Shown here in pieces: positions 1 to 64,000 of a stretch of 64,000 bases of DNA. Source of the DNA: an uncultured Carboxylicivirga sp. (lineage in GTDB: Bacteria; Bacteroidota; Bacteroidia; Bacteroidales; Marinilabiliaceae); the NCBI GenBank assembly GCA_947491945.1, contig CANLLN010000009.1, positions 1-64,000 on the forward strand, written 5' to 3'. The first letter of the stretch is position 1. Every line of letters starts with the position of its first letter. The notes below the pieces were generated by a model. The model worked only from the letters and a program-made list of their open reading frames with translations, made no database searches and was not told the origin of the DNA. A program made the position numbers and the translations under genes.

Positions 1-191
1 TAAGGAAAGGTTTTTGAAAATAGACCTATGTTATCAACAACTAATCGGTTTTACAACGCATTATTAAACTATAGCCTCTATGTTTTTTATTATCCTGTAA
101 TACTGCGTGTTACGGGTGACTGTTAAGAAAAAGTAAAAAAAATGTAAAATTGGCGTAATAGATTATCCAACCATAAACGTATTCCCAATAG
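1..191. other. Left-edge intergenic region before the FecR gene
   Basis: AT-rich DNA with no credible reading frame. In related loci an ECF sigma gene usually precedes FecR; it is not here, so it is either further left or unlinked. I see no TTTG-N19-TAnnTTTG promoter and no clear hairpin in this stretch. Confidence 0.5.
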
Positions 192-1136
192 ATGAGCAAG
201 CATCACGAACATATCAACGAAAAAATTAAGCAGTGCTACACTTCAAGCTATCTGTCAGAACCGCAATTGAGCGAACTGGAAGATTGGCTGGATCAGGTGG
301 GCGATAATAGCGAGCTGGATCGTTACCTTCAGGATAAATGGGAGGAATCAGGTGCAAGTGAGTCTGTAGTAGTGCAAAAACCTGTGCTGCGCCGTCTGTG
401 GGGTGCCTATCGGCTTGCAGCTGCGATATTGCTATTGCCATTGCTGGGTGCCGCCTTTATGATGTTGCTGAAACAAAGCGATGCGGAGGTGCCGCAAAAT
501 ATGATTGTAAGCAGTGAGAAAGGGAATCGGGTGCATTTTACATTGCCCGATGGAACAGAAGTGTTGCTCAACGGAGCATCGAGCTTTTCTTATAACACTG
601 CTTATGCCTATAAAAATAGATCAGTTGAACTAAAGGGCGAAGCTTTTTTTAAAGTGAATAAAAATACCGAGTTGCCCTTTGTAGTGCAGGCCGACTCTCT
701 TTATATAACGGCTTTGGGTACTGAGTTTATGGTGCGAAATCATGAGGACGAAGACTTCTCGGAAGCCATGTTGGTGGAAGGAAGTATTGAAGTTAATGAT
801 TTAAAGTCGTCGATGGTGCTGCAGCCGGGTGAAGCAATCATCTATAAAAAAGGTAAATCCGTGCTCAGCAAAAAAACATTTCAACCAGGCATCGATATTG
901 CGTGGACACAAGGAGTGTTAGTGTTTAACAATGATGACATACAGGCTGTTGCGAGAAAGATTGAGCAATGGTATGGGGTGAAAGTGAATTATAATGCGAA
1001 GGATTTTAATAATGAACGCCTGACTTTAAAGTTGAGAAAGGAAGAAACATTATTCAATCTGCTCAATATAGCTAGTGAGGTGATTAATATGAATTACCGA
1101 ATGGCAAATGATACAGTAGTGATTATTAAACAATAA
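192..1136 (+). CDS. FecR-family anti-sigma factor
   Basis: This is a 314-residue inner-membrane anti-sigma factor. A cytoplasmic N-terminal part (about 1-70) would hold the ECF sigma factor. A single membrane segment lies at about 74-93. The periplasmic FecR domain follows, with the typical 'LPDGTEVLLN' and 'ALGTEFMVR' stretches, and a C-terminal DUF4974-like region (about 245-314) is the family's usual contact with the STN domain of its TonB-dependent partner. The next gene is a SusC that does carry an STN domain, so the two should form a surface-to-cytoplasm signalling relay that induces the locus when glycan binds. The sigma partner is not in the window. A strong hairpin separates this gene from susC, so susC may be transcribed partly or wholly from its own sigma-dependent promoter. 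Confidence 0.92.
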   Translation: MSKHHEHINEKIKQCYTSSYLSEPQLSELEDWLDQVGDNSELDRYLQDKWEESGASESVVVQKPVLRRLWGAYRLAAAILLLPLLGAAFMMLLKQSDAEVPQNMIVSSEKGNRVHFTLPDGTEVLLNGASSFSYNTAYAYKNRSVELKGEAFFKVNKNTELPFVVQADSLYITALGTEFMVRNHEDEDFSEAMLVEGSIEVNDLKSSMVLQPGEAIIYKKGKSVLSKKTFQPGIDIAWTQGVLVFNNDDIQAVARKIEQWYGVKVNYNAKDFNNERLTLKLRKEETLFNLLNIASEVINMNYRMANDTVVIIKQ

Positions 1137-1149
1137 TAAATAAAAAGAG

Positions 1150-1185
1150 AAAGCGGATAATTCTGGCCAATTATCCGCTTTTAAT
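1150..1185 (+). terminator. Terminator or attenuator between fecR and susC
   Basis: A perfect 12-bp stem (1151-1162 with 1169-1180, extendable by one A-T pair) encloses a 6-nt loop and is followed by a short T run. It begins 14 bp after the FecR stop and would limit read-through, uncoupling regulator level from the highly expressed susCD. Confidence 0.7.
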
Positions 1186-1224
1186 GGTGAACTAATAATT
1201 ATTAATTCAAGTAAAAGCAAATTT

Positions 1225-4200
1225 ATGAAAAAAGTACCAATTGATCGGGGTTTGCATAGCATTTCTCGTTCTGGAAAAATTTTTCGTGTGATGAAATTAT
1301 TAAGCGTATTTCTCATTTGTGGGTCTATGGCAATTTCGGCCGCCGGCTTTTCGCAAGGCAAGCGCGTGACCATTCAAAAAAGTGCCATTTCTATTCAGGA
1401 CTTGTTTACTCAGTTGGAAAACAAGGCAGACTGTCGTTTTGCATTTAGCAACTCGCAATTGAATCCTGAACAAATTGTATCGGTTAATGCTGATGATGCT
1501 ACAGTGGAAGCTGTTTTATCTCAGGTGCTTGGCAATGATTTAACCTATAAGGTAATCGAGAACTACTATGTTATTGTTGACAAAGCGGAGACTGTTACTG
1601 CACAGCGTCAGGCACAGCAAGAGCAAGTGGTGGTAAAAGGTTTTGTAAAAGACCATACCGGAGAACCATTACCCGGAGTTAACATTTTTGAAAAAATAAA
1701 CCCAACACGGGGTGTTATCTCAGGTTTCGATGGTTCATACACTATTGAGGTGAGTTCTGCTGATGCCGCCTTAACGTTCTCGTTCATTGGTTTTACTACG
1801 CAGGAAGTGCAAGTGGCCGGCCGCAATGTGATTGATGTAACACTTGTGGAGGAAACAACAGGACTTGACGAAGTGGTAGTGGTTGCTTTCGGTAGCCAGA
1901 AGAAGGTAAACGTAACCGGTTCGGTTGCTAATGTTACCTCTGAGGAACTATCATCACGTCCGGTAGCCGATGTAACACAAGCGTTGCAGGGAATTGTTCC
2001 CGGTATGAACTTTAGCTATGGTAACCAGGGTGGTAAAGTTGGTAGCTCCATGAATATTAATATCCGTGGTACAGGTACCCTGGATAGTAATGTATCCAAT
2101 GCTTCACCGCTGGTGTTAATCGACGGCGTGGAAGGAGATATGAACATGCTGAACCCCAACGATATTGAAAGTATTTCGGTATTGAAGGATGCGGCAGCTT
2201 CATCTATTTACGGATCGCGTGCTCCTTTCGGTGTGGTTTTAATCACGACCAAAAAAGGAACCAGTGGTTCGCTGAATGTAAACTATAACAATAACTTCCG
2301 TTGGTCGAAGGCAGTGAATATGCCTGAAATGGCGGATTCATACACTTATGCTAAATTCCTAAACCAGATTAGTGCCAACGACGGTCAGGGTGGCTTCTTT
2401 ACCGAGGAAGATCTACAGCGTATTCAGGACTATCAGAATGGTGTGATTAATACAACTACGATTCCTGACAAGAACACACCAAGTATTTGGTGGTGGGTTG
2501 GTAACTCTAACAACGACTGGCTGGATGAGATATTTGGCGGAACAGGATTTTCGCAGGAGCACTCACTAAGTTTGAATGGCGGTACTGAAAAAACACAGTA
2601 TTACCTTTCGGCTAACTTTATGGATCAGAACGGTATTGTTCGTTATGGCGATGAAGGTATGCAACGCAGCACTTTCTCAGCAAAGTTAAATACTGAGATT
2701 GCTCCTTGGTTAAAGGCTAACTACAGCATGCGTTTTATGCGTAAAGATCTGGATCAGCCTTACATGCTTAACAACGATTTGTTCTATTACAACACCATGC
2801 GTCGCTGGCCTACACAAGCCTTGTACGATCCTAACGGTAACCTGCAAACCGAGTTGACGAAACAGTTGATGGTAGGTGGTAATAATGTGGGTCAGACCGA
2901 TTGGGTAACACAGCAGCTTCAATTTGTGATTGAGCCTGTAAAAGACTGGAAAACCTTTGCTGAGGTGAACTATAAAACCATCAACAGCTTCCAGGAAAAC
3001 CAGCGTAACAAAGTACCTAAGTACAATGTGGATGGTAACGTATATTACGATGTTGTTGAGAAAAACAGCATTGAAAACAACGCCGGACGCACCAACTTCT
3101 TCAATACTAACATTTACTCGGAGTATACTAAAGCCGTTGATTATCATACTTTCAAAGGTATGGTAGGTTTCCAGAGTGAACTGAATCAGTGGAGACGCGT
3201 AGGCGCTACTAAAGAAGATTTAATTACCGAGCAGGTACCTAGCATTAATACCGCCATGGGTACAGAATTGGCCAATGGTAATGCTAATCACTGGGCTACC
3301 GCCGGATTCTTCGGACGTATTAACTATAACTATGCCGAGCGTTACCTGTTGGAGGTGAACCTGCGTTATGATGGTACTTCACGTTTCGGTCGTGACTCAC
3401 GATGGAACTGGTTCCCTTCATTATCAGCCGGTTGGAACGTGGCTCGTGAAGAGTTCTTCCAGGATTATACCGACATCATTAATACCCTGAAGGTGCGTGG
3501 TTCATGGGGTGAACTGGGTAACCAAAATACAGTAAACCTGTATCCTTATATTCAGTTGATGAATGTCTACCCATCTTCAGATAAACCTCAGAACACTTGG
3601 TTGATTGGTGGTGAGCGTCAGAACGGAGCGAGCGCACCGAGTCTTATTTCTGCCAACCTGGGATGGGAAACCATGCAGTCGTGGAACGTAGGTCTGGATT
3701 TAGGTATGTTTCGCAACCGATTTACCGTTGCCTTCGATTATTTTGTGCGTAAAACCATCGACATGGTAGGTCCTGCACCTGAGTTGCCTGCAACACTGGG
3801 TACGGATGTGCCAAAGATGAATAATACAGATATGCAATCCGCCGGTTTTGAGCTGGATATGGGATGGAGAGATGTTATTGGTAACGTTAGCTACGGAGCG
3901 CGTGTGTTACTATCTGATGACCGTCAGAAAGTATTAAAGTACCCCAACAAGAGTGGTTCTTTCTCAACCTTGCGCGAAGGACAGTACCTGGGCGAAATCT
4001 GGGGCTTAACGACTATTGGTATTGCACAGTCGCAGGAGGAGATGGAACAGCACAACAATTCTTTGCCCGCGGGTGGCCAAAACGCCATAGGGCCGAGTTC
4101 AAACTGGGGTGAAGGTGACATCATGTATGCCGACATCAATAATGACGGAAGAATCTCACAAGGTGCCACGATCAATGATAAGGGTGACTTGAGCCTGCTA

Positions 4201-4728
4201 GGTAACAGAACACCACGCTTTAAGTTTGGTGTGGATCTGGACGCTGCCTGGAAAGGTTTTGATATGCGTTTATTCTTCCAGGGTGTGGCCAAGCGCGACT
4301 GGGCATTTAGTACCAGTAATCTCGTGTACTGGGGTAATGCAGGAGGTCTTTGGAACTCAGCAGCTTTTACAAGTAATATGGACTTCTATCGTCCGGCCGA
4401 TGCTGAGTGGATGGGTGCCAACCAGGACGCCTATTTCCCGCGCCTTACCGGTTCCAGTAAAAACCGTCAGATACAAACACGCTTCATTGAAAACGCTGCT
4501 TACCTGCGTTTGAAGAACTTACAGTTAGGTTATACATTCACCAACCTGTCGGAAAAAGTAGGTATTTCAAAACTGAGAATCTTTTTCTCTGCCGACAACT
4601 TATTCACCGTAACCGGTTTACCTGATGGTATCGAGCCTGAGACATTGGGACTTGGACTCAATGATACCGGGTCAGGTTCATATCCGTTAACCCGAGTGAT
4701 TTCAACAGGTTTAAGTGTTAATTTTTAA
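1225..4728 (+). CDS. SusC/RagA-family TonB-dependent glycan transporter with STN domain
   Basis: This 1167-residue outer-membrane transporter imports oligosaccharides together with the downstream SusD. After a signal peptide (hydrophobic core about 23-42) comes an STN/secretin-like domain (about 48-118), then a carboxypeptidase-regulatory-like domain (about 135-210, 'GEPLPGVNIF'), a TonB-dependent plug starting near 'LDEVVVVAFGSQ', and the 22-stranded barrel to the C-terminus. The STN domain marks the subclass that signals through FecR and an ECF sigma factor rather than through a hybrid two-component regulator, matching the gene immediately upstream. The first ATG gives a 22-residue extension before the signal core, common in this family; an alternative start is the ATG at 1291. 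The gap to susD is 11 bp, so the two are co-transcribed. Confidence 0.96.
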   Translation: MKKVPIDRGLHSISRSGKIFRVMKLLSVFLICGSMAISAAGFSQGKRVTIQKSAISIQDLFTQLENKADCRFAFSNSQLNPEQIVSVNADDATVEAVLSQVLGNDLTYKVIENYYVIVDKAETVTAQRQAQQEQVVVKGFVKDHTGEPLPGVNIFEKINPTRGVISGFDGSYTIEVSSADAALTFSFIGFTTQEVQVAGRNVIDVTLVEETTGLDEVVVVAFGSQKKVNVTGSVANVTSEELSSRPVADVTQALQGIVPGMNFSYGNQGGKVGSSMNINIRGTGTLDSNVSNASPLVLIDGVEGDMNMLNPNDIESISVLKDAAASSIYGSRAPFGVVLITTKKGTSGSLNVNYNNNFRWSKAVNMPEMADSYTYAKFLNQISANDGQGGFFTEEDLQRIQDYQNGVINTTTIPDKNTPSIWWWVGNSNNDWLDEIFGGTGFSQEHSLSLNGGTEKTQYYLSANFMDQNGIVRYGDEGMQRSTFSAKLNTEIAPWLKANYSMRFMRKDLDQPYMLNNDLFYYNTMRRWPTQALYDPNGNLQTELTKQLMVGGNNVGQTDWVTQQLQFVIEPVKDWKTFAEVNYKTINSFQENQRNKVPKYNVDGNVYYDVVEKNSIENNAGRTNFFNTNIYSEYTKAVDYHTFKGMVGFQSELNQWRRVGATKEDLITEQVPSINTAMGTELANGNANHWATAGFFGRINYNYAERYLLEVNLRYDGTSRFGRDSRWNWFPSLSAGWNVAREEFFQDYTDIINTLKVRGSWGELGNQNTVNLYPYIQLMNVYPSSDKPQNTWLIGGERQNGASAPSLISANLGWETMQSWNVGLDLGMFRNRFTVAFDYFVRKTIDMVGPAPELPATLGTDVPKMNNTDMQSAGFELDMGWRDVIGNVSYGARVLLSDDRQKVLKYPNKSGSFSTLREGQYLGEIWGLTTIGIAQSQEEMEQHNNSLPAGGQNAIGPSSNWGEGDIMYADINNDGRISQGATINDKGDLSLLGNRTPRFKFGVDLDAAWKGFDMRLFFQGVAKRDWAFSTSNLVYWGNAGGLWNSAAFTSNMDFYRPADAEWMGANQDAYFPRLTGSSKNRQIQTRFIENAAYLRLKNLQLGYTFTNLSEKVGISKLRIFFSADNLFTVTGLPDGIEPETLGLGLNDTGSGSYPLTRVISTGLSVNF

Positions 4729-4739
4729 TCGAAAAGAAA

Positions 4740-6701
4740 ATGAAATTATTCAATAAATATACATTACTGTCACTTGTTACTGTGGTGCTAATGTCATCCT
4801 GTAACGACTTTCTTGACCGGGAGCCCATTGATCAGGTAACCCCAGATACTTATCTGAGGACTGACGCCGATTTGGGAGCCTATGCTTTAAAACGCTATAA
4901 CTTCACAACCCACGCAGGTGCTGGATTAGGAATTTGGGCAGGCGATAACCATACCGATAACCAGGTTACTTCATCGTACAGCACACGCTGGATACCGGGT
5001 GAGTGGAAGGTGCCCGACCATTATAATGATGATTCGAGAGATCCATGGTATTTTGGCGATATCTATCAGTGTAACTACTTTTTGGAAACTGTGTTGCCCC
5101 GTTTTGAGGCCGGTACTCTAACAGGTAACCAGCAAATGGTAGAGCACTATATTGGCGAGGTATTTTTCCTGCGTGCCTGGAATTACTTTGGTAAGTTAAA
5201 GGCTTTGGGTGATTTCCCAATTATCAAAACTACACTTCCTGATCAGCAGGGACCATTGGCTGAAGCCAGTAAGCGTGCACCGCGCCATTTAGTAGCCCGC
5301 TTTATTCTGGAGGACCTGGACGAAGCTCTTGAACTGCTGAAAGATAAGCCTGAAGGTGGTAAGAATCGTATTACACGTAACGCTGCCTTGTTGCTGAAGT
5401 CGCGTGTAGCACTTTACGAGGCCAGCTGGGAAACTTATCATGCTAATACTGCATTTGTTCCTAATGGCCCCGGTTATCCTGGTGGACAGGTAGAGTACAA
5501 TGCAAGTGCCGAAATTGCTTTCTTCCTAAGCGAGTGTAAGACTGCTGCTGCTGAAGTAGCTGATCAGGATCTGTTGGCGGTTAACGACCATGTGTGGGCC
5601 GATGGAGCTGAAAAGATGAGCAACGAGTATTTCGCTCAATTTGGTGCCGATGACATGGAAACTTATTCAGAAATCCTTTTTTGGAGAGATTACGATGTGA
5701 ATATGAATATTATTCATTCAAGTACTTTTTACTTGCGCCGTGGAGGTAACTCCGGTTTCTCGCGTCAGTTTGTGGAGACTTTTGTGATGGAGAATGGTCT
5801 GCCTATCTATGCTGCGGGTAGTGGCTATGCAGGCGATACTTCTTTGGAGAATGTGCGTGATAGCCGTGACGAGCGTCTGCAAATGTTCATGATGACACCC
5901 AACGAGGTGCTAACCGAAGGACAGGTTGATTTCGTGGATACGCTGTCTACGCTACCTAATATTATTGATAAGGAAGAGACACGTGCTGTTACCGGTTATC
6001 AGCTGCGTAAAGGTCTTTCAAATAACTGGAGTCGCGACTGGAATGAGAACTCAGAAGGATCTCCTATTTTCAGAGCTGCTGAAGCCTATCTGAACTACAT
6101 TGAGGCATCATGTATTGAAAACGGTGGTAACAGCATTGATGGTAAGGCTGCTGCTTACTGGAACACTATTCGCGAACGTGCCGGTATTGATGCATCTTAT
6201 GAAACAACTGTGGGAGCAACCGACTTGAATCAGGAGAGCGATTGGGCAGTTTACTCGGCAGGTCAACAAGTATCAGCCTTGATGTACAACATCCGTCGCG
6301 AGCGTCGTGTAGAATTTATGCAGGAAGGTCTGCGTATGGATGATCTGAAGCGCTGGCGTGCTCTTGACCAGGTGCAGAACTGGATGCCCGAAGGATTTAA
6401 CTTGTGGGAGTCAGGTATTCATGAAGGTTACGATAAATTAGTAGCTGATGGTAGCGATGTGGCTAATGTGTCATCTCCCGAAAGAAGCACTTATCTGCGT
6501 CCTTACGAAATCATCAATAAATCAGCCAACCTGATGTATGGTGTAGGTTACAACTGGACTGCGGCTCATTACCTGAACCCAATATCCATTGTACACTTCC
6601 GTAATACGGCTGAGGATCCTGCAGATCCAAGTACTTCTGTGATCTATCAGAATCCGGGATGGCCAACAGTTGCCGATCAGGGACCGATTGATATTAACTA
6701 A
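4740..6701 (+). CDS. SusD/RagB-family surface glycan-binding lipoprotein
   Basis: This 653-residue lipoprotein forms the lid of the SusC transporter and captures the glycan at the cell surface. The signal peptide ends in a lipobox with Cys21 ('LMSSC'), followed by the 'NDFLDREP' opening typical of SusD proteins. The body contains the family's helical TPR-like features, including 'GEVFFLRAWNYF' and, near the C-terminus, 'RRERRVEFMQEGLRMDDLKRW'. At 653 residues it is longer than the usual 500-600, mainly through insertions in the middle. It lies 11 bp after susC and is followed by a strong terminator, so susCD form a transcription unit of their own. The sequence does not by itself reveal the bound glycan. 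Confidence 0.95.
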   Translation: MKLFNKYTLLSLVTVVLMSSCNDFLDREPIDQVTPDTYLRTDADLGAYALKRYNFTTHAGAGLGIWAGDNHTDNQVTSSYSTRWIPGEWKVPDHYNDDSRDPWYFGDIYQCNYFLETVLPRFEAGTLTGNQQMVEHYIGEVFFLRAWNYFGKLKALGDFPIIKTTLPDQQGPLAEASKRAPRHLVARFILEDLDEALELLKDKPEGGKNRITRNAALLLKSRVALYEASWETYHANTAFVPNGPGYPGGQVEYNASAEIAFFLSECKTAAAEVADQDLLAVNDHVWADGAEKMSNEYFAQFGADDMETYSEILFWRDYDVNMNIIHSSTFYLRRGGNSGFSRQFVETFVMENGLPIYAAGSGYAGDTSLENVRDSRDERLQMFMMTPNEVLTEGQVDFVDTLSTLPNIIDKEETRAVTGYQLRKGLSNNWSRDWNENSEGSPIFRAAEAYLNYIEASCIENGGNSIDGKAAAYWNTIRERAGIDASYETTVGATDLNQESDWAVYSAGQQVSALMYNIRRERRVEFMQEGLRMDDLKRWRALDQVQNWMPEGFNLWESGIHEGYDKLVADGSDVANVSSPERSTYLRPYEIINKSANLMYGVGYNWTAAHYLNPISIVHFRNTAEDPADPSTSVIYQNPGWPTVADQGPIDIN

Positions 6702-6744
6702 GAGGCTCAATTTGAAAGCATAATAGTTAATTAACGAAATAGCC

Positions 6745-6779
6745 AAGGGGGAGAGCAATCGATTGTTCTCCCCCTTTTT
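6745..6779 (+). terminator. Rho-independent terminator after susD
   Basis: A 15-bp stem with one G-U pair (6745-6759 with 6762-6776), rich in G-C at its base, has a 2-nt loop and a T5 run. It is the strongest terminator in the locus and separates susCD from the enzyme genes. Confidence 0.88.
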
Positions 6780-6800
6780 AATTTAACTAATTGTTGGACT

Positions 6801-8366
6801 ATGAAAATTTTTGTAAGAATATATTTACTGCTCTCCTTAGCGCTTCCGCTTAATGCTCAGCTAAGCGAGGTGCCGCAATTTATGGAGGCACGAGCGCCTT
6901 TATCGGCCCTTATCACCGATTATGAACATAGGGATAGCGTGGACGCGCATAGTGCCCTCGTACGCTTGCCTAACCGTAAAGTAGCATTGATGACGCGCGA
7001 AAAGGGCAAGATGGAGCCGTTTTTTATTAAGGCCATTGAAACCGGTTATTGGGATACCCGCTATGATCCGAACACTGACTATGATGTAGTATTTGACGAC
7101 ATGCGCGCCATGGGTGCCAATACGGCTTATGTAATGTTACATTGGGAAGACATAGAAAAATCCGATAATGTATTTGATTTTACCTTTGCCGATTCAATTG
7201 AGCAGGCCGCACAGCGCCAGGGTCTTAAACTGAAGTGGATTCTCTTCTTACATGCTCAGTTTAACGGAGTTCCTTCGCATAATCCTGAAACGGCATGGAC
7301 CTTTCATTTGGATGATAGAGATGGTAAAAACTACGCTATGCAATGGCCCAAACGTAAGGGAATGGTGTTTAACACCATAGAGGATGTGGTAAAAAAAGAC
7401 GGTATTCGACCCTTGCATGTTTACGGCCATCCCGAAGTATTTTACCGTATCCGCCGCATGCTGTATCGTCTTGCAGTGCATTATCGACATAGCAAAACGC
7501 TCATTGGCGTACAAATTGGAAACGAGGAAGGTTTTAGTTTTTTAGATGAGAGTGATCATAATCCGGTAACAGCAGCCTTGTATGAGGATTGGAAGCTTAA
7601 AACCAATAAAAGTGATTATGCACTCTTTAAACGGGAAGCTATGAATTGGTGGTGGCAGCAATTTACATCGGCCTATCACGAAGGCGACCCCTATAAAATA
7701 TTGTCTTTTAACCTGGATGCCGGACAGGCAGAAGCCGGCGATGTAGAAAGGGTAAGTATGACCGGTACCAGTGCAGCCACTTATGGCGATGGTAATCTGG
7801 ATGCCATTGGTACCATGTTCTATAAGCAATGGGGTTATCAGGCTTTCGATGGCCTGGATCAACATTATAATCTCGGGCGCTATAACTATCAGCTGCCGCT
7901 TTTAATACCCTCCGAAATTGGTATTGGACGTTTTAACAGTGCCCGTGATTACACCAATTTTGTGATGCATACGCTGGAGCGCGGTGGACAGGGCTTTGGT
8001 GTTTATTGTTATGGCGAGGTACGCAAAGAGTTGGCCGATACTTCAGGAGCCCGATTGCTCATGAGCACAATGTTTGAGAATATACGGCTTAATGAAGATA
8101 TAATTTACGAAGGATTGCCCGGGCCGGGATCAGTTTACTTAACGAGTGCGGCAGAAGCATGTAAAATCAGTCACTTGAATGTGGACGGAGGCGCAACCCT
8201 GGCGATGGTTTATTTCCCCCAAATCAATCCGGAGGCTGCTAATCTGAAGAAGGGCAGGCTTTCGCTTAAGTTAAGGGCCGTTCATAAAGGAAGATACAAG
8301 GTAAGCATCTGCCAGGGTGGAAAGGTAATTCGTTCTGAAAAGATAAGTATGATGCTAAGTCTTTAA
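6801..8366 (+). CDS. Clan GH-A glycoside hydrolase, GH42/GH35-like (possible exo-beta-galactosidase)
   Basis: This secreted enzyme has 521 residues and a signal peptide ending near residue 19 ('LPLNAQ'). It has the (beta/alpha)8 signature of clan GH-A: 'MGANTAYVMLHWEDIE' for the early strands, 'IGVQIGNEEG' with the likely acid/base Glu242, and 'LLIPSEIGIG' with the likely nucleophile Glu372. The pattern fits GH42/GH35-like enzymes; marine families such as GH167 share this fold, and I cannot assign the family from sequence alone. The C-terminal 100 residues look like a small beta-sandwich. In a galactan locus an exo-acting beta-galactosidase or related activity is the best guess. It lies downstream of the susD terminator and 327 bp before the next enzyme, so it is probably monocistronic. 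Confidence 0.72.
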   Translation: MKIFVRIYLLLSLALPLNAQLSEVPQFMEARAPLSALITDYEHRDSVDAHSALVRLPNRKVALMTREKGKMEPFFIKAIETGYWDTRYDPNTDYDVVFDDMRAMGANTAYVMLHWEDIEKSDNVFDFTFADSIEQAAQRQGLKLKWILFLHAQFNGVPSHNPETAWTFHLDDRDGKNYAMQWPKRKGMVFNTIEDVVKKDGIRPLHVYGHPEVFYRIRRMLYRLAVHYRHSKTLIGVQIGNEEGFSFLDESDHNPVTAALYEDWKLKTNKSDYALFKREAMNWWWQQFTSAYHEGDPYKILSFNLDAGQAEAGDVERVSMTGTSAATYGDGNLDAIGTMFYKQWGYQAFDGLDQHYNLGRYNYQLPLLIPSEIGIGRFNSARDYTNFVMHTLERGGQGFGVYCYGEVRKELADTSGARLLMSTMFENIRLNEDIIYEGLPGPGSVYLTSAAEACKISHLNVDGGATLAMVYFPQINPEAANLKKGRLSLKLRAVHKGRYKVSICQGGKVIRSEKISMMLSL

Positions 8367-8693
8367 CTATAAATGTTAATGGGGAGAACGAGGCATTATT
8401 TATCAGAATTGAGAAGTCTTAGTATCCAATGGCTGATAAGCGTATTTGTTTTTGGCGTCGACAGCCTCGTGGAATGCTCTTTGTTGAGAAACGTGAATAT
8501 GCCGAATAGCAGGTCAGAAATTTTCTAAAATACGTGTGTGTTCGGAAAAAAAGTGCTTTTTTAGAGGAATAAAAGTAAATTGTACTTTTTTAAAAATGCT
8601 GAGCAGGTAAAAACTATATCGCATCAAGTATGCTTTCAATGAGCCTGGTTCTCAGCTGGGGAAGATGAAATTAATATTCAATAAATAATAAAA
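8367..8693. other. Intergenic region before the GH27 gene
   Basis: This 327-bp stretch has no credible gene. Its second half is AT-rich and contains the dyad at 8571-8589 described separately. No full consensus promoter is visible, although a T-rich tract at 8555-8562 takes the position a -7 box would have by comparison with the second sulfatase gene. Confidence 0.5.
8571..8589. promoter_or_regulatory. Candidate operator, AAAAGTA-N5-TACTTTT
   Basis: Perfect 7-bp inverted repeat with a 5-nt centre, 104 bp before the GH27 start. The same arms with the same 5-nt spacing, preceded by the same AAT, occur at 17441-17459 before the second sulfatase. Two copies in one locus, both ahead of enzyme genes, suggest a shared regulator site. 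The AT-rich composition keeps confidence modest. Confidence 0.4.
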
Positions 8694-9929
8694 ATGAAAC
8701 AACTATTTGTTTGGGCTGCAGCCCTGTTTTTGGCAACCGGATGTTGTCAGAAACCCGCGCAGGAAGCAGTGGATCAATCAGCACAGAAGCAGCTGACGCC
8801 TTTAATGGGGTGGGCCAGCTGGAATCAGTACCGGGTGAATATATCGGAAGATATCATTAAAAAGCAGGCCGATGCCATGGTCACCAGCGGCCTTAAGGAT
8901 GCAGGTTATAATTTTGTGAATATCGACGATGGATTTTTTGGCGGACGCGATTCGTTGGGTAATATCATCCCGCATCCCACGCGTTTCCCCAATGGCATGA
9001 AGGTAGTTGCCGATTATATCCATAGCAAAGGTCTGAAGGCCGGTATTTACTCGGACGCGGGTATCAACACTTGTGCTTCCTACTGGGACAAAGATACCAT
9101 TGGTGTGGGCATGGGACTTTATGGTCACGATCGTCAGGATCTTACTCTCATGTTGAAAGACTGGGGTTATGACTTCCTTAAAGTAGATTGGTGCGGTGGC
9201 GATTGGTTAGGCCTTGATGAGGAAACACGTTACACCGAAATTGCCACCCTCATCAAAGAAATTAAACCAGGTACGATTTACAACATTTGTCGCTGGGAAT
9301 TTCCAGGTATATGGGCCACTGCTATTGCCGATTCGTGGCGTATATCGGGTGATATACATAACGAGTTTCACTCTATTCTTCACATCATCGACCTGAATGC
9401 CGATCTGTGGAAGCATGCCTCGCCGGGTCATTTCAACGATATGGATATGTTGCAGGTAGGTCGTGGTATGACTTATGAAGAAGACAAGGCGCACTTTTCG
9501 ATGTGGAGCATGATGAACTCACCTTTGATGGCCGGTAATGATCTAAGCACTATGTCGAAAGAAACCCTGGAGATATTAACCAATAAAGAGGTGATTGCCC
9601 TCAACCAGGATCCTTTATGCTATCAGGCACGTCGTTTGATCGATCAGGGTGAGCTGGAAGTGTGGGGTAAGCCGCTGGGATCAACCATGAGTGGAGAGGT
9701 GGCTGTGGCCTTGCTTAACCGCACACAGTCAGAGCAGTCTATGACCTTCGATCTGGAGGCTGTGGGTATTGAAGCTGACAAAGGTTATACGTATCGCGAT
9801 TTATGGGCCAAGCAAACCTCAGAGTCGATGAATGACGAGAGTCTTTGCTTCGATGTGCCTGCACACGGGGTTGTTGTGCTGCGCATTAAAGGTACCTCAA
9901 AAGCATATAATGTATATCAATACAAATAG
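8694..9929 (+). CDS. GH27 alpha-galactosidase (lipoprotein)
   Basis: This 411-residue lipoprotein (lipobox Cys17, 'LATGC') is a retaining glycosidase that removes terminal alpha-linked galactose, or possibly alpha-GalNAc, from the glycan. The GH27 signature is complete: 'TPLMGWASWNQY' at the barrel entrance, 'NIDDGF', 'GIYSDAG', the nucleophile Asp165 in 'LKVDWCGG' and the acid/base Asp220 in 'WRISGDI'. The C-terminal 100 residues form the usual antiparallel beta-domain. It opens a tight run of enzyme genes (19 bp to the next) and probably has its own promoter in the 327-bp gap upstream. Alpha-1,3-galactosidases of this family act on algal galactans and on animal glycans, so the substrate is not fixed by this gene alone. 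Confidence 0.93.
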   Translation: MKQLFVWAAALFLATGCCQKPAQEAVDQSAQKQLTPLMGWASWNQYRVNISEDIIKKQADAMVTSGLKDAGYNFVNIDDGFFGGRDSLGNIIPHPTRFPNGMKVVADYIHSKGLKAGIYSDAGINTCASYWDKDTIGVGMGLYGHDRQDLTLMLKDWGYDFLKVDWCGGDWLGLDEETRYTEIATLIKEIKPGTIYNICRWEFPGIWATAIADSWRISGDIHNEFHSILHIIDLNADLWKHASPGHFNDMDMLQVGRGMTYEEDKAHFSMWSMMNSPLMAGNDLSTMSKETLEILTNKEVIALNQDPLCYQARRLIDQGELEVWGKPLGSTMSGEVAVALLNRTQSEQSMTFDLEAVGIEADKGYTYRDLWAKQTSESMNDESLCFDVPAHGVVVLRIKGTSKAYNVYQYK

Positions 9930-9948
9930 TTAGAAAAAATCAATTAGG

Positions 9949-12621
9949 ATGTTACACAGGTTAATGATTGTACTGCTCCTGTTTTGGGCTGCTATCAGCG
10001 CACAGGGCAAAGACATACCCGAATTTTCCACGGCCGGTTTCTTTCAGTTGGATGATAGCGGCCGTGATGTGTACTCCATGAATGTAGGCTGGCGCTTTTT
10101 TAAAGGTGCCAGCCTTCATGCTTATCAGGAGGACTTTGACGATACACAATGGCCCGTGGTGGCCTTGCCTCATGGCATAGAATATTTGCCTACCGAGGCC
10201 AGTGGATGTGTTAATTATCAGGGGGAGGTATGGTACCGCAAGCATTTTACGCCCGACCCACTGCTCAAAGGCAAGAAGTTGTTCCTTCACTTCGAGGCCA
10301 TTATGGGCAAATCAAAGGTGTGGATCAATGGTCATCAGGTAGCAGCTCATTTCGGAGGTTTTTTGCCGGTAATCGCTGATGTTACACCCCACATCAACTG
10401 GGAAGGCGATAATGTGGTGGCCGTATTGGCCGATAATAGTAACGACCCGCTTTACCCACCGGGAAAGCAGCAGGAGACCCTTGATTTTGCTTATTTTGGA
10501 GGCATTTACCGCGATTGCTGGCTGGTGGCGCATAACCATACCTACCTGACCGATCCTAACTACGAAGATCAGACTGCCGGCGGTGGCTTATTGGTGGCCT
10601 TTGATAAAGTAAGTGAGCAGTCGGCCGAGATTCATGTAAAAGCTCACTTGCGCAACGAACTAAAGAAGTCTTTCAAAGGAAGCCTTGAATATACCCTTGT
10701 GGATAAGCAGGGTGATGTGGTGTCGCGTTCATTGGAAGCCATCGCTGTGCGGGGTGGCAAAGCCCGACACAATAGCCGGATAATAAAGGTGCAGCAGCCG
10801 CATTTGTGGTCGCCCGAAACACCTTACCTGTATAACTTGCAGGTGCGTGTGAAAGATGCAGCAGGGAAAGTGATCGACGGTTACCGGCAGCGTGTGGGTA
10901 TTCGTAGCATAGCCTTCAAAGGGCAGGACGGCTTCTGGCTCAACGGAAAACCCTACCCACAGCCCATCATGGGCGCCAACCGTCACCAGGATTTTGCCGT
11001 GCTGGGCAATGCCCTGCCTAACAGCTTGCATTGGCGCGATGCCAAGAAACTGCGCGACGTGGGGCTTAAGGTCATTCGTAACGCTCACTATCCGCAGGAT
11101 CCGGCTTTTATGGATGCCTGCGATGAACTGGGCTTATTTGTGATTGTGAACACACCGGGATGGCAGTTCTGGAACGATGATCCTATCTTCGAAAAACGTG
11201 TTTTTCAAGATATTCGCAACATGGTGCGCCGCGATCGTAACCGGGCTTCCATCTGGCTGTGGGAGCCGATACTTAACGAGACCTGGTACCCCGATGATTT
11301 TGCCAAAAATACGCGTGCCATTGTGGAAGAGGAGTATCCTTATCCGGGGTGCTATTGTGCCTGTGATGCTGAGGCACGGGGCAATGAGCACTTCGATATA
11401 TTATTTGGTCACCCGCCAACCGGCGATAAAAATTGGGCACTGGAGCACATCGACCCCAATAAGACCTATTACACTCGTGAGTGGGGCGATAATGTGGATG
11501 ACTGGAATTCGCATAACTCACCCAGCCGGGTAAACAAGAGCTGGGGCGAGCAGGCCATGCTGATTCAGGCCAATCATTATGCCAAACCGGATTATACCTA
11601 TACCTGTTTTGATGCCCTGCATCGTACCACGCGTCAGCATGTGGGAGGCGCCTTGTGGCACTCCTTCGATCACCAGCGGGGCTATCATCCCGATCCTTTC
11701 TACGGGGGTATCATGGATGCCTTTCGTCAGCCTAAATATTCTTATGCACTTTTCAAGGCCCAGCGCGATGCGCAGCATAGAGAGGCTATGGCCGAAACAG
11801 GTCCCATTGTCTTTATCGCCCATGAGATGACGCCTTTTTCATCGCCCGATGTCACGGTATATTCCAATTGTGATGAAGTACGATTGCAGGTGTTTGAGAA
11901 TGGTAAGGAGTATTGTTATACGAAAGAAAAGAAAGCTGAGGGCATACCCAATCCAATTATCGTATTTGATGATGTTTTTGATTTCATGGAGGACAAGGCG
12001 CTGTCGCGCGATCGCAAACAGCACGAGGTATATATGCAGGCCGATGGATATATTAAAGGCAAAAAGGTAGCCAGCCATCGTGTCGCGCCGGCACGTCGTC
12101 CTTCACAACTGTTGTTGTGGCTCGATGACGAGGATGTTGCCCTTCAGGCCGATGGCTCGGATTGTGTAACCGTGGTAGCAGCCGTTGCTGATAAGGACGG
12201 TAACATTAAACGACTGAATAATTACTTCGTGAAATTTGCCATTGAAGGTGAAGGTAAGTTAGTAGGTGATGCCTCCATCATGGCCAATCCGCGACCGGTT
12301 AACTGGGGTACCGCACCCATTTTGGTGCAATCATCAACCATTGCCGGAAGCATTACCGTAAAGGCCTCGGTACTGTTGGAAGGCAGTCAGATGCCCATGA
12401 GCGCCGAGCTGACTTTCTCTAGTGTGGATGCTCTGCATAAGCAGTTGTACAATCTGCAGGAGTGGGCCAAACGTCACGATCATGCTGTGCAGATTCAATC
12501 CGATAATAAGCCGGGCGATGAGGACTTGCAGAAAGAGCTTGATCAGTTAAAACGAGAGCTAAATGCACTTAAGTTAAAGGAGGTGGAACGTCAGCAGGAA
12601 GCCTTTGGTGAGAAGAAATAA
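9949..12621 (+). CDS. GH2 beta-galactosidase-like hydrolase with charged coiled-coil tail
   Basis: This secreted 890-residue GH2 enzyme has a signal peptide ending near residue 19. It shows the family order: sugar-binding jelly roll (about 45-195, 'GVNYQGEVWYRKHF'-like region), immunoglobulin-like domain (about 215-315), a catalytic barrel with the predicted acid/base Glu444 in 'PILNETW' and nucleophile Glu511 in 'YTREWGD', then two C-terminal beta-domains. The acid/base strand reads PILNE rather than the LacZ-type MGNE, so this is a different GH2 subgroup from the second GH2 of the locus and may act on another linkage or on a substituted galactose. The last 60 residues are unusual: a strongly charged Lys/Glu-rich helix likely to form a coiled coil, perhaps for oligomerisation. 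It lies 19 bp after the GH27 gene. Confidence 0.9.
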   Translation: MLHRLMIVLLLFWAAISAQGKDIPEFSTAGFFQLDDSGRDVYSMNVGWRFFKGASLHAYQEDFDDTQWPVVALPHGIEYLPTEASGCVNYQGEVWYRKHFTPDPLLKGKKLFLHFEAIMGKSKVWINGHQVAAHFGGFLPVIADVTPHINWEGDNVVAVLADNSNDPLYPPGKQQETLDFAYFGGIYRDCWLVAHNHTYLTDPNYEDQTAGGGLLVAFDKVSEQSAEIHVKAHLRNELKKSFKGSLEYTLVDKQGDVVSRSLEAIAVRGGKARHNSRIIKVQQPHLWSPETPYLYNLQVRVKDAAGKVIDGYRQRVGIRSIAFKGQDGFWLNGKPYPQPIMGANRHQDFAVLGNALPNSLHWRDAKKLRDVGLKVIRNAHYPQDPAFMDACDELGLFVIVNTPGWQFWNDDPIFEKRVFQDIRNMVRRDRNRASIWLWEPILNETWYPDDFAKNTRAIVEEEYPYPGCYCACDAEARGNEHFDILFGHPPTGDKNWALEHIDPNKTYYTREWGDNVDDWNSHNSPSRVNKSWGEQAMLIQANHYAKPDYTYTCFDALHRTTRQHVGGALWHSFDHQRGYHPDPFYGGIMDAFRQPKYSYALFKAQRDAQHREAMAETGPIVFIAHEMTPFSSPDVTVYSNCDEVRLQVFENGKEYCYTKEKKAEGIPNPIIVFDDVFDFMEDKALSRDRKQHEVYMQADGYIKGKKVASHRVAPARRPSQLLLWLDDEDVALQADGSDCVTVVAAVADKDGNIKRLNNYFVKFAIEGEGKLVGDASIMANPRPVNWGTAPILVQSSTIAGSITVKASVLLEGSQMPMSAELTFSSVDALHKQLYNLQEWAKRHDHAVQIQSDNKPGDEDLQKELDQLKRELNALKLKEVERQQEAFGEKK

Positions 12622-12678
12622 TACTATCGATTTAAAAATGAAAGTATATACACTCATAAACAACTAAACAGAAGTAAA

Positions 12679-14985
12679 ATGAAAAAATTGAGTATGTTTC
12701 TGATGGCCGGCCTTATGCTGCTGGCACTCGGATGCACAGAAAAAAGTAACACCTATAATCTGGTGCCTTATCCGCAGGAATTAAGCCCACAGAGTGGTGC
12801 TTTTAAGCTGCATGAGGATACAAAAGTGCTGTATGCCGGTGGAGAGAACACACGTTTTGTGGCACAATCGTTCGCTGATTTCATTGCTCCGGCAAGCGGA
12901 CTCCAGCTTTCCGTTGAGGCAGCTCCCAACGCCAAGGCAGTAATCGGTGCCATCCTTTTTGTGGAAGATAAAGCCATAGATGGCGTTGAAGGCAGTTATA
13001 AACTGCAGGTGAGTCCAAGAGGTATTGTAGTTAAAGCCAATAATCCGGTGGGGCTGTTTTATGGTTTCCAAACCCTACGTCAGTTACTGCCTGCAGAAAT
13101 GGAGTCTAAAACACAAGTTAGTGATCTCGACTTCAGCATTCCTGCTGTTAGCATCAATGATGCGCCCAACTTCTCATACCGGGGCTTGCACCTGGATGTA
13201 GGGCGTCATTTTTACCCCGTGGATTTTATAAAGAAATACATCGACTTGCTGGCCTTGCACAAGATGAATGTTTTTCACTGGCACCTGACAGAAGATCAGG
13301 GATGGCGCCTGGAAATTAAAAAATACCCCCGTCTGGCTGAAGTTGCAGCCTATCGTGACGAGACGCTGGTGGGTCATCTGGGTGTAGGCGAGCATAAATA
13401 TGATGGAAAGCGTTATGGCGGTTATTACACACAAGAGCAGGCACGCGAAATTGTAAAATATGCTGCCGACCGCTTTATTACTGTAATACCTGAGATTGAG
13501 CTACCCGGCCATGCTCAGGCTGCCCTCACGGCCTATCCTGAGTTGGGCTGTACTGGTGGACCCTATAAAGTAGCTAAAAAGTGGGGCATTTTCAAAGAAG
13601 TATATTGTGCAGGTAATGAGGAGGTCTTTACTTTCCTTGAAGACGTATTGCTGGAGGTAATGGATATCTTCCCCTCTAAATACATTCATATTGGAGGCGA
13701 TGAGTGCCCTAAGGATCGTTGGAAGACCTGCCCCAAGTGTAAAAAACGCATGAAGGTTGAAGGATGCAAGGATGCCCATGAGTTGCAGAGTTATTTTATC
13801 CATCGCATTGAGAAGTTTTTGAATGAGCATGATCGCGATATCATTGGTTGGGATGAGATACTGGAGGGTGGTTTGGCACCTAACGCCACAGTAATGTCGT
13901 GGCGCGGCATCAAAGGTGGCGAAGCCGCAGCCAAGCAAGGCCACAATGTAGTGATGACACCCAATACCCATTTTTACCTCGATTATTATCAGAACGATCC
14001 TAAGGAAGATCCCCTTGCCATTGGTGGTTACCTGCCTCTTAGTAAAGTGTATTCCTACAATCCGATGGCTGGTGAACTTAGCGAGGAGGAAGCAAAGCAT
14101 ATTATTGGTGTGCAGGGCAATGTATGGACAGAATACATGCCTGAAAGTAGCTATGTAGAGTACATGACTTACCCACGTGCCTGTGCCATTGCCGAGGTGG
14201 GCTGGTTACCTTTTGAAAAGCGCGACTACAGTGCATTTGCCAAACGGCTACAAGGTCATTTTAAGCGTTTGGACGTGATGAATGTTAACTACTTTGATAA
14301 GGTACTGATGCCCGCTCCTTCTGTTGAAATTGTTGAGTTTATAGATGAGGGAGTTCTGGAGCTGACCGACAATGCTGTGGCAGCTGCATTATATTATACC
14401 ACTGATGGAACCACGCCAACAGCCGCCTCTTCGCCCTATCAGGGAGCCATTAAGGTGTCGGAAGAAGGTACGATTAAAGCCGTGGCCATCGATGCGCGCG
14501 GTCGTAGCAGCAAGGTGCTGGAAGTGCCTGCCAAACGACTTTCTTTCATTGAAGGAACTGCTTCGGTGGGTGCTTCCAAAGGAGTAGAAGTGAAATTGGT
14601 GAAGGGAGAGTTTGCCACTTGTAAGGCTGTGGATGAAGCAGACGGTGAGATGCTGGTAATGAAAGGGATAACAGTTCCTGAATCTGCCGGTAATGTACAT
14701 TTTGGCTTGGCCTTCGAAGGCGTTTTAAGCATCGATCAAGATGGTTTATATCAGTTTATTCTGGGTTCCGACGATGGCTCCCAATTTCTGTTGAATGGGG
14801 AAGTGGTAATTGATAACGACGGCTATCATGGTATGCGCTATAAGAAAGCAAGTCTTGCACTGAAGAAAGGTAATTACCCCATTAAAGTTCTTTATTTTGA
14901 AGGCGGTGGCGGTGGTGACCTAAGGTTTGCATTAAAGGATGATCAGGGAACAGATATGAATCTAAACAGCTGTCTAAGTCATTAA
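12679..14985 (+). CDS. GH20 beta-N-acetylhexosaminidase with chitobiase-like and PA14 domains
   Basis: This 768-residue lipoprotein (lipobox Cys19, 'LLALGC') removes terminal beta-GlcNAc or beta-GalNAc. Domains in order: GH20b N-terminal domain (about 25-160), a GH20 barrel (about 165-510) with the catalytic pair Asp341-Glu342 in 'HIGGDECPKDRW', a chitobiase C-terminal-like domain (about 540-620, 'ALYYTTDGTTPT') and a PA14-type domain (about 670-768, 'FILGSDDGSQFLLNG') that may bind carbohydrate. A Cys-rich insert just after the catalytic pair ('CPKCKKRMKVEGC') is typical of Bacteroidota GH20 enzymes. Its presence shows that the target glycan contains an N-acetylhexosamine, which argues against a pure agar or carrageenan substrate. 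Confidence 0.94.
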   Translation: MKKLSMFLMAGLMLLALGCTEKSNTYNLVPYPQELSPQSGAFKLHEDTKVLYAGGENTRFVAQSFADFIAPASGLQLSVEAAPNAKAVIGAILFVEDKAIDGVEGSYKLQVSPRGIVVKANNPVGLFYGFQTLRQLLPAEMESKTQVSDLDFSIPAVSINDAPNFSYRGLHLDVGRHFYPVDFIKKYIDLLALHKMNVFHWHLTEDQGWRLEIKKYPRLAEVAAYRDETLVGHLGVGEHKYDGKRYGGYYTQEQAREIVKYAADRFITVIPEIELPGHAQAALTAYPELGCTGGPYKVAKKWGIFKEVYCAGNEEVFTFLEDVLLEVMDIFPSKYIHIGGDECPKDRWKTCPKCKKRMKVEGCKDAHELQSYFIHRIEKFLNEHDRDIIGWDEILEGGLAPNATVMSWRGIKGGEAAAKQGHNVVMTPNTHFYLDYYQNDPKEDPLAIGGYLPLSKVYSYNPMAGELSEEEAKHIIGVQGNVWTEYMPESSYVEYMTYPRACAIAEVGWLPFEKRDYSAFAKRLQGHFKRLDVMNVNYFDKVLMPAPSVEIVEFIDEGVLELTDNAVAAALYYTTDGTTPTAASSPYQGAIKVSEEGTIKAVAIDARGRSSKVLEVPAKRLSFIEGTASVGASKGVEVKLVKGEFATCKAVDEADGEMLVMKGITVPESAGNVHFGLAFEGVLSIDQDGLYQFILGSDDGSQFLLNGEVVIDNDGYHGMRYKKASLALKKGNYPIKVLYFEGGGGGDLRFALKDDQGTDMNLNSCLSH

Positions 14986-14997
14986 ACGATTTATGCG

Positions 14998-15031
14998 ATG
15001 CAGCTTTTTGGAATTATTCAGAGGGCTGCAT
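14998..15031 (+). other. Hairpin between the GH20 and GH16 genes
   Basis: A perfect 7-bp inverted repeat, ATGCAGC/GCTGCAT, with a 20-nt loop and no T run. It may act as an RNA processing or stabilising hairpin within the operon rather than as a terminator. Confidence 0.35.
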
Positions 15032-15050
15032 GGCTAATAAATGAGTAGTC

Positions 15051-15818
15051 ATGAGTAAAGTTAGCTTAGTAATTTTATTGTCGGTGGTAGTAAGTATTAG
15101 TGCGATAAAAGCACAGACACCATCGCATATTAAAGATAATTATCGGTTACACTGGAACGATGAATTTAATGGCACAGCAATAGATACTCTTAAATGGAAT
15201 TATCGTGATACGGGTAACAAACGGAATGTAGGCTATGTGCATGAGGAAAATTGTTTTGTTGATGGTAAAGGAAACTTAGTAATTCAAGTCTGTAAGAAGG
15301 ACAGTCTATATACGATTGGTCAAATTGCCACGCAGAATACTTATTTAACCACGTTTGGATATTTTGAGTGCCGGGCACAAATGAATTCTCAGCCGGGACC
15401 TCATGTAGCTTTCTGGTTGCAATCACCTACTATCCATGAGGAAAAAGACAATCCAAAGGAGTTCGGAACCGAGATAGATATATTCGAGTATCACATCGCT
15501 GAAGGGCGAGAATTTGTTTACCATAATCTGCATTGGAACGGATATCAGCAAAAGCATAAAAGCACGGGTACCAAGCGAAAAATTAACGGCTTGAACAAGG
15601 GCTACCATACTTTTGGTCTGGAATGGAATCCCAATGAGTATATCTTTTATGTTGATGGAGTAGAAACCTGGCGCACCAGCGAGGCCATCTCGCACATTGC
15701 TGAGTACATGATTTTAAGTGCAGAACTGACAGGTTGGGGAGGCGATTATCAAAAAGCTGAATTCCCCGATCAGGTGCTATTTGATTATGTAAGAGTGTAT
15801 AAGAAAATTACAGAATAA
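15051..15818 (+). CDS. GH16 family endo-glycosidase
   Basis: This 255-residue secreted enzyme has a signal peptide (about 1-21, 'AIKAQ') and consists of a single jelly-roll catalytic domain. The retaining GH16 motif ExDxxE is intact: nucleophile Glu141, Asp143 and acid/base Glu146 in 'GTEIDIFEYH'. GH16 enzymes cut internal beta-1,3 or beta-1,4 linkages in laminarin, agar, carrageenan, keratan sulfate and mucin-type poly-LacNAc chains. With GH20, GH109, beta-galactosidases and sulfatases as neighbours, an endo-beta-galactosidase role that opens a LacNAc-like or galactan backbone is the best inference, but the subfamily cannot be set from sequence alone. There is no lipobox, so it may be periplasmic or released. 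The sulfatase gene follows after 12 bp. Confidence 0.9.
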   Translation: MSKVSLVILLSVVVSISAIKAQTPSHIKDNYRLHWNDEFNGTAIDTLKWNYRDTGNKRNVGYVHEENCFVDGKGNLVIQVCKKDSLYTIGQIATQNTYLTTFGYFECRAQMNSQPGPHVAFWLQSPTIHEEKDNPKEFGTEIDIFEYHIAEGREFVYHNLHWNGYQQKHKSTGTKRKINGLNKGYHTFGLEWNPNEYIFYVDGVETWRTSEAISHIAEYMILSAELTGWGGDYQKAEFPDQVLFDYVRVYKKITE

Positions 15819-15830
15819 AACACATAAATT

Positions 15831-17261
15831 ATGAAGGTGAAAATAAACCGCATTTTTTGCTTGCTTAGCCTTGCAGTAATACTAACTATTAACACATCTT
15901 GTGCTAAATCCGGAAGCACACAGGAACCCAATATCATTTTTATTTTGGCCGATGATTTGGGGTATGGTGACTTAAGTTGCTATGGACAAACAAAATTTTC
16001 AACGCCCAATATTGATAAGCTTGCTGAGAATGGTATGCTTTTTACACAGCACTATTCTGGCAGTACCGTTTGTGCCCCCTCGCGCTCAACACTGATGACC
16101 GGGATGCATACCGGACACACCTATATACGGGGTAATAAGGAGATTAGTCCTGAGGGGCAGCATCCTCTTGCCGGTGAGATTTATACACTTGCCGAATTAC
16201 TTAAGGATCAGGGTTATGCCACCGGTGCTTTTGGTAAATGGGGATTGGGTTATCCAGGCTCTGAGGGAGATGCTAATAATCAGGGCTTCGACCGTTTCTT
16301 TGGTTATAACTGTCAGCGTATCGGGCATAATTACTATCCATGGTTTTTGCGCGATAACCAGGATAGCCTGGTGTTAAAGGGCAATGCAGGGACAGCTACC
16401 GGTACTTATGCACCTCAGCTCATTCATGAAAAAACACTTGAGTTTATTGAGGAGAATAGTAATCAGCCTTTCTTCTGTTATGTGCCTTCTATCATTCCTC
16501 ATGCCGAGTTATTTGCTCCTGAGGAGTACATTGCCAAGTATCGCGGTAAGTTTGATCCCGAACATAACTATCGTGGCGTAGATGAAGGTCCGGCATTTCG
16601 TATGGGTGGTTATGGATCGCAGCCTGAGTCACATGCTGCTTTTGCAGCCATGGTTCATCTGCTCGATGAACAGGTAGGCGAGATTGTTGCTAAGGTAGAA
16701 GAACTGGGGATTGCCGATAATACCATTATTATTTTCACTTCGGATAATGGCCCGCATAAGGAAGGTGGCGCTCAGCCCGACTATTTTAACAGCAATGGAC
16801 CTTTCAAGGGGTATAAACGCGATTTGTATGAAGGGGGCATACGCGTGCCTTTTATTGCCAGCTGGCCGGGCACAATTCCTGCCGGAAAACAGTCGGATCA
16901 CATATCGGCCTTTTGGGACATGATGCCAACCTTTGCTGAAATTGCTGGTACTAAGGCACCCGAGGGGATAGATGGTATCTCTATCTTGCCCACATTGACG
17001 GCTCAGGGAAAACAAAAAGAACATGATTATCTCTATTGGGAGTTTCATGTTTTGGGAGGACGTAAAGCCATTCGTATGGGTAAATGGAAAGCCGTTCAGT
17101 ATGGTATTAGTAAAAACCCCGATGCCCCCATTGAGTTATATGATGTTACAGAAGATCCGGGTGAGACCAATAACCTTGCCGACAAGCATCCTGAGGTGAT
17201 TGCTAAAGTGAAGGAATTATTTAGCACGAGTCGTGTAGAATCTGATATTTTTAAATTTTAA
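15831..17261 (+). CDS. S1-family formylglycine sulfatase (lipoprotein)
   Basis: This 476-residue lipoprotein (lipobox Cys24, 'NTSC') belongs to sulfatase family S1. The formylglycine motif C-A-P-S-R starts at Cys81 in 'GSTVCAPSRSTLMTG', which a maturation enzyme must oxidise; none is encoded in the window. The metal site is visible in 'ILADDLGYGD' and 'FTSDNGPH', and 'GAFGKWGLG' matches the substrate-side strand. The 'NCQRIGHNYYPWFL' stretch resembles sulfatases acting on galactose or GalNAc (S1_16-like), which is only a tentative placing. It lies 12 bp after the GH16 gene and is the last gene of that operon, since a long inverted repeat follows its stop codon. It probably removes sulfate so that the exo-glycosidases can proceed. 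Confidence 0.93.
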   Translation: MKVKINRIFCLLSLAVILTINTSCAKSGSTQEPNIIFILADDLGYGDLSCYGQTKFSTPNIDKLAENGMLFTQHYSGSTVCAPSRSTLMTGMHTGHTYIRGNKEISPEGQHPLAGEIYTLAELLKDQGYATGAFGKWGLGYPGSEGDANNQGFDRFFGYNCQRIGHNYYPWFLRDNQDSLVLKGNAGTATGTYAPQLIHEKTLEFIEENSNQPFFCYVPSIIPHAELFAPEEYIAKYRGKFDPEHNYRGVDEGPAFRMGGYGSQPESHAAFAAMVHLLDEQVGEIVAKVEELGIADNTIIIFTSDNGPHKEGGAQPDYFNSNGPFKGYKRDLYEGGIRVPFIASWPGTIPAGKQSDHISAFWDMMPTFAEIAGTKAPEGIDGISILPTLTAQGKQKEHDYLYWEFHVLGGRKAIRMGKWKAVQYGISKNPDAPIELYDVTEDPGETNNLADKHPEVIAKVKELFSTSRVESDIFKF

Positions 17262-17268
17262 GCTTAAT

Positions 17269-17332
17269 TTTAGATGAGCCAAAGCATTTGTTAATGAAAG
17301 TGAATAATATGTTTTTGGCTCATCTAAATTTA
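17269..17332 (+). terminator. Long inverted repeat after the first sulfatase, probable terminator
   Basis: Perfect 15-bp arms (17269-17283 and 17314-17328) surround a 30-nt loop, starting 8 bp after the stop codon and followed by a T-rich stretch. The loop is longer than usual for an intrinsic terminator, so a regulatory or mobile-element origin remains possible. Confidence 0.55.
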
Positions 17333-17378
17333 TTTCAATAGGTTTCGAATAGAAAGATTAAATAAAAATAAGATGCCC

Positions 17379-17459
17379 AAATGAAAGATCTTATTCTTTC
17401 ATTTCGTTTTTAAAGCGAAAAATGTATTTTTGGTGCAAATAAAAGTACTATTTACTTTT
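17379..17459 (+). promoter_or_regulatory. Promoter and dyad operators of the second sulfatase gene
   Basis: The -7 box TATTTTTG (17425-17432, consensus TAnnTTTG) lies exactly 19 nt after TTTC (17402-17405, consensus TTTG). A 10-bp perfect inverted repeat, AAATGAAAGA/TCTTTCATTT (17379-17388 with 17395-17404), overlaps the -33 box. The AAAAGTA-N5-TACTTTT dyad (17441-17459) lies at or just after the expected start of transcription. Such an arrangement is what a repressor- or activator-controlled promoter would show. It also rules out the in-frame GTG at 17430 as the translation start. Confidence 0.6.
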
Positions 17460-17483
17460 AATTGTTTGAAAAAATCACAAATT

Positions 17484-18992
17484 ATGATTAAATCCATGTT
17501 TGGCTTATTCGGCGTGTTGGTGATGCTTATGATCGCTGCCTGCACCCCACAAAGCCCAAAAACACCTAATGTGGTGATTATTTACACCGATGACCTGGGA
17601 ATTGGTGATGTGAGTTGTTATGAAGCAGGAACGCTTAATACTCCGGGAATCGATAAAATGGCCGAAGAAGGTATTCGTTTCTCAAGAGGCTATGCTACCG
17701 CTGCTACCTGTACCCCTAGTCGCTATAGCCTGCTAACGGGTGAGTATCCCTGGCGCAATAAGAGAGCAGCTGTGCTTCCCGGCAATGCTGCCTTGCTGAT
17801 TGATACAGCGGCCGCTACCCTACCCAAACTTTTTAAGGAGAACGGCTATACAACCGGTGTAGTGGGTAAATGGCACCTTGGCCTGGGGGATGGCTTTGTC
17901 AATTGGAACGAGCATATTGCACTGGGTGCCAATGCGGTTGGTTTCGATTACTCCTATATTATGGCAGCTACCAACGATCGTGTCCCTACGGTCTATGTTG
18001 AGGATGGCAATGTGGTGAATCTGGATAAGAGTGATCCTATTGAGGTGAACTATTATAAAAATTTTGAGGGAGAGCCCACCGGTAAAGATAATCCTGAGTT
18101 GTTGAAGATCCATCCCAGCCATGGGCATAATAAGAGCATTACCAATGGCATCTCGCGCATTGGTTATATGAAGGGTGGTAAATCAGCCTTATGGGTAGAT
18201 GAAGACATGGCTGACAACTTCCTTGATAAGGCGCGGCAGTTCGTCAGCGATAATCAGGATAAGCCTTTTTTCCTGTTTTACACCCTGCATCAGCCACACG
18301 TTCCGCGCGTTCCAAATCCCCGCTTTGCCGGAAAATCAGGCATGGGGCCACGGGGTGATGCCATCCTAGAGGCCGATTGGTGTGTTAGCGAGTTTCTTAA
18401 AACACTTGATGAGCTAGGTTTGTCAGAAAATACACTTGTTATTTTCTCCAGTGATAATGGGCCTGTTATCGATGATGGTTACAAGGATCAGGCGGAGGAA
18501 TTGTTGGGTGATCATAGGCCATGGGGTAACTTAAGAGGCGGTAAATACAGTCTGTACGATGCCGGTACCCGTGTTCCGTTTATTGCCCGATGGAAAGGAG
18601 AGATTGAGCCCGGAGTATCCGATGCAATGATATCGCAAGTGGATTTCTTTGGCTGCTTTGCCCAGATGCTGGGAAGCGAAAACAAGGGGCCGGATAGTAA
18701 GATGCTGTTGCCGGTGCTTACCGGTCGCTCTGATGAAGGACGCACACAGTATATAACCGAAGGCCTGCAACGTAAACTTGCCTATCACGAGGAAGGATGG
18801 GTATTGATACCCCCTTACGAAGGAAGTAAAAAAGTACCCTGGGGTGTAGATATGGAAACTGGTTTTTCAACTGAGCCTCAACTTTATAATTTAGCCAGTG
18901 ACCCGGCGCAGCAGCACGATGTGGCCGCTGAACATCCCGAGCGTGTGGCAACGATGATGAAGCACTTTGAAACCATCAGAGATAGAAAATAA
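17484..18992 (+). CDS. S1-family sulfatase, S1_15-like (galactose/GalNAc-6-sulfatase type)
   Basis: This 502-residue lipoprotein (lipobox Cys20, 'MIAAC') is a formylglycine sulfatase with motif C-T-P-S-R starting at Cys76. The opening 'VVIIYTDDLGIGD', 'VGKWHLGLG' and 'IFSSDNGPV' supply the metal and substrate-side residues. The stretches 'AAVLPGNAALLID', 'GFDYSYIMAATNDRVPTVYVE' and 'VNLDKSDPIEV' resemble subfamily S1_15, which removes 6-sulfate from galactose or GalNAc; this is a pattern judgement, not a database match. I chose the ATG at 17484 because it begins directly with the lipoprotein signal and lies downstream of the promoter; a longer frame from GTG 17430 would start inside the -7 box. 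It begins a second enzyme operon with the two genes that follow. Confidence 0.92.
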   Translation: MIKSMFGLFGVLVMLMIAACTPQSPKTPNVVIIYTDDLGIGDVSCYEAGTLNTPGIDKMAEEGIRFSRGYATAATCTPSRYSLLTGEYPWRNKRAAVLPGNAALLIDTAAATLPKLFKENGYTTGVVGKWHLGLGDGFVNWNEHIALGANAVGFDYSYIMAATNDRVPTVYVEDGNVVNLDKSDPIEVNYYKNFEGEPTGKDNPELLKIHPSHGHNKSITNGISRIGYMKGGKSALWVDEDMADNFLDKARQFVSDNQDKPFFLFYTLHQPHVPRVPNPRFAGKSGMGPRGDAILEADWCVSEFLKTLDELGLSENTLVIFSSDNGPVIDDGYKDQAEELLGDHRPWGNLRGGKYSLYDAGTRVPFIARWKGEIEPGVSDAMISQVDFFGCFAQMLGSENKGPDSKMLLPVLTGRSDEGRTQYITEGLQRKLAYHEEGWVLIPPYEGSKKVPWGVDMETGFSTEPQLYNLASDPAQQHDVAAEHPERVATMMKHFETIRDRK

Positions 18993-19056
18993 TATTTAGC
19001 GAATAACAGATAGCTGCCTTGGTAGTTAACAATATAAATAAACTAAAATAAGTATT

Positions 19057-20547
19057 ATGGCATCCGACAGACGATCATTTCTAAAAAGTATGGCCCTTGG
19101 GGCCGGAGTTGTTACAGCAGCTCCTTTGACAGCATGTGCAAGCAACTCTCGCGAGAAAGAGCAGGTAGCTTACATTCGTGAGCAGGCTGAGCGCACTCCT
19201 AAAATGAATTTTAACATGTGTGGCTATGCAGCGCCAAAGCTGGATAAGGTACGTGTGGGATTTGTAGGTATTGGTGACCGCGGCACCCCCGCCGTGAAAC
19301 GCATGACACATATTGAAGGGGTTGAGGTAACCGCCATTTGCGATACCCGACAAGCTGCCCTGGATGGTGCACAAAAGATATTGAGCGATGCCGGCATGCC
19401 AAAAGCCAAAGAGTTTACGGGTAGTGATACCGCTTTTAAAGATTTATGTAACAGTAACCTGGTGGATCTGGTGTACATTGCTACACCATGGGAATGGCAC
19501 GTGCCTGTAGCTATCGCCTCCATGAAGGGCGATAAGCATGCTGCTGTTGAGGTATCAACCGCTAAAACCATGGATGAGTGCTGGGAGATGGTTGAAGTAT
19601 CGGAGCAAACCAAAAAGCACTGTGTGATTCTTGAGAACTGCTGCTACGACTTCTTCGAGCTGCTGACATTGAATATGGCGCGTCAGGGTGTGTTTGGTGA
19701 CCTGGTGCATGGCGAAGGTGCTTATATTCACGATCTGGATTACTGGCACTTTAACAAGCCTCAGGATAATAAACCGGGCGGTGATGGTGCCTACGATAAG
19801 TTGTGGCGCCTGCACGAAAATACCCGTAAGGCCAATGTGTACCCAACCCACGGTCTGGGACCTATCTGTCAGGCCATGGACATTAACCGGGGCGATCGTA
19901 TGGATTATCTAACTGCTATGATGTCGGATGATTTCACACTGGCACAGCGCATTAAGGAGCTAGCTCCTGATCGTCCGGATCTGCAGCAATTTGTGGGCAA
20001 AGAGATGCGGGGTAATATGGATATGCAGATGATTCGTACCGTAAAAGGGCGTACCATTATGATACAGCACGACATCAGCTCACCCCGTCCATACTCGCGC
20101 ATTCACATGTTGAGCGGTACCAAGTGTTTTGCACAAAAATGGCCACTGCAGCACATTGCCTTTGGGCATAGCGTGGCTGACGAAGCCAAAATGAAGGAGC
20201 TGTGGGATAAGTATACCCCCGAGATTGTACGCCGCGTAGGTGATATGGCTAAGCAGGTAGGTGGCCATGGTGGTATGGACTTTATCATGGATTGGCGCCT
20301 GATTGATTGCTTGCGCAACGGACTGCCAATGGATATGGACGTATACGATGCCGCTGCCTGGAGTTGTATCACACCATTGAGTGAGTGGTCTATCGCCAAT
20401 GGTTCTAAACCTATTGATATACCTGATTTTACACGCGGTGCATGGAAAACCAATGCGCCACTTGAGATAACACTAAAAGGGGGTGGTACAACCGGAGTAC
20501 GTAACCTTAAAAAGGCTGACTCTAAAGGTCAGTTAACGGTTGGTTAA
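19057..20547 (+). CDS. GH109-type alpha-N-acetylgalactosaminidase (Gfo/Idh/MocA fold, Tat substrate)
   Basis: This 496-residue protein carries a twin-arginine signal ('DRRSFLKSMALGAG'), so it is exported folded, as expected for a protein that keeps a bound NAD. The Rossmann domain starts at 'VRVGFVGIGDRG' and the Gfo/Idh/MocA C-terminal domain follows. Several stretches match the GH109 family rather than ordinary dehydrogenases: 'YPTHGLGPICQAMDINRGDR' and 'GGHGGMDFIMDWR'. GH109 enzymes cleave terminal alpha-GalNAc through NAD-dependent oxidation and elimination. The gene lies between a sulfatase and the LacZ-like GH2, with gaps of 64 and 27 bp. If the assignment is right, the glycan carries alpha-GalNAc. 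Some locus-linked relatives of this fold have other sugar-modifying roles, so the activity needs proof. Confidence 0.85.
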   Translation: MASDRRSFLKSMALGAGVVTAAPLTACASNSREKEQVAYIREQAERTPKMNFNMCGYAAPKLDKVRVGFVGIGDRGTPAVKRMTHIEGVEVTAICDTRQAALDGAQKILSDAGMPKAKEFTGSDTAFKDLCNSNLVDLVYIATPWEWHVPVAIASMKGDKHAAVEVSTAKTMDECWEMVEVSEQTKKHCVILENCCYDFFELLTLNMARQGVFGDLVHGEGAYIHDLDYWHFNKPQDNKPGGDGAYDKLWRLHENTRKANVYPTHGLGPICQAMDINRGDRMDYLTAMMSDDFTLAQRIKELAPDRPDLQQFVGKEMRGNMDMQMIRTVKGRTIMIQHDISSPRPYSRIHMLSGTKCFAQKWPLQHIAFGHSVADEAKMKELWDKYTPEIVRRVGDMAKQVGGHGGMDFIMDWRLIDCLRNGLPMDMDVYDAAAWSCITPLSEWSIANGSKPIDIPDFTRGAWKTNAPLEITLKGGGTTGVRNLKKADSKGQLTVG

Positions 20548-20559
20548 GTACTTATTTAA

Positions 20560-23742
<3,183 letters not shown>

Positions 23743-23764
23743 TCATTATATTTTTTGTAAAAAT

Positions 23765-23796
23765 AAAGAGGCATGCCATCATGGCGTGCCTCTTTT
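23765..23796. terminator. Bidirectional terminator between convergent operons
   Basis: A 14-bp stem with one G-U pair (23765-23778 with 23782-23795) and a 3-nt loop, with a T run on the plus strand and an A/T-rich flank on the other. It serves the GH2 gene and the convergent acyltransferase gene. Confidence 0.85.
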
Positions 23797-23816
23797 GAAT
23801 TTATATGTCCACGTGT

Positions 23817-26492
23817 TTATCTCAGCATATTTCTGAGTATTTTGTAATCTGTTTTACCGGTACCCAACAGGGGAATGAAATCAAGCGAAATTTTCTCTCT
23901 TAACTTGGCGATGGGTGCCACACCCTTTTGCAGGAGATAGGCATTTACTTCCTCCAGATTAAGGGGTATGGTGCAGAACAGGGCGATGCGAGGCGGCTGA
24001 CACTCGTCATTGCCCTCTACAGCCAACACCGTGGTTTCTTCACTGCCGTACTTTTCCAGCAGTATTTGCTCAATAAAGGGCAGGCTAATCATCTCACCGG
24101 CTATTTTGATAAAGCGCTTCAGACGCCCCGTGATAAACAAATATCCATCTTCGTCGAGATATCCCAGATCGCCGGTTTTGTACCACTTTTCACCTTCAAT
24201 GCGCTCGAAGGGCTGCAGCTCAGGAGCTTTGAGGTAGCCGTTAAATACATTGGGTCCTTTCACATAGATCATGCCCGCAGTGCCGACCGGCACCTTGGTA
24301 TGGCGCTCTATATCGAGGATTCTTGCTGCTATGCCCGGCAGGAATTTACCCACACTGCCTGGTTTTTGCCTGTTTTCAGGGTTAAGGGTCAGTACGGGTG
24401 AACATTCGGTGATGCCGTAGCCTTCCAGAATAAGGCCACCATTGGTCACGGTCTCAAACTGTTCTTTCAGGGAGTTGGGCATGGCTTCAGCACCGGATAT
24501 GGCGAATTCAACGGTCTTAAAGGCATAGGTAGCTGTTGCTGTGTCGGCCAGTAATAGTTTCAGAAATCCGGGTGTGCCCACCAGTACATTGGCCTTGATG
24601 TGTTTCAGGATGCGTAAAACTTCGCGGGCATCAGTGGGGTTGGGCGTATAGCCTACTTTTGCGCCCGTAATTAGCGGCATGATGTTGAGAACAGTGAAGC
24701 CGAAGCTGTGGAAGGGTGGTAAGAAAGATAAAAAGGTAAGGTTATTACTGACAGTAAGCATTTGAAAGGCAGCCGACAGGTTGCTAATGATGTTATGATG
24801 CGATAAAGGAACCGCTTTGGGCATGGCTTCGCTTCCGGAGGTAAAGAGAATGACCGCCGTGGATTGTTGTTTGCTCTTTTTGATGAAGAGGTTGGGAAAA
24901 CGCGCTGTTAGCGCTCCTCTTAACTTTGTTCCCAGCTTAATTTTGGGAATTTCCCTTTCCAGAAAGAGGATTTTGGCTTTGATGGCCGGTGGTAGTTGTT
25001 CGTCTATCTTCTCCACAAAAGGGCCGGCAGATAGAATGGTTGATACGCCGGCCGTTTCAACGCAGTGAAGTAGCACTTTGGGGCCCACTGTCCAGTTGAG
25101 CATCACCGGAACTTTGCCTGCTAGATAACAGGCTGCAATTAGTAGCGTAGTGCTCTGAAGAGCCGGAAGCATAATACCAATGTTTGGTTCGTGGCACCTG
25201 CCTTTGATGTATTGTGCCACCACACAGGCCTTCAGAAAAAATTGTTTGCGGGTAGTAGTGCCCAACATGGCATCGTAGCAAAAAGGATCTGCGCCATTGC
25301 GAGAAAATGTTGCAATCATCTGCTCAAGTATGGTACCCTCAGTTGTAACTTCCAGTCGCCCAATGCTGCTCAAAGGACGATCAAGGTAGGAGGGTTTCAG
25401 GTCCTCATCCCTCTTAAATTGTCCCATGGCCACCAGGCATAAGTCGTGAACGGTACGGATGGCGTTTATCTCAGGTGCTGAAAAATTCGGGAAACGGTTT
25501 TCTATCTCCGAGATGATTTCAACAATATTCAGTGAGTCGGCACCCAGATCTAATTGCAGAAAATGATCAGCTTTAATGTTTGCAGTATCAATATCTAGTA
25601 CCTGAGTAATGCAATTGCGCACCTGATTAAATACCTCGGGAGGTATTGTCTGAAGACCTGACGTATGTTGCTTGTGTTGCTCAGTTAAAGAGCCAGCAAT
25701 GGAGGTGGGTATGTTCCGGTTAAGAGGGGGTGCCATAAAGTGGTAACGCACATAGCTCACACTTTCTTCTCCATATTGATTGTATACTTGCTCCAGGTAA
25801 CGGTTAAAGGCGGCGCGGCCTTTCATGCTTTCTTCTTTTGCCGTATGGCTAATGTCGATAAACTCCAGGTGAACAGTCCGCCGGGGAGTGAACAGTAGCA
25901 AGTTGGACAGGATGATACCGATGCACTTAATCACGGTTGGGAAAAATGAGGGTGATTGGCCCATCCAGGCGCGGGACCAGCGGCTGCCCCACAGTCCGCT
26001 AATACGCACGGCAATGATTTCAGTTTTATCCGGTGCCTCCAATACACCCAGTTGCGCACTTTGCTTGTTAATAATGCGTTCGTAACCTTGGGCAGCAATC
26101 TGTCCACTGGGGTACAGAACGATGTTTTTGTTCATCATCAAACCTTTCCGAAGGGATGTAATAATTTGTGTGAGTACATTGGTATTTCGGCTGCCTGCTT
26201 CAAGATCGCTCACCCGCACGGCCCCCCATGCCCCAAAAAGTAACTTTGCCACGGGTAGGTCGTAATAACTGGCCGTGATAACCGGTACGGCCGTGGTGTA
26301 GCGGTAAAGCTGGGCAAATAACAGGATAGGGTCGATAATGGCCTGGTGGTTGGGTAAAATAAGTTTAGATCCATCAGTTTTTAGTACATGCTGCCCCTTC
26401 ACCTTCACGCGATAGCGCAGGCTGAGTAGTAGTCGGACCAATGCAAACAATACCTTGGCAAGTTGCTTTATAATAGGATGATGCTGTTTCAT
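23817..26492 (-). CDS. Aas-like acyltransferase / ACP / acyl-ACP synthetase fusion
   Basis: This is an 891-residue three-part protein. The PlsC-type acyltransferase (about 20-215) shows the H-x4-D motif at His49-Asp54 ('NHQAIID') and 'LYPSGQIA' at about 126-133 as the substrate motif. An acyl-carrier domain follows (about 285-360) with the phosphopantetheine Ser320 in 'LGADSLNIVEI'. The rest is an AMP-forming acyl ligase with 'TSGSEAMPKA' (551-560), 'GYGITECSPV' and 'YKTGDLGYLDEDGYLFITGR'. E. coli Aas has the outer two parts but no ACP domain and re-acylates lysophospholipids. Here the internal ACP could be charged by the ligase and used directly by the acyltransferase. The upstream gene is an LplT-like transporter, as in the classic lplT-aas pair, 20 bp away. 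Confidence 0.88.
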   Translation of the reverse strand: MKQHHPIIKQLAKVLFALVRLLLSLRYRVKVKGQHVLKTDGSKLILPNHQAIIDPILLFAQLYRYTTAVPVITASYYDLPVAKLLFGAWGAVRVSDLEAGSRNTNVLTQIITSLRKGLMMNKNIVLYPSGQIAAQGYERIINKQSAQLGVLEAPDKTEIIAVRISGLWGSRWSRAWMGQSPSFFPTVIKCIGIILSNLLLFTPRRTVHLEFIDISHTAKEESMKGRAAFNRYLEQVYNQYGEESVSYVRYHFMAPPLNRNIPTSIAGSLTEQHKQHTSGLQTIPPEVFNQVRNCITQVLDIDTANIKADHFLQLDLGADSLNIVEIISEIENRFPNFSAPEINAIRTVHDLCLVAMGQFKRDEDLKPSYLDRPLSSIGRLEVTTEGTILEQMIATFSRNGADPFCYDAMLGTTTRKQFFLKACVVAQYIKGRCHEPNIGIMLPALQSTTLLIAACYLAGKVPVMLNWTVGPKVLLHCVETAGVSTILSAGPFVEKIDEQLPPAIKAKILFLEREIPKIKLGTKLRGALTARFPNLFIKKSKQQSTAVILFTSGSEAMPKAVPLSHHNIISNLSAAFQMLTVSNNLTFLSFLPPFHSFGFTVLNIMPLITGAKVGYTPNPTDAREVLRILKHIKANVLVGTPGFLKLLLADTATATYAFKTVEFAISGAEAMPNSLKEQFETVTNGGLILEGYGITECSPVLTLNPENRQKPGSVGKFLPGIAARILDIERHTKVPVGTAGMIYVKGPNVFNGYLKAPELQPFERIEGEKWYKTGDLGYLDEDGYLFITGRLKRFIKIAGEMISLPFIEQILLEKYGSEETTVLAVEGNDECQPPRIALFCTIPLNLEEVNAYLLQKGVAPIAKLREKISLDFIPLLGTGKTDYKILRNMLR

Positions 26493-26512
26493 ACAAATGC
26501 TATTAATGGGCT

Positions 26513-27757
26513 TTAGGATGACATTTTAACACGTCCTGCACCGGGGATGTGCCACCAGGCTAGCAGCGCAATGGTGAAGGTGATGGCGGCCACAGCAGCA
26601 AAAACCGTCAGCGAGTTAGCAATGGTCTCTACCGCACCGAACAGGCCTGCTGACAACAGAATGAAGGTAAATAGGGTCAGGTTGTTATATGCCAGGATTA
26701 AGCCCAGCTTGCGGCCATGCACCCGATCTTGAATAAAGGCATTGAGTGGTATTTTAAACATACCGGCAAAAAAGGCGGTCAATACTATGAGTATCGTGAA
26801 AAGTGTTGTGGCAGGATTCAATACGAAGATAAGTGATACGCACAGTAGCATGCCCAGTCCGCCAATGGGGACGAGGTGCATCTTAAGCTGTTTGTTGGAG
26901 ATAACACCGGTTACATAGCAGCCGGCTCCGATACCGATGGCTACAAGTGCCATAATGGTGCTGGACATAGCATCCGATAGGTTAAGGGTATTACGACAGT
27001 GAAATACCACGTTTAGTTGAAGGATGGAACCAATGGCCCAAAAAGTAGCCAATGAGAAGATTACGGTGTTGAGACCCTTTATCTGTCGACTCCATTGAAA
27101 CGACTGGATAAAGAAACGTATGGGGTTCAGCGTAGTGGGCTCCTCCTCATCGGGCACGGTCTCTTTCGGATGTATCTTCCGACTGGTAAGCCACCCGATT
27201 AACGCTAGAAGCATCAGTACCGCGCATAACAGAGGCGTGCGATAGGCAGCCACCGAATCAATCAAACGAAGGTCGGAAGTAAGACCCGCAACGTAAGTAC
27301 CGGTGAGTACACCAAAAAATGTGAGCATCTCCATGGCGCCGGTGCCAAAGGGTATACCTTTTCGCCCCCCAATATCGCGGATAATGCCGTATTTAGCTGG
27401 TGAGAATAGGCAGCTTTGTAACCCCATCAGAAAGACGGACAGCATGGTGATGATGATATTGTTAAGGATGAATCCCAGCGCCGCTACTCCCATAATGGGT
27501 ATCTCATACAGCTTGGCGTATTGTATGATCTTTGCTTTGGAATGATCGCGTGCCAGTTTGCCCGCCATCGGCGAGAACACGATATATGGCAGTACAAATG
27601 CCACCTGGGCAATCATTAGTACCATGGCTTCCTGATTTTTCAGTAGCCAGGTGGTGGAAATGTAAAATACCAGATATTTAAGGTAATTGTCGTTCAGCAC
27701 CCCCAGAAAGTTAGTGATAAACAGGGGTAACCATCTTGTGTTGATCTTATGGCTCAT
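26513..27757 (-). CDS. MFS transporter, LplT-like lysophospholipid flippase
   Basis: This 414-residue membrane protein has about 12 membrane segments. The N-terminus ('LPLFITNFLGVLNDNYLKYL') and the loop 'FSPMAGKLARDHSKAKII' follow the LplT pattern; LplT brings lysophospholipids to the inner leaflet for re-acylation. It is transcribed just before an Aas-like enzyme, the same partnership seen in enterobacteria, which is the main argument for the substrate. The gene starts 220 bp from a divergent lipoprotein gene, so its promoter lies in that gap, though no consensus box is clear on this strand. A general drug or metabolite MFS function is the alternative. Confidence 0.82.
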   Translation of the reverse strand: MSHKINTRWLPLFITNFLGVLNDNYLKYLVFYISTTWLLKNQEAMVLMIAQVAFVLPYIVFSPMAGKLARDHSKAKIIQYAKLYEIPIMGVAALGFILNNIIITMLSVFLMGLQSCLFSPAKYGIIRDIGGRKGIPFGTGAMEMLTFFGVLTGTYVAGLTSDLRLIDSVAAYRTPLLCAVLMLLALIGWLTSRKIHPKETVPDEEEPTTLNPIRFFIQSFQWSRQIKGLNTVIFSLATFWAIGSILQLNVVFHCRNTLNLSDAMSSTIMALVAIGIGAGCYVTGVISNKQLKMHLVPIGGLGMLLCVSLIFVLNPATTLFTILIVLTAFFAGMFKIPLNAFIQDRVHGRKLGLILAYNNLTLFTFILLSAGLFGAVETIANSLTVFAAVAAITFTIALLAWWHIPGAGRVKMSS

Positions 27758-27948
27758 AGCAGTTAGTCTGTTAGTGGATGAGAAGGAGAGTAGCTCCCAT
27801 CATACAAATATTGAATAAGCTGGTTTATTATGCAAGCTTTTTAAGTGCTTATAAAGATGATTTGTCAGCTTAGGGCCTAAGCATTGAAATTCGGGTGTTT
27901 TTTGGTTTATGCTCGTTCAGGTTAGGGTAATAAACTCTAGATTCTATC

Positions 27949-27978
27949 GTTGATGCTGAGGTAAATATTCTAATTTTG
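27949..27978 (+). promoter_or_regulatory. Promoter of the YiiX-like lipoprotein gene
   Basis: TAATTTTG (27971-27978) matches the -7 consensus TAnnTTTG, with GTTG 18 nt upstream (27949-27952). It implies transcription from about 27985, which makes the in-frame GTG at 27978 an unlikely start and leaves a very short leader for the ATG at 27993. Confidence 0.5.
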
Positions 27979-27983
27979 TGCTC

Positions 27984-28724
27984 ATGCAGAAGATGGAAAT
28001 ATATAGAGCCTTTGGAAAGAGCGGCGTGGAGGGGTTTATAAACTACCACTTAACTCCGCATCGGGATAATAGTGTTTCGAAACCGTATGGCAGGCTCGTG
28101 TATGCTTTGTTTGTAATGATATTAATGCTGAGTGCTTTGGCTTGTAGCACAACTAATGAGCAGCTTGCTTTTAAGGATGGTGACATCCTCTTTCGCGGTC
28201 AGCTCGATGGCAGTTTGTCGCAGGCGATTGATGCCGTCACGCAAACCGATAGTTCACATCATTATACGCATGTTGGGGTGGTTGAGGTGGAGCAGGACAC
28301 CGTGTGGGTGCTGCACGCAGCACCGGGTAAGGGCGTATGCAAAGAGCTCTTGGCTGATTTTTGTAGGTTTGGTCAGGATGCTGTAGTGGTGGGTCATTAC
28401 CGCATTCGAGGCATCGATTCCAAAGCGGTTGATCGGGCGCTGGGTCTGGCGAATAGCTTATTGGGGCAGCCTTATAACTATTCGTATCTAATGGAGGATG
28501 AAGGTTATTATTGCTCCGAATTTGTATATGAAGTATTTAGCGGGGATAGCATCTTTCAGCTGGCACCTATGACTTTTATTGATCCTTCCAGCGATAGCTT
28601 CCACGATGGATGGGTGCAGCATTATGCTGATTTGGGAATTCCTGTTCCTGAAGGAAAACCCGGATGCAACCCAAACGGTATGGCAGCTAATGAAAGCCTC
28701 GTCTTTCTGCGTTACCTGGAGTAA
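27984..28724 (+). CDS. YiiX/YebB-like permuted papain-fold peptidase, lipoprotein
   Basis: This protein of about 246 residues has the permuted NlpC/P60 (C92-like) fold: 'KDGDILFRGQ' at the start of the domain, a His in 'HYTHVGVVEV', and the catalytic-type Cys in 'GYYCSEFVYEVF'. Members cleave peptidoglycan peptides or lipid amides, and most are uncharacterised. A lipoprotein signal is visible ('MILMLSALAC'), but about 35 residues precede it, which is unusual. The start is uncertain: ATG 27984 is given, while ATG 27993 fits the predicted transcript better and GTG 27978 lies in the promoter. It stands alone with a small hypothetical gene behind it, 75 bp away. Confidence 0.75.
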   Translation: MQKMEIYRAFGKSGVEGFINYHLTPHRDNSVSKPYGRLVYALFVMILMLSALACSTTNEQLAFKDGDILFRGQLDGSLSQAIDAVTQTDSSHHYTHVGVVEVEQDTVWVLHAAPGKGVCKELLADFCRFGQDAVVVGHYRIRGIDSKAVDRALGLANSLLGQPYNYSYLMEDEGYYCSEFVYEVFSGDSIFQLAPMTFIDPSSDSFHDGWVQHYADLGIPVPEGKPGCNPNGMAANESLVFLRYLE

Positions 28725-28799
28725 GTCACAGCACGATTCAATGAAGACGTGTCGAGCTAATTTTAACAACGATAAAATTTCAATTAAGTAAGAACGATT

Positions 28800-29057
28800 A
28801 TGGGTATATTACGAAATATTAAAAGCGACTACGAAATATATGAAAATACAGCGCTGGAGTGTCTGGTGGCCATTGAGCGAGCGGCTTGTAAGGATGTCAA
28901 AGCCTACCGTAAAATAAACAAGGGAAAGTCACCTTTGCCCTCGGCGCAAGTGGAGGGTTATAAGTTTGTGATGGATGAGGAGTTCGATTCGCTCAAGATA
29001 GATTTCTCCCAGACTTTTCAATTTGAGATTAAAGATCTTGTCAATGTAAAGGGATAG
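28800..29057 (+). CDS. Small hypothetical protein
   Basis: This is an 85-residue soluble protein with no signal peptide or membrane segment and many Lys and Glu. It has two Cys at about 21 and 30 ('ECLVAIERAAC') and a predicted helical first half. I do not recognise it. A frame of normal codon use, an ATG start, its place behind the YiiX-like gene and a hairpin after its stop support a real gene. It may share the upstream transcript. Confidence 0.6.
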   Translation: MGILRNIKSDYEIYENTALECLVAIERAACKDVKAYRKINKGKSPLPSAQVEGYKFVMDEEFDSLKIDFSQTFQFEIKDLVNVKG

Positions 29058-29084
29058 GCTCAATGCAGGTCTTCAAGGGATAAA

Positions 29085-29128
29085 TAACCCCACTACCTGA
29101 AAAAAAGTGGAATCGGTAGCAGGGTTAT
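29085..29128. terminator. Hairpin between convergent genes
   Basis: ATAACCC/GGGTTAT (29085-29091 with 29122-29128) with an inner CTACC/GGTAG pairing and an A-rich loop. It lies between two convergent stop codons, with no long T run on either side, so it is a probable rather than certain terminator. Confidence 0.5.
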
Positions 29129-29138
29129 CACCTCGTGT

Positions 29139-30560
29139 TTAATTGATAATCAGCTTTTTTGTAACTGTCTTATTTTCCTGCTCCATCCTGAATATATAGT
29201 GTCCGCTTTGTAGGAATGGCAAGTTAATACGATCTGTCAGGGTGCTAGTGCTAAATACCTTAGATCCCAGTGTGTTATAAATTGTAATATTTTTAATGCC
29301 GGTGGACGGCGAGTTGATGATGAGCAAGCGATTGTCAGTCATGGGGTTGGGATGGATGTGTACATCTTTATTAAACTGCTTGCTAATGGTGGTTGCAGCA
29401 TCGTTGACAACTATGAGGTTATCAATTTCGAAATCTTCCACATTGGAGTTGTTAAAGGCTACCATTTTAATCCTGAAATTAGTGGCGTTAAGCCCCGATA
29501 AAGACTTGTTAAAGCTAAGGGTATTGCCCTCTTCAATGTTAATTCCCGGCTGTATGGTATGTGGACTGCCTTCGAGCTGGTAGGTGTTACCACCATCGGT
29601 AGAATAGTAAATATCAAGGTATTCGTCGCCTTCAAATGAGCTTCCTACACTGATGTCACAGCTAAAGCTCAGGCTGGATACGCCACTTATATCAATGTTG
29701 CTGGTTTCGAACTTCACCGGATTGTCCACATCATTAAATATCAGGCGCCCGTTTCGTACTGCGGCATAATCATTCTGATTATTAAAATTATCCTCAGGGC
29801 TCAAACTCCATTGGCTCACCAGGTGTGGGTAGTCGCCACGTGTAACCTGATCAGGTGTAAGACTGGCGATGCCAATGTAACCGTAGTTGTCATCATAGCT
29901 GTCAAAGTCCTCCGACCACAGTGTAACAGTATTTCTCTCAACGGATATATCGTCAAGTTCGAAGCGCTCGTTACCCCCGTTGTTATACATTCTGATTCGG
30001 AGGATGAGGTGGTTTGCGGCACCCGGATCGAAGCTATAGTCCAGACTAGTGGTGAAATCAACGCCTTCGTTGCCATCATTGGCAAAGGTATGGCCGCTGG
30101 TTGCCTCCGAACCATCCTGATGGGGTATGAGGGTGTAATTTGCTCCTGCATCGGTAGAATAGTATACATCAATGTATTCATTACCGGCGAAGTTACCTGT
30201 TGTGAAAGCATTAAAGTTTATGTGGCCAATTTTAAGGCTTACCTCACCTGTTTGTGTGCTGATGTCGATGGACTCACTGGTGAAGTAGGCAGAACCATCA
30301 ATATCCCGGGCGTGCAGCTCGCCATTACCCGATGATACATTTACATAAAAGTAGTCCATTGTGGCACTGGTCAGTTCCAGACTGCCGGCATCAAGCTCCC
30401 ACTTACTAACCGCACCCGGCGCGTAGCCATTGTTTGTAGTGTAGGCATTGGGGCCGGTTATGCCCGTATAATCAGCGTAGTTGTCGAAATTTTCCTCCAT
30501 AAGAGTTTGTGAAAGGGCGAGGGTTGGAATCAGACATAGGAGAAGTAGAACGTTTTTCAT
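29139..30560 (-). CDS. T9SS-secreted two-module protein of unknown function
   Basis: This 473-residue secreted protein has a signal peptide (about 1-17), two tandem modules of about 190 and 170 residues, and a C-terminal type IX secretion sorting domain (about 400-473: 'HPNPMTDNRLLI', 'ITIYNTLGSKVF', 'SGHYIFRMEQ'). The modules are clearly duplicated, each holding an 'EYIDVYYSTDAG' or 'EYLDIYYSTDGG' strand followed by a 'FELDDISV' or 'FEIDNLIV' end. They are probably beta-sandwiches of the MAM or 'choice-of-anchor' type and have no recognisable catalytic site. The likely role is binding or adhesion at the surface. It is divergent from an interrupted membrane-bound regulator gene, 223 bp away, which may once have controlled it. 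Confidence 0.85.
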   Translation of the reverse strand: MKNVLLLLCLIPTLALSQTLMEENFDNYADYTGITGPNAYTTNNGYAPGAVSKWELDAGSLELTSATMDYFYVNVSSGNGELHARDIDGSAYFTSESIDISTQTGEVSLKIGHINFNAFTTGNFAGNEYIDVYYSTDAGANYTLIPHQDGSEATSGHTFANDGNEGVDFTTSLDYSFDPGAANHLILRIRMYNNGGNERFELDDISVERNTVTLWSEDFDSYDDNYGYIGIASLTPDQVTRGDYPHLVSQWSLSPEDNFNNQNDYAAVRNGRLIFNDVDNPVKFETSNIDISGVSSLSFSCDISVGSSFEGDEYLDIYYSTDGGNTYQLEGSPHTIQPGINIEEGNTLSFNKSLSGLNATNFRIKMVAFNNSNVEDFEIDNLIVVNDAATTISKQFNKDVHIHPNPMTDNRLLIINSPSTGIKNITIYNTLGSKVFSTSTLTDRINLPFLQSGHYIFRMEQENKTVTKKLIIN

Positions 30561-30754
30561 AATACTGTGTTTTTAGATTGAATATTATAGCTGAATCATG
30601 CTTGATAACTCCGATTTACTGGTCTGTTGTTTTATTATGTCATCATCAACTGACTACGATTGTCTACTACAAATTTTGTCTCTTAATACTAATCTATCTA
30701 GTTATCAGCGATAAAATGATACATCAAAACTGTAAATTGTATAGACAAAACGAC

Positions 30755-30762
30755 TATATTTG
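30755..30762 (+). promoter_or_regulatory. -7 promoter box of the interrupted regulator gene
   Basis: TATATTTG matches TAnnTTTG and lies 21 bp before the ATG at 30784. The -33 box is not at consensus spacing; the nearest TTG is 15 nt upstream. Confidence 0.4.
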
Positions 30763-30783
30763 AGTTAACCAAGCTTTTTTATT

Positions 30784-32079
30784 GTGATGAGTGAAGTTCG
30801 TTTTTTCAAAGCCTTAAGTTATGTTCTTTGGTTTATTTTGTTTAGTGGGGTTCATGTCATTGCGCAGGAACCCACTAAGATTATTGCCAGTGGTGACGCA
30901 TGGATGTATTACGATGGTGAACTGCCGCCTCCTAGCGGTTGGGAAAAGGGGGGTGTAGCCACCGAGGGTTGGAAACAAGGCAATACCTGTATTGGATACG
31001 GCGATAAGGTAGTTAATACGGTTATAAGCTATGGGAATAATCCCGGGAAAAAGCATATGGCTGCTTATTTTTGCAAAAGCTTCATGCTTGATGATCCTTA
31101 TGCTTATCTTTTTTATCAAGTCAATATCATTAAAGATGATGGCATTGTCTTGTATCTCAATGGCCGTGAGATTTATCGTAATAACATGCCGGAGGGAAAG
31201 GTCACGCATCATACGCGGGCAGCCAGCCTTATTGTGAATAATCCCATGGAAGCATATCGGCATCAGGTGGTACTTGCTCCTGCTGATCTCAATGCGGGTC
31301 TAAATACTTTAGCAGCATCGGTTCATCAGGGCAAAAAAACATCGGAAGATCTTATTTTTAATCTCGAATTAATAGGCGATAACAATGCTGCCATGTTGCC
31401 TTTGTTGAATAAGGAACGCACTATTAAAGAATTGAAGCTGGATATGCAGCTACAGGATTTAGCACATCAGCATACTGTAGAGAATCAAGCAATGCAATTA
31501 GCTATTATTCAACAGAAAAATGAGAATCTGACCCATTACCTGTATCTTTTTGTGGCACTGTTTTTAGTAGTTTTACTGCTGGGTATCTATTTTTTTCGAC
31601 AGATTCAGGATATGCGGGCTTTGACGCAGGGTAAGGAGGCCATAATCAAGGATAAAGATGCAGAGATGATGAATGCATCGCTGCATGCCCTCAATGGCCG
31701 GTATTTTCTGAAAGGAATAAAGAAGCAGTTGGAGGATTGTGAGGAGCTGGAGGGAGGTGCTTATACTAAAAAAATCTTACGAAAGGTAATACGCGATATT
31801 GACTATAATGATAATGTAGGTGAGGATTGAGAGAAGCTGCAAAGACATTTTAATGTGGTGCATGCCGGCTACCTGGAGAAGTTGAAATATCTGCATCCTA
31901 ATCTGAGTGATATTGAATTAAAGCATTGTATCTTTATTAAACTGCACATGGAAGCTAAGGAGGTGGCTTCACTCTTAAACGTTGAACCCCGCTCGGTGGC
32001 TACCTCCAAGTATCGTATTAAAAAGAAGCTACAACTCACTGAAGCACATGATTTGAAGGATTATTTACTTTCTGTTTGA
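30784..32079 (+). pseudogene. Membrane-anchored LuxR-type regulator interrupted by an in-frame TGA
   Basis: The first part (30784-31830) encodes 348 residues: a signal peptide, a periplasmic beta-sandwich with 'LFYQVNIIKDDGIVLYLNGREIYR', a coiled stretch, a membrane segment (about 250-270) and a cytoplasmic linker ending '...NVGED'. A TGA stop (31828-31830) follows. The same frame then continues without a shift to 32079 and encodes 'EKLQRHFNVVHAGYLEKL' and a LuxR-like helix-turn-helix ('MEAKEVASLLNVEPRSVATSK'). In the family this junction normally reads D-W-E-x-F/L, so TGA stands exactly where TGG is expected. Without read-through the membrane sensor loses its DNA-binding domain. A recent nonsense mutation, a sequencing error or UGA read-through could each explain it. 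Part two could be made alone only from the GTG at 31855. Confidence 0.85.
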
Positions 32080-32168
32080 GGGTAAATGATTTCGTGTCGG
32101 TACCAGTCTGTAGGCTGATTTTGAACTAGTAGTAGGTTCTGCAAGTTGCATTTTAATTACGTATTTAG

Positions 32169-32240
32169 GGAATGGTTCTTTATAAGCATCTTACAATAGA
32201 GAACCGATCCCTGGAACAACTTGAAAGCTCTACCGGTTGT
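32169..32240 (+). repeat. Dispersed palindromic repeat, copy A (palindrome plus tail)
   Basis: A 42-bp imperfect palindrome with arms GGAATGGTTCT (32169-32179) and AGAACCGATCC (32200-32210), followed by a tail ending near 'GAAAGCTCTACCGG'. The palindrome matches copy B (59235-59276) at 37 of 42 positions. The tail aligns with copies C and D, matching D at 23 of 32 positions. It lies 90 bp after the interrupted regulator. Confidence 0.75.
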
Positions 32241-32329
32241 ATATTTTGCCATTTCGTTTTTTGTTTATTGGCAGTGTTTCCTCTTGACTTACTTTTGCTT
32301 GTTAGATATATTATGGCAGCAAGGAGCTT

Positions 32330-32357
32330 CAAACAACTGATTTTTATCAGTTGTTTG
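32330..32357. repeat. Perfect 12-bp hairpin
   Basis: CAAACAACTGAT and ATCAGTTGTTTG surround a TTTT loop. There is no T run after it, so it is not a standard intrinsic terminator. Its role is unknown. Confidence 0.6.
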
Positions 32358-32638
32358 ACCTGCCTGGTTAGTATTTTATGCGATCCGATCAGTCCATTTT
32401 GATTTTTAGACTTGAATGCTAATAAATAGGTTAACACTCTAAAAAACAATGTAATACAGAATACTGCATAGAAAAAATATTTATAAAAAGGTGCTGTATA
32501 ACATGTAATAAAGAAAAAAATCTTGATTTTTAACTTTTTTAACATTTAAAAGGTCAACATCTCACTTGTAGTATCTATTTTTGATGGCATAAAGAACAAT
32601 TAAAGAATTTTTGGTGTAATTGTAAACTATCTGTATTT

Positions 32639-34195
32639 ATGAAAGTATCTGAAAAGATTGAGCTACTTAAAAAAAGGCGTGAAGAAGTCCGTAAAATGGG
32701 CGGCGATGCACGTGTAGCAAAACAGCATGAGAAAGGCAAGCTGTCGGCTCGCGAGCGTTTGGATCACCTTTTTGATGAAGGTAGCTTTAGAGAGGTAGAC
32801 ATGTTTGTTGAGCACCGCTCGGTTAACTTTGGTTTGGAGAAAGTGGAAGTGCCTTCAGACGGTGTTATCGTGGGTCATGGTTTGGTCAACGGTCGTCCTG
32901 TTTTTGCCTATTCACAGGATTTTACCTCGCGGGGTGGCTCATTGGGGGAAATGCACGCCGCAAAAATCTGTAAGATTATGGATCTGGCCGTTAAAGCCGG
33001 AGCGCCCGTTGTTGGCTTAAACGATTCGGGTGGTGCACGTGTTGAAGAAGGCGTGGATGCCCTGAAGGGATATGGTGAGATTTTTATGCGTAACTCACGT
33101 GCCTCGGGTGTGATTCCTCAAATTTCCGCCATTATGGGTCCTTGTGCCGGTGGTGCCGTTTATTCACCTGCCATGACGGATTTCATCTTTATGGTGAAGA
33201 AGCAAAGCCACATGTTTATTACCGGTCCTAACGTAATTAAGACTGTTACCGGTGAGGAAACGACTCTGGAAGAACTGGGAGGTGCCATGGTACATAACAG
33301 CAAGAGTGGTAATGCACATTTTGCCTGCGATAACGACGAAGATACGATTGAAGCCATAAAAGAACTGCTTGAGTTCTTACCCAATAATAACCTCGAAGAG
33401 GCGCCTCAAGTGCCAATGGGCGACGATCCGGCGCGTCAGTGCGAGGAACTGGATACAATTATACCTGATGATGCCAAAACACCTTACGACATGGTTACCA
33501 TCATTGAGTCGGTACTCGATAATGGTGAATTTATGCAGGTGCATGAGCACTATGCTGAAAATGCAATTGTAGGTTTTGGTCATCTTAACAACCGTTCTGT
33601 TGGTATCATCGCCAACCAGCCAATGATCCAGGCCGGTTGTCTCGATATCGATGCTTCGGATAAGATTTCACGCTTTGTGCGTACCTGTGATGCTTACAAT
33701 ATCCCAATGATTACCTTCGTTGACGTGCCAGGATACTTACCGGGCGTACAGCAGGAGTGGGATGGTATTATTCGTCATGGTGCTAAATTACTATGGTCGT
33801 ATGCTGAGGCTACCGTACCTAAGTTTACCGTAGTAACCCGTAAGGATTACGGAGGTGCTTACCTGGCTATGTGTTCTAAGCCATTGGGTGCCGACATGGT
33901 ATTTGCATGGCCATCGGCCGAGATTGCTGTGATGGGTGCGAAAGGTGCCGTTGAGGTTATATCAACCTACCGCAAGCAGATTGCAGAAGCCGAGGATCGT
34001 CAGGCAATGACGGATGCAAAGATTAAAGAGTACGAAGATGCCTTTAACGTGCCTTACCTGGCCGCTAAGCGTGGTTATATAGATGATGTTATTCTGCCAA
34101 GCGAAACACGGCAGCGCCTAATCGATGCCTTGGATGTAATGTCCACTAAAACTGAAGTGTTGCCTCCGAAGAAGCACGGTAACATTCCATTGTAA
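32639..34195 (+). CDS. mmdA: Acyl-CoA carboxyltransferase, MmdA/PccB/12S type
   Basis: This 518-residue cytoplasmic protein consists of two crotonase-like carboxyltransferase domains. It moves CO2 between biotin and propionyl-CoA/methylmalonyl-CoA. The N-terminal half has 'ARERLDHLFDEGSF' and 'SRGGSLGEMHAAKICKIMD' with 'GLNDSGGARVEEGVDAL', the second half 'PGYLPGVQQEWDGIIRHGAK', all typical of the MmdA/PccB/transcarboxylase-12S group. Downstream are a 61-residue protein and a 5S-like carboxyltransferase fused to a biotin carrier. There is no biotin carboxylase and no membrane beta-subunit in the cluster, which suits a transcarboxylase for propionate formation or succinate metabolism better than an ATP-driven carboxylase. 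The rest of a decarboxylase pump could be encoded elsewhere. Confidence 0.9.
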   Translation: MKVSEKIELLKKRREEVRKMGGDARVAKQHEKGKLSARERLDHLFDEGSFREVDMFVEHRSVNFGLEKVEVPSDGVIVGHGLVNGRPVFAYSQDFTSRGGSLGEMHAAKICKIMDLAVKAGAPVVGLNDSGGARVEEGVDALKGYGEIFMRNSRASGVIPQISAIMGPCAGGAVYSPAMTDFIFMVKKQSHMFITGPNVIKTVTGEETTLEELGGAMVHNSKSGNAHFACDNDEDTIEAIKELLEFLPNNNLEEAPQVPMGDDPARQCEELDTIIPDDAKTPYDMVTIIESVLDNGEFMQVHEHYAENAIVGFGHLNNRSVGIIANQPMIQAGCLDIDASDKISRFVRTCDAYNIPMITFVDVPGYLPGVQQEWDGIIRHGAKLLWSYAEATVPKFTVVTRKDYGGAYLAMCSKPLGADMVFAWPSAEIAVMGAKGAVEVISTYRKQIAEAEDRQAMTDAKIKEYEDAFNVPYLAAKRGYIDDVILPSETRQRLIDALDVMSTKTEVLPPKKHGNIPL

Positions 34196-34206
34196 AAGAA
34201 AGTACG

Positions 34207-34392
34207 ATGACAGCAAGAGAAAAAAGAAGAAGAGCGGCAATGATCGCAGTAGCTTATTACCTGGAGCAGGAAGCAGCCAAGAACAATGAAGTGAAAGCTG
34301 TTAACTCATGGACCACCGCCGGTAAGGAAGTGATTATGAGCAACCGTGCACTGGTACAACGTCGTGGTCGTTTATTACGTTCTCGCGCTTAA
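34207..34392 (+). CDS. Small subunit-like protein of the carboxyltransferase operon
   Basis: This 61-residue basic protein lies 11 bp after the 12S-type subunit and 88 bp before the 5S-type subunit. It starts with a helix ('MIAVAYYLEQEAA') and ends with 'SWTTAGKEVIMSNRALVQRRGR'. The short helix followed by W...G...M..R resembles the very small epsilon/delta-type subunits that stabilise methylmalonyl-CoA decarboxylases and acyl-CoA carboxylases. That likeness and its position are the only evidence of function. It has no membrane segment, so it is not an OadG/MmdD-type anchor. Confidence 0.6.
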   Translation: MTAREKRRRAAMIAVAYYLEQEAAKNNEVKAVNSWTTAGKEVIMSNRALVQRRGRLLRSRA

Positions 34393-34412
34393 GGTAAGTA
34401 AAGTAGTTTAAC

Positions 34413-34468
34413 AGGCAGAAGGCAGAAGTGAGTGTTAAAAGCACTGAGCACTTTGCACTAAGCACTTA
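34413..34468 (+). repeat. Heptanucleotide repeat tract within the operon
   Basis: Eight 7-bp units in register: AGGCAGA twice, two diverged units, then GCACTGA, GCACTTT, GCACTAA and GCACTTA. It fills most of the gap between the small subunit and the 5S-type gene. Confidence 0.7.
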
Positions 34469-34480
34469 AAAAGAAAAAAG

Positions 34481-36385
34481 ATGAATTACGATAAACACGG
34501 AGTCTTAGAGATGGCTCCACTTGAGTTTGGCCCTGATCGTCCAAAGGCAGCCAACCCAATTAAAATAAATGACGTAAGTTTACGTGACGGACACCAGTCT
34601 TTATTTGCAACACGCGGTCGTACCGAAGATATGTTGCCGGTGGCCGAAATGATTGATAACGCCGGTTATAACGCTGTTGAAACATGGGGAGGTGCTACCT
34701 TCGATACCATGCACCGTTTTTTGGCCGAAGATCCATGGGAGCGTTTGCGCACCTTGAAAAAGTACATGCCTAAGACACCTTTTTCAATGTTATTGAGAGG
34801 TCAGAACGTTGTGGGATACCGTAACTATGCCGATGATGTAGTACAGGCTTTTGTGCAGCGCGCCATCGATAATGGTATGGACATATTCCGTTGCTTCGAT
34901 GCCTTGAATGACTACCGCAATTTCGAAACTGCCGCCAAGGTAATTAAAGACAATGGCAAGCATTTTCAGGGCGTGGTATGTTACACATTGAATCAGCCTC
35001 GTTTAGGTGGCGATGTGTACAACATGGAGTATTACATCAATAAGGTGAAAGAACTGGAAGCGTTTGGTGTGGATTCGATCTGTATCAAGGATATGGCCGG
35101 TTTGATTGCGCCTTATGATATTTATAACCTGGTACGTGAGATCAAGAAAATTACCGATACACCGATTAACCTGCATACGCACTTTACCTCAGGTATGGGC
35201 GACCTGGCTATTTTTAAAGCCATTGAAGCCGGTGTGGATATCGTAGATACTTGTATCGGGCCATACGCCTATCGTACATCACACGCTGCTGTGGAGCCTA
35301 TCATCATGTCTTTGTTAGGTACCAACCGCGATTCGGGCATGGACATCAATAAGATCACTGCTATCTCTGACGAGATGGAGAAATATATACCGAAGTACAA
35401 GCATTTGGATAACAATCCAAAGTATGCTACTACAGACATCAACGTGTTGCTTCACCAAACACCGGGTGGTATGCTATCGAACTTGGTGAACCAGCTGAAA
35501 GCTATGGATGCGCTGGACAAGCTACCAGAGGTATTCCGTCTGTTGCCAAAAGTTCGTAAGGATTTGGGTAACATTCCTTTGGTGACTCCAACTTCTCAAA
35601 TTGTGGGCGTACAAACAGTAAATAATGTATTGTTTGACTCATACGAAGGTGAGTACGCACAGATTACCAAAGAGGTAAAAGACCTTTGCTATGGTTTGTA
35701 TGGTAAAACTACCGATCCGATCAATCCTGAAGTACAGAAGAAAGCGCTGAAAGATTACCCACGTGGTGAGCAGCCTATTACAGACCGTCCCGGTTCAATC
35801 CTGGAGCCTGAGTTAGACGCTGTTAAGCAAGAGTTTTCAGGTCTTGCACAGGATATTGACGATGAGGTATTGTGCGCTCTGTATCCTGTTACCGGTAAAC
35901 GCTTCCTGAAATGGAAATATGGTAAGGAAGAGGTGCCTGCTGAATTTAAGGCCAAGACCATGGAGCAGGTAGAGAAAGAAGAAGAGTTGGTACGTCGTGC
36001 CTTGTCGGGTGAGTTAACTTCGAAAGGTAATGGTGGTGCTACCCGTGAGCTGGAAGTGAAAGTAGATGGTGAAGTATTCACTGTTGAAATTAACGATCCT
36101 AATGCTACAGCTGCCGGTCCTCGTGTGCGTCGTGCTAAGTCAGGCAACAAAGAGGTAGAAGCTACTGGTAGTCTGGTGGCCCCGATACCGGGTATGGTTG
36201 TTGAGTTCAAGGTGAAAGTTGGCGATGCCGTTAAAGCGGGTGATACCGTGGTAGTGCTTGAGGCCATGAAGATGATGAATAACCTGGATGCTGCCGTTGA
36301 CGGTGTTGTGAAGGAAATCAAATTTGATTCTGGTGATTCAGTTGCAAAAGGTGATGTTCTGATGGTAATCGAACCTAACGAGTAG
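34481..36385 (+). CDS. 5S-type carboxyltransferase fused to biotin carrier (OadA/transcarboxylase-like)
   Basis: This 634-residue protein catalyses carboxyl transfer between pyruvate/oxaloacetate and biotin. The N-terminal HMGL-like barrel shows 'INDVSLRDGHQSLFATR', 'FRCFDALND', 'ICIKDMAGLIAPYD' with the Lys that is carbamylated in the family, and 'NLHTHFTSGMG' with metal-binding His residues. A conserved carboxylase domain follows, then a Pro/Ala-poor linker and a biotinyl domain (about 560-634) with the biotin Lys597 in 'EAMKM'. It combines in one chain what are the 5S and 1.3S subunits in Propionibacterium transcarboxylase. With the 12S-type protein it could make propionyl-CoA plus oxaloacetate from methylmalonyl-CoA plus pyruvate. 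An alternative is the alpha subunit of a sodium-pumping oxaloacetate decarboxylase whose beta subunit lies elsewhere. Confidence 0.9.
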   Translation: MNYDKHGVLEMAPLEFGPDRPKAANPIKINDVSLRDGHQSLFATRGRTEDMLPVAEMIDNAGYNAVETWGGATFDTMHRFLAEDPWERLRTLKKYMPKTPFSMLLRGQNVVGYRNYADDVVQAFVQRAIDNGMDIFRCFDALNDYRNFETAAKVIKDNGKHFQGVVCYTLNQPRLGGDVYNMEYYINKVKELEAFGVDSICIKDMAGLIAPYDIYNLVREIKKITDTPINLHTHFTSGMGDLAIFKAIEAGVDIVDTCIGPYAYRTSHAAVEPIIMSLLGTNRDSGMDINKITAISDEMEKYIPKYKHLDNNPKYATTDINVLLHQTPGGMLSNLVNQLKAMDALDKLPEVFRLLPKVRKDLGNIPLVTPTSQIVGVQTVNNVLFDSYEGEYAQITKEVKDLCYGLYGKTTDPINPEVQKKALKDYPRGEQPITDRPGSILEPELDAVKQEFSGLAQDIDDEVLCALYPVTGKRFLKWKYGKEEVPAEFKAKTMEQVEKEEELVRRALSGELTSKGNGGATRELEVKVDGEVFTVEINDPNATAAGPRVRRAKSGNKEVEATGSLVAPIPGMVVEFKVKVGDAVKAGDTVVVLEAMKMMNNLDAAVDGVVKEIKFDSGDSVAKGDVLMVIEPNE

Positions 36386-36420
36386 TAACTTAATCAAATA
36401 CAATATACTCCAAAAATTAA

Positions 36421-36448
36421 GGCAGGCCTTCGGGTCTGTCTTTTTTTT
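36421..36448 (+). terminator. Rho-independent terminator of the carboxyltransferase operon
   Basis: An 8-bp stem with two G-U pairs (36421-36428 with 36433-36440), a TTCG tetraloop and a T8 run, 36 bp after the stop codon. Confidence 0.9.
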
Positions 36449-36490
36449 GCCTTGGCCAGAAATGCTTCTGATGGGCAGTTGTTTTTCCAA

Positions 36491-36509
36491 ACAAAGCGGC
36501 TTGCTTTGT
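36491..36509. promoter_or_regulatory. Candidate operator before the metal-efflux genes
   Basis: Perfect inverted repeat ACAAAGC-N5-GCTTTGT, 17 bp before the CDF start. Its place just ahead of the first metal-efflux gene suits a metal-responsive repressor, but there is only one copy and no known consensus to compare. Confidence 0.35.
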
Positions 36510-36525
36510 GTTTAACTGGATAGAT

Positions 36526-37176
36526 ATGGACACACATCAATACGAAAAGAAAACACTTTGGGTAGTAGTCCTCACCACGCTTACTATGTTTGTGGAAATA
36601 TTCTTTGGTATCACTACCCAATCGATGGCTTTGCTGGCAGATGGTATCCACATGGGATCGCATGTTTTAGCTATTGGACTAAGTTGGTTGGCTTATGTTT
36701 TTGTACGGCGTCTATCGGCTAAGCGCCATTACCGGGGGAGTACTGAAAAAATTCTATCACTGTCGGGTTACAGTAGTGGTTTGATCCTGCTTTTATTTGC
36801 CTTTCTCATTCTTGTCGAGGCGGCTCAACGCCTGATGAATCCGGCAGATATCGTTTATAAGGAGGCTATTCTGGTGGCGGTTATCGGATTGATTGTTAAT
36901 GTGGTCAGTGCCTTCATTTTGCATCATGATGAGGAGAAGTCAGACCATAACATCAGAGCGGCTTATTTGCATGTGTTGGCCGATGCCCTAACGAGTTTGT
37001 CTGCTATTGCCGGCCTTTTTGTGGCCATGGTGTGGAATATCCCCTTTATCGATCCGATCGTGGCCATTATCAGTGCCTTTGTTATTGTTAAATGGTCGGT
37101 GGGGCTTTTAAAGGATTCAGGAGCTGCTTTATTGGATGTGGATAAGCCAAAGGGCAAGGAGCATCATTCACATTAA
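36526..37176 (+). CDS. CDF-family metal exporter, DmeF-like, lacking the C-terminal domain
   Basis: This 216-residue inner-membrane protein with six membrane segments exports divalent metal ions in exchange for protons. The metal site shows as 'LLADGIHMGSH' in segment 2 and 'HVLADALTS' in segment 5. The second acidic residue of the usual D-x2-H-x3-D pattern is His here, as in DmeF-type cobalt/nickel exporters. The protein ends soon after segment 6 with 'KGKEHHSH', so the cytoplasmic metal-binding domain of about 80 residues is missing; the reading frame is intact, so this seems natural. I chose the ATG at 36526 over the GTG at 36508 because the latter overlaps the dyad upstream. Next comes an HMA-AraC regulator and another metal permease. 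Confidence 0.85.
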   Translation: MDTHQYEKKTLWVVVLTTLTMFVEIFFGITTQSMALLADGIHMGSHVLAIGLSWLAYVFVRRLSAKRHYRGSTEKILSLSGYSSGLILLLFAFLILVEAAQRLMNPADIVYKEAILVAVIGLIVNVVSAFILHHDEEKSDHNIRAAYLHVLADALTSLSAIAGLFVAMVWNIPFIDPIVAIISAFVIVKWSVGLLKDSGAALLDVDKPKGKEHHSH

Positions 37177-37192
37177 ATGAATCGTTTTAAGC

Positions 37193-37768
37193 ATGAATAC
37201 ACGAACTTTGTATATTAAAAACATGGTGTGTCAGCGCTGTGTGAAGGTGGTGGGCGATGAGTTGAGTCGCCTGCAACTGAATGTGGATCGTATTTCCTTG
37301 GGGGAGGTAAGGCTGTCTGCCGTGCCTACGCCCGAACAGAGGGAGGTGATCCGCAAGGTGCTGTACAGTCAGGGTTTCGAACTTATTGACGATAAAAAAA
37401 GCAGACTTATCGCCCGTATAAAAACCCTAATAATAGAGCAGATACACCACGGAGAAGATCTGAATGAGGAGGGGCTTACCACCTCTGCTTATTTGTCGGC
37501 TGAGTTGGGGCATGATTATGCGTATCTCAGCAAGTTGTTTTCGGCGGTGGAAGGTATCACTATTGAGAAATATGTGATTCATCAGAAGATTGAGAAAGCA
37601 AAAGAGTTGCTTGCCTATGGTGAGTTGACTATTAAAGAGATAGCCTGGAAGCTTGGTTATAGCAGCACGCAGCATTTGTCCAATCAGTTTAAACGGGTTA
37701 CAGGCTTGACCCCGACGCACTTTAAGCGGTTGAAGAGTCCTTTGCGCAAGCCTTTGGACAAGGTGTAG
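37193..37768 (+). CDS. AraC-family regulator with N-terminal HMA-like metal-binding domain
   Basis: This 191-residue protein joins a ferredoxin-like heavy-metal-associated domain (about 1-65) to an AraC-type helix-turn-helix (about 95-188: 'LTIKEIAWKLGYSS', 'LSNQFKRVTGLTPTHF'). The metal-binding pair is Cys13 and Cys16 in 'KNMVCQRCVKVV'. It probably senses a soft metal such as Cu(I), Zn or Cd directly and switches the efflux genes on both sides: the CDF ends 16 bp upstream and the SO_0444-type permease starts 112 bp downstream. Regulators of this build are widespread in Bacteroidota but poorly studied. No sensor kinase is needed in this model. Confidence 0.85.
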   Translation: MNTRTLYIKNMVCQRCVKVVGDELSRLQLNVDRISLGEVRLSAVPTPEQREVIRKVLYSQGFELIDDKKSRLIARIKTLIIEQIHHGEDLNEEGLTTSAYLSAELGHDYAYLSKLFSAVEGITIEKYVIHQKIEKAKELLAYGELTIKEIAWKLGYSSTQHLSNQFKRVTGLTPTHFKRLKSPLRKPLDKV

Positions 37769-37791
37769 GTAAAAAGGTGTACGCTTTTACC
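37768..37791. promoter_or_regulatory. Inverted repeat before the permease gene
   Basis: GGTAAAA/TTTTACC with a 10-nt loop, beginning at the last base of the regulator stop codon. It could be an operator for the permease promoter or a weak terminator. Confidence 0.35.
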
Positions 37792-37880
37792 ATAATGATG
37801 TAACATTCATAGGCAGCTATTGACTTACTTTGTATTTAAGTGCTAAAATATGAATAAGCAAAGTATAGAATTGTTATAAT

Positions 37881-39170
37881 ATGGATTTTCAAACATTTAT
37901 AGTTTCTTTTTTCAAAGATTTTGTGAGCATCTTAAGTGAGATGTCGCCTTACCTTTTATTGGGTTTCTTTTTTGCCGGCTTGTTGCATGCTTTTATTCCC
38001 AAGCATCGTATTGAAAAATACTTCAATGGCAGTCCTTTCAAGTCATCGGCCCTGGCCGCCTTGTTTGGCATTCCCTTGCCACTATGTTCCTGTGGAGTGA
38101 TACCTACCGGTGCTGCCTTCTATAAAAACGGAGCCTCAAAGGGCGGAACAGTTTCCTTCCTCATATCAACTCCACAAACGGGTGTTGATTCTATGCTGGC
38201 CACCTTTTCGTTAATGGGCTTGCCCTTCGCTATTGTTCGCCCGTTGGCCGCTTTAATCACCGGCATAACAGGCGGTATGATAACAAGCCGCATTACGCGC
38301 AATGAACCCAATGAAGCAAAGCCTCATGGAGATGCGCAGAATAATAAAACGCTTTTGGAGAAAATTAAATCAGTCTTTCAATATGGTTTTGTGGCTTTTA
38401 TACAGGATATCTCCAAATGGTTGATTATTGGACTTGTGCTCGCCGCCCTAATTTCTGCCTTGATACCGGATAATTTTTTTGAGCTTTTAAACCTATCGCC
38501 CTTTTTGCAAATGTTGCTTATTCTCGCGGTGTCGATTCCGCTTTATATTTGTGCTACAGGATCTATTCCCTTGGCGGCTGTTCTTATTCTCAAGGGCATT
38601 AGTCCCGGTGCGGCCTTTGTGTTGCTCATGGCGGGGCCGGCCACCAATGCTGCTACCATTACCATGATCGGCAAGGTAATGGGCAAGAAGAGTCTTTTTG
38701 CTTATCTGGGAACCATCATCGCCGGCGCCTTAGCCTTTGGTATGCTCATCGATTATGCATTGCCTGCACAGTGGTTCACACAAATAGCTGATCCCCACCT
38801 GGGTCATCAGCATATTGGCGGACTTAGTTGGTGGCAAATTGCCTCAGGTATTGCCATGTTGTTACTGATTCTAAACGGCTATTATCAGAAATATAGGGCC
38901 GAAAAGGAGCAAGCTGCTCCGGCACCTGTTATTAATCAACAAACAGCCGCTCAGTTTACTTTCAGACCTGTTCAAACTAAAACACTAAGTGTAGAGGGCA
39001 TGACCTGTAATCACTGCAAAAATAGTGTTGAGACTAATCTTGAGAAGCTTGATTTTGTCGATCGTGTTAGTGTTAACTTGGGTGAAAAAACGGTGATGCT
39101 GGAAGGTGCTGAAATTGATATGGATAAGGTGAGGGATACCATTAATGGATTGGGATATACCTGTAAATAA
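37881..39170 (+). CDS. SO_0444-family Cu/Zn efflux permease with C-terminal HMA domain
   Basis: This 429-residue inner-membrane permease of the ArsP/DUF318 group has about eight to ten membrane segments. The conserved 'FGIPLPLCSCGVIPTGAAFY' contains the CxC pair thought to bind the transported metal, and a second repeat carries 'YICATGSIPLAAVLILKG'. A cytoplasmic linker leads to an HMA domain (367-429) with Cys376 and Cys379 in 'GMTCNHC'. Relatives export copper and zinc. The fused HMA domain could hand metal to the pore or gate it. Upstream HMA-AraC and CDF genes make this a compact metal-resistance cluster; a small Cys-ended membrane protein follows after 8 bp. Confidence 0.88.
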   Translation: MDFQTFIVSFFKDFVSILSEMSPYLLLGFFFAGLLHAFIPKHRIEKYFNGSPFKSSALAALFGIPLPLCSCGVIPTGAAFYKNGASKGGTVSFLISTPQTGVDSMLATFSLMGLPFAIVRPLAALITGITGGMITSRITRNEPNEAKPHGDAQNNKTLLEKIKSVFQYGFVAFIQDISKWLIIGLVLAALISALIPDNFFELLNLSPFLQMLLILAVSIPLYICATGSIPLAAVLILKGISPGAAFVLLMAGPATNAATITMIGKVMGKKSLFAYLGTIIAGALAFGMLIDYALPAQWFTQIADPHLGHQHIGGLSWWQIASGIAMLLLILNGYYQKYRAEKEQAAPAPVINQQTAAQFTFRPVQTKTLSVEGMTCNHCKNSVETNLEKLDFVDRVSVNLGEKTVMLEGAEIDMDKVRDTINGLGYTCK

Positions 39171-39178
39171 ATTGCGTT

Positions 39179-39439
39179 ATGGACCCAATGAAATTTAAAA
39201 GGCTGAATATTAAGGATGAACGTAGCATGGTGAAACGATGGATCTCCTCGCCTTTGTTCAAACAGGTGTTAATGTATTGTAGCCTGGGTGCACTGATAGG
39301 CTATGCGCTCTTTTATTTCGGTCAAGGTGGAGGTGAACCAGTTTTATGGAGTGATAAAGCCGCTGAAAATATTTTTATAGGGCTGGGTTTTGGTGTGTTT
39401 CTCAGTACCAGCCCCTGCGCCGGTGGCCGCTGTTCATAA
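39179..39439 (+). CDS. Small membrane protein with Cys-ended tail, linked to the metal permease
   Basis: This 86-residue protein has a basic N-terminus, a clear membrane segment (about 28-47) and a second hydrophobic stretch (about 62-78). It ends in 'STSPCAGGRCS', with Cys80 and Cys85 close to the C-terminus. I do not know a described family. Its start 8 bp after the SO_0444-type permease means it is translated with it, and the two terminal Cys could bind the same soft metal. It may be an accessory subunit or a metal acceptor for the permease. Confidence 0.7.
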   Translation: MDPMKFKRLNIKDERSMVKRWISSPLFKQVLMYCSLGALIGYALFYFGQGGGEPVLWSDKAAENIFIGLGFGVFLSTSPCAGGRCS

Positions 39440-39531
39440 TAAGATGAGCAGTATGCCTGAAGGTCAGGGTGTGAAACAAAAGGCCTTAGCTGATGTTCTA
39501 TATAGTGGAGACCATTACACAACTTTGCTAT

Positions 39532-40824
39532 ATGAAGATCATCAGTTATAATGTTAAAAATTTTCGGCAGATTGAATATATGAAGATGCTTCCTGAGGAG
39601 GTGAAGCAAGAGATTGAAATCGTATCCAAGGTTTTACCCTTTAAGGCCAATAACTATGTGGTTGATTATCTTATCGACTGGAAAAACTATGAAGAAGATC
39701 CGTGTTATATTCTCACCTTCCCTAATCGGCGCATGTTGCCCGAGGGGGATTATGAAAAAGTGAAGTGGGCGGTTGAGAAAGGTGTGCCGCAGCATGAGCT
39801 TACTCAAATTGCCAATAATATTCGTTTGGGTCTAAACCCGCATCCGGCACAGCAGCAGTCCAACATACCTACTCTTAATGGAGAGCCTCTGCCGGGCGTA
39901 CAGCATAAATATCGCGATATCGCCCTTTTCTTCCCCACTCAGGGACAAACTTGTCATGCCAATTGTACTTTCTGTTTCCGTTGGCCGCAGTTTGTGAAGG
40001 ATTTGGATTTACAGTTTTCCATGAAAGAAATAGATTTGGTATGTGACTATTTCAAGCAACACGATCATCTTCATGAGCTGTTGTTCACAGGTGGCGACCC
40101 TATGATTATGAGTCCACGCACCATTAACAAATACATCGATACCATTTTCAAGGCCGACCTGAAAAATCTTAAGACTATCCGTTTTGGCACAAAAGCGTTA
40201 ACGTGGTGGCCCTTTGTTTTTCTGCCTCAATATAATGAGGAGGCGCAAGAGATGCTGGATCTTTTTAAACGAATCACCCATAAGGGTATTCATCTGTCCA
40301 TTATGGCGCATTTTAACCATTATCAGGAGATGTCAAACAGTGCGGTGGCCGAAGCTGTTCGTAATATTCGTGCCACGGGTGCTGAGATACGGACGCAGTC
40401 GCCTTTGCTGAATCATATTAATGCCACAGCAGATGTGTGGGCTACCATGTGGGATCGGCAGGTGAATATGGGCATGGTGCCTTATTACATGTTTATTGAG
40501 CGGGAAACGGGCCCTTATGGTTATTTTCAGGTGCCCCTAGCCAAGGCCTACCAGATTTATACCGATGCCATTCGCGTTACCTCGAGTCTGGCCAAAACGG
40601 TGACAGCGCCATCCATGTCGGCAGCCATGGGTAAGGCCCAGGTAATGGGTATAATGACGAATCCTGTTAATGGGGAGAAGTATTTTCAGATTCAGTATAT
40701 CCGCCATCGTGACTATCGGCATACCTACAAACCTTTCTTAATGCATTACGATGAAAAGGCTACCTGGATTGATCAGCTTAAGCACCTTGAGCCATGCCCT
40801 GAACGAGATGGCGTGATTTACTAG
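39532..40824 (+). CDS. KamA-like radical SAM protein (lysine 2,3-aminomutase family)
   Basis: This 430-residue cytoplasmic enzyme has the radical SAM cluster motif C-x3-C-x2-C at Cys141, Cys145 and Cys148 ('CHANCTFCFRWPQF'), and 'FTGGDPMIM' as the SAM-binding strand. Overall layout follows lysine 2,3-aminomutase. The PLP-binding loop differs: where true aminomutases have PGGGGK, this protein reads 'APSMSAAMGKAQVMG', so Lys in AMGK may or may not bind PLP. That places it in a KamA-like group of unknown reaction. The ATG at 39532 is preferred over 39493 because homologues usually begin MKxI(S/A)Y near here. It converges on the diflavin reductase gene, and the 31-bp gap shows no strong hairpin. 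Confidence 0.83.
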   Translation: MKIISYNVKNFRQIEYMKMLPEEVKQEIEIVSKVLPFKANNYVVDYLIDWKNYEEDPCYILTFPNRRMLPEGDYEKVKWAVEKGVPQHELTQIANNIRLGLNPHPAQQQSNIPTLNGEPLPGVQHKYRDIALFFPTQGQTCHANCTFCFRWPQFVKDLDLQFSMKEIDLVCDYFKQHDHLHELLFTGGDPMIMSPRTINKYIDTIFKADLKNLKTIRFGTKALTWWPFVFLPQYNEEAQEMLDLFKRITHKGIHLSIMAHFNHYQEMSNSAVAEAVRNIRATGAEIRTQSPLLNHINATADVWATMWDRQVNMGMVPYYMFIERETGPYGYFQVPLAKAYQIYTDAIRVTSSLAKTVTAPSMSAAMGKAQVMGIMTNPVNGEKYFQIQYIRHRDYRHTYKPFLMHYDEKATWIDQLKHLEPCPERDGVIY

Positions 40825-40855
40825 GATCAGGCGATATGTTTTGAAGTAAGAAGCG

Positions 40856-42478
40856 TTAATATACTTCCTCTTGATATTGTTTGGCGGCTTTTAGGGTTTC
40901 GAAGTAAGCAATTGCAGCATTGTTATCAAGGTGCATAACCTGTGCAATGGCTTTAATCAAGGACTGGCGTACCGAAACGGCCATGTGATCTTTACTGCCA
41001 CATACATAGACAATGGCACCATCCTGTATCCATTGTATGATCTCCAAAGCAGATTGCTCTATGAGGTGGCTCACATAAAATTTCTCTTTTTGATCGCGCG
41101 AGAAAGCGGTGTTAATTTTTTCAATATAACCAACCTGTTTAAAGGCAATTAATTCTTCTTCATACAGATAATCTGTATTGCGGTTTCTTTCTCCGAAAAT
41201 TAGCCAGTTCTTACCGGGTGCTTTGCGGGCAGCTCGTTCCTGTAAAAAGGCACGATAGGGCGCGATGCCTGTGCCGGCAGCAATCATAATAATCGGCACA
41301 TGATCGTCTTCGGGTAGTCTGAATTTAGCGATGGTTTCCAGTGTTACAGGCACGCGATCACTCACATCCAGGCGTTCCCACAGAAATGAGGAGCATACCC
41401 CATGGCGGGTTCGTCCGTCCTTTGTATTTTCAATGATCTTAACAGTAATATCGGCACGGTCGCCCACTGCATTTCGGCTTGACGCGATGGAGTAGAGACG
41501 CTGACTCAGCTTGCGAAGTACGCTCAGCAATTGCTCTACCGTAATTTTTCCCGGATAGTCCTTCACGAGGTCGATGATATCGCTCTCGCTGGTATAATTT
41601 TCCAGTGCTTTTTTATTACTGAGCAGGTGGTTGAGTTTTGGGTTATTAACAAGGGAGGCATAGTTACGGACGACGAGTGGTGTTATTAGCGTTAACTCAT
41701 AGTCGTGAATAAGTAAATCTTTTAGCAAGCGTGTACTGTCCTTTTCCTTCACCGGGTAGGCCTTATCAAAATTTAATGTATCCAGTAATTCATCCACCAT
41801 GCTGCGTGCATTGGTACCATATACACCCAGGGCATCACCCGGAAGGTATTCAATGCCTGAATTTTTCAGCGAGAGACTAACATGCAGTACTTTCTTAGAG
41901 CTGTGGGCAGTGGTTAGCATGTGCTTGTCTATCAGCTCTGCTTTATAAGCCGAGCTGATGTTATCATTTAGCTTAAGGTCAAATATAAAGCCTTTCTTGC
42001 GAGGTTTGTTGAGCCGGGGTAATTGTCCCTCCAGCGATTCAAATGCCTGTAGTATCCAGTTTTTGGCTGTTTCCTCAAAGTCAATGTCGCACTTCTTCAA
42101 AGGCATTAGTTGTCGCCCACCCAATGCAGCTAATCGCTTATCCAGGTCTTCCCCCGTTTGACAGAAATAGCGGTAGCTACTATCGCCCAGTCCCAGAACA
42201 GCATATTGGGTAGCAAGCTTTCCGGGGCTATCGCTGTGCAGATAGGAATAGAAATCCTCGGCCTGCACAGGAGGTTCTCCTTCGCCATGGGTGCTGACAA
42301 TAAGCAAGAGATATTGAACCTGTTTGATGTCATCAAAATTCATATGTTGCATATCGCTTAAAACCGACGCATAGCCAAGACTTTGGGCATATTCGTGAGC
42401 CAGCGTGGCTACCGCTTTGGAGTTACCTGTTCGGCTACCGAATAAAACGTATAAGCAATTATCTAATGTTTCCATCAT
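40856..42478 (-). CDS. NADPH-dependent diflavin reductase (CysJ-like)
   Basis: This 540-residue cytoplasmic flavoprotein passes electrons from NADPH through FAD to FMN. It has an N-terminal flavodoxin domain (about 8-150, 'LFGSRTGNSKAVA', 'STHGEGEPP', 'LGLGDSSY'), an FAD-binding domain with 'RLYSIASS' and 'GVCSSFLWERL', and an NADP domain with 'MIAAGTGIAPYRAFLQER' and 'YVCGSKDHMA'. It resembles the flavoprotein of assimilatory sulfite reductase, but no hemoprotein CysI gene lies in the window, so the partner is unknown. Sulfite reduction is plausible in an organism that frees much sulfate; another heme or radical enzyme is the alternative. Confidence 0.88.
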   Translation of the reverse strand: MMETLDNCLYVLFGSRTGNSKAVATLAHEYAQSLGYASVLSDMQHMNFDDIKQVQYLLLIVSTHGEGEPPVQAEDFYSYLHSDSPGKLATQYAVLGLGDSSYRYFCQTGEDLDKRLAALGGRQLMPLKKCDIDFEETAKNWILQAFESLEGQLPRLNKPRKKGFIFDLKLNDNISSAYKAELIDKHMLTTAHSSKKVLHVSLSLKNSGIEYLPGDALGVYGTNARSMVDELLDTLNFDKAYPVKEKDSTRLLKDLLIHDYELTLITPLVVRNYASLVNNPKLNHLLSNKKALENYTSESDIIDLVKDYPGKITVEQLLSVLRKLSQRLYSIASSRNAVGDRADITVKIIENTKDGRTRHGVCSSFLWERLDVSDRVPVTLETIAKFRLPEDDHVPIIMIAAGTGIAPYRAFLQERAARKAPGKNWLIFGERNRNTDYLYEEELIAFKQVGYIEKINTAFSRDQKEKFYVSHLIEQSALEIIQWIQDGAIVYVCGSKDHMAVSVRQSLIKAIAQVMHLDNNAAIAYFETLKAAKQYQEEVY

Positions 42479-42535
42479 AATGAGGTTTAATTATGGAATG
42501 CATAATTCTGAAAATTGTTCAGCGGATCATAGACT

Positions 42536-44959
42536 TTAAATGTTTTCCGGGGCTTGTTTCTCTTTCTCTTTGATGATGTGTATGTCGCGTTGTGGGAAAG
42601 GTATCTGAATGCCTTCTTTGTTAAGTGCTTCGTAGATCATCTTTGTTACCTCACTTTTTATTTTTAGCCCTTCCTGAACTTTAGATATCCAGAACAAAAC
42701 CCTGAAATCCAATGAGCTGTCTCCAAGTGATACAAATAGTACGCTGGGCTCCGGATCTTTTAGTATGTCTGTGTGCATACCCAGCTGTTCTTTTAAAATA
42801 TCTTTTACTTTGGATACATCTGAACCGTAAGCAACACCCACAAACACCTCATGTCGTCTGATGGGATCCGAATGGGTCCAGTTAATCACCTCGTTGGATA
42901 TCAGGTTGCCATTGGGCACAATTACTTCGGCACCATCGAAGGTGCGCACAACGCTTGATCGTATGCCAATGGATTTAACCTTGCCTAGCAACTGGCCGAC
43001 TTCCACCACATCATCGATTTTGATGGGGCGTTCAAACAAGAGGATGAGACCCGATACAAGGTTGTTGAATATGTTTTGAAGGCCAAAACCAATACCCACG
43101 CCAAAGGCTCCCAGCAACACTGTTAGGCTGCTGGTGGGGATGCCCGCCATATTTACTGCCAGTACTATGCCAACCGTAATAAAGGCGTATTTTGCAAGGA
43201 GTGCAAAGGTGTGGGGCAGACCCTGTGACAGATTCGTTTTGCTTAAAACATCCTCTTCCAGTAGCACCTTTATAATGTTAGATAGTAGCACGGAGAGATA
43301 AAGGATAATAACGAGCAGGAAGGTGCCGCCAATGGAAAAGGAAACGTTTGAACTGAGTTTGAAATCACGCGTTATCAATTCCCGAAAAAAGGCAATCACT
43401 TCCTCATCGGCGTTAACACTCATAAACAGAATATAGAGTCCCGCCAGCTTACTTAAGAATGAAATGGCTGTCATTAGGTGTTTTTGCAGCGGACGTCCAT
43501 AATGTTCAAATACCTTGTAGTTTCTTAGTCGTGGTTTGTTAAACAGGTGTTCCAGCAGGCCGTTGGCAATTAATACGGATACATAAAGGAGGGAAATACT
43601 GAGTGTATTGATCAGTATTACATTAACCATAAACTCATTGAGTGCCAAAAATCCGTACAGTCCCAATATGAGTGTAAAGGCAACTAACATAGCTGAAACA
43701 AGCAGAAGACGCTTAATCAATTTAGCCATTGTCAGGCTTTTAAAAGTATGGTTCTTTATTTGGGAATGTAGTTTAAGAAGCAGGATAGCAGCCGTTAATG
43801 ATGCTACCGACAGGAAGAGGCGATAAAGAATATGACCGGGGGGTAACTGGTTGACGACAACCTGTACGGCAATTAGCACATAGATTACTATTAGGGGTCT
43901 AAACAGGCGCTTATCGATGAGTTGGTGGAGTAGGAAGGCTACAGGAAAGCAAAGGGTAAGGCGCATGATATCTTTAAAAAATAAGGGCTGATTGGGGAAT
44001 ACCAGTCCGGATAGCCAGATAATAATGAGCGCAAGTGCACTCTTGTTGGATTGTAACAGTTTGTTTAATTGTATTGCATAGACTGCTGTGTTGCCTTGAT
44101 TCTCTTGTTTGCTCATGGCTTTTTTTAGCCTGTTAAATCCCAGAATACCAAGTATAATTAATAGGATAAAAAGAAAGATGTTAGATTGGTTATCCTTTAG
44201 ATATTCGGCCAGCAAGCGGGCTTCGATTTTAATATTTTCGGCTAGCAAAGGAAGGGTTGTTGTGTAGGCATCGGGCTTAAGAAATTGTGCAGGGTGCAGT
44301 GGGCTGCGCTTGAAAATATTATCTTCTTCGGCTTGTATGCGCTGATCGATACGGTCGATAAGCGTTGAGATATTCGTTTGTTGAGTGATGGCTTTGTCCT
44401 GAATCTCAAGCAGGCGGTTTCCTTGTTTTTTAACGCGTCTCAATAGTGTGTCGTTTTTCGCAAGTACCCGATCAATATTAGCATTAACAAAAGTCTCGTT
44501 GTTCTCCGCGCTGATTACCTGAGAGATGTAATCCCACCTTTTCTTGTCGTGAAATATGCTTTGGCTGATGGTTTCAATTTTACTGAGCTCATCGGTGATG
44601 TTTTGTTCAACCAGGATGAGTTGTTCGCGTCGTTGTCTCCAAAATGTGCGTTTGTTCAATAGGTGACGTTTGTTGAATGACATTAGGTCAATGTCTTGTT
44701 CCGCCGCATATAAGCTGTCTATGCCTAGCATTTTAGCTTTGCTGCGTGTTAGAAGTTTCATCAGGTCATGCTCCGATAGAATAGATTTTTCAAGCTGATT
44801 TAGTTTATTGATGGAGATGGCACTCTCGCTGGGTATATCAATCAAGTCGATGGATTCTACCTTTAGTGTATCAGTGGTTTGTGTATTGATGGCCAGCGAG
44901 GGTAATAGTGTCAGGCAGTATTGCAACCAAACCAGAGTAATAAAACGAAGAACTCTCAT
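42536..44959 (-). CDS. MscS-family mechanosensitive channel with long N-terminal sensor region
   Basis: This 807-residue inner-membrane channel releases solutes under hypo-osmotic shock. A signal peptide leads to a periplasmic, largely helical and probably coiled-coil part (about 25-260), then roughly ten membrane segments (about 265-600). The pore helix and MscS beta-domain follow ('LGAFGVGIGFGLQNIFNNLVSGLILLF' region, 'RSSVVRTFDGAEVIVPNGNL') and an alpha/beta end domain. The build is that of large MscK/YbdG-like members. It is transcribed away from the diflavin gene's start by only 57 bp, so the two minus-strand genes may be co-transcribed with this one first. Confidence 0.9.
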   Translation of the reverse strand: MRVLRFITLVWLQYCLTLLPSLAINTQTTDTLKVESIDLIDIPSESAISINKLNQLEKSILSEHDLMKLLTRSKAKMLGIDSLYAAEQDIDLMSFNKRHLLNKRTFWRQRREQLILVEQNITDELSKIETISQSIFHDKKRWDYISQVISAENNETFVNANIDRVLAKNDTLLRRVKKQGNRLLEIQDKAITQQTNISTLIDRIDQRIQAEEDNIFKRSPLHPAQFLKPDAYTTTLPLLAENIKIEARLLAEYLKDNQSNIFLFILLIILGILGFNRLKKAMSKQENQGNTAVYAIQLNKLLQSNKSALALIIIWLSGLVFPNQPLFFKDIMRLTLCFPVAFLLHQLIDKRLFRPLIVIYVLIAVQVVVNQLPPGHILYRLFLSVASLTAAILLLKLHSQIKNHTFKSLTMAKLIKRLLLVSAMLVAFTLILGLYGFLALNEFMVNVILINTLSISLLYVSVLIANGLLEHLFNKPRLRNYKVFEHYGRPLQKHLMTAISFLSKLAGLYILFMSVNADEEVIAFFRELITRDFKLSSNVSFSIGGTFLLVIILYLSVLLSNIIKVLLEEDVLSKTNLSQGLPHTFALLAKYAFITVGIVLAVNMAGIPTSSLTVLLGAFGVGIGFGLQNIFNNLVSGLILLFERPIKIDDVVEVGQLLGKVKSIGIRSSVVRTFDGAEVIVPNGNLISNEVINWTHSDPIRRHEVFVGVAYGSDVSKVKDILKEQLGMHTDILKDPEPSVLFVSLGDSSLDFRVLFWISKVQEGLKIKSEVTKMIYEALNKEGIQIPFPQRDIHIIKEKEKQAPENI

Positions 44960-45102
44960 TAGATTTATTTTTCAGGGTAATTACTGTTAAAAATACACAG
45001 AAGTATTGTAAATGACATGATTGGCGAAGTAAAAATTATTTTGAGTGCAATGCACAAGTAGTATTTTCTGAAGGCTTCAATTTAATTAAGCATTTACTGA
45101 AT

Positions 45103-45134
45103 CGTTCCCTAAAACTTATTGAATGCTCTACTAG
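45103..45134 (+). repeat. Dispersed repeat, copy D (tail only)
   Basis: A 32-bp match to the tail of copy C (46006-46036), with one 1-bp gap and four substitutions. The left palindrome arm is missing. With copy C it flanks the small outer-membrane protein gene in the same orientation. Confidence 0.7.
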
Positions 45135-45266
45135 AGCGCGGTGACCTAGTAAGCGTCATTTTTAGATTTATACGTAGCTTATAGTATAGATAAGAGCTTT
45201 GGTAACCTTTCGCGGCCTGATTGGATGGGTTCGGCAGGCTTTTGTTCAAGTTCGTAAGAATGGCTG

Positions 45267-45297
45267 TTTGTGCGACATGCCAGGTAGCCTATTTTTG
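45267..45297 (+). promoter_or_regulatory. Consensus Bacteroidota promoter
   Basis: TTTG (45267-45270), exactly 19 nt, then TATTTTTG (45290-45297), a full match to TTTG-N19-TAnnTTTG. Transcription should start near 45304 and serve the outer-membrane protein gene. Confidence 0.85.
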
Positions 45298-45423
45298 GAT
45301 TGCATATATCCAACAAAGTAATGCTATGAGATGAGTTTGTGCTGCACTATGGAATATTTGGTACTTCGTTGTGGGAATACATAGATATATGGCAGGAGAA
45401 GAAATTATTTAATAAATATATAT

Positions 45424-45942
45424 ATGAGAAGTACAATTATTGTAATTTGTTTTTTATTGTCAATGGGCGCTTTGAATGCGCAGGATAAGCACACCGGTGT
45501 GCGTGTGGGTTATCAATCATCGGTAATGATGAAAGATTCACACAAATACGGATCCCATGGCGATGGCTTTTATGCCGCCTTTTATCGTGATACGAAGGTG
45601 TTGCCCTTCTTTTTTTTCAATGCCGGAATGGAATATTCACGCGTAACAACTGAGATCGAAAAGCAAGATTACAAACTGGATTATCTGGGTATACCATTGG
45701 CATTAAAGCTCAAGCTGGGGCCCATATTTGCACAGGGAGGTGCTGCCATTAACTTTAAGCTTAACGAAATTGGAAACCCCTTCGACGATAAAGCTGAATG
45801 GTTTGATACTAATGCTTTTGTAGGTGCCGGATTAAGTTTTTTCATGCTTAATGTTGAGGCAAAATACCTGTGGGGATTAACTGAAGTGCACAATGGTATT
45901 AAAAATAATGGATTGCAGTTGGGGATAGGTTTACGCTTCTAG
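45424..45942 (+). CDS. Small outer-membrane beta-barrel protein
   Basis: This 172-residue protein has a signal peptide ending at 'GALNAQ' (about residue 20). The rest shows alternating hydrophobic strands typical of an eight-stranded barrel of the PorT/OmpX-like group: 'GVRVGYQSSVMM', 'FFNAGMEYSRV', 'YLGIPLALKLKLGPIFAQGGAA', ending in 'LQLGIGLRF' with the C-terminal Phe needed for barrel assembly. The function is unknown; relatives are structural or stress-related porins without channels. It has its own consensus promoter and sits alone between two copies of a dispersed repeat. Confidence 0.8.
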   Translation: MRSTIIVICFLLSMGALNAQDKHTGVRVGYQSSVMMKDSHKYGSHGDGFYAAFYRDTKVLPFFFFNAGMEYSRVTTEIEKQDYKLDYLGIPLALKLKLGPIFAQGGAAINFKLNEIGNPFDDKAEWFDTNAFVGAGLSFFMLNVEAKYLWGLTEVHNGIKNNGLQLGIGLRF

Positions 45943-45980
45943 TGTAAGTTTTGAAAGATAATTGTTAATCAAAGATCTAA

Positions 45981-46036
45981 GGAACGGTGCTTTATCACAG
46001 AGAGCCGTTCCTGAAACTTACTGAACGCTCTGCTAG
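45981..46036 (+). repeat. Dispersed palindromic repeat, copy C (short palindrome plus tail)
   Basis: Arms GGAACGGTGCT (45981-45991) and AGAGCCGTTCC (46001-46011) with a short loop, then the conserved tail ending CGCTCTGCTAG (46026-46036). The palindrome is 11 bp shorter than in copies A and B. It starts 39 bp after the outer-membrane protein stop. Confidence 0.75.
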
Positions 46037-46048
46037 TTATTGATATTG

Positions 46049-46092
46049 GCGGCCACGTTTGAAGTTTTTCAGGCGATGGCCGCTTTTATTTT
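46049..46092 (+). terminator. Terminator after the outer-membrane protein gene
   Basis: Perfect 7-bp GCGGCCA/TGGCCGC stem (46049-46055 with 46077-46083), a 21-nt loop and a TTTTATTTT run. Confidence 0.65.
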
Positions 46093-46183
46093 AACTCAGA
46101 CCTTTGTATCTTACTCTTCACTTGTTAATGTCAACAGGGTACGGCTCCTCATCATACCCTAAGTAACATACATAATTAAACAA

Positions 46184-46972
46184 ATGAAGTTAAGCATATA
46201 TCAAATAGACGCCTTCAGCGATAAAGTTTTTGCAGGCAATCCAGCCTGTGTCATTCCCCTTGAAGATTGGCTGCCCGATGAGTTGTTACTGAAGATCGCC
46301 GCTGAGAATGCGGTGGCTGAAACCGCTTATTTTGTGCAAAGTGAGACAGGTATTCACCTGCGCTGGTTTACCCCTGATATGGAGATGGACCTGTGTGGTC
46401 ATGCAACACTCGCAGCGGCCTATGTGTTGAAGGTACACTTGAATTACGATTGTGACACCCTTATATTTAACACGCTAAGCGGCCGTGTTACTGTTCAATG
46501 CCAGCAGGATCGGCTCACTCTTGACTTTCCTTCTCGTCCGGCTGTTCCTGTTTCGCTGCCGAAGGTTATTCAACAAGCCTTTAGTATTGAGCCGGGTTCG
46601 GTGCTTAAGGCCCGCGATTATTTACTTATCTATCCAAAGGCCGATGATGTAATGAAGCTGCAGGTCAATCGTGCCCTTTTCGATACCCTTGATTTGGGTA
46701 CGGGTGGAGTTATTGTTACCGCGCCCGGTGATTATTGTGACTTTGTTTCGCGCTTCTTTACGCCGCAAGCTACCATTCTGGAGGATCCCGTTACAGGGTC
46801 GGCTCACTGCACACTTGTGCCTTATTGGCGACAGCGTTTGAATAAAAGCAGTCTGTTGGCCATGCAACTCTCAAGTCGTGGAGGTACTTTGTATTGTAAG
46901 GACCAGGGCAGCCGGGTAATGATTGGGGGGAATGCACGCACCTATATGGTGGGGCATATTTGGATTGATTAG
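46184..46972 (+). CDS. PhzF-family isomerase/epimerase-like protein
   Basis: This 262-residue cytoplasmic protein has the PhzF two-lobed fold with the diagnostic opening 'YQIDAFSDKVFAGNPACVIPL' region, 'ENAVAETAYFV' with the catalytic-type Glu, 'FTPDMEMDLCGHATLAAAYVL' and, in the second lobe, 'DPVTGSAHCTLVPYW'. PhzF catalyses a 1,5-hydrogen shift in phenazine biosynthesis, but most members outside such clusters have unknown substrates. No other phenazine gene is present, so a housekeeping or metabolite-repair role is more likely. The gene appears monocistronic. Confidence 0.88.
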   Translation: MKLSIYQIDAFSDKVFAGNPACVIPLEDWLPDELLLKIAAENAVAETAYFVQSETGIHLRWFTPDMEMDLCGHATLAAAYVLKVHLNYDCDTLIFNTLSGRVTVQCQQDRLTLDFPSRPAVPVSLPKVIQQAFSIEPGSVLKARDYLLIYPKADDVMKLQVNRALFDTLDLGTGGVIVTAPGDYCDFVSRFFTPQATILEDPVTGSAHCTLVPYWRQRLNKSSLLAMQLSSRGGTLYCKDQGSRVMIGGNARTYMVGHIWID

Positions 46973-46977
46973 CATGG

Positions 46978-47007
46978 GCGTCTATGTTATGCTTATATAG
47001 CGTCTAT
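46978..47007. promoter_or_regulatory. Direct repeat before the propeller histidine kinase
   Basis: GCGTCTAT occurs at 46978-46985 and 47000-47007, 22 bp apart, about two helical turns. Such spacing is typical of response-regulator half-sites. The pair lies about 110 bp before the kinase start. Confidence 0.35.
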
Positions 47008-47118
47008 ATTTCTTGGATTATCCTGTTTTTGTGTGCTAAATTAGATTGTTAAATTCCTTTTTGTTAACTTGGTTTATGGTTGATGATAAAGTTGTTTTCA
47101 TCACTTAACCTGGTTAAA

Positions 47119-50100
47119 ATGAGATATTACCAGCTACTTCTAATTCTTACTGTGCTGAGATGCGTACCCCTTACAGCGCAGCATTCGCCCATGCGGTTTC
47201 AGAGCCTTACCATTGACGATGGTCTTTCATTAAGCTCGGTTTACTGCATTGCCCGGGATAGTAAGGGCTTCATGTGGTTGGGTACTGAGGATGGCTTAAA
47301 TCGCTTTGATGGTTATCACTTCACCATTTACCGTACCGAGGTTAAAAATCCCAATAGCATTTGTTATAAGTGGATCGAACACATTGCAGAAGACCAGCAG
47401 GGGAATCTGTGGTTTGGTTCGCGCAGTGGTCTGTCTTGTTTCGATCCGGCCAGCGAGGTATTTATGAATTTTCGAACGGGGCAGGAGCATTCTCTTTGTA
47501 ACGATACTGTCACCTGTCTGCAAGGTTTTGATGATGTCCTGTATGTCGGCACCAAAGGAGGCTTGAATAGAATTGAACTGGCCGATTGGCACACACATCA
47601 CTATCCGGAGATGGGGGTAGTGCATCGTCTTTGTAAAGCTAATGAGGTATTGTATGTGGCAGCTTCTTCGGGGCTCTTTGAATTTGGTACAGCAGGTAAT
47701 CCATTAAGGCTCTCCGAAATCAGCCTCGTAGATGTTTGTGTTCGTAGTGATACCCTATACTGTGCAAGTGCCCAATCAGTGTTTCTGTATGATCGGCACA
47801 ACGGAAGTAAGCAGCAGCTTATTTTGCCTGATAATTTAAGGAATATTGAGGGTGTTGAGTTGGATAACAGGGGGCACTTATGGATCAATACCCAGGCCGG
47901 TTTGTGGTTGTACAAAATTTCGACGGGGCAAGCCCAAAAAATTGTATCTACCAATAATGTGAGCAATAGTCTGGCAGTTAATACCCGCAAAGCCTTGTGG
48001 ATTGCAGAGGATAACAGCGTGTGGTATGCTACTCACGGGGACGGTCTGTTTGTTATCAATGAGCAGCTGCGGGTTAGTAAAAGTATACATAATCCTACCG
48101 ATAAGGAGAGTGTTAATCAAAATGCCTTTAACTGTATTTTTGCCGATCCGCACAGTGGTAATATCTGGTTGGGAACCTTTGGTGCCGGTATAAATGTTTA
48201 CCAGCCATCGGCCAATAAGTTTGACATGATTAAGCACAATCCATTAGATGATAATAGTTTGCCCAGTAACTTTATATGGTCGGTGTGGGAGGCTACCGAT
48301 AGCTGCCTTTGGATTGGTACTAACGACGGAGGGCTCTGTTGTTACTGTCCTCACGAAGATCGTTTTGTTACCTATATACATGATGGCAGTGCGCAAAGTA
48401 TCAGTCATAATTCGGTGCGCGAGGTGTATCAGGATAAGGAGGGGACAATATGGGTGGGAACCGATGGAGGAGGGCTTAATCGTTTTAATGCTGCCAATCA
48501 TAGCTTTAGCATATATCGCAACCGGCCGGGCGATGACAGCTCCCTCTCCGATAACTCGGTTAGGGTTGTGTTTGAGGATAGTAAAAGAAGGTTGTGGGTA
48601 GGCACCCGCAAGGGACTCAATCTTTTCAATAGAGACACTGGTACTTTCAGACGATATATGCATCAGGAAGGTAATGTGCAGTCGCTGTCCAACGATTTTA
48701 TCTATGCCAGCATTATTGAAGATGACAATGGGCATCTGTGGATCGGTACCTATGGAGGTGGTTTAAATCGTTTTGACCCGGATAAGGGTATCTTTCAGCA
48801 TTACACAAGTAATATGCCCGATGGAAAACGCCTTAGTAACGACATTGTGTTTAGTCTGTATAAGGATGCACTGGGGCTGATATGGATTGGTACTAACGAG
48901 GGGCTGAATGTGTTAAATCCAAAGAATGGGCAAATACGGATGTATGGTATGGCCGATGGTTTGCCCAATGAAGTTATCTACAGTATTTTGCCCGATGAGC
49001 AAGGGCGTTTGTGGTTAAGTACCAATTATGGGATTAGTTGTGTGCAGCCAGATCGCATGGCCTTTCGTAATTATGATGTGAGCGATGGACTACAGAGTAA
49101 TGAGTTTAACGGAGGTGCTTTTCATAAGGGTACATCGGGTCGTTTGTATTTTGGTGGTGTATATGGTCTTAATATATTATATCCCGGCACTGTGCAACCT
49201 AATACGCAGGCAAGTGCACCTGTATTTACACGCCTGGAGGTGCTGGGGCAGGCGGTACAGACACGACCGACCGGCCTGCCTGGAAATGCAGTAATGATGG
49301 TTGATAGTCAGTATATAATGCCGCAGTATATTGCTTATGCCCGGCATATTGTACTGGACTACTCACAGCGTTTTTTTGCCATTGAGTATTCAGGTCTCAA
49401 TCATCTGTTTGCCGGAAAAACAGAATATGCCTTTCAACTGCTACCGCAGGATAAAGAGTGGCACAAGGCCGGAGCCCGTAATTACGTGTCTTTTGCCGAT
49501 GTTAAACCGGGTAGTTATACTTTTCGCGTAATCAGTACAAATAGCGATGGGTATTGGTGCAAAACGCCCACTGAGCTGGGCATCACCATTCAACCGCCTT
49601 TCTGGAAAACTACATGGTTTATGATGCTTGAGTTAGTGGTACTAATTTTGGTGGCTGTGTTTACCTACCGAGTGTTAATAAAGATAAAAACCAACAAAGT
49701 ACTGCTTCATCAAAATGAAGCTATTACGAAGGCCAATGAACAGTTAAAAGCCTCCGAAGAGAATTTGCGACAAATGAACGTGACGAAAGATAAATTTTTC
49801 TCCATCATCTCACACGACCTTAAAAATCCTTTTACCAGTCTCATGTCAATCAGTAGTTTGTTGGATGAAAGCTATGATGTAGCTGATGAAGAGGATAAGC
49901 GACTGGGTGTTAAGCGCATTAATAATACCGCGAAACAAATTTATCAACTTTTGGAAAATTTGCTTACCTGGTCCCGATCGCAAAGGGGTAAAATCAGTTT
50001 TCAGGATAAGTCCTTTGATCTGACAGCATTGATTATAGAGAACGCAAACCTATATCGTGATGCTGCGGAACGGAAAGGAGTGCAAATAATTAACGAAGTA

Positions 50101-50463
50101 AAACAAAGAGTGATGGCTCGTGGTGATCGCAATACTGTTAACACCGTTATTCGTAACCTGAGTGGTAATGCGGTGAAGTTTACACCGAAAGGGGGCACTG
50201 TAAAATATTTTGTTGAAGACGAAGATAATCATTGGAAAGTGAGTGTGTGTGATAGTGGTGTAGGCATTAGTGCCGATGATCAGCAGCATCTTTTTAGCAT
50301 CGATAAAAAAATTAAGACAGAAGGTACCGAAGGAGAGAAAGGGACCGGCTTAGGACTCATCATTTGTAAGGAGTTTATCGAAAAAAATGGGGGACGGATT
50401 GGTGTAGAGAGTGAGGCGGGTAGGGGTTCAATATTTTGGTTTACGTTGCGCAAATGTACATGA
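47119..50463 (+). CDS. Periplasmic-propeller sensor histidine kinase (hybrid-like, without receiver or HTH)
   Basis: This 1114-residue sensor has a signal peptide (about 1-21) and a large periplasmic region of repeated Reg_prop units (about 25-690; for example '[12 protein letters not shown]', '[12 protein letters not shown]', '[12 protein letters not shown]'), then a Y_Y_Y domain (about 750-830) and one membrane segment. The cytoplasmic part has a coiled stretch, HisKA with His899 in '[11 protein letters not shown]', and an ATPase domain with '[11 protein letters not shown]', 'DSGVGIS' and '[12 protein letters not shown]'. This is the sensor half of the HTCS proteins that control polysaccharide loci, but the receiver and AraC domains are absent, so a separate response regulator is needed and none is adjacent. 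The ATG at 47119 begins the signal peptide directly; the frame is open from 47080. Confidence 0.88.
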
Positions 50464-50557
50464 AGTACTTGTAAAAAGAAGGTTTAGGCTTTTTGAGCAA
50501 GTTGTTGCAAAAAAGAAATAAACCTTTTGGGGAGTGTATGGTTTATGGTAAAAAGAC

Positions 50558-50565
50558 TATTTTTG
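50558..50565 (+). promoter_or_regulatory. -7 promoter box of the deformylase gene
   Basis: TATTTTTG matches TAnnTTTG and lies 25 bp before the ATG. No -33 box is seen at 19 nt. Confidence 0.45.
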
Positions 50566-50590
50566 CAGCGCAAAACCAAAAACAAGATAG

Positions 50591-51172
50591 ATGGCATTAG
50601 CAATTACAGCGTATGGCACCAAAGTGTTGAGAACGGTGTGTGATGAAATTAGCAAGGACTACGAAGGGCTACAGGATTTGATAGACAATATGTGGGAAAC
50701 CATGTACGAAGCCGGTGGTGTTGGTCTTGCGGCACCGCAGGTGAACAAAGCCATCCGTTTGTTTACGGTGGATACCATTCAGGTGTATGAAGGCATGAAG
50801 GAGGAAGACCGTGCTGATCTGTTTGAGGACGAAGCACCAATTAAGGAAGTATTTATTAATGCGGAAATCGTTGGTGAATCGGAAGAGGTGTGGAGTGATG
50901 CTGAAGGTTGTTTGAGCCTGCCGGATATTGGCGGTGAGGTGGAGCGTCCCTGGGCGATAGAAATCGAATACTGTGATCGTAATTTTAAAAAGCACAGAAA
51001 AACTTTCACCGGCTATAATGCCCGCGTTATTCAGCATGAGTATGACCACACGGAAGGTATTTTATATGTCGATCATTTATCGGGCATTGCCAAGCGATTG
51101 ATAAAAGGTAAACTCAATAAGATTGCAGAAGGAAAAGTAGCGCCGCGTTATCGTATGCGCTTTGCAAAATAA
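50591..51172 (+). CDS. def: Peptide deformylase
   Basis: This 193-residue cytoplasmic metalloenzyme removes the formyl group from nascent proteins. All three motifs are intact: 'GVGLAAPQ' (about 42-50), 'EGCLSLP' with metal ligand Cys107, and 'QHEYDH' with ligands His149 and His153 and the catalytic Glu150. The insertion of about 20 residues after the first motif ('EGMKEEDRADLFEDE') is typical of Bacteroidota deformylases. The gene has its own -7 box and terminator and stands alone. Confidence 0.97.
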   Translation: MALAITAYGTKVLRTVCDEISKDYEGLQDLIDNMWETMYEAGGVGLAAPQVNKAIRLFTVDTIQVYEGMKEEDRADLFEDEAPIKEVFINAEIVGESEEVWSDAEGCLSLPDIGGEVERPWAIEIEYCDRNFKKHRKTFTGYNARVIQHEYDHTEGILYVDHLSGIAKRLIKGKLNKIAEGKVAPRYRMRFAK

Positions 51173-51197
51173 CACATCGAAAGTAATATTAAGATGC

Positions 51198-51227
51198 AAC
51201 CCTGATTTATCAAAATCAGGGTTTTTT
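51198..51227 (+). terminator. Rho-independent terminator of def
   Basis: An 11-bp perfect stem (51198-51208 with 51213-51223), a 4-nt loop and a T6 run that begins in the stem. Confidence 0.9.
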
Positions 51228-51323
51228 GTGATCCAACACTTTCTTTCGTCCGGACTATTGCTATTTGGTGCTGTAAATCGGCTGCTTCATGCATTTAGCA
51301 TCATTTTCGCCTTGCAGATATAA

Positions 51324-51331
51324 TACTTTTG
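51324..51331 (+). promoter_or_regulatory. -7 promoter box of the RND efflux operon
   Basis: TACTTTTG matches TAnnTTTG, 53 bp before the adaptor ATG. The -33 region lacks TTTG at consensus spacing. Confidence 0.45.
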
Positions 51332-51383
51332 CAGATGGAAAAATGGTTTTTCAAAAACGAAAAAATACAAATAGGATTTTATC

Positions 51384-52436
51384 ATGATTAAACAATTATT
51401 TAACAGCTTCATTGTTTTACTAGCAGTTAGCTTTGGACTGGTGAGCTGTGGCTCCGAGGAGGTGCAGGAGAAAGTAAGCAAGCGCTATGTTAAAGTAAAG
51501 CGTCTTGATACGACGCAAGCGGCCGAAGAACTGATTTTTAACGGTCAGTTGAAGGAGAAAAAAGAGGTAGATGTAGCTTTTAAAGTAGGAGGACAAGTGC
51601 TTGAGGTACTTGTTGATGAAGGTGATCGCGTGCATAAGGGACAGGTAATTGCCCGCATCGATCCGCGTGATTATAAAATCCGTTTGCAAGCGGCTAAGGC
51701 ACAATATGAGCAATTGAAAAGCGAATTTACACGCTATCAGGAGCTTTATAAAAAGAATAAATTACCCATTAACACACTGGAGAAGCTGGAGGCAGGTTAC
51801 TTAGCTGCTAAAAGTGCGTATGAAAATGCGCAGAATGCTTTGAACGATACGCAGTTGAAAGCGCCATTTGAAGGTTATGTATATCGTAAAAATACCAATA
51901 AATATGAAAATGTAGCACCCGGTCAGCCCATCTATGTTTTATTGGATGTGAGTCATCTGGAAGTGCTGTTTAGTCTGCCTGAGAGTAAGGTGAACAAAGC
52001 CAAAAACTTTAGCAGTGTTAAGGTGGATGTTCCTAACGCAAACAGGTTTGGCTTAGAGGCTGTGATGTTATCGGTTAACGAAAAGGCCAATGGAAATGAT
52101 ATGTTTGATGTGCGTTTGAAGGTGAATGCCGGTGAGGAGGCCTTGAAGCCGGGTATGTCGGCCAAGGTGCGTATTTCACTTGCAGCCGCACAAGAGCAGC
52201 TTATCACCGTTCCTGTGGAGGCCGTATTTAATAAGGATCAGGCCACTTATGTATGGGTTTACGATCAGAATAAGTCGGTAGTGTCAAGCCGCAAGGTTAG
52301 CATTAATAAAATCGATAACGCAGGTAAGCTTATAATTACTTCCGGGTTGACCGGTAACGAACTGGTGGTAACGGCAGGCGTTCACAGCTTGATCGAAAAT
52401 CAGGCTGTACGAGTTCTTACAGATACTAATATTTAA
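51384..52436 (+). CDS. RND efflux periplasmic adaptor (lipoprotein)
   Basis: This 350-residue lipoprotein (lipobox Cys22, 'LVSC') bridges the inner-membrane pump and TolC. It shows the membrane-fusion protein order: beta-barrel strand, lipoyl half ('VDEGDRVHKGQVIARIDPRDYK'), a helical hairpin (about 95-150, 'ARLQAAKAQYEQLKSEF'-like), the second lipoyl half ('LKAPFEGYVYRK') and C-terminal barrel domains with 'LKPGMSAKVRI'. The short hairpin suits a TolC-linked RND system. It starts an operon with the pump (15 bp downstream) and the outer-membrane channel; substrates cannot be predicted from sequence. Confidence 0.93.
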   Translation: MIKQLFNSFIVLLAVSFGLVSCGSEEVQEKVSKRYVKVKRLDTTQAAEELIFNGQLKEKKEVDVAFKVGGQVLEVLVDEGDRVHKGQVIARIDPRDYKIRLQAAKAQYEQLKSEFTRYQELYKKNKLPINTLEKLEAGYLAAKSAYENAQNALNDTQLKAPFEGYVYRKNTNKYENVAPGQPIYVLLDVSHLEVLFSLPESKVNKAKNFSSVKVDVPNANRFGLEAVMLSVNEKANGNDMFDVRLKVNAGEEALKPGMSAKVRISLAAAQEQLITVPVEAVFNKDQATYVWVYDQNKSVVSSRKVSINKIDNAGKLIITSGLTGNELVVTAGVHSLIENQAVRVLTDTNI

Positions 52437-52451
52437 TAAGTCCACATTAGC

Positions 52452-55400
52452 ATGTTAGAAAAGATTTTATCTCAAAAGGCCTTTTTGAGCTTTGTTTTTG
52501 TGGCCTTAATTCTCGGGGGACTAGTGTCCTTCGATAAGATGGGTAAGCTCGAAGACCCAGAAATACCCGTTAAAACAGCGGTTATTATAACCCAATATCC
52601 GGGTGCAACTGCCGAGGAGGTAGAGCAGGAAGTAAGCGATGTAATTGAGCAAGCTGCGCAGCGCCTTGAAAATGTTGATTACATAGAATCGACCTCTACA
52701 GCCGGTATGTCAGAGGTACAGGTGAATATAAAGAGCAGCGTTAAAACCGATCAGATGCCCCAGCTATGGGATCATCTGCGACGCAAGATACACGATGTAC
52801 GTGGTAAACTACCTGCGGGAGCCGGTGCGCCCATCGTCAATGATGATTTTGGTGATGTATCGGGTATATTCTTTGCCATTTCCAACGATGGTTATCCCTA
52901 TGATGAATTCCAGAATTATGTGGATTACGTGAAGGAGGAAATGATGTTGGTAGAAGGTGTAAAGCGTATCGAAGTATTTGGTAAGCGCACCGAAGTCGTT
53001 AATATCACCTTTGATAACGAGTATTTTGCATCGATGGGCATTAACCCCATGATGATCTTTCAGTCGTTTCAGGATCAGGGAATGATTGTTAATCCCGGTA
53101 GTTTTGTGTCGGGTAGCGAACGAATTCGCATCAGCATTGGTAACAAGTTTCAGAGTCTTGATGAGATTCGTAATTTTGAGGTGAAGTTACCCAATGGAGG
53201 ACGCTATCGTTTGGGACAGATTGCTACGGTAGAGCGAGAGTTTTATACACCATCGGTTCAAAAATTAAAACATAATGGCAGGGAGGCCATCAGTTTGGCT
53301 ATCTCCATGAACAAAGGCGGTAACATTATTCTACTGGGAGAGGCCGTTGAAAAACGTCTGGCCGAGCTGGAAGAAAGCCTGCCTGTTGGTATTGAGGTAA
53401 ATAAGATTTTTTACCAGCATACTAATGTAAGCAAGTCGATTGATGACTTTATGGTGAATCTTGTCGAGTCAGTCGTGATTGTGATTGTGGTTCTGCTGCT
53501 GGCCATGGGTATGCGTGCCGGATTATTGATTGCCAGTGGTTTGGTGTTTACCATTTTAGCTACATTTATTGTCATGGCAGGCTTTGATATTGAGCTGCAC
53601 CGTGTGTCGCTGGCCGCTATTATTATTGCCATGGGTATGTTGGTGGATAACGCCATTGTGGTTGCCGATGGTATCCTTATTGATTTGGAGCGCGGTCTCG
53701 ATCGAAGCAAAGCATTTATTAACACGGCTAAAAAATCTGCCATGCCGTTGTTAGGCGCCACCCTGGTAGCTATTCTGGCTTTCATGCCACTGGCCTTTAA
53801 CAGTACAGGTGCGGGAGAGTTTCTGCGTCCTCTGTTTTATGTGTTGGCCATTTCCTTATTTGTAAGTTGGGTGCTGGCCATGATACAGACACCTTTCCAT
53901 GCGCAATATTTTTATAGTAAAGGGAAAAAGAAAAAGAAAGGCAATAAGCAGAATGATGAGACAGAAAACGACCCTTACGGGGGTAAATTTTATCAGTTAT
54001 CGCGTCGCTTTATTCGTTTTGCCCTATGGCATAAGTCTATGTTTGTGATTGGTACCGTGGTGGTATTGGTGTTGTCTTTCTGGTCTTTCCGTTTCGTAAA
54101 GCAAAACTTCTTTCCAGGAGCCGATTACGATCAGTTTATTCTTGATTATCGTTTACCTGAAGGTCAGGATATAAGCCAGGTAGAGAGAGATTTGGATGCC
54201 ATTCAGCAGGATATTGCACATTGGGATAACATCAGCTCGGTAGTAACTAGTTTAGGAAGCACACCGGTGCGTTATACGCTCATGCGCCCTATGAATGGTT
54301 TGAGCCTTAATTATGGTGAGCTCATTATCACCATTAAGGACAAGGAGATTATCAACGAAACCATTGCTGAACTGCAAGGCTACGTGGATAAAAACTACCC
54401 TAATGCCTTTGCAAGGGTGAGAACCTATGCGGCCGTGGGAGGTGATTTCAAGATAGAAGCAAAGTTTACCGGTAAGGATGAGAAGGTACTGCGCGATTTG
54501 GCACGTCAGGCTAATGAAATAATGTACGCCGAGCCTAAGGCTACATTTATCACGCATAACTGGAAGAACCGTGTGAAAGTGTTGGCGCCCGTTTATTCAC
54601 AGGACCGAGCTCGTCAGCTAATGGTGAATCGCTCCGACGTAGCCAATGCTTTAGCCATTGCGTCCACGGGTATGCCGGTTGGTGTTTTCCAGGATGATGA
54701 TTACCGTTTGCCCGTTATATTAAAACTTAATAAAACCATTGAAGACGATGTGAATCAACTGGCATCCGTACCCGTGTGGGCGGGCTTACCGCAGAGTGTG
54801 GCGCTGAGTCAGGTAGTCGATTCCATTGATGTACGTTGGGAAAGTAATATGATCTGTCGCTATAACGGGCAGCGTTCCATCATTGCACAGTGCGATCCGG
54901 TATTTGGGGTAGCACCGCCTGAGCTATTTAAAGAAATACGCGGCAAGATAGAGGCTATTCCACTGCCCGACGGCTATAAGCTGGAGTGGTTGGGTGAATA
55001 CAAGAGCAGTAACGAGGCCAATGCCGGACTGGGTGAGAAGTTACCGCTGGCTGCCCTGCTGATGATTATCATTGTTATTGGCTTGTTTAATAACTTCCGT
55101 CAGCCGGTTATCATCTTCTCAATTATGCCATTGGCCTTTATTGGGGTTATCTTTGGCTTCGTTGTCACAGGCATCTATTTTACCTTCTTCTCTATCATCG
55201 GTACCCTGGGACTAATGGGTATGATGATTAAGAACGCGGTGGTGCTGCTCGATGAAATCAACCTGCAGATTAGTGAAGGAAAAGATAAGCTGAATGCCAT
55301 TATCGATGCTACCTTATCAAGGGTGCGTCCGGTGATGATGGCTTCACTCACTACAATACTGGGTATGTTGCCTTTAGCATTCGATCCAATGTTTAATACC

Positions 55401-55511
55401 ATGGCCATTGCCATAATGTTTGGCTTGCTCATAGGTTCTATTATTACATTAATTGTAATACCGGTATTGTATGCTGTAATGTATCGTGTAAACACGAAAC
55501 AATTGCATTAG
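52452..55511 (+). CDS. RND-family efflux pump (AcrB-like)
   Basis: This 1019-residue inner-membrane pump has twelve membrane segments in two halves, each with a large periplasmic loop. Proton-relay acidic residues are visible in segment 4 ('AIIIAMGMLVDNAIVVADGI'). Segment 10-12 shows 'GTLGLMGMMIKNAVVLLDEI', the usual second-half motif. The Lys-rich cytoplasmic loop at about 495-510 ('SKGKKKKKGNKQ') is unusual. The length and the 'EDPEIPVKTAVI' opening fit the HAE-1-like group found in Bacteroidota and proteobacteria rather than the heavy-metal CusA group. It is co-transcribed with the adaptor and TolC genes. Confidence 0.94.
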   Translation: MLEKILSQKAFLSFVFVALILGGLVSFDKMGKLEDPEIPVKTAVIITQYPGATAEEVEQEVSDVIEQAAQRLENVDYIESTSTAGMSEVQVNIKSSVKTDQMPQLWDHLRRKIHDVRGKLPAGAGAPIVNDDFGDVSGIFFAISNDGYPYDEFQNYVDYVKEEMMLVEGVKRIEVFGKRTEVVNITFDNEYFASMGINPMMIFQSFQDQGMIVNPGSFVSGSERIRISIGNKFQSLDEIRNFEVKLPNGGRYRLGQIATVEREFYTPSVQKLKHNGREAISLAISMNKGGNIILLGEAVEKRLAELEESLPVGIEVNKIFYQHTNVSKSIDDFMVNLVESVVIVIVVLLLAMGMRAGLLIASGLVFTILATFIVMAGFDIELHRVSLAAIIIAMGMLVDNAIVVADGILIDLERGLDRSKAFINTAKKSAMPLLGATLVAILAFMPLAFNSTGAGEFLRPLFYVLAISLFVSWVLAMIQTPFHAQYFYSKGKKKKKGNKQNDETENDPYGGKFYQLSRRFIRFALWHKSMFVIGTVVVLVLSFWSFRFVKQNFFPGADYDQFILDYRLPEGQDISQVERDLDAIQQDIAHWDNISSVVTSLGSTPVRYTLMRPMNGLSLNYGELIITIKDKEIINETIAELQGYVDKNYPNAFARVRTYAAVGGDFKIEAKFTGKDEKVLRDLARQANEIMYAEPKATFITHNWKNRVKVLAPVYSQDRARQLMVNRSDVANALAIASTGMPVGVFQDDDYRLPVILKLNKTIEDDVNQLASVPVWAGLPQSVALSQVVDSIDVRWESNMICRYNGQRSIIAQCDPVFGVAPPELFKEIRGKIEAIPLPDGYKLEWLGEYKSSNEANAGLGEKLPLAALLMIIIVIGLFNNFRQPVIIFSIMPLAFIGVIFGFVVTGIYFTFFSIIGTLGLMGMMIKNAVVLLDEINLQISEGKDKLNAIIDATLSRVRPVMMASLTTILGMLPLAFDPMFNTMAIAIMFGLLIGSIITLIVIPVLYAVMYRVNTKQLH

Positions 55512-55645
55512 ACAAACGATTAATTTTTTTCATGTATAGGTTAGTAGAAGGAGCCGGAGTTTTTAAACGGTTAAAACAGAAGGCTCCTTTTCTACAAAGC
55601 GTAAGTGAAAAGTTTCAAGATTGTAAATCGTCTTATTTAAGAGAA

Positions 55646-57007
55646 ATGAAGTACTCGATTATATTAATTAGCTTTCTGATAGGGTTGAGCGCTACAGCCC
55701 AACAGAAGGTATCGCTGGCTGAAAGCCGGCAAATGGCTTTGGACTTTAATAAGTCGCTTAAGTCAGCAAAGCTGAAGCACTATGAGGCAGAGGCACAGCA
55801 GAAGGAAGCGCGCACGGCCTATCTGCCAAAAATTGGTGCCAGTGCATCGGGCATGTTTCTGCCCAGCATGGACGATATTGTGATCCCACAAATGGGTCTG
55901 CCGGTGGTGGATGCTGGCGGTAACCAAACCGGTGATATGATTGGTTTTCCGGGCATGACCATTGGTACAGAGAAATTAAAATTTTACAATGGCCAGGTGT
56001 CGGCACAGGTGCCCATCTACTTGGGTGGTAAAATACGCTATGCCAATAAGATGGCCGATAAAGGCGTTGAAATCGCTGGTCAGGCCTATCAGTTGAAAAC
56101 TGATGAGGTGATTTTCAATACCGATAATGCCTACTGGCGACTGGTTGCTTTCAAGGAGCAACTCAAGGTGGCCTATAAGTATTATGAGATGCTGGACTCC
56201 CTGGAGCAGCAAATGAAGGACATGTATGAGCTGGGGCTAACACCTAAGAGTGAGCAGCTGATTGTAACCGTGCAGAAAAATGAAGCTCAGCTAAACCTAA
56301 TGAAGGCAGAAAATGCCCTAAAGATTATGAAAATGAACCTGTGTCAGATTACAGGGCTGGATATTAATACGGACATTGAAGTGAGCGATTCATTATCTAT
56401 GAATCCCGAGCTGATTGCCATGAGTAACGGTGCCGGCCTGGCTATGGCCAATCGTAACGACCTCAAGATCTTAGATGGTCAGGTGGCCATTAGCGAATTT
56501 CAGAAAAAATCAGCCATGAGTGCTTATAAGCCTCAGATTGGTGGCCAGATGAGTTATGGCTATATGGAAGCGCCCGATGTGTTCGACGGACAAACAAGTA
56601 CTCAGATTGCCGCTTCTGTTTCTATACCCATTATTCACTGGCGCGAAAAGAAACATAAAAAAGATGCTGCGAAGTTGCGTATACAGCAGGCCCGTCTTGA
56701 ATTAGACGAAACAAAAGAGTTTGTACAGTTAGAAGTACAGCAGTACATCATTCAGGTGCGTGAAGCCTATGAATCAATTATTTTAGCCAAGAAAAATAAG
56801 GAAGAGGCCATTGAGTCGCTCGAAGAGGTGACTGCCAGTTTCGAGGCAGGCCTTAATACTACAACCGATTTGTTAAATGCTCAGGCCTCCTGGCTAAGTG
56901 CCAATGCCGAACTGCTAAATGCCCTTGCCGGCTACGAAGTGGCTAAAACGGCCTATATGAAAGGTACCGGGCAACTGGGATCCGAACTTACCTTAACCAA
57001 TGAATAG
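55646..57007 (+). CDS. TolC-family outer-membrane efflux channel
   Basis: This 453-residue protein (signal peptide about 1-18, 'LSATAQQ') is the outer-membrane channel of the RND system. Two repeats of long helices and strands are visible ('AEAQQKEARTAYLPKIGASASG' and 'FEAGLNTTTDLLNAQASWLSA'), the second being the classic TolC hairpin. The ATG at 55646 directly begins the signal peptide; a frame extending to 55532 adds 38 residues with no signal character and is rejected. The gap from the pump stop is 134 bp, but no terminator is seen, so it should be in the same operon. Confidence 0.92.
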   Translation: MKYSIILISFLIGLSATAQQKVSLAESRQMALDFNKSLKSAKLKHYEAEAQQKEARTAYLPKIGASASGMFLPSMDDIVIPQMGLPVVDAGGNQTGDMIGFPGMTIGTEKLKFYNGQVSAQVPIYLGGKIRYANKMADKGVEIAGQAYQLKTDEVIFNTDNAYWRLVAFKEQLKVAYKYYEMLDSLEQQMKDMYELGLTPKSEQLIVTVQKNEAQLNLMKAENALKIMKMNLCQITGLDINTDIEVSDSLSMNPELIAMSNGAGLAMANRNDLKILDGQVAISEFQKKSAMSAYKPQIGGQMSYGYMEAPDVFDGQTSTQIAASVSIPIIHWREKKHKKDAAKLRIQQARLELDETKEFVQLEVQQYIIQVREAYESIILAKKNKEEAIESLEEVTASFEAGLNTTTDLLNAQASWLSANAELLNALAGYEVAKTAYMKGTGQLGSELTLTNE

Positions 57008-57018
57008 TGTTTCCTTTT

Positions 57019-57060
57019 GGTAGTGATTTGTTTTATTTTATAAAATGAGTCACTACCTTT
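57019..57060 (+). terminator. Terminator after tolC
   Basis: Perfect 8-bp GGTAGTGA/TCACTACC stem (57019-57026 with 57050-57057), an inner ATTTTATAAAAT palindrome and a short T run. It separates the efflux operon from the two-component genes. Confidence 0.55.
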
Positions 57061-57090
57061 AACTAATCAATGGGGTTAACTAAACATATT

Positions 57091-58158
57091 ATGAAAAATT
57101 TTGAAACCTGTTATAACGATAAGTTTCTAAAAGGTCAACCCATCCTGTTTGTGAACTACAAAGCCCGCCTGCTATTTGAAATAATGTTGGGAACGGGTTT
57201 TTATTTTCTCGTCTCTGTTGCCTTATTTAATAATGAACCATTTAGCTGGAAAGGATTTCTCTTTTCCATATGGCTCTTCACTTTTATTAGCGAAGGCATT
57301 TTTGCCTTTAATAAGCTCATCGACCGTTGGCGGCCATGGCACACCCATACGCGTGGTCGTATTATTATGCTTATTTCGTTCTCGGGTGCCTGGTTTGTAA
57401 TAGTAACCACTTTGGCTCAGCTCTTAAAGCCTTGGCTGGAAGGAGATAAGGTGCGCGATGAACTGGTGTATAGTGTTAGTATTGTAATTGCTATATTACT
57501 GGTAATGATATACATTGTATTGCTTTTTGCTTATAATTACCATCATAGCCTAAGTATGGTAATGCTGGAGAATGAAAAGCTTCAAAAAGATAAACTGAAA
57601 CAGGACTATCGTGCCTTACAGGATCAGGTCAATCCACATTTCTTGTTCAATAACTTAAGCACTCTGATTGCCATCATCAGGCATGACCGTGATGCTGCAA
57701 TCCGTTTTGCTATTAATTTCTCAGATGTATATCGTTATGTGTTGCAGAGTAATAAGCATATTTCCATCAAACTGGTAGATGAGTTAAATTTCCTCAAAGC
57801 TTATGGTGCACTGCATCAGGAGCGTTTGAGGGAAGGGCTCGCCGTGGAGCATGACTTTGACGAAAAGTACTATGATTGGCACCTGCCACCTTTAAGCATG
57901 CAGGTCTTACTGGAAAATGCTGTTAAGCATAATGTCGCCACCAAAGCATCGCCTCTCAAAATGAAAATGTACACCGAAAACGATAAGGTGATTGTGACAA
58001 ATAATATCAATCCTAAATCAACAACTTATTCAACAAACACAGGATTGAGTAACTTGCGCGAGCGCTATAAACTTCTAACCGACCGTAAGGTGGTTATTTC
58101 TAAAGATGAATACGAATTTAGGGTGGAATTACCATTGATAAATAAGAAAGTGAAATGA
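57091..58158 (+). CDS. LytS-like sensor histidine kinase
   Basis: This 355-residue inner-membrane kinase has four membrane segments (about 25-150) and a short periplasmic exposure, then a His_kinase domain with the phospho-accepting His183 in 'QVNPHFLFNNLST' and a truncated-type ATPase domain ('LENAVKHN', 'GLSNLRERYKLL'). This is the class paired with LytTR regulators, and its gene overlaps the regulator gene by 4 bp. The ATG at 57070 would add seven residues; 57091 is preferred for its purine-rich GGGG upstream. Its place after an RND operon suggests that it controls efflux or the envelope stress that efflux relieves. Confidence 0.9.
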   Translation: MKNFETCYNDKFLKGQPILFVNYKARLLFEIMLGTGFYFLVSVALFNNEPFSWKGFLFSIWLFTFISEGIFAFNKLIDRWRPWHTHTRGRIIMLISFSGAWFVIVTTLAQLLKPWLEGDKVRDELVYSVSIVIAILLVMIYIVLLFAYNYHHSLSMVMLENEKLQKDKLKQDYRALQDQVNPHFLFNNLSTLIAIIRHDRDAAIRFAINFSDVYRYVLQSNKHISIKLVDELNFLKAYGALHQERLREGLAVEHDFDEKYYDWHLPPLSMQVLLENAVKHNVATKASPLKMKMYTENDKVIVTNNINPKSTTYSTNTGLSNLRERYKLLTDRKVVISKDEYEFRVELPLINKKVK

Positions 58159-58961
58159 TGGATGTGAATATCATAATTGTTGAGGACGAGATTCATAGCG
58201 GTGAGATGCTCCGTGATATGATTGCTGAGTTACGTCCGGCATGGAAGGTGCAGGCAATGTTACAAGGGGTTGACGAAACAGTTGATTACCTGAAAAATAA
58301 TGAACATCCTCAAATTATTTTTCTCGATATTGAACTGGCTGATGGTAATTGCTTTTCCATTTTTGATAGCGTAAAAGTAGAACGTAGCGGTATTATTTTT
58401 ACAACGGCTTATAATGAATTTGCACTCAAGGCTTTTCATCTCAATAGCATTGATTATCTGCTGAAGCCCATTAAAGAAACAGACCTGGAGCGAGCCATTG
58501 CTAAGTATGAAAATACCATTGAGGTTTTGAGTGAGGCACGTGATCAAAAGGAGACAGGAGGTGTCGTTGATAAGATTGATTATCAGGAGTTGGCACGTTC
58601 CATTGCCAGAACGCAAGGGGGGTATCGTAAGCGTTTTCTTATCTCTAAGCGCGAGGCCTTTTTTAAGTTAGGCGTTGATGATATCGCCTATTTCTACTTC
58701 GATGCACGTGTAACTTTTGCCGTTACTTTTCAGGGCCAGCAACATGTACTTAGTCAGTCGCTCGATAAGTTGGAGGAAGAGCTCGATCCGGAAATGTTTT
58801 TCAGAACTAACCGGCAGTCCATTGTTAATGTCGAGGCTGTGGATAAATTTGAAACCTATTTCAGCGGTAAGCTGGTGGTAAAGCTGGTCAATAATCTGAA
58901 TGATAAAATCATGATAAGTCGCGCCAAGGCAGGGGCTTTTAAAGAGTGGATGAACCATTAA
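58155..58961 (+). CDS. LytTR-family response regulator
   Basis: This 268-residue regulator has a receiver domain (about 4-122) with phospho-accepting Asp58 in 'QIIFLDIELADG' and the Lys of 'YLLKPIKE', then a linker and a LytTR DNA-binding domain (about 165-265, 'FFRTNRQSIVNVEAV'). It overlaps the kinase stop codon by ATGA, so the pair is translated together. LytTR proteins bind direct repeats of about 9 bp spaced by one turn. The likely target is the RND operon upstream or the genes beyond. After it lies a 440-bp repeat-rich region. Confidence 0.92.
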   Translation: MMDVNIIIVEDEIHSGEMLRDMIAELRPAWKVQAMLQGVDETVDYLKNNEHPQIIFLDIELADGNCFSIFDSVKVERSGIIFTTAYNEFALKAFHLNSIDYLLKPIKETDLERAIAKYENTIEVLSEARDQKETGGVVDKIDYQELARSIARTQGGYRKRFLISKREAFFKLGVDDIAYFYFDARVTFAVTFQGQQHVLSQSLDKLEEELDPEMFFRTNRQSIVNVEAVDKFETYFSGKLVVKLVNNLNDKIMISRAKAGAFKEWMNH

Positions 58962-59022
58962 TAAGACTAGTAGGAAGTACCTTTTTAATGAAAGTATCAT
59001 TAATAACCGATTAAATATATAT

Positions 59023-59169
59023 TCAACCTCGCTGAGGTTGATTGGTTATTTACATTTCACTTATCTACAAATATTTATCTCCGCTGGAGATAATAAAACA
59101 ACTTCGGAGAAGTTGAATATTTATAGAAATAATAAACCTACCCTATTAATAACAATCCCAGCGGGATTG
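59023..59169. repeat. Cluster of four REP-like hairpins
   Basis: Perfect short palindromes with 3-nt loops: CAACCTC-GCT-GAGGTTG (59024-59040), TTATCTCC-GCT-GGAGATAA (59075-59093), CAACTTC-GGA-GAAGTTG (59099-59115) and CAATCCC-AGC-GGGATTG (59153-59169). Spacing between centres is 52, 23 and 54 bp, so the first and third begin alike and the set reads as two tandem two-hairpin units with a period of about 75 bp. Confidence 0.8.
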
Positions 59170-59234
59170 CATATTATATAGACGCTTCATTGTTTTTTAC
59201 ATTTTTAATCGGCCTGTAATGTAAAAGTATATAC

Positions 59235-59276
59235 GGAACGGTTCTATATAAGCACCTTACGATAGAGAACCGTTCC
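59235..59276 (+). repeat. Dispersed palindromic repeat, copy B (palindrome only)
   Basis: Perfect 11-bp arms GGAACGGTTCT (59235-59245) and AGAACCGTTCC (59266-59276) with a 20-nt centre. It matches copy A at 37 of 42 positions, with most changes outside the arms. The tail is not clearly preserved. Confidence 0.75.
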
Positions 59277-59401
59277 AATCAATAATTGCGATGTCTACTG
59301 TATAGCAATTGAAATTCGTCGCTTTATGGTAGAATCTGTTGGTAAGTCATTAACAGGCTGGATACGTTGTACGCTTGGGCCTTGTTCAGATTAGGGTTCA
59401 A

Positions 59402-59854
59402 TCACTCACGATCATCCTTTGCTTTTGATTTTCCTCTGCTGGGAAGGTGTATTTTTACATCGGCTTTTTTTATTAGAAAATAGGTGATACCCAGGCCAAC
59501 AATCATGGCGGCAAGACTTAATAGCTCCTCATAGCGATACTTGGCAAAATCCCATACGATTACTTTACGGGCAATGGCAATAATGGCCACAAGAATGATG
59601 AACTCAACGTGTACAATATCTTCTTTGAGGTAGGCTTTGATGGTTTCCAGCAGCTCAAGGCCAATTAACAGCACCAGCAGCAAGCTAAAGAGATCCATGA
59701 GTCCGCCGGCATCAATTATGAACATGGGCGGGGTCAATATCTTCTGTTTGATCTGGTATACAATGTCGATAAAGGCCAGAATTAGTGTAGCTGATACAAC
59801 AATCAGAATACCATAAATAAGTGAAGTCTCAATAAGTTTAATGGTTTTTCTCAT
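59402..59854 (-). CDS. PsiE-family membrane protein
   Basis: This 150-residue inner-membrane protein has four membrane segments (about 12-34, 50-72, 82-98, 112-130) and a basic C-terminal tail ('RGKSKAKDDRE'). The 'ETIKAYLKEDIVHVEFIILVAIIAIARKVI' region is the core signature of the phosphate-starvation-inducible PsiE family, whose molecular role is unknown. It is transcribed after the sulfatase gene, with 66 bp between them. Confidence 0.83.
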   Translation of the reverse strand: MRKTIKLIETSLIYGILIVVSATLILAFIDIVYQIKQKILTPPMFIIDAGGLMDLFSLLLVLLIGLELLETIKAYLKEDIVHVEFIILVAIIAIARKVIVWDFAKYRYEELLSLAAMIVGLGITYFLIKKADVKIHLPSRGKSKAKDDRE

Positions 59855-59920
59855 AGGGTTTGTGTTTAGAGTCAGGAGTGGCGCGACATCATTTATAATA
59901 ATGGGGCCGCGCCTGTGATG

Positions 59921-61516
59921 TTAATCAATACCGTCCTGATCGGGGTTTAAGTTTTTATAATAATTGATGCGGGGGGTCCAGGGTTTACTCTCAAGGGGTA
60001 ATACCTTGTTATTTTGTGCCCAGGTCATCCATTTTACTTGTAATTCTTGTACTTTCTCCGGATAGTCAGCGGCCACATCGTGCTGCTCAAACGGGTCGTG
60101 CTCCAGCTGATAGAGCTGCCATTGTTCCTCACGGGCAAGCTTAACCATACGCCATTTACCCGAAAGAATAGCGCAGTTACCACGATGCTCAAAGAACTGA
60201 TCCTGCGCTTTCCGTTGGCCACCTTCCAGCAGGCCGGCCAGTGAGCGTCCATGAGGGGGTGATAGGGGCTGACCATTGAACGTATTAGGGTAGGAAATAT
60301 TGGCCATGTCGATGCAGGTAGGGAGCAGATCGGTAATATGCGCCACATCGTTGAGTATGCTGCCGTTTAAGGCCTTGTACTTTTTAGGGTAGTGTATTAT
60401 TAAGGGAGAGCTAACACCCCCCAGGTGGGTAAAGCCTTTGTAGCTGCGGTAGGGTGTGTTACTGAGATCAGCAGCCAGCTGCGAAACAAAACCGCCTTCG
60501 TTAGTAGCACCGTTATCACTCAAGAACAGGATAATAGTATTGTCATACATTCCTTTTTCTTTCAGTGTATTTATCACCTGGCCAATGCCCTCATCCATTA
60601 TTTCAATCATGGCTGAGAAAGTGGCCATTTCAGTCACCCATCTTTCCTTTGTAGCGTCATCCAACTCATCCCATGCCGGTCTTTTACCCCCGTATTCAGT
60701 GTGGTGCAGGGGTAGGTCATAGCCCTCAGGTACCAAGCCTTCGCGTATCAGTCCAATGTAGCGTGCTTCTTTAAGCTTATCGTAGCCTACACGGTATTTC
60801 TCGCGGTGTGCCTCCACCATGGCAGCGGGTGCCTGCAATGGGCGGTGTGGGGCATAGTGCGCTAGGTACATAAACATGGACTTATCGCTTGGATGCTCCT
60901 CAATAAATTGAACGGCATTCTTAGTGATGGCCGTTGTGTAATAATAATCTTCGGGTACTGTTGTGATGCGCTTATCCTGCAGCATTAGTCCTTTGGGTGT
61001 GTAGTAGCTACCACCTCCGGCCAGGCTGCCGTAATAACGCTCAAAACCACGTTCTGTTGGCCACGATCCATTGGGCTCGGATTCAGGATCTTCCCAGCTG
61101 CCATCGAGGCTCACATGCCATTTACCCGACATATAGGTGTGGTAGTCATTTTCCCTGAATAGCTCAGCAATGGTGGGTACTGTGCTGCTTAGCTGTCCGC
61201 GGTATCCCGGGCGATGCTCGTCCACAGCCGTCATCCATCCCATCTCAACGCTGTGCTGATGTCTTCCGGTAAGCAGGGCAGCACGGCTGGGACAACAGCG
61301 CGAGGTATTCTTAAACTGGCTGAAGCGAACCCCCTGGTCAGCCAAAGCATCCAGGTTGGGCGTGGGTATTTCACTACCGTAGCAACCTAAGTCAGAGAAA
61401 CCCATATCATCGGCCATAATCAGCAGAATGTGGGGTGATTGATCCTTAGGAGTTTCTGTGCACGCCATCATTGATAAGGCAGCAACTCCCAGAATAACAA
61501 AACGTTTTAATAACAT
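59921..61516 (-). CDS. S1-family arylsulfatase, S1_4-like (lipoprotein)
   Basis: This 531-residue lipoprotein (lipobox Cys19, 'SMMAC') is a formylglycine sulfatase with motif C-C-P-S-R starting at Cys74. 'ILLIMADDMGFSD', 'MSGKWHVSLDG' and 'LFLSDNGATNEGGF' complete the metal and substrate side. The double Cys at the motif, the internal 'YAPHRPLQAPA' and the overall length resemble subfamily S1_4, a broad arylsulfatase group. It lies 36 kb from the polysaccharide locus and is not linked to a SusCD pair, so it may act on another sulfated substrate or assist several pathways. It precedes psiE on the minus strand and is divergent from a SulP transporter 330 bp away. Confidence 0.9.
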   Translation of the reverse strand: MLLKRFVILGVAALSMMACTETPKDQSPHILLIMADDMGFSDLGCYGSEIPTPNLDALADQGVRFSQFKNTSRCCPSRAALLTGRHQHSVEMGWMTAVDEHRPGYRGQLSSTVPTIAELFRENDYHTYMSGKWHVSLDGSWEDPESEPNGSWPTERGFERYYGSLAGGGSYYTPKGLMLQDKRITTVPEDYYYTTAITKNAVQFIEEHPSDKSMFMYLAHYAPHRPLQAPAAMVEAHREKYRVGYDKLKEARYIGLIREGLVPEGYDLPLHHTEYGGKRPAWDELDDATKERWVTEMATFSAMIEIMDEGIGQVINTLKEKGMYDNTIILFLSDNGATNEGGFVSQLAADLSNTPYRSYKGFTHLGGVSSPLIIHYPKKYKALNGSILNDVAHITDLLPTCIDMANISYPNTFNGQPLSPPHGRSLAGLLEGGQRKAQDQFFEHRGNCAILSGKWRMVKLAREEQWQLYQLEHDPFEQHDVAADYPEKVQELQVKWMTWAQNNKVLPLESKPWTPRINYYKNLNPDQDGID

Positions 61517-61846
61517 GTTTGTGTGTTTAATTATGTTGATATTATAGCTGTAAAATTAGTCAATTTTTATCGACAATGTGCCGATCTTCAGTATCCGATC
61601 TCCCACATGAGTTTTCGCAATACGGGTCTGGGGAGGATAAGATGACAATATAATGCTTACCTTTGTGGTATTTAAATTACCATATTCCTTATGAGACCTG
61701 CCATCTGATGCGGCTTCGCAGAAGAGAAGATGATTGTGTGCTCTGCACTGCCTGCTGCCTAGCAGCATCTACTTTGTGCTCATCACTTCTCAGTGTGGGG
61801 TGTACCCATGGTTTGTGTCATATGTTATAAAATTAATCATATAGAA
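61517..61846. other. Divergent intergenic region between sulfatase and SulP genes
   Basis: 330 bp with no credible gene. TACCTTTG (61658-61665) matches the -7 consensus on the plus strand but lies 180 bp before the SulP start and lacks a -33 box at standard spacing. Otherwise I see only minor dyads. Confidence 0.5.
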
Positions 61847-63493
61847 ATGAAAAGTATTTTTAAACCAAAGTTTTTTAGTATTCTCAAAAGTGGAATCACC
61901 AAAAAACAAGTAAGTAGTGATGTGTTATCGGGTATTGTAGTGGGCATTGTTGCTTTGCCTTTGGCCATAGCCTTCGCGGTTGCTTCGGGTGTGTCGCCCG
62001 AAAAGGGACTGATAACGGCCATTGTTGCCGGTTTTATCATTTCCCTGTTGGGCGGAAGTAGGGTTCAGATTGGAGGGCCCACTGGCGCCTTCATCGTCAT
62101 TGTTTATGGCATTGTGGCTGAGTATGGCATCGACGGACTGATTATCTCCACCATGCTGGCCGGTGTATTTCTAATTATTTTTGGTTTGTTAAAACTGGGT
62201 AGCCTGCTTAAATATTTTCCGCACTCATTAATTGTGGGTTTTACAAGTGGTATTGCCCTTGTGATTTTTTCAACGCAGATAAAGGATGCGTTGGGACTGT
62301 CCATCGAAAGCGTGCCCTCGGAGTTTCATGCCAAATGGATGATGTATTTTACCTCACTGCACACAACTAATCTAACGGCTCTTGCCATTACAGTGGTGAC
62401 CATCCTCATCACCGTGTTTTCAAAACACCTGACCTCCAAAATACCGGGCTCCTTCCTGTCCATCATCATTATTACTCCTTTGGTGTATTTCCTAAAGCTT
62501 GATGTACCCACCATCGAAACTTTCTTTGGAGCCATTCCCAATAGTTTTAGCATCACCATCCCTTCCTTCGAGTTGGGTGATTTGCAGAATTATATTGCGC
62601 CCGCCATCACCATCGCCCTGTTAGGGGGTATCGAGTCTTTGCTGTCGGCTGTAGTATCGGATGGTATGATCAGTGGCAAGCATCGTTCCAACACCGAACT
62701 GATTGCCCAGGGAGTAGCCAATATTGTAACACCATTCTTTGGTGGCATACCGGCAACAGGTGCCATTGCCCGTACGGCTACCAATGTTAAAAATGGGGGT
62801 CGCACACCTATTGCGGGCTTGGTACATGCCATCACCCTTCTCCTGATTATGCTGTTTCTGGGTAACTGGGCCAAGCTGATCCCCATGTCGTGCCTGGCAG
62901 GTATTTTAATTGTGGTGGCCTATAACATGAGTGAGTGGCGTTCTTTTGTTTCCATACTGAAGGGCTCTTACTTCGATATTCTTATTCTGCTCACCACATT
63001 TTTTATCACTGTGTTTTTCGATCTTACCCTCGCCATCCAAATCGGTGTGCTGTTATCGGCTGTATTGTTTATGAAACGCATGGCAGATATCAGCGATAAA
63101 CGCATTGAAAATGTGGTGGATAATGATCTGCTGGAAAACTATGGTGATCTGCCTGACAGTGTCAAAATCTACGAGATCAGTGGACCCTTGTTTTTCGCCT
63201 CGGCAAGGCGCTATTCCGAAGCTATTGAAGAGATAGGATTAAAGTGTAGTGTGTTAATTATTCGCATGCGTCATGTAGCTTTTATCGATCAAACGGGCGT
63301 GCACAACCTGAAGGATACCTTGAGGATATTAAATGATAAACACATCCACGTGATCTTATCGGGCGTAAATGAAGAAGTTAAAGAGAAGATAAAAAAGTAT
63401 GCACTGACTGATTATATCGGAGAGGAATGTATCTTTGACAATTTCAGGGATGCAAGCCAGAAAGCCTTGGACACTGTGGCGGCTAAGGCATAA
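61847..63493 (+). CDS. SulP-family anion transporter with STAS domain (probable bicarbonate transporter)
   Basis: This 548-residue inner-membrane protein has about 12-14 membrane segments in the SulP fold ('VGIVALPLAIAFAVASGVSPEKGL', 'GPTGAFIVIVYGIV', 'GGIPATGAIARTATNVKNGGRTPIAG') and a cytoplasmic STAS domain (about 445-548, 'LIIRMRHVAFIDQTGVHNL'). SulP proteins carry sulfate, bicarbonate or other anions. The next gene, 47 bp downstream, is a beta-carbonic anhydrase, which favours bicarbonate uptake. The divergent sulfatase gene leaves sulfate as an alternative. I chose the ATG at 61847, since the frame upstream to 61793 is not signal-like and homologues start here. Confidence 0.88.
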   Translation: MKSIFKPKFFSILKSGITKKQVSSDVLSGIVVGIVALPLAIAFAVASGVSPEKGLITAIVAGFIISLLGGSRVQIGGPTGAFIVIVYGIVAEYGIDGLIISTMLAGVFLIIFGLLKLGSLLKYFPHSLIVGFTSGIALVIFSTQIKDALGLSIESVPSEFHAKWMMYFTSLHTTNLTALAITVVTILITVFSKHLTSKIPGSFLSIIIITPLVYFLKLDVPTIETFFGAIPNSFSITIPSFELGDLQNYIAPAITIALLGGIESLLSAVVSDGMISGKHRSNTELIAQGVANIVTPFFGGIPATGAIARTATNVKNGGRTPIAGLVHAITLLLIMLFLGNWAKLIPMSCLAGILIVVAYNMSEWRSFVSILKGSYFDILILLTTFFITVFFDLTLAIQIGVLLSAVLFMKRMADISDKRIENVVDNDLLENYGDLPDSVKIYEISGPLFFASARRYSEAIEEIGLKCSVLIIRMRHVAFIDQTGVHNLKDTLRILNDKHIHVILSGVNEEVKEKIKKYALTDYIGEECIFDNFRDASQKALDTVAAKA

Positions 63494-63540
63494 ACAATGC
63501 GTCCCGAAAATGGTTTTAATGGGTAGTTAATCAATACTAT

Positions 63541-64000
63541 ATGAAGATAAAACAAGTATTTGAAAACAATAAAGCATGGGTTAAGAATAAGTTGCGGCAC
63601 GATGCCAACTACTTTAAAAACCTTTCTTTGGGGCAAAATCCGGATGTGCTGTATATTGGCTGTTCGGACAGTCGTGTAACTGCCGAGGAGCTGATGGGCT
63701 TTTCTCCGGGTGAGGTTTTTGTACACCGCAATATTGCCAATATGGTGCCCAATACCGATTTAAGTATTATGTCCATTATCGATTATGCGGTGCTGCACCT
63801 CAAGGTTAATTACATAGTAGTGTGTGGTCATTACTACTGTGGTGGTGTAAAAGCGGCCATGCAATCCGAGGATTTGGGCATACTGAATCCCTGGCTTCGT
63901 AATATTCGCGATGTGTATCGTATGCACAAAGATGAACTTAATGCCATCGACGATGAAGATAAGCGTTATAAGCGACTGGTGGAGCTGAATGTGCAGGAGC
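63541..64000 (+). CDS. can: Beta-carbonic anhydrase, cut by the right edge
   Basis: The first 153 residues are present; the gene runs past position 64000. The zinc ligands Cys41 (in 'GCSDSRV'), His97 and Cys100 ('CGHYYCGG') and the Asp43-Arg45 dyad are intact, so this is a class of beta-carbonic anhydrase that interconverts CO2 and bicarbonate. It lies 47 bp after the SulP gene and probably shares its transcript. The usual length is about 200-220 residues, so roughly a quarter to a third is missing from the window. Confidence 0.93.
   Translation, partial: MKIKQVFENNKAWVKNKLRHDANYFKNLSLGQNPDVLYIGCSDSRVTAEELMGFSPGEVFVHRNIANMVPNTDLSIMSIIDYAVLHLKVNYIVVCGHYYCGGVKAAMQSEDLGILNPWLRNIRDVYRMHKDELNAIDDEDKRYKRLVELNVQE

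Follow-up and report, generated by a model that had tools for sequence, protein, structure and literature searches.

Analysis of a 64,000-nucleotide stretch from an uncultured Carboxylicivirga sp. (hereafter, the window) revealed a single TGA at 31828-31830 that interrupts the otherwise open frame 30784-32079, exactly at a tryptophan codon that all 17 full-length relatives found keep. We think it reasonably probable that the stop is genuine and that a nonsense mutation has hit this invariant Trp codon, which would leave a sensor-membrane-coil stub without DNA binding, so that regulation is lost. The preliminary description of this DNA had proposed a membrane-bound LuxR-type regulator, divergent from a T9SS protein gene and split in one frame by the stop, and each of these points was borne out, the T9SS gene being intact and the regulator showing a signal peptide, a membrane helix and a LuxR-like helix-turn-helix (HTH) layout.

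The interrupted frame and its tryptophan column

The regulator frame begins with GTG at 30784, followed by ATG at 30787, and ends at the stop 32077-32079. The features of the region are as follows.

29139..30560, minus strand: intact divergent gene for a secreted protein with Reelin subrepeat-B and a T9SS sorting tail; candidate target
30755..30762, plus strand: TATATTTG, promoter-like element matching TANNTTTG, which we take to be the consensus of the Bacteroidetes -7 promoter element
30787..31827, plus strand: open part before the stop, 347 aa, with signal peptide, sensor, membrane helix and cytoplasmic coil
30865..31386, plus strand: sensor domain, aa 27-200, a predicted beta sandwich like the GH2 N-terminal domain (AlphaFold2, Foldseek)
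31522..31608, plus strand: membrane helix, aa about 246-274 (Kyte-Doolittle scan)
31828..31830, plus strand: in-frame TGA, at the Trp column of relatives
31831..32076, plus strand: separated LuxR-like HTH part, 82 codons, open up to the stop at 32077-32079
31987..32028, plus strand: probable recognition helix, aa 401-414 (AlphaFold2 model)

The Kyte-Doolittle scan of the part before the stop gave two hydrophobic stretches, aa 7-27 and aa 246-274. The -7 element match TATATTTG would be expected 0.1 times by chance per 225 bases of one strand, and the same promoter scan found no match of that kind for the divergent T9SS gene.

Alignment by tblastn placed W exactly at the stop column in 32 of the 35 non-self loci aligned over the site; two of the remaining three (L024 and L025) have W within three residues, and the third (L030) has L. 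A profile scan of genome contigs with a three-row alignment yielded 40 loci, of which 15, including those of genomes G706 and G848, hold full-length relatives. These amount to 17 copies from other Bacteroidota, every one uninterrupted and every one with W at the column. Two scan patterns were used, one that included W and was fitted by only two of the 15 loci (L137 and L140) and another that was fitted by all 15; W was therefore no selection condition for the 13 loci that do not fit the W-containing pattern. Three of the 17 copies form a tandem array in a Tenacibaculum locus (L144:3554-8212), where the middle copy (652 aa) has an extra sensor domain in front.

The stop thus lies inside a frame that relatives keep continuous, one of the signs of a pseudogene made by nonsense mutation. 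A natural division into two genes with a separate HTH gene, which the preliminary description had set against its own reading, was found in none of the 17 relatives and is rejected, since all are single open frames. A crude scan, detecting only same-frame stops with good coding scores, identified nine stops between two well-coding runs of at least 60 codons in 1.196 Mb of the 4.9-Mb genome, a draft of 216 contigs. Eight are followed by an ATG 0 to 15 codons later and by eye separate ordinary neighbouring genes, and TGA 31828-31830 is the sole one that lacks an ATG for 39 codons and has relatives continuous across the stop. A second stop-split candidate proved by eye to be an ordinary kinase/regulator gene boundary. 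Separately, another LuxR-type HTH gene, in the genome of a relative (L177, G022:C216, near base 1750), carries an in-frame TAA in its coil part, away from the Trp site.

Few of the genomes sampled, in partly overlapping sets, hold a full-length relative. There were none in 59 other genomes (35 of them from the genus and family), none in 70 other genomes of the family (limit 1e-22) and none in a sample of 394 other members of the phylum (limit 1e-28), and a single one, in G706, among 392 other genomes of the order (limit 1e-24), with up to four candidates scored per genome in the last two samples; a search among relatives of G706 added one more, in G848. Five partial matches from phages all fell on the C-terminal part, and a plasmid search and a viral scan with the regulator gave nothing useful.

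Sensor fold and layout of the regulator family

In its intact form the protein is a single-pass one-component regulator, with a signal peptide, sensor, membrane helix, coil and LuxR-like HTH. An AlphaFold2 model built from an 18-row alignment (mean pLDDT 78, pTM 0.44) predicted a beta sandwich, a long helix that crosses the membrane and, at the end, a helical HTH, with position 348, the stop site, near the start of a helix at 344-358. Comparison of the model with the PDB by Foldseek returned glycoside hydrolases in all 50 matches listed, out of 120 at E under 0.001; most are beta-glucuronidases or beta-galactosidases, and their E values run from 4e-5 to 4e-4. Since the alignment covers only a portion of the model, the TM-scores are low (TMq 0.20-0.27), and the aligned length suggests that this portion is the sensor. 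The sensor would thus share the predicted fold of the N-terminal domain of GH2 glycosidases, but the regulator lacks their catalytic domain and is only 9-15% identical to the 50 listed matches. A PDB search by sequence gave no match with the regulator, and sequence relatives of the sensor domain also occur inside large open frames. On the basis of the modelled fold, the ligand is probably a sugar or a sugar-bearing compound.

Comparison with described families suggested a known layout in a little-known family. SusR of Bacteroides is described as a membrane protein whose sensor is periplasmic and whose C-terminal DNA-binding domain is cytoplasmic (PMC3878776), a layout common to the relatives and to the window frame if read across the stop; the window gene as it stands, with its stop, does not conform to it. 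The NCBIfam SusR model has a cut-off of 480; L137 scored 19.1 bits with it, and the window parts and L143 were not among its listed matches. Some relatives of the window gene adjoin SusC/SusD-type genes. The best NCBIfam match of the HTH part was the BT3442 family (NF053779), with 27.5 bits for the window, 26.8 for L137 and 29.7 for L143, but these scores are far under the cut-off of 940; the part before the stop had no NCBIfam match at 0.001. A literature search on regulators of this type returned nothing that we recognised as describing the family.

With the Pfam GerE model the window HTH part reached 18.1 bits, below the cut-off of 23.5, which was reached by seven of ten scanned relatives (L137, L138, L141, L143, L147, L149 and L151) and missed by three (L139, L144 copy 1 and L145). 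Its two best paralogues within this genome share 35% and 36% identity with the HTH part. The same coil-Trp-HTH end, at about 24-36% identity, also occurs in large regulators (about 900-1000 aa) of this genome and of relatives, presumably propeller sensors with a Y_Y_Y domain, but their matches stop short of aa 27-200 of the window protein.

Neighbouring genes and origin of the copy

The divergent T9SS gene is a candidate target by neighbourhood. In the two Flavivirga loci, L147 and L148, a gene for a relative of its product, 34-36% identical over the C-terminal half, is found some 4 kb away from the regulator; the two loci count as one case because their regulators are nearly identical. On the strength of these loci, it is plausible that the regulator controls the divergent gene, and likewise plausible that the stop cost the cell this control. 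No other relative of the T9SS protein appeared in the remaining 38 loci of the contig scan or, itself apart, in the 1.196 Mb fetched (both at a limit of 0.01), and there was none in 35 relatives' genomes at 1e-12. No binding site for the regulator was found, and a repeat-type operator is rejected, since 30540-30800 holds no direct or inverted repeats of at least 10 bases. Upstream of the regulator in L145 (4644-4741) there are two 23-base direct repeats, 74% alike and 75 bases apart, which may be chance; SusR motifs are reported to be direct repeats with a spacing of 67 or 77 bases (PMC3878776).

Around the relatives the neighbourhoods are of several kinds. Pfam identified a metallophosphoesterase gene close to the regulator in L137, L140, L145 and L147, and tblastn identified one in L148; L146 has a gene that, judged on length and place, corresponds to the metallophosphoesterase gene of L145. 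The gene after the regulator in L140 (6585-9353) encodes a metallophosphoesterase with a T9SS tail and with a domain related to the regulator's sensor, so that by their sequences sensor and enzyme look as if they shared a ligand-binding module. A divergent TonB-dependent receptor of SusC size adjoins the regulator in L142, a SusC-type gene and SusD are found in L143, and L150, judged on layout, resembles these SusC-type loci. The neighbours scanned in L138, L139, L141, L144, L149 and L151 (one or two in each) are of other kinds, and among the listed neighbours in the window none resembled SusC/SusD genes by eye. In L141 the regulator has a carboxyltransferase gene nearby (2282-3907), and by eye a methylmalonyl/propionyl-type carboxyltransferase follows the window gene; this may be coincidence.

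Phylogenetic analysis placed the window copy beside the Tenacibaculum copies (support 98/96), inside the Flavobacteriaceae. A topology uniting it with the other two Bacteroidales copies was rejected (p-AU 2.3e-5). Two cautions apply to this tree: the composition of the window row is unusual and its end branch is 1.02, and L140, one of the other two Bacteroidales rows, was flagged as long. Judged from these sequences, the window copy is of Flavobacteriaceae type, with its closest relatives in that family, and no close orthologue of it was found. No copy of the regulator turned up in 13 other species of the genus, and in the stretches upstream of the orthologous carboxylase gene in 12 of these 13 genomes, two of which end less than 1 kb from that gene, neither the T9SS gene nor the regulator was found. 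Three of the 12 stretches, from sister species (L099, L100 and L101), keep the window's other neighbours with different genes between them: compared with window 29058-32638, other genes replace the T9SS gene and the regulator, by eye DUF423-like and PAP2-like genes and, in two of the three, a ferredoxin-like reductase gene as well. A compositional sign of recent transfer was rejected: relative to 73 long frames of the contig, neither the T9SS gene nor either regulator part deviates by more than 1 SD in GC or GC3; a transfer, if any, was therefore not recent.

Age of the stop and competing explanations

The preliminary description had reasoned that the rest of the gene is undamaged and the event therefore recent, an argument weaker than it was put: with so short a downstream part, an intact remnant says little about elapsed time, and the HTH shows excess change at fixed positions. 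In simulations of neutral change at 0.15 per base, run without indels, the 82-codon downstream part stayed open in 26% of runs and the 347-codon upstream part in 0.9%. Among columns fixed in the 14 other rows kept after three near duplicates were dropped, the window departs at four of 20 in the HTH (T390A, I393V, Q405A and R408K; other rows, 0-2 of 16-18), two of the four within the probable recognition helix, and at none of 15 in the sensor (other rows, 0-3 of 15-18). Against this, the plain mean HTH identity of the window row, at 0.55, is not below that of L140 and L145 (0.54 each). On a fixed tree the window's share of branch length was 0.050 for the sensor, 0.075 for the coil and 0.119 for the HTH, and the HTH share exceeded the sensor share in 200 of 200 bootstraps (60 of 60 in a first bootstrap), compared with 0-163 of 200 in the eight other rows listed, from which rows with all shares under 0.02 were left out.

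A whole gene long dead is unlikely to explain the HTH excess, because the upstream frame so rarely stayed open in the simulations, and the normal constraint on the sensor counts against a long-dead gene as well. Two histories would fit: change in the HTH that preceded a recent stop, or an older stop with continued selection on the upstream part. The excess agrees with relaxed constraint after the stop and could also reflect a new DNA site gained before it.

The main rival to a real nonsense mutation is that the TGA comes from faulty sequencing or assembly, or arose in the sequenced clone alone, the regulator of the species being intact. We regard this as unlikely, while giving weight to the fact that a single base in a draft of 216 contigs is at issue and that the rest of the frame, the promoter-like element and the sensor are intact. 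The crude same-frame scan, however, found no second stop-split gene in 1.196 Mb, and the excess change of the HTH would be unexpected in an intact regulator unless its DNA site had shifted.

It is more doubtful that the stop is genuine and that the truncated sensor-membrane protein retains a use, for example as a ligand sink, while the HTH drifts. The changes at 0 of 15 fixed sensor columns and 4 of 20 in the HTH, the unanimous bootstraps and the rarity with which the upstream frame would have stayed open had the whole gene drifted are consistent with this possibility, but a shift in DNA specificity before a recent stop would produce the same pattern, none of the 17 full-length relatives is a natural stub, and the coil before the stop is itself somewhat fast relative to the sensor. 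A bolder version, which we consider decidedly improbable, holds that the stop is long-standing and that selection keeps only the sensor-membrane stub, the regulator having turned into an output-less signal-binding protein beside the secreted protein that it formerly controlled.

Least probable, in our estimate very much so, is that the stop is read through to give a little full-length regulator. Trp is a usual misreading at UGA. In-frame stops have been argued to be widespread in bacterial genes, many with dN/dS under 1 (PMC7918605). Read-through as an option of the preliminary description nevertheless gained no support from the decoding apparatus of this genome. TGA terminates 52 of 536 frames of at least 300 codons and is a normal stop here. 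The tRNA search gave 60 matches with 150 of 300 candidates scored, and ARAGORN, which read all 60 places in their loci, found no TCA, CTA or TTA anticodon among them. Both tRNA-Trp genes (contigs C5 and C32) have CCA and 5-bp anticodon stems, not the 4-bp stem that is linked to UGA reading in one report (PMC13092985), and Trp recoding is thus rejected. Selenocysteine is rejected as well, since no tRNA-Sec exceeded the cut-off in this genome, a cut-off that 5 of 14 control genomes reach; 8 of 13 sub-threshold places were read by ARAGORN as Ser, Leu, Phe and Tyr tRNAs. Ordinary low-level read-through is compatible with the tRNA and stop-usage evidence.

We therefore favour a real nonsense mutation and propose the following course. 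In the intact regulator, the periplasmic beta-sandwich sensor would bind its ligand, probably a sugar or sugar-bearing compound, the membrane helix and coil would join the sensor to the cytoplasmic LuxR-like HTH, and the HTH would switch neighbouring genes for secreted or outer-membrane proteins. A copy of apparent Flavobacteriaceae type adjoins the T9SS protein gene, at a site that other genes occupy in three sister species; with a nonsense mutation at the Trp codon before the HTH, translation would end there, and the product would be a sensor-membrane-coil stub without DNA binding, with regulation lost.

The event itself, a nonsense mutation in an accessory regulator, is an ordinary one, and the little-known regulator family is of more interest. 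The analysis brought out a family of single-pass Bacteroidota regulators with a predicted GH2-N-terminal-like sensor and with neighbours that include SusC/SusD-type, metallophosphoesterase and T9SS genes. This family fits no SusR model at its cut-off and supplies testable candidates for the control of secreted proteins.
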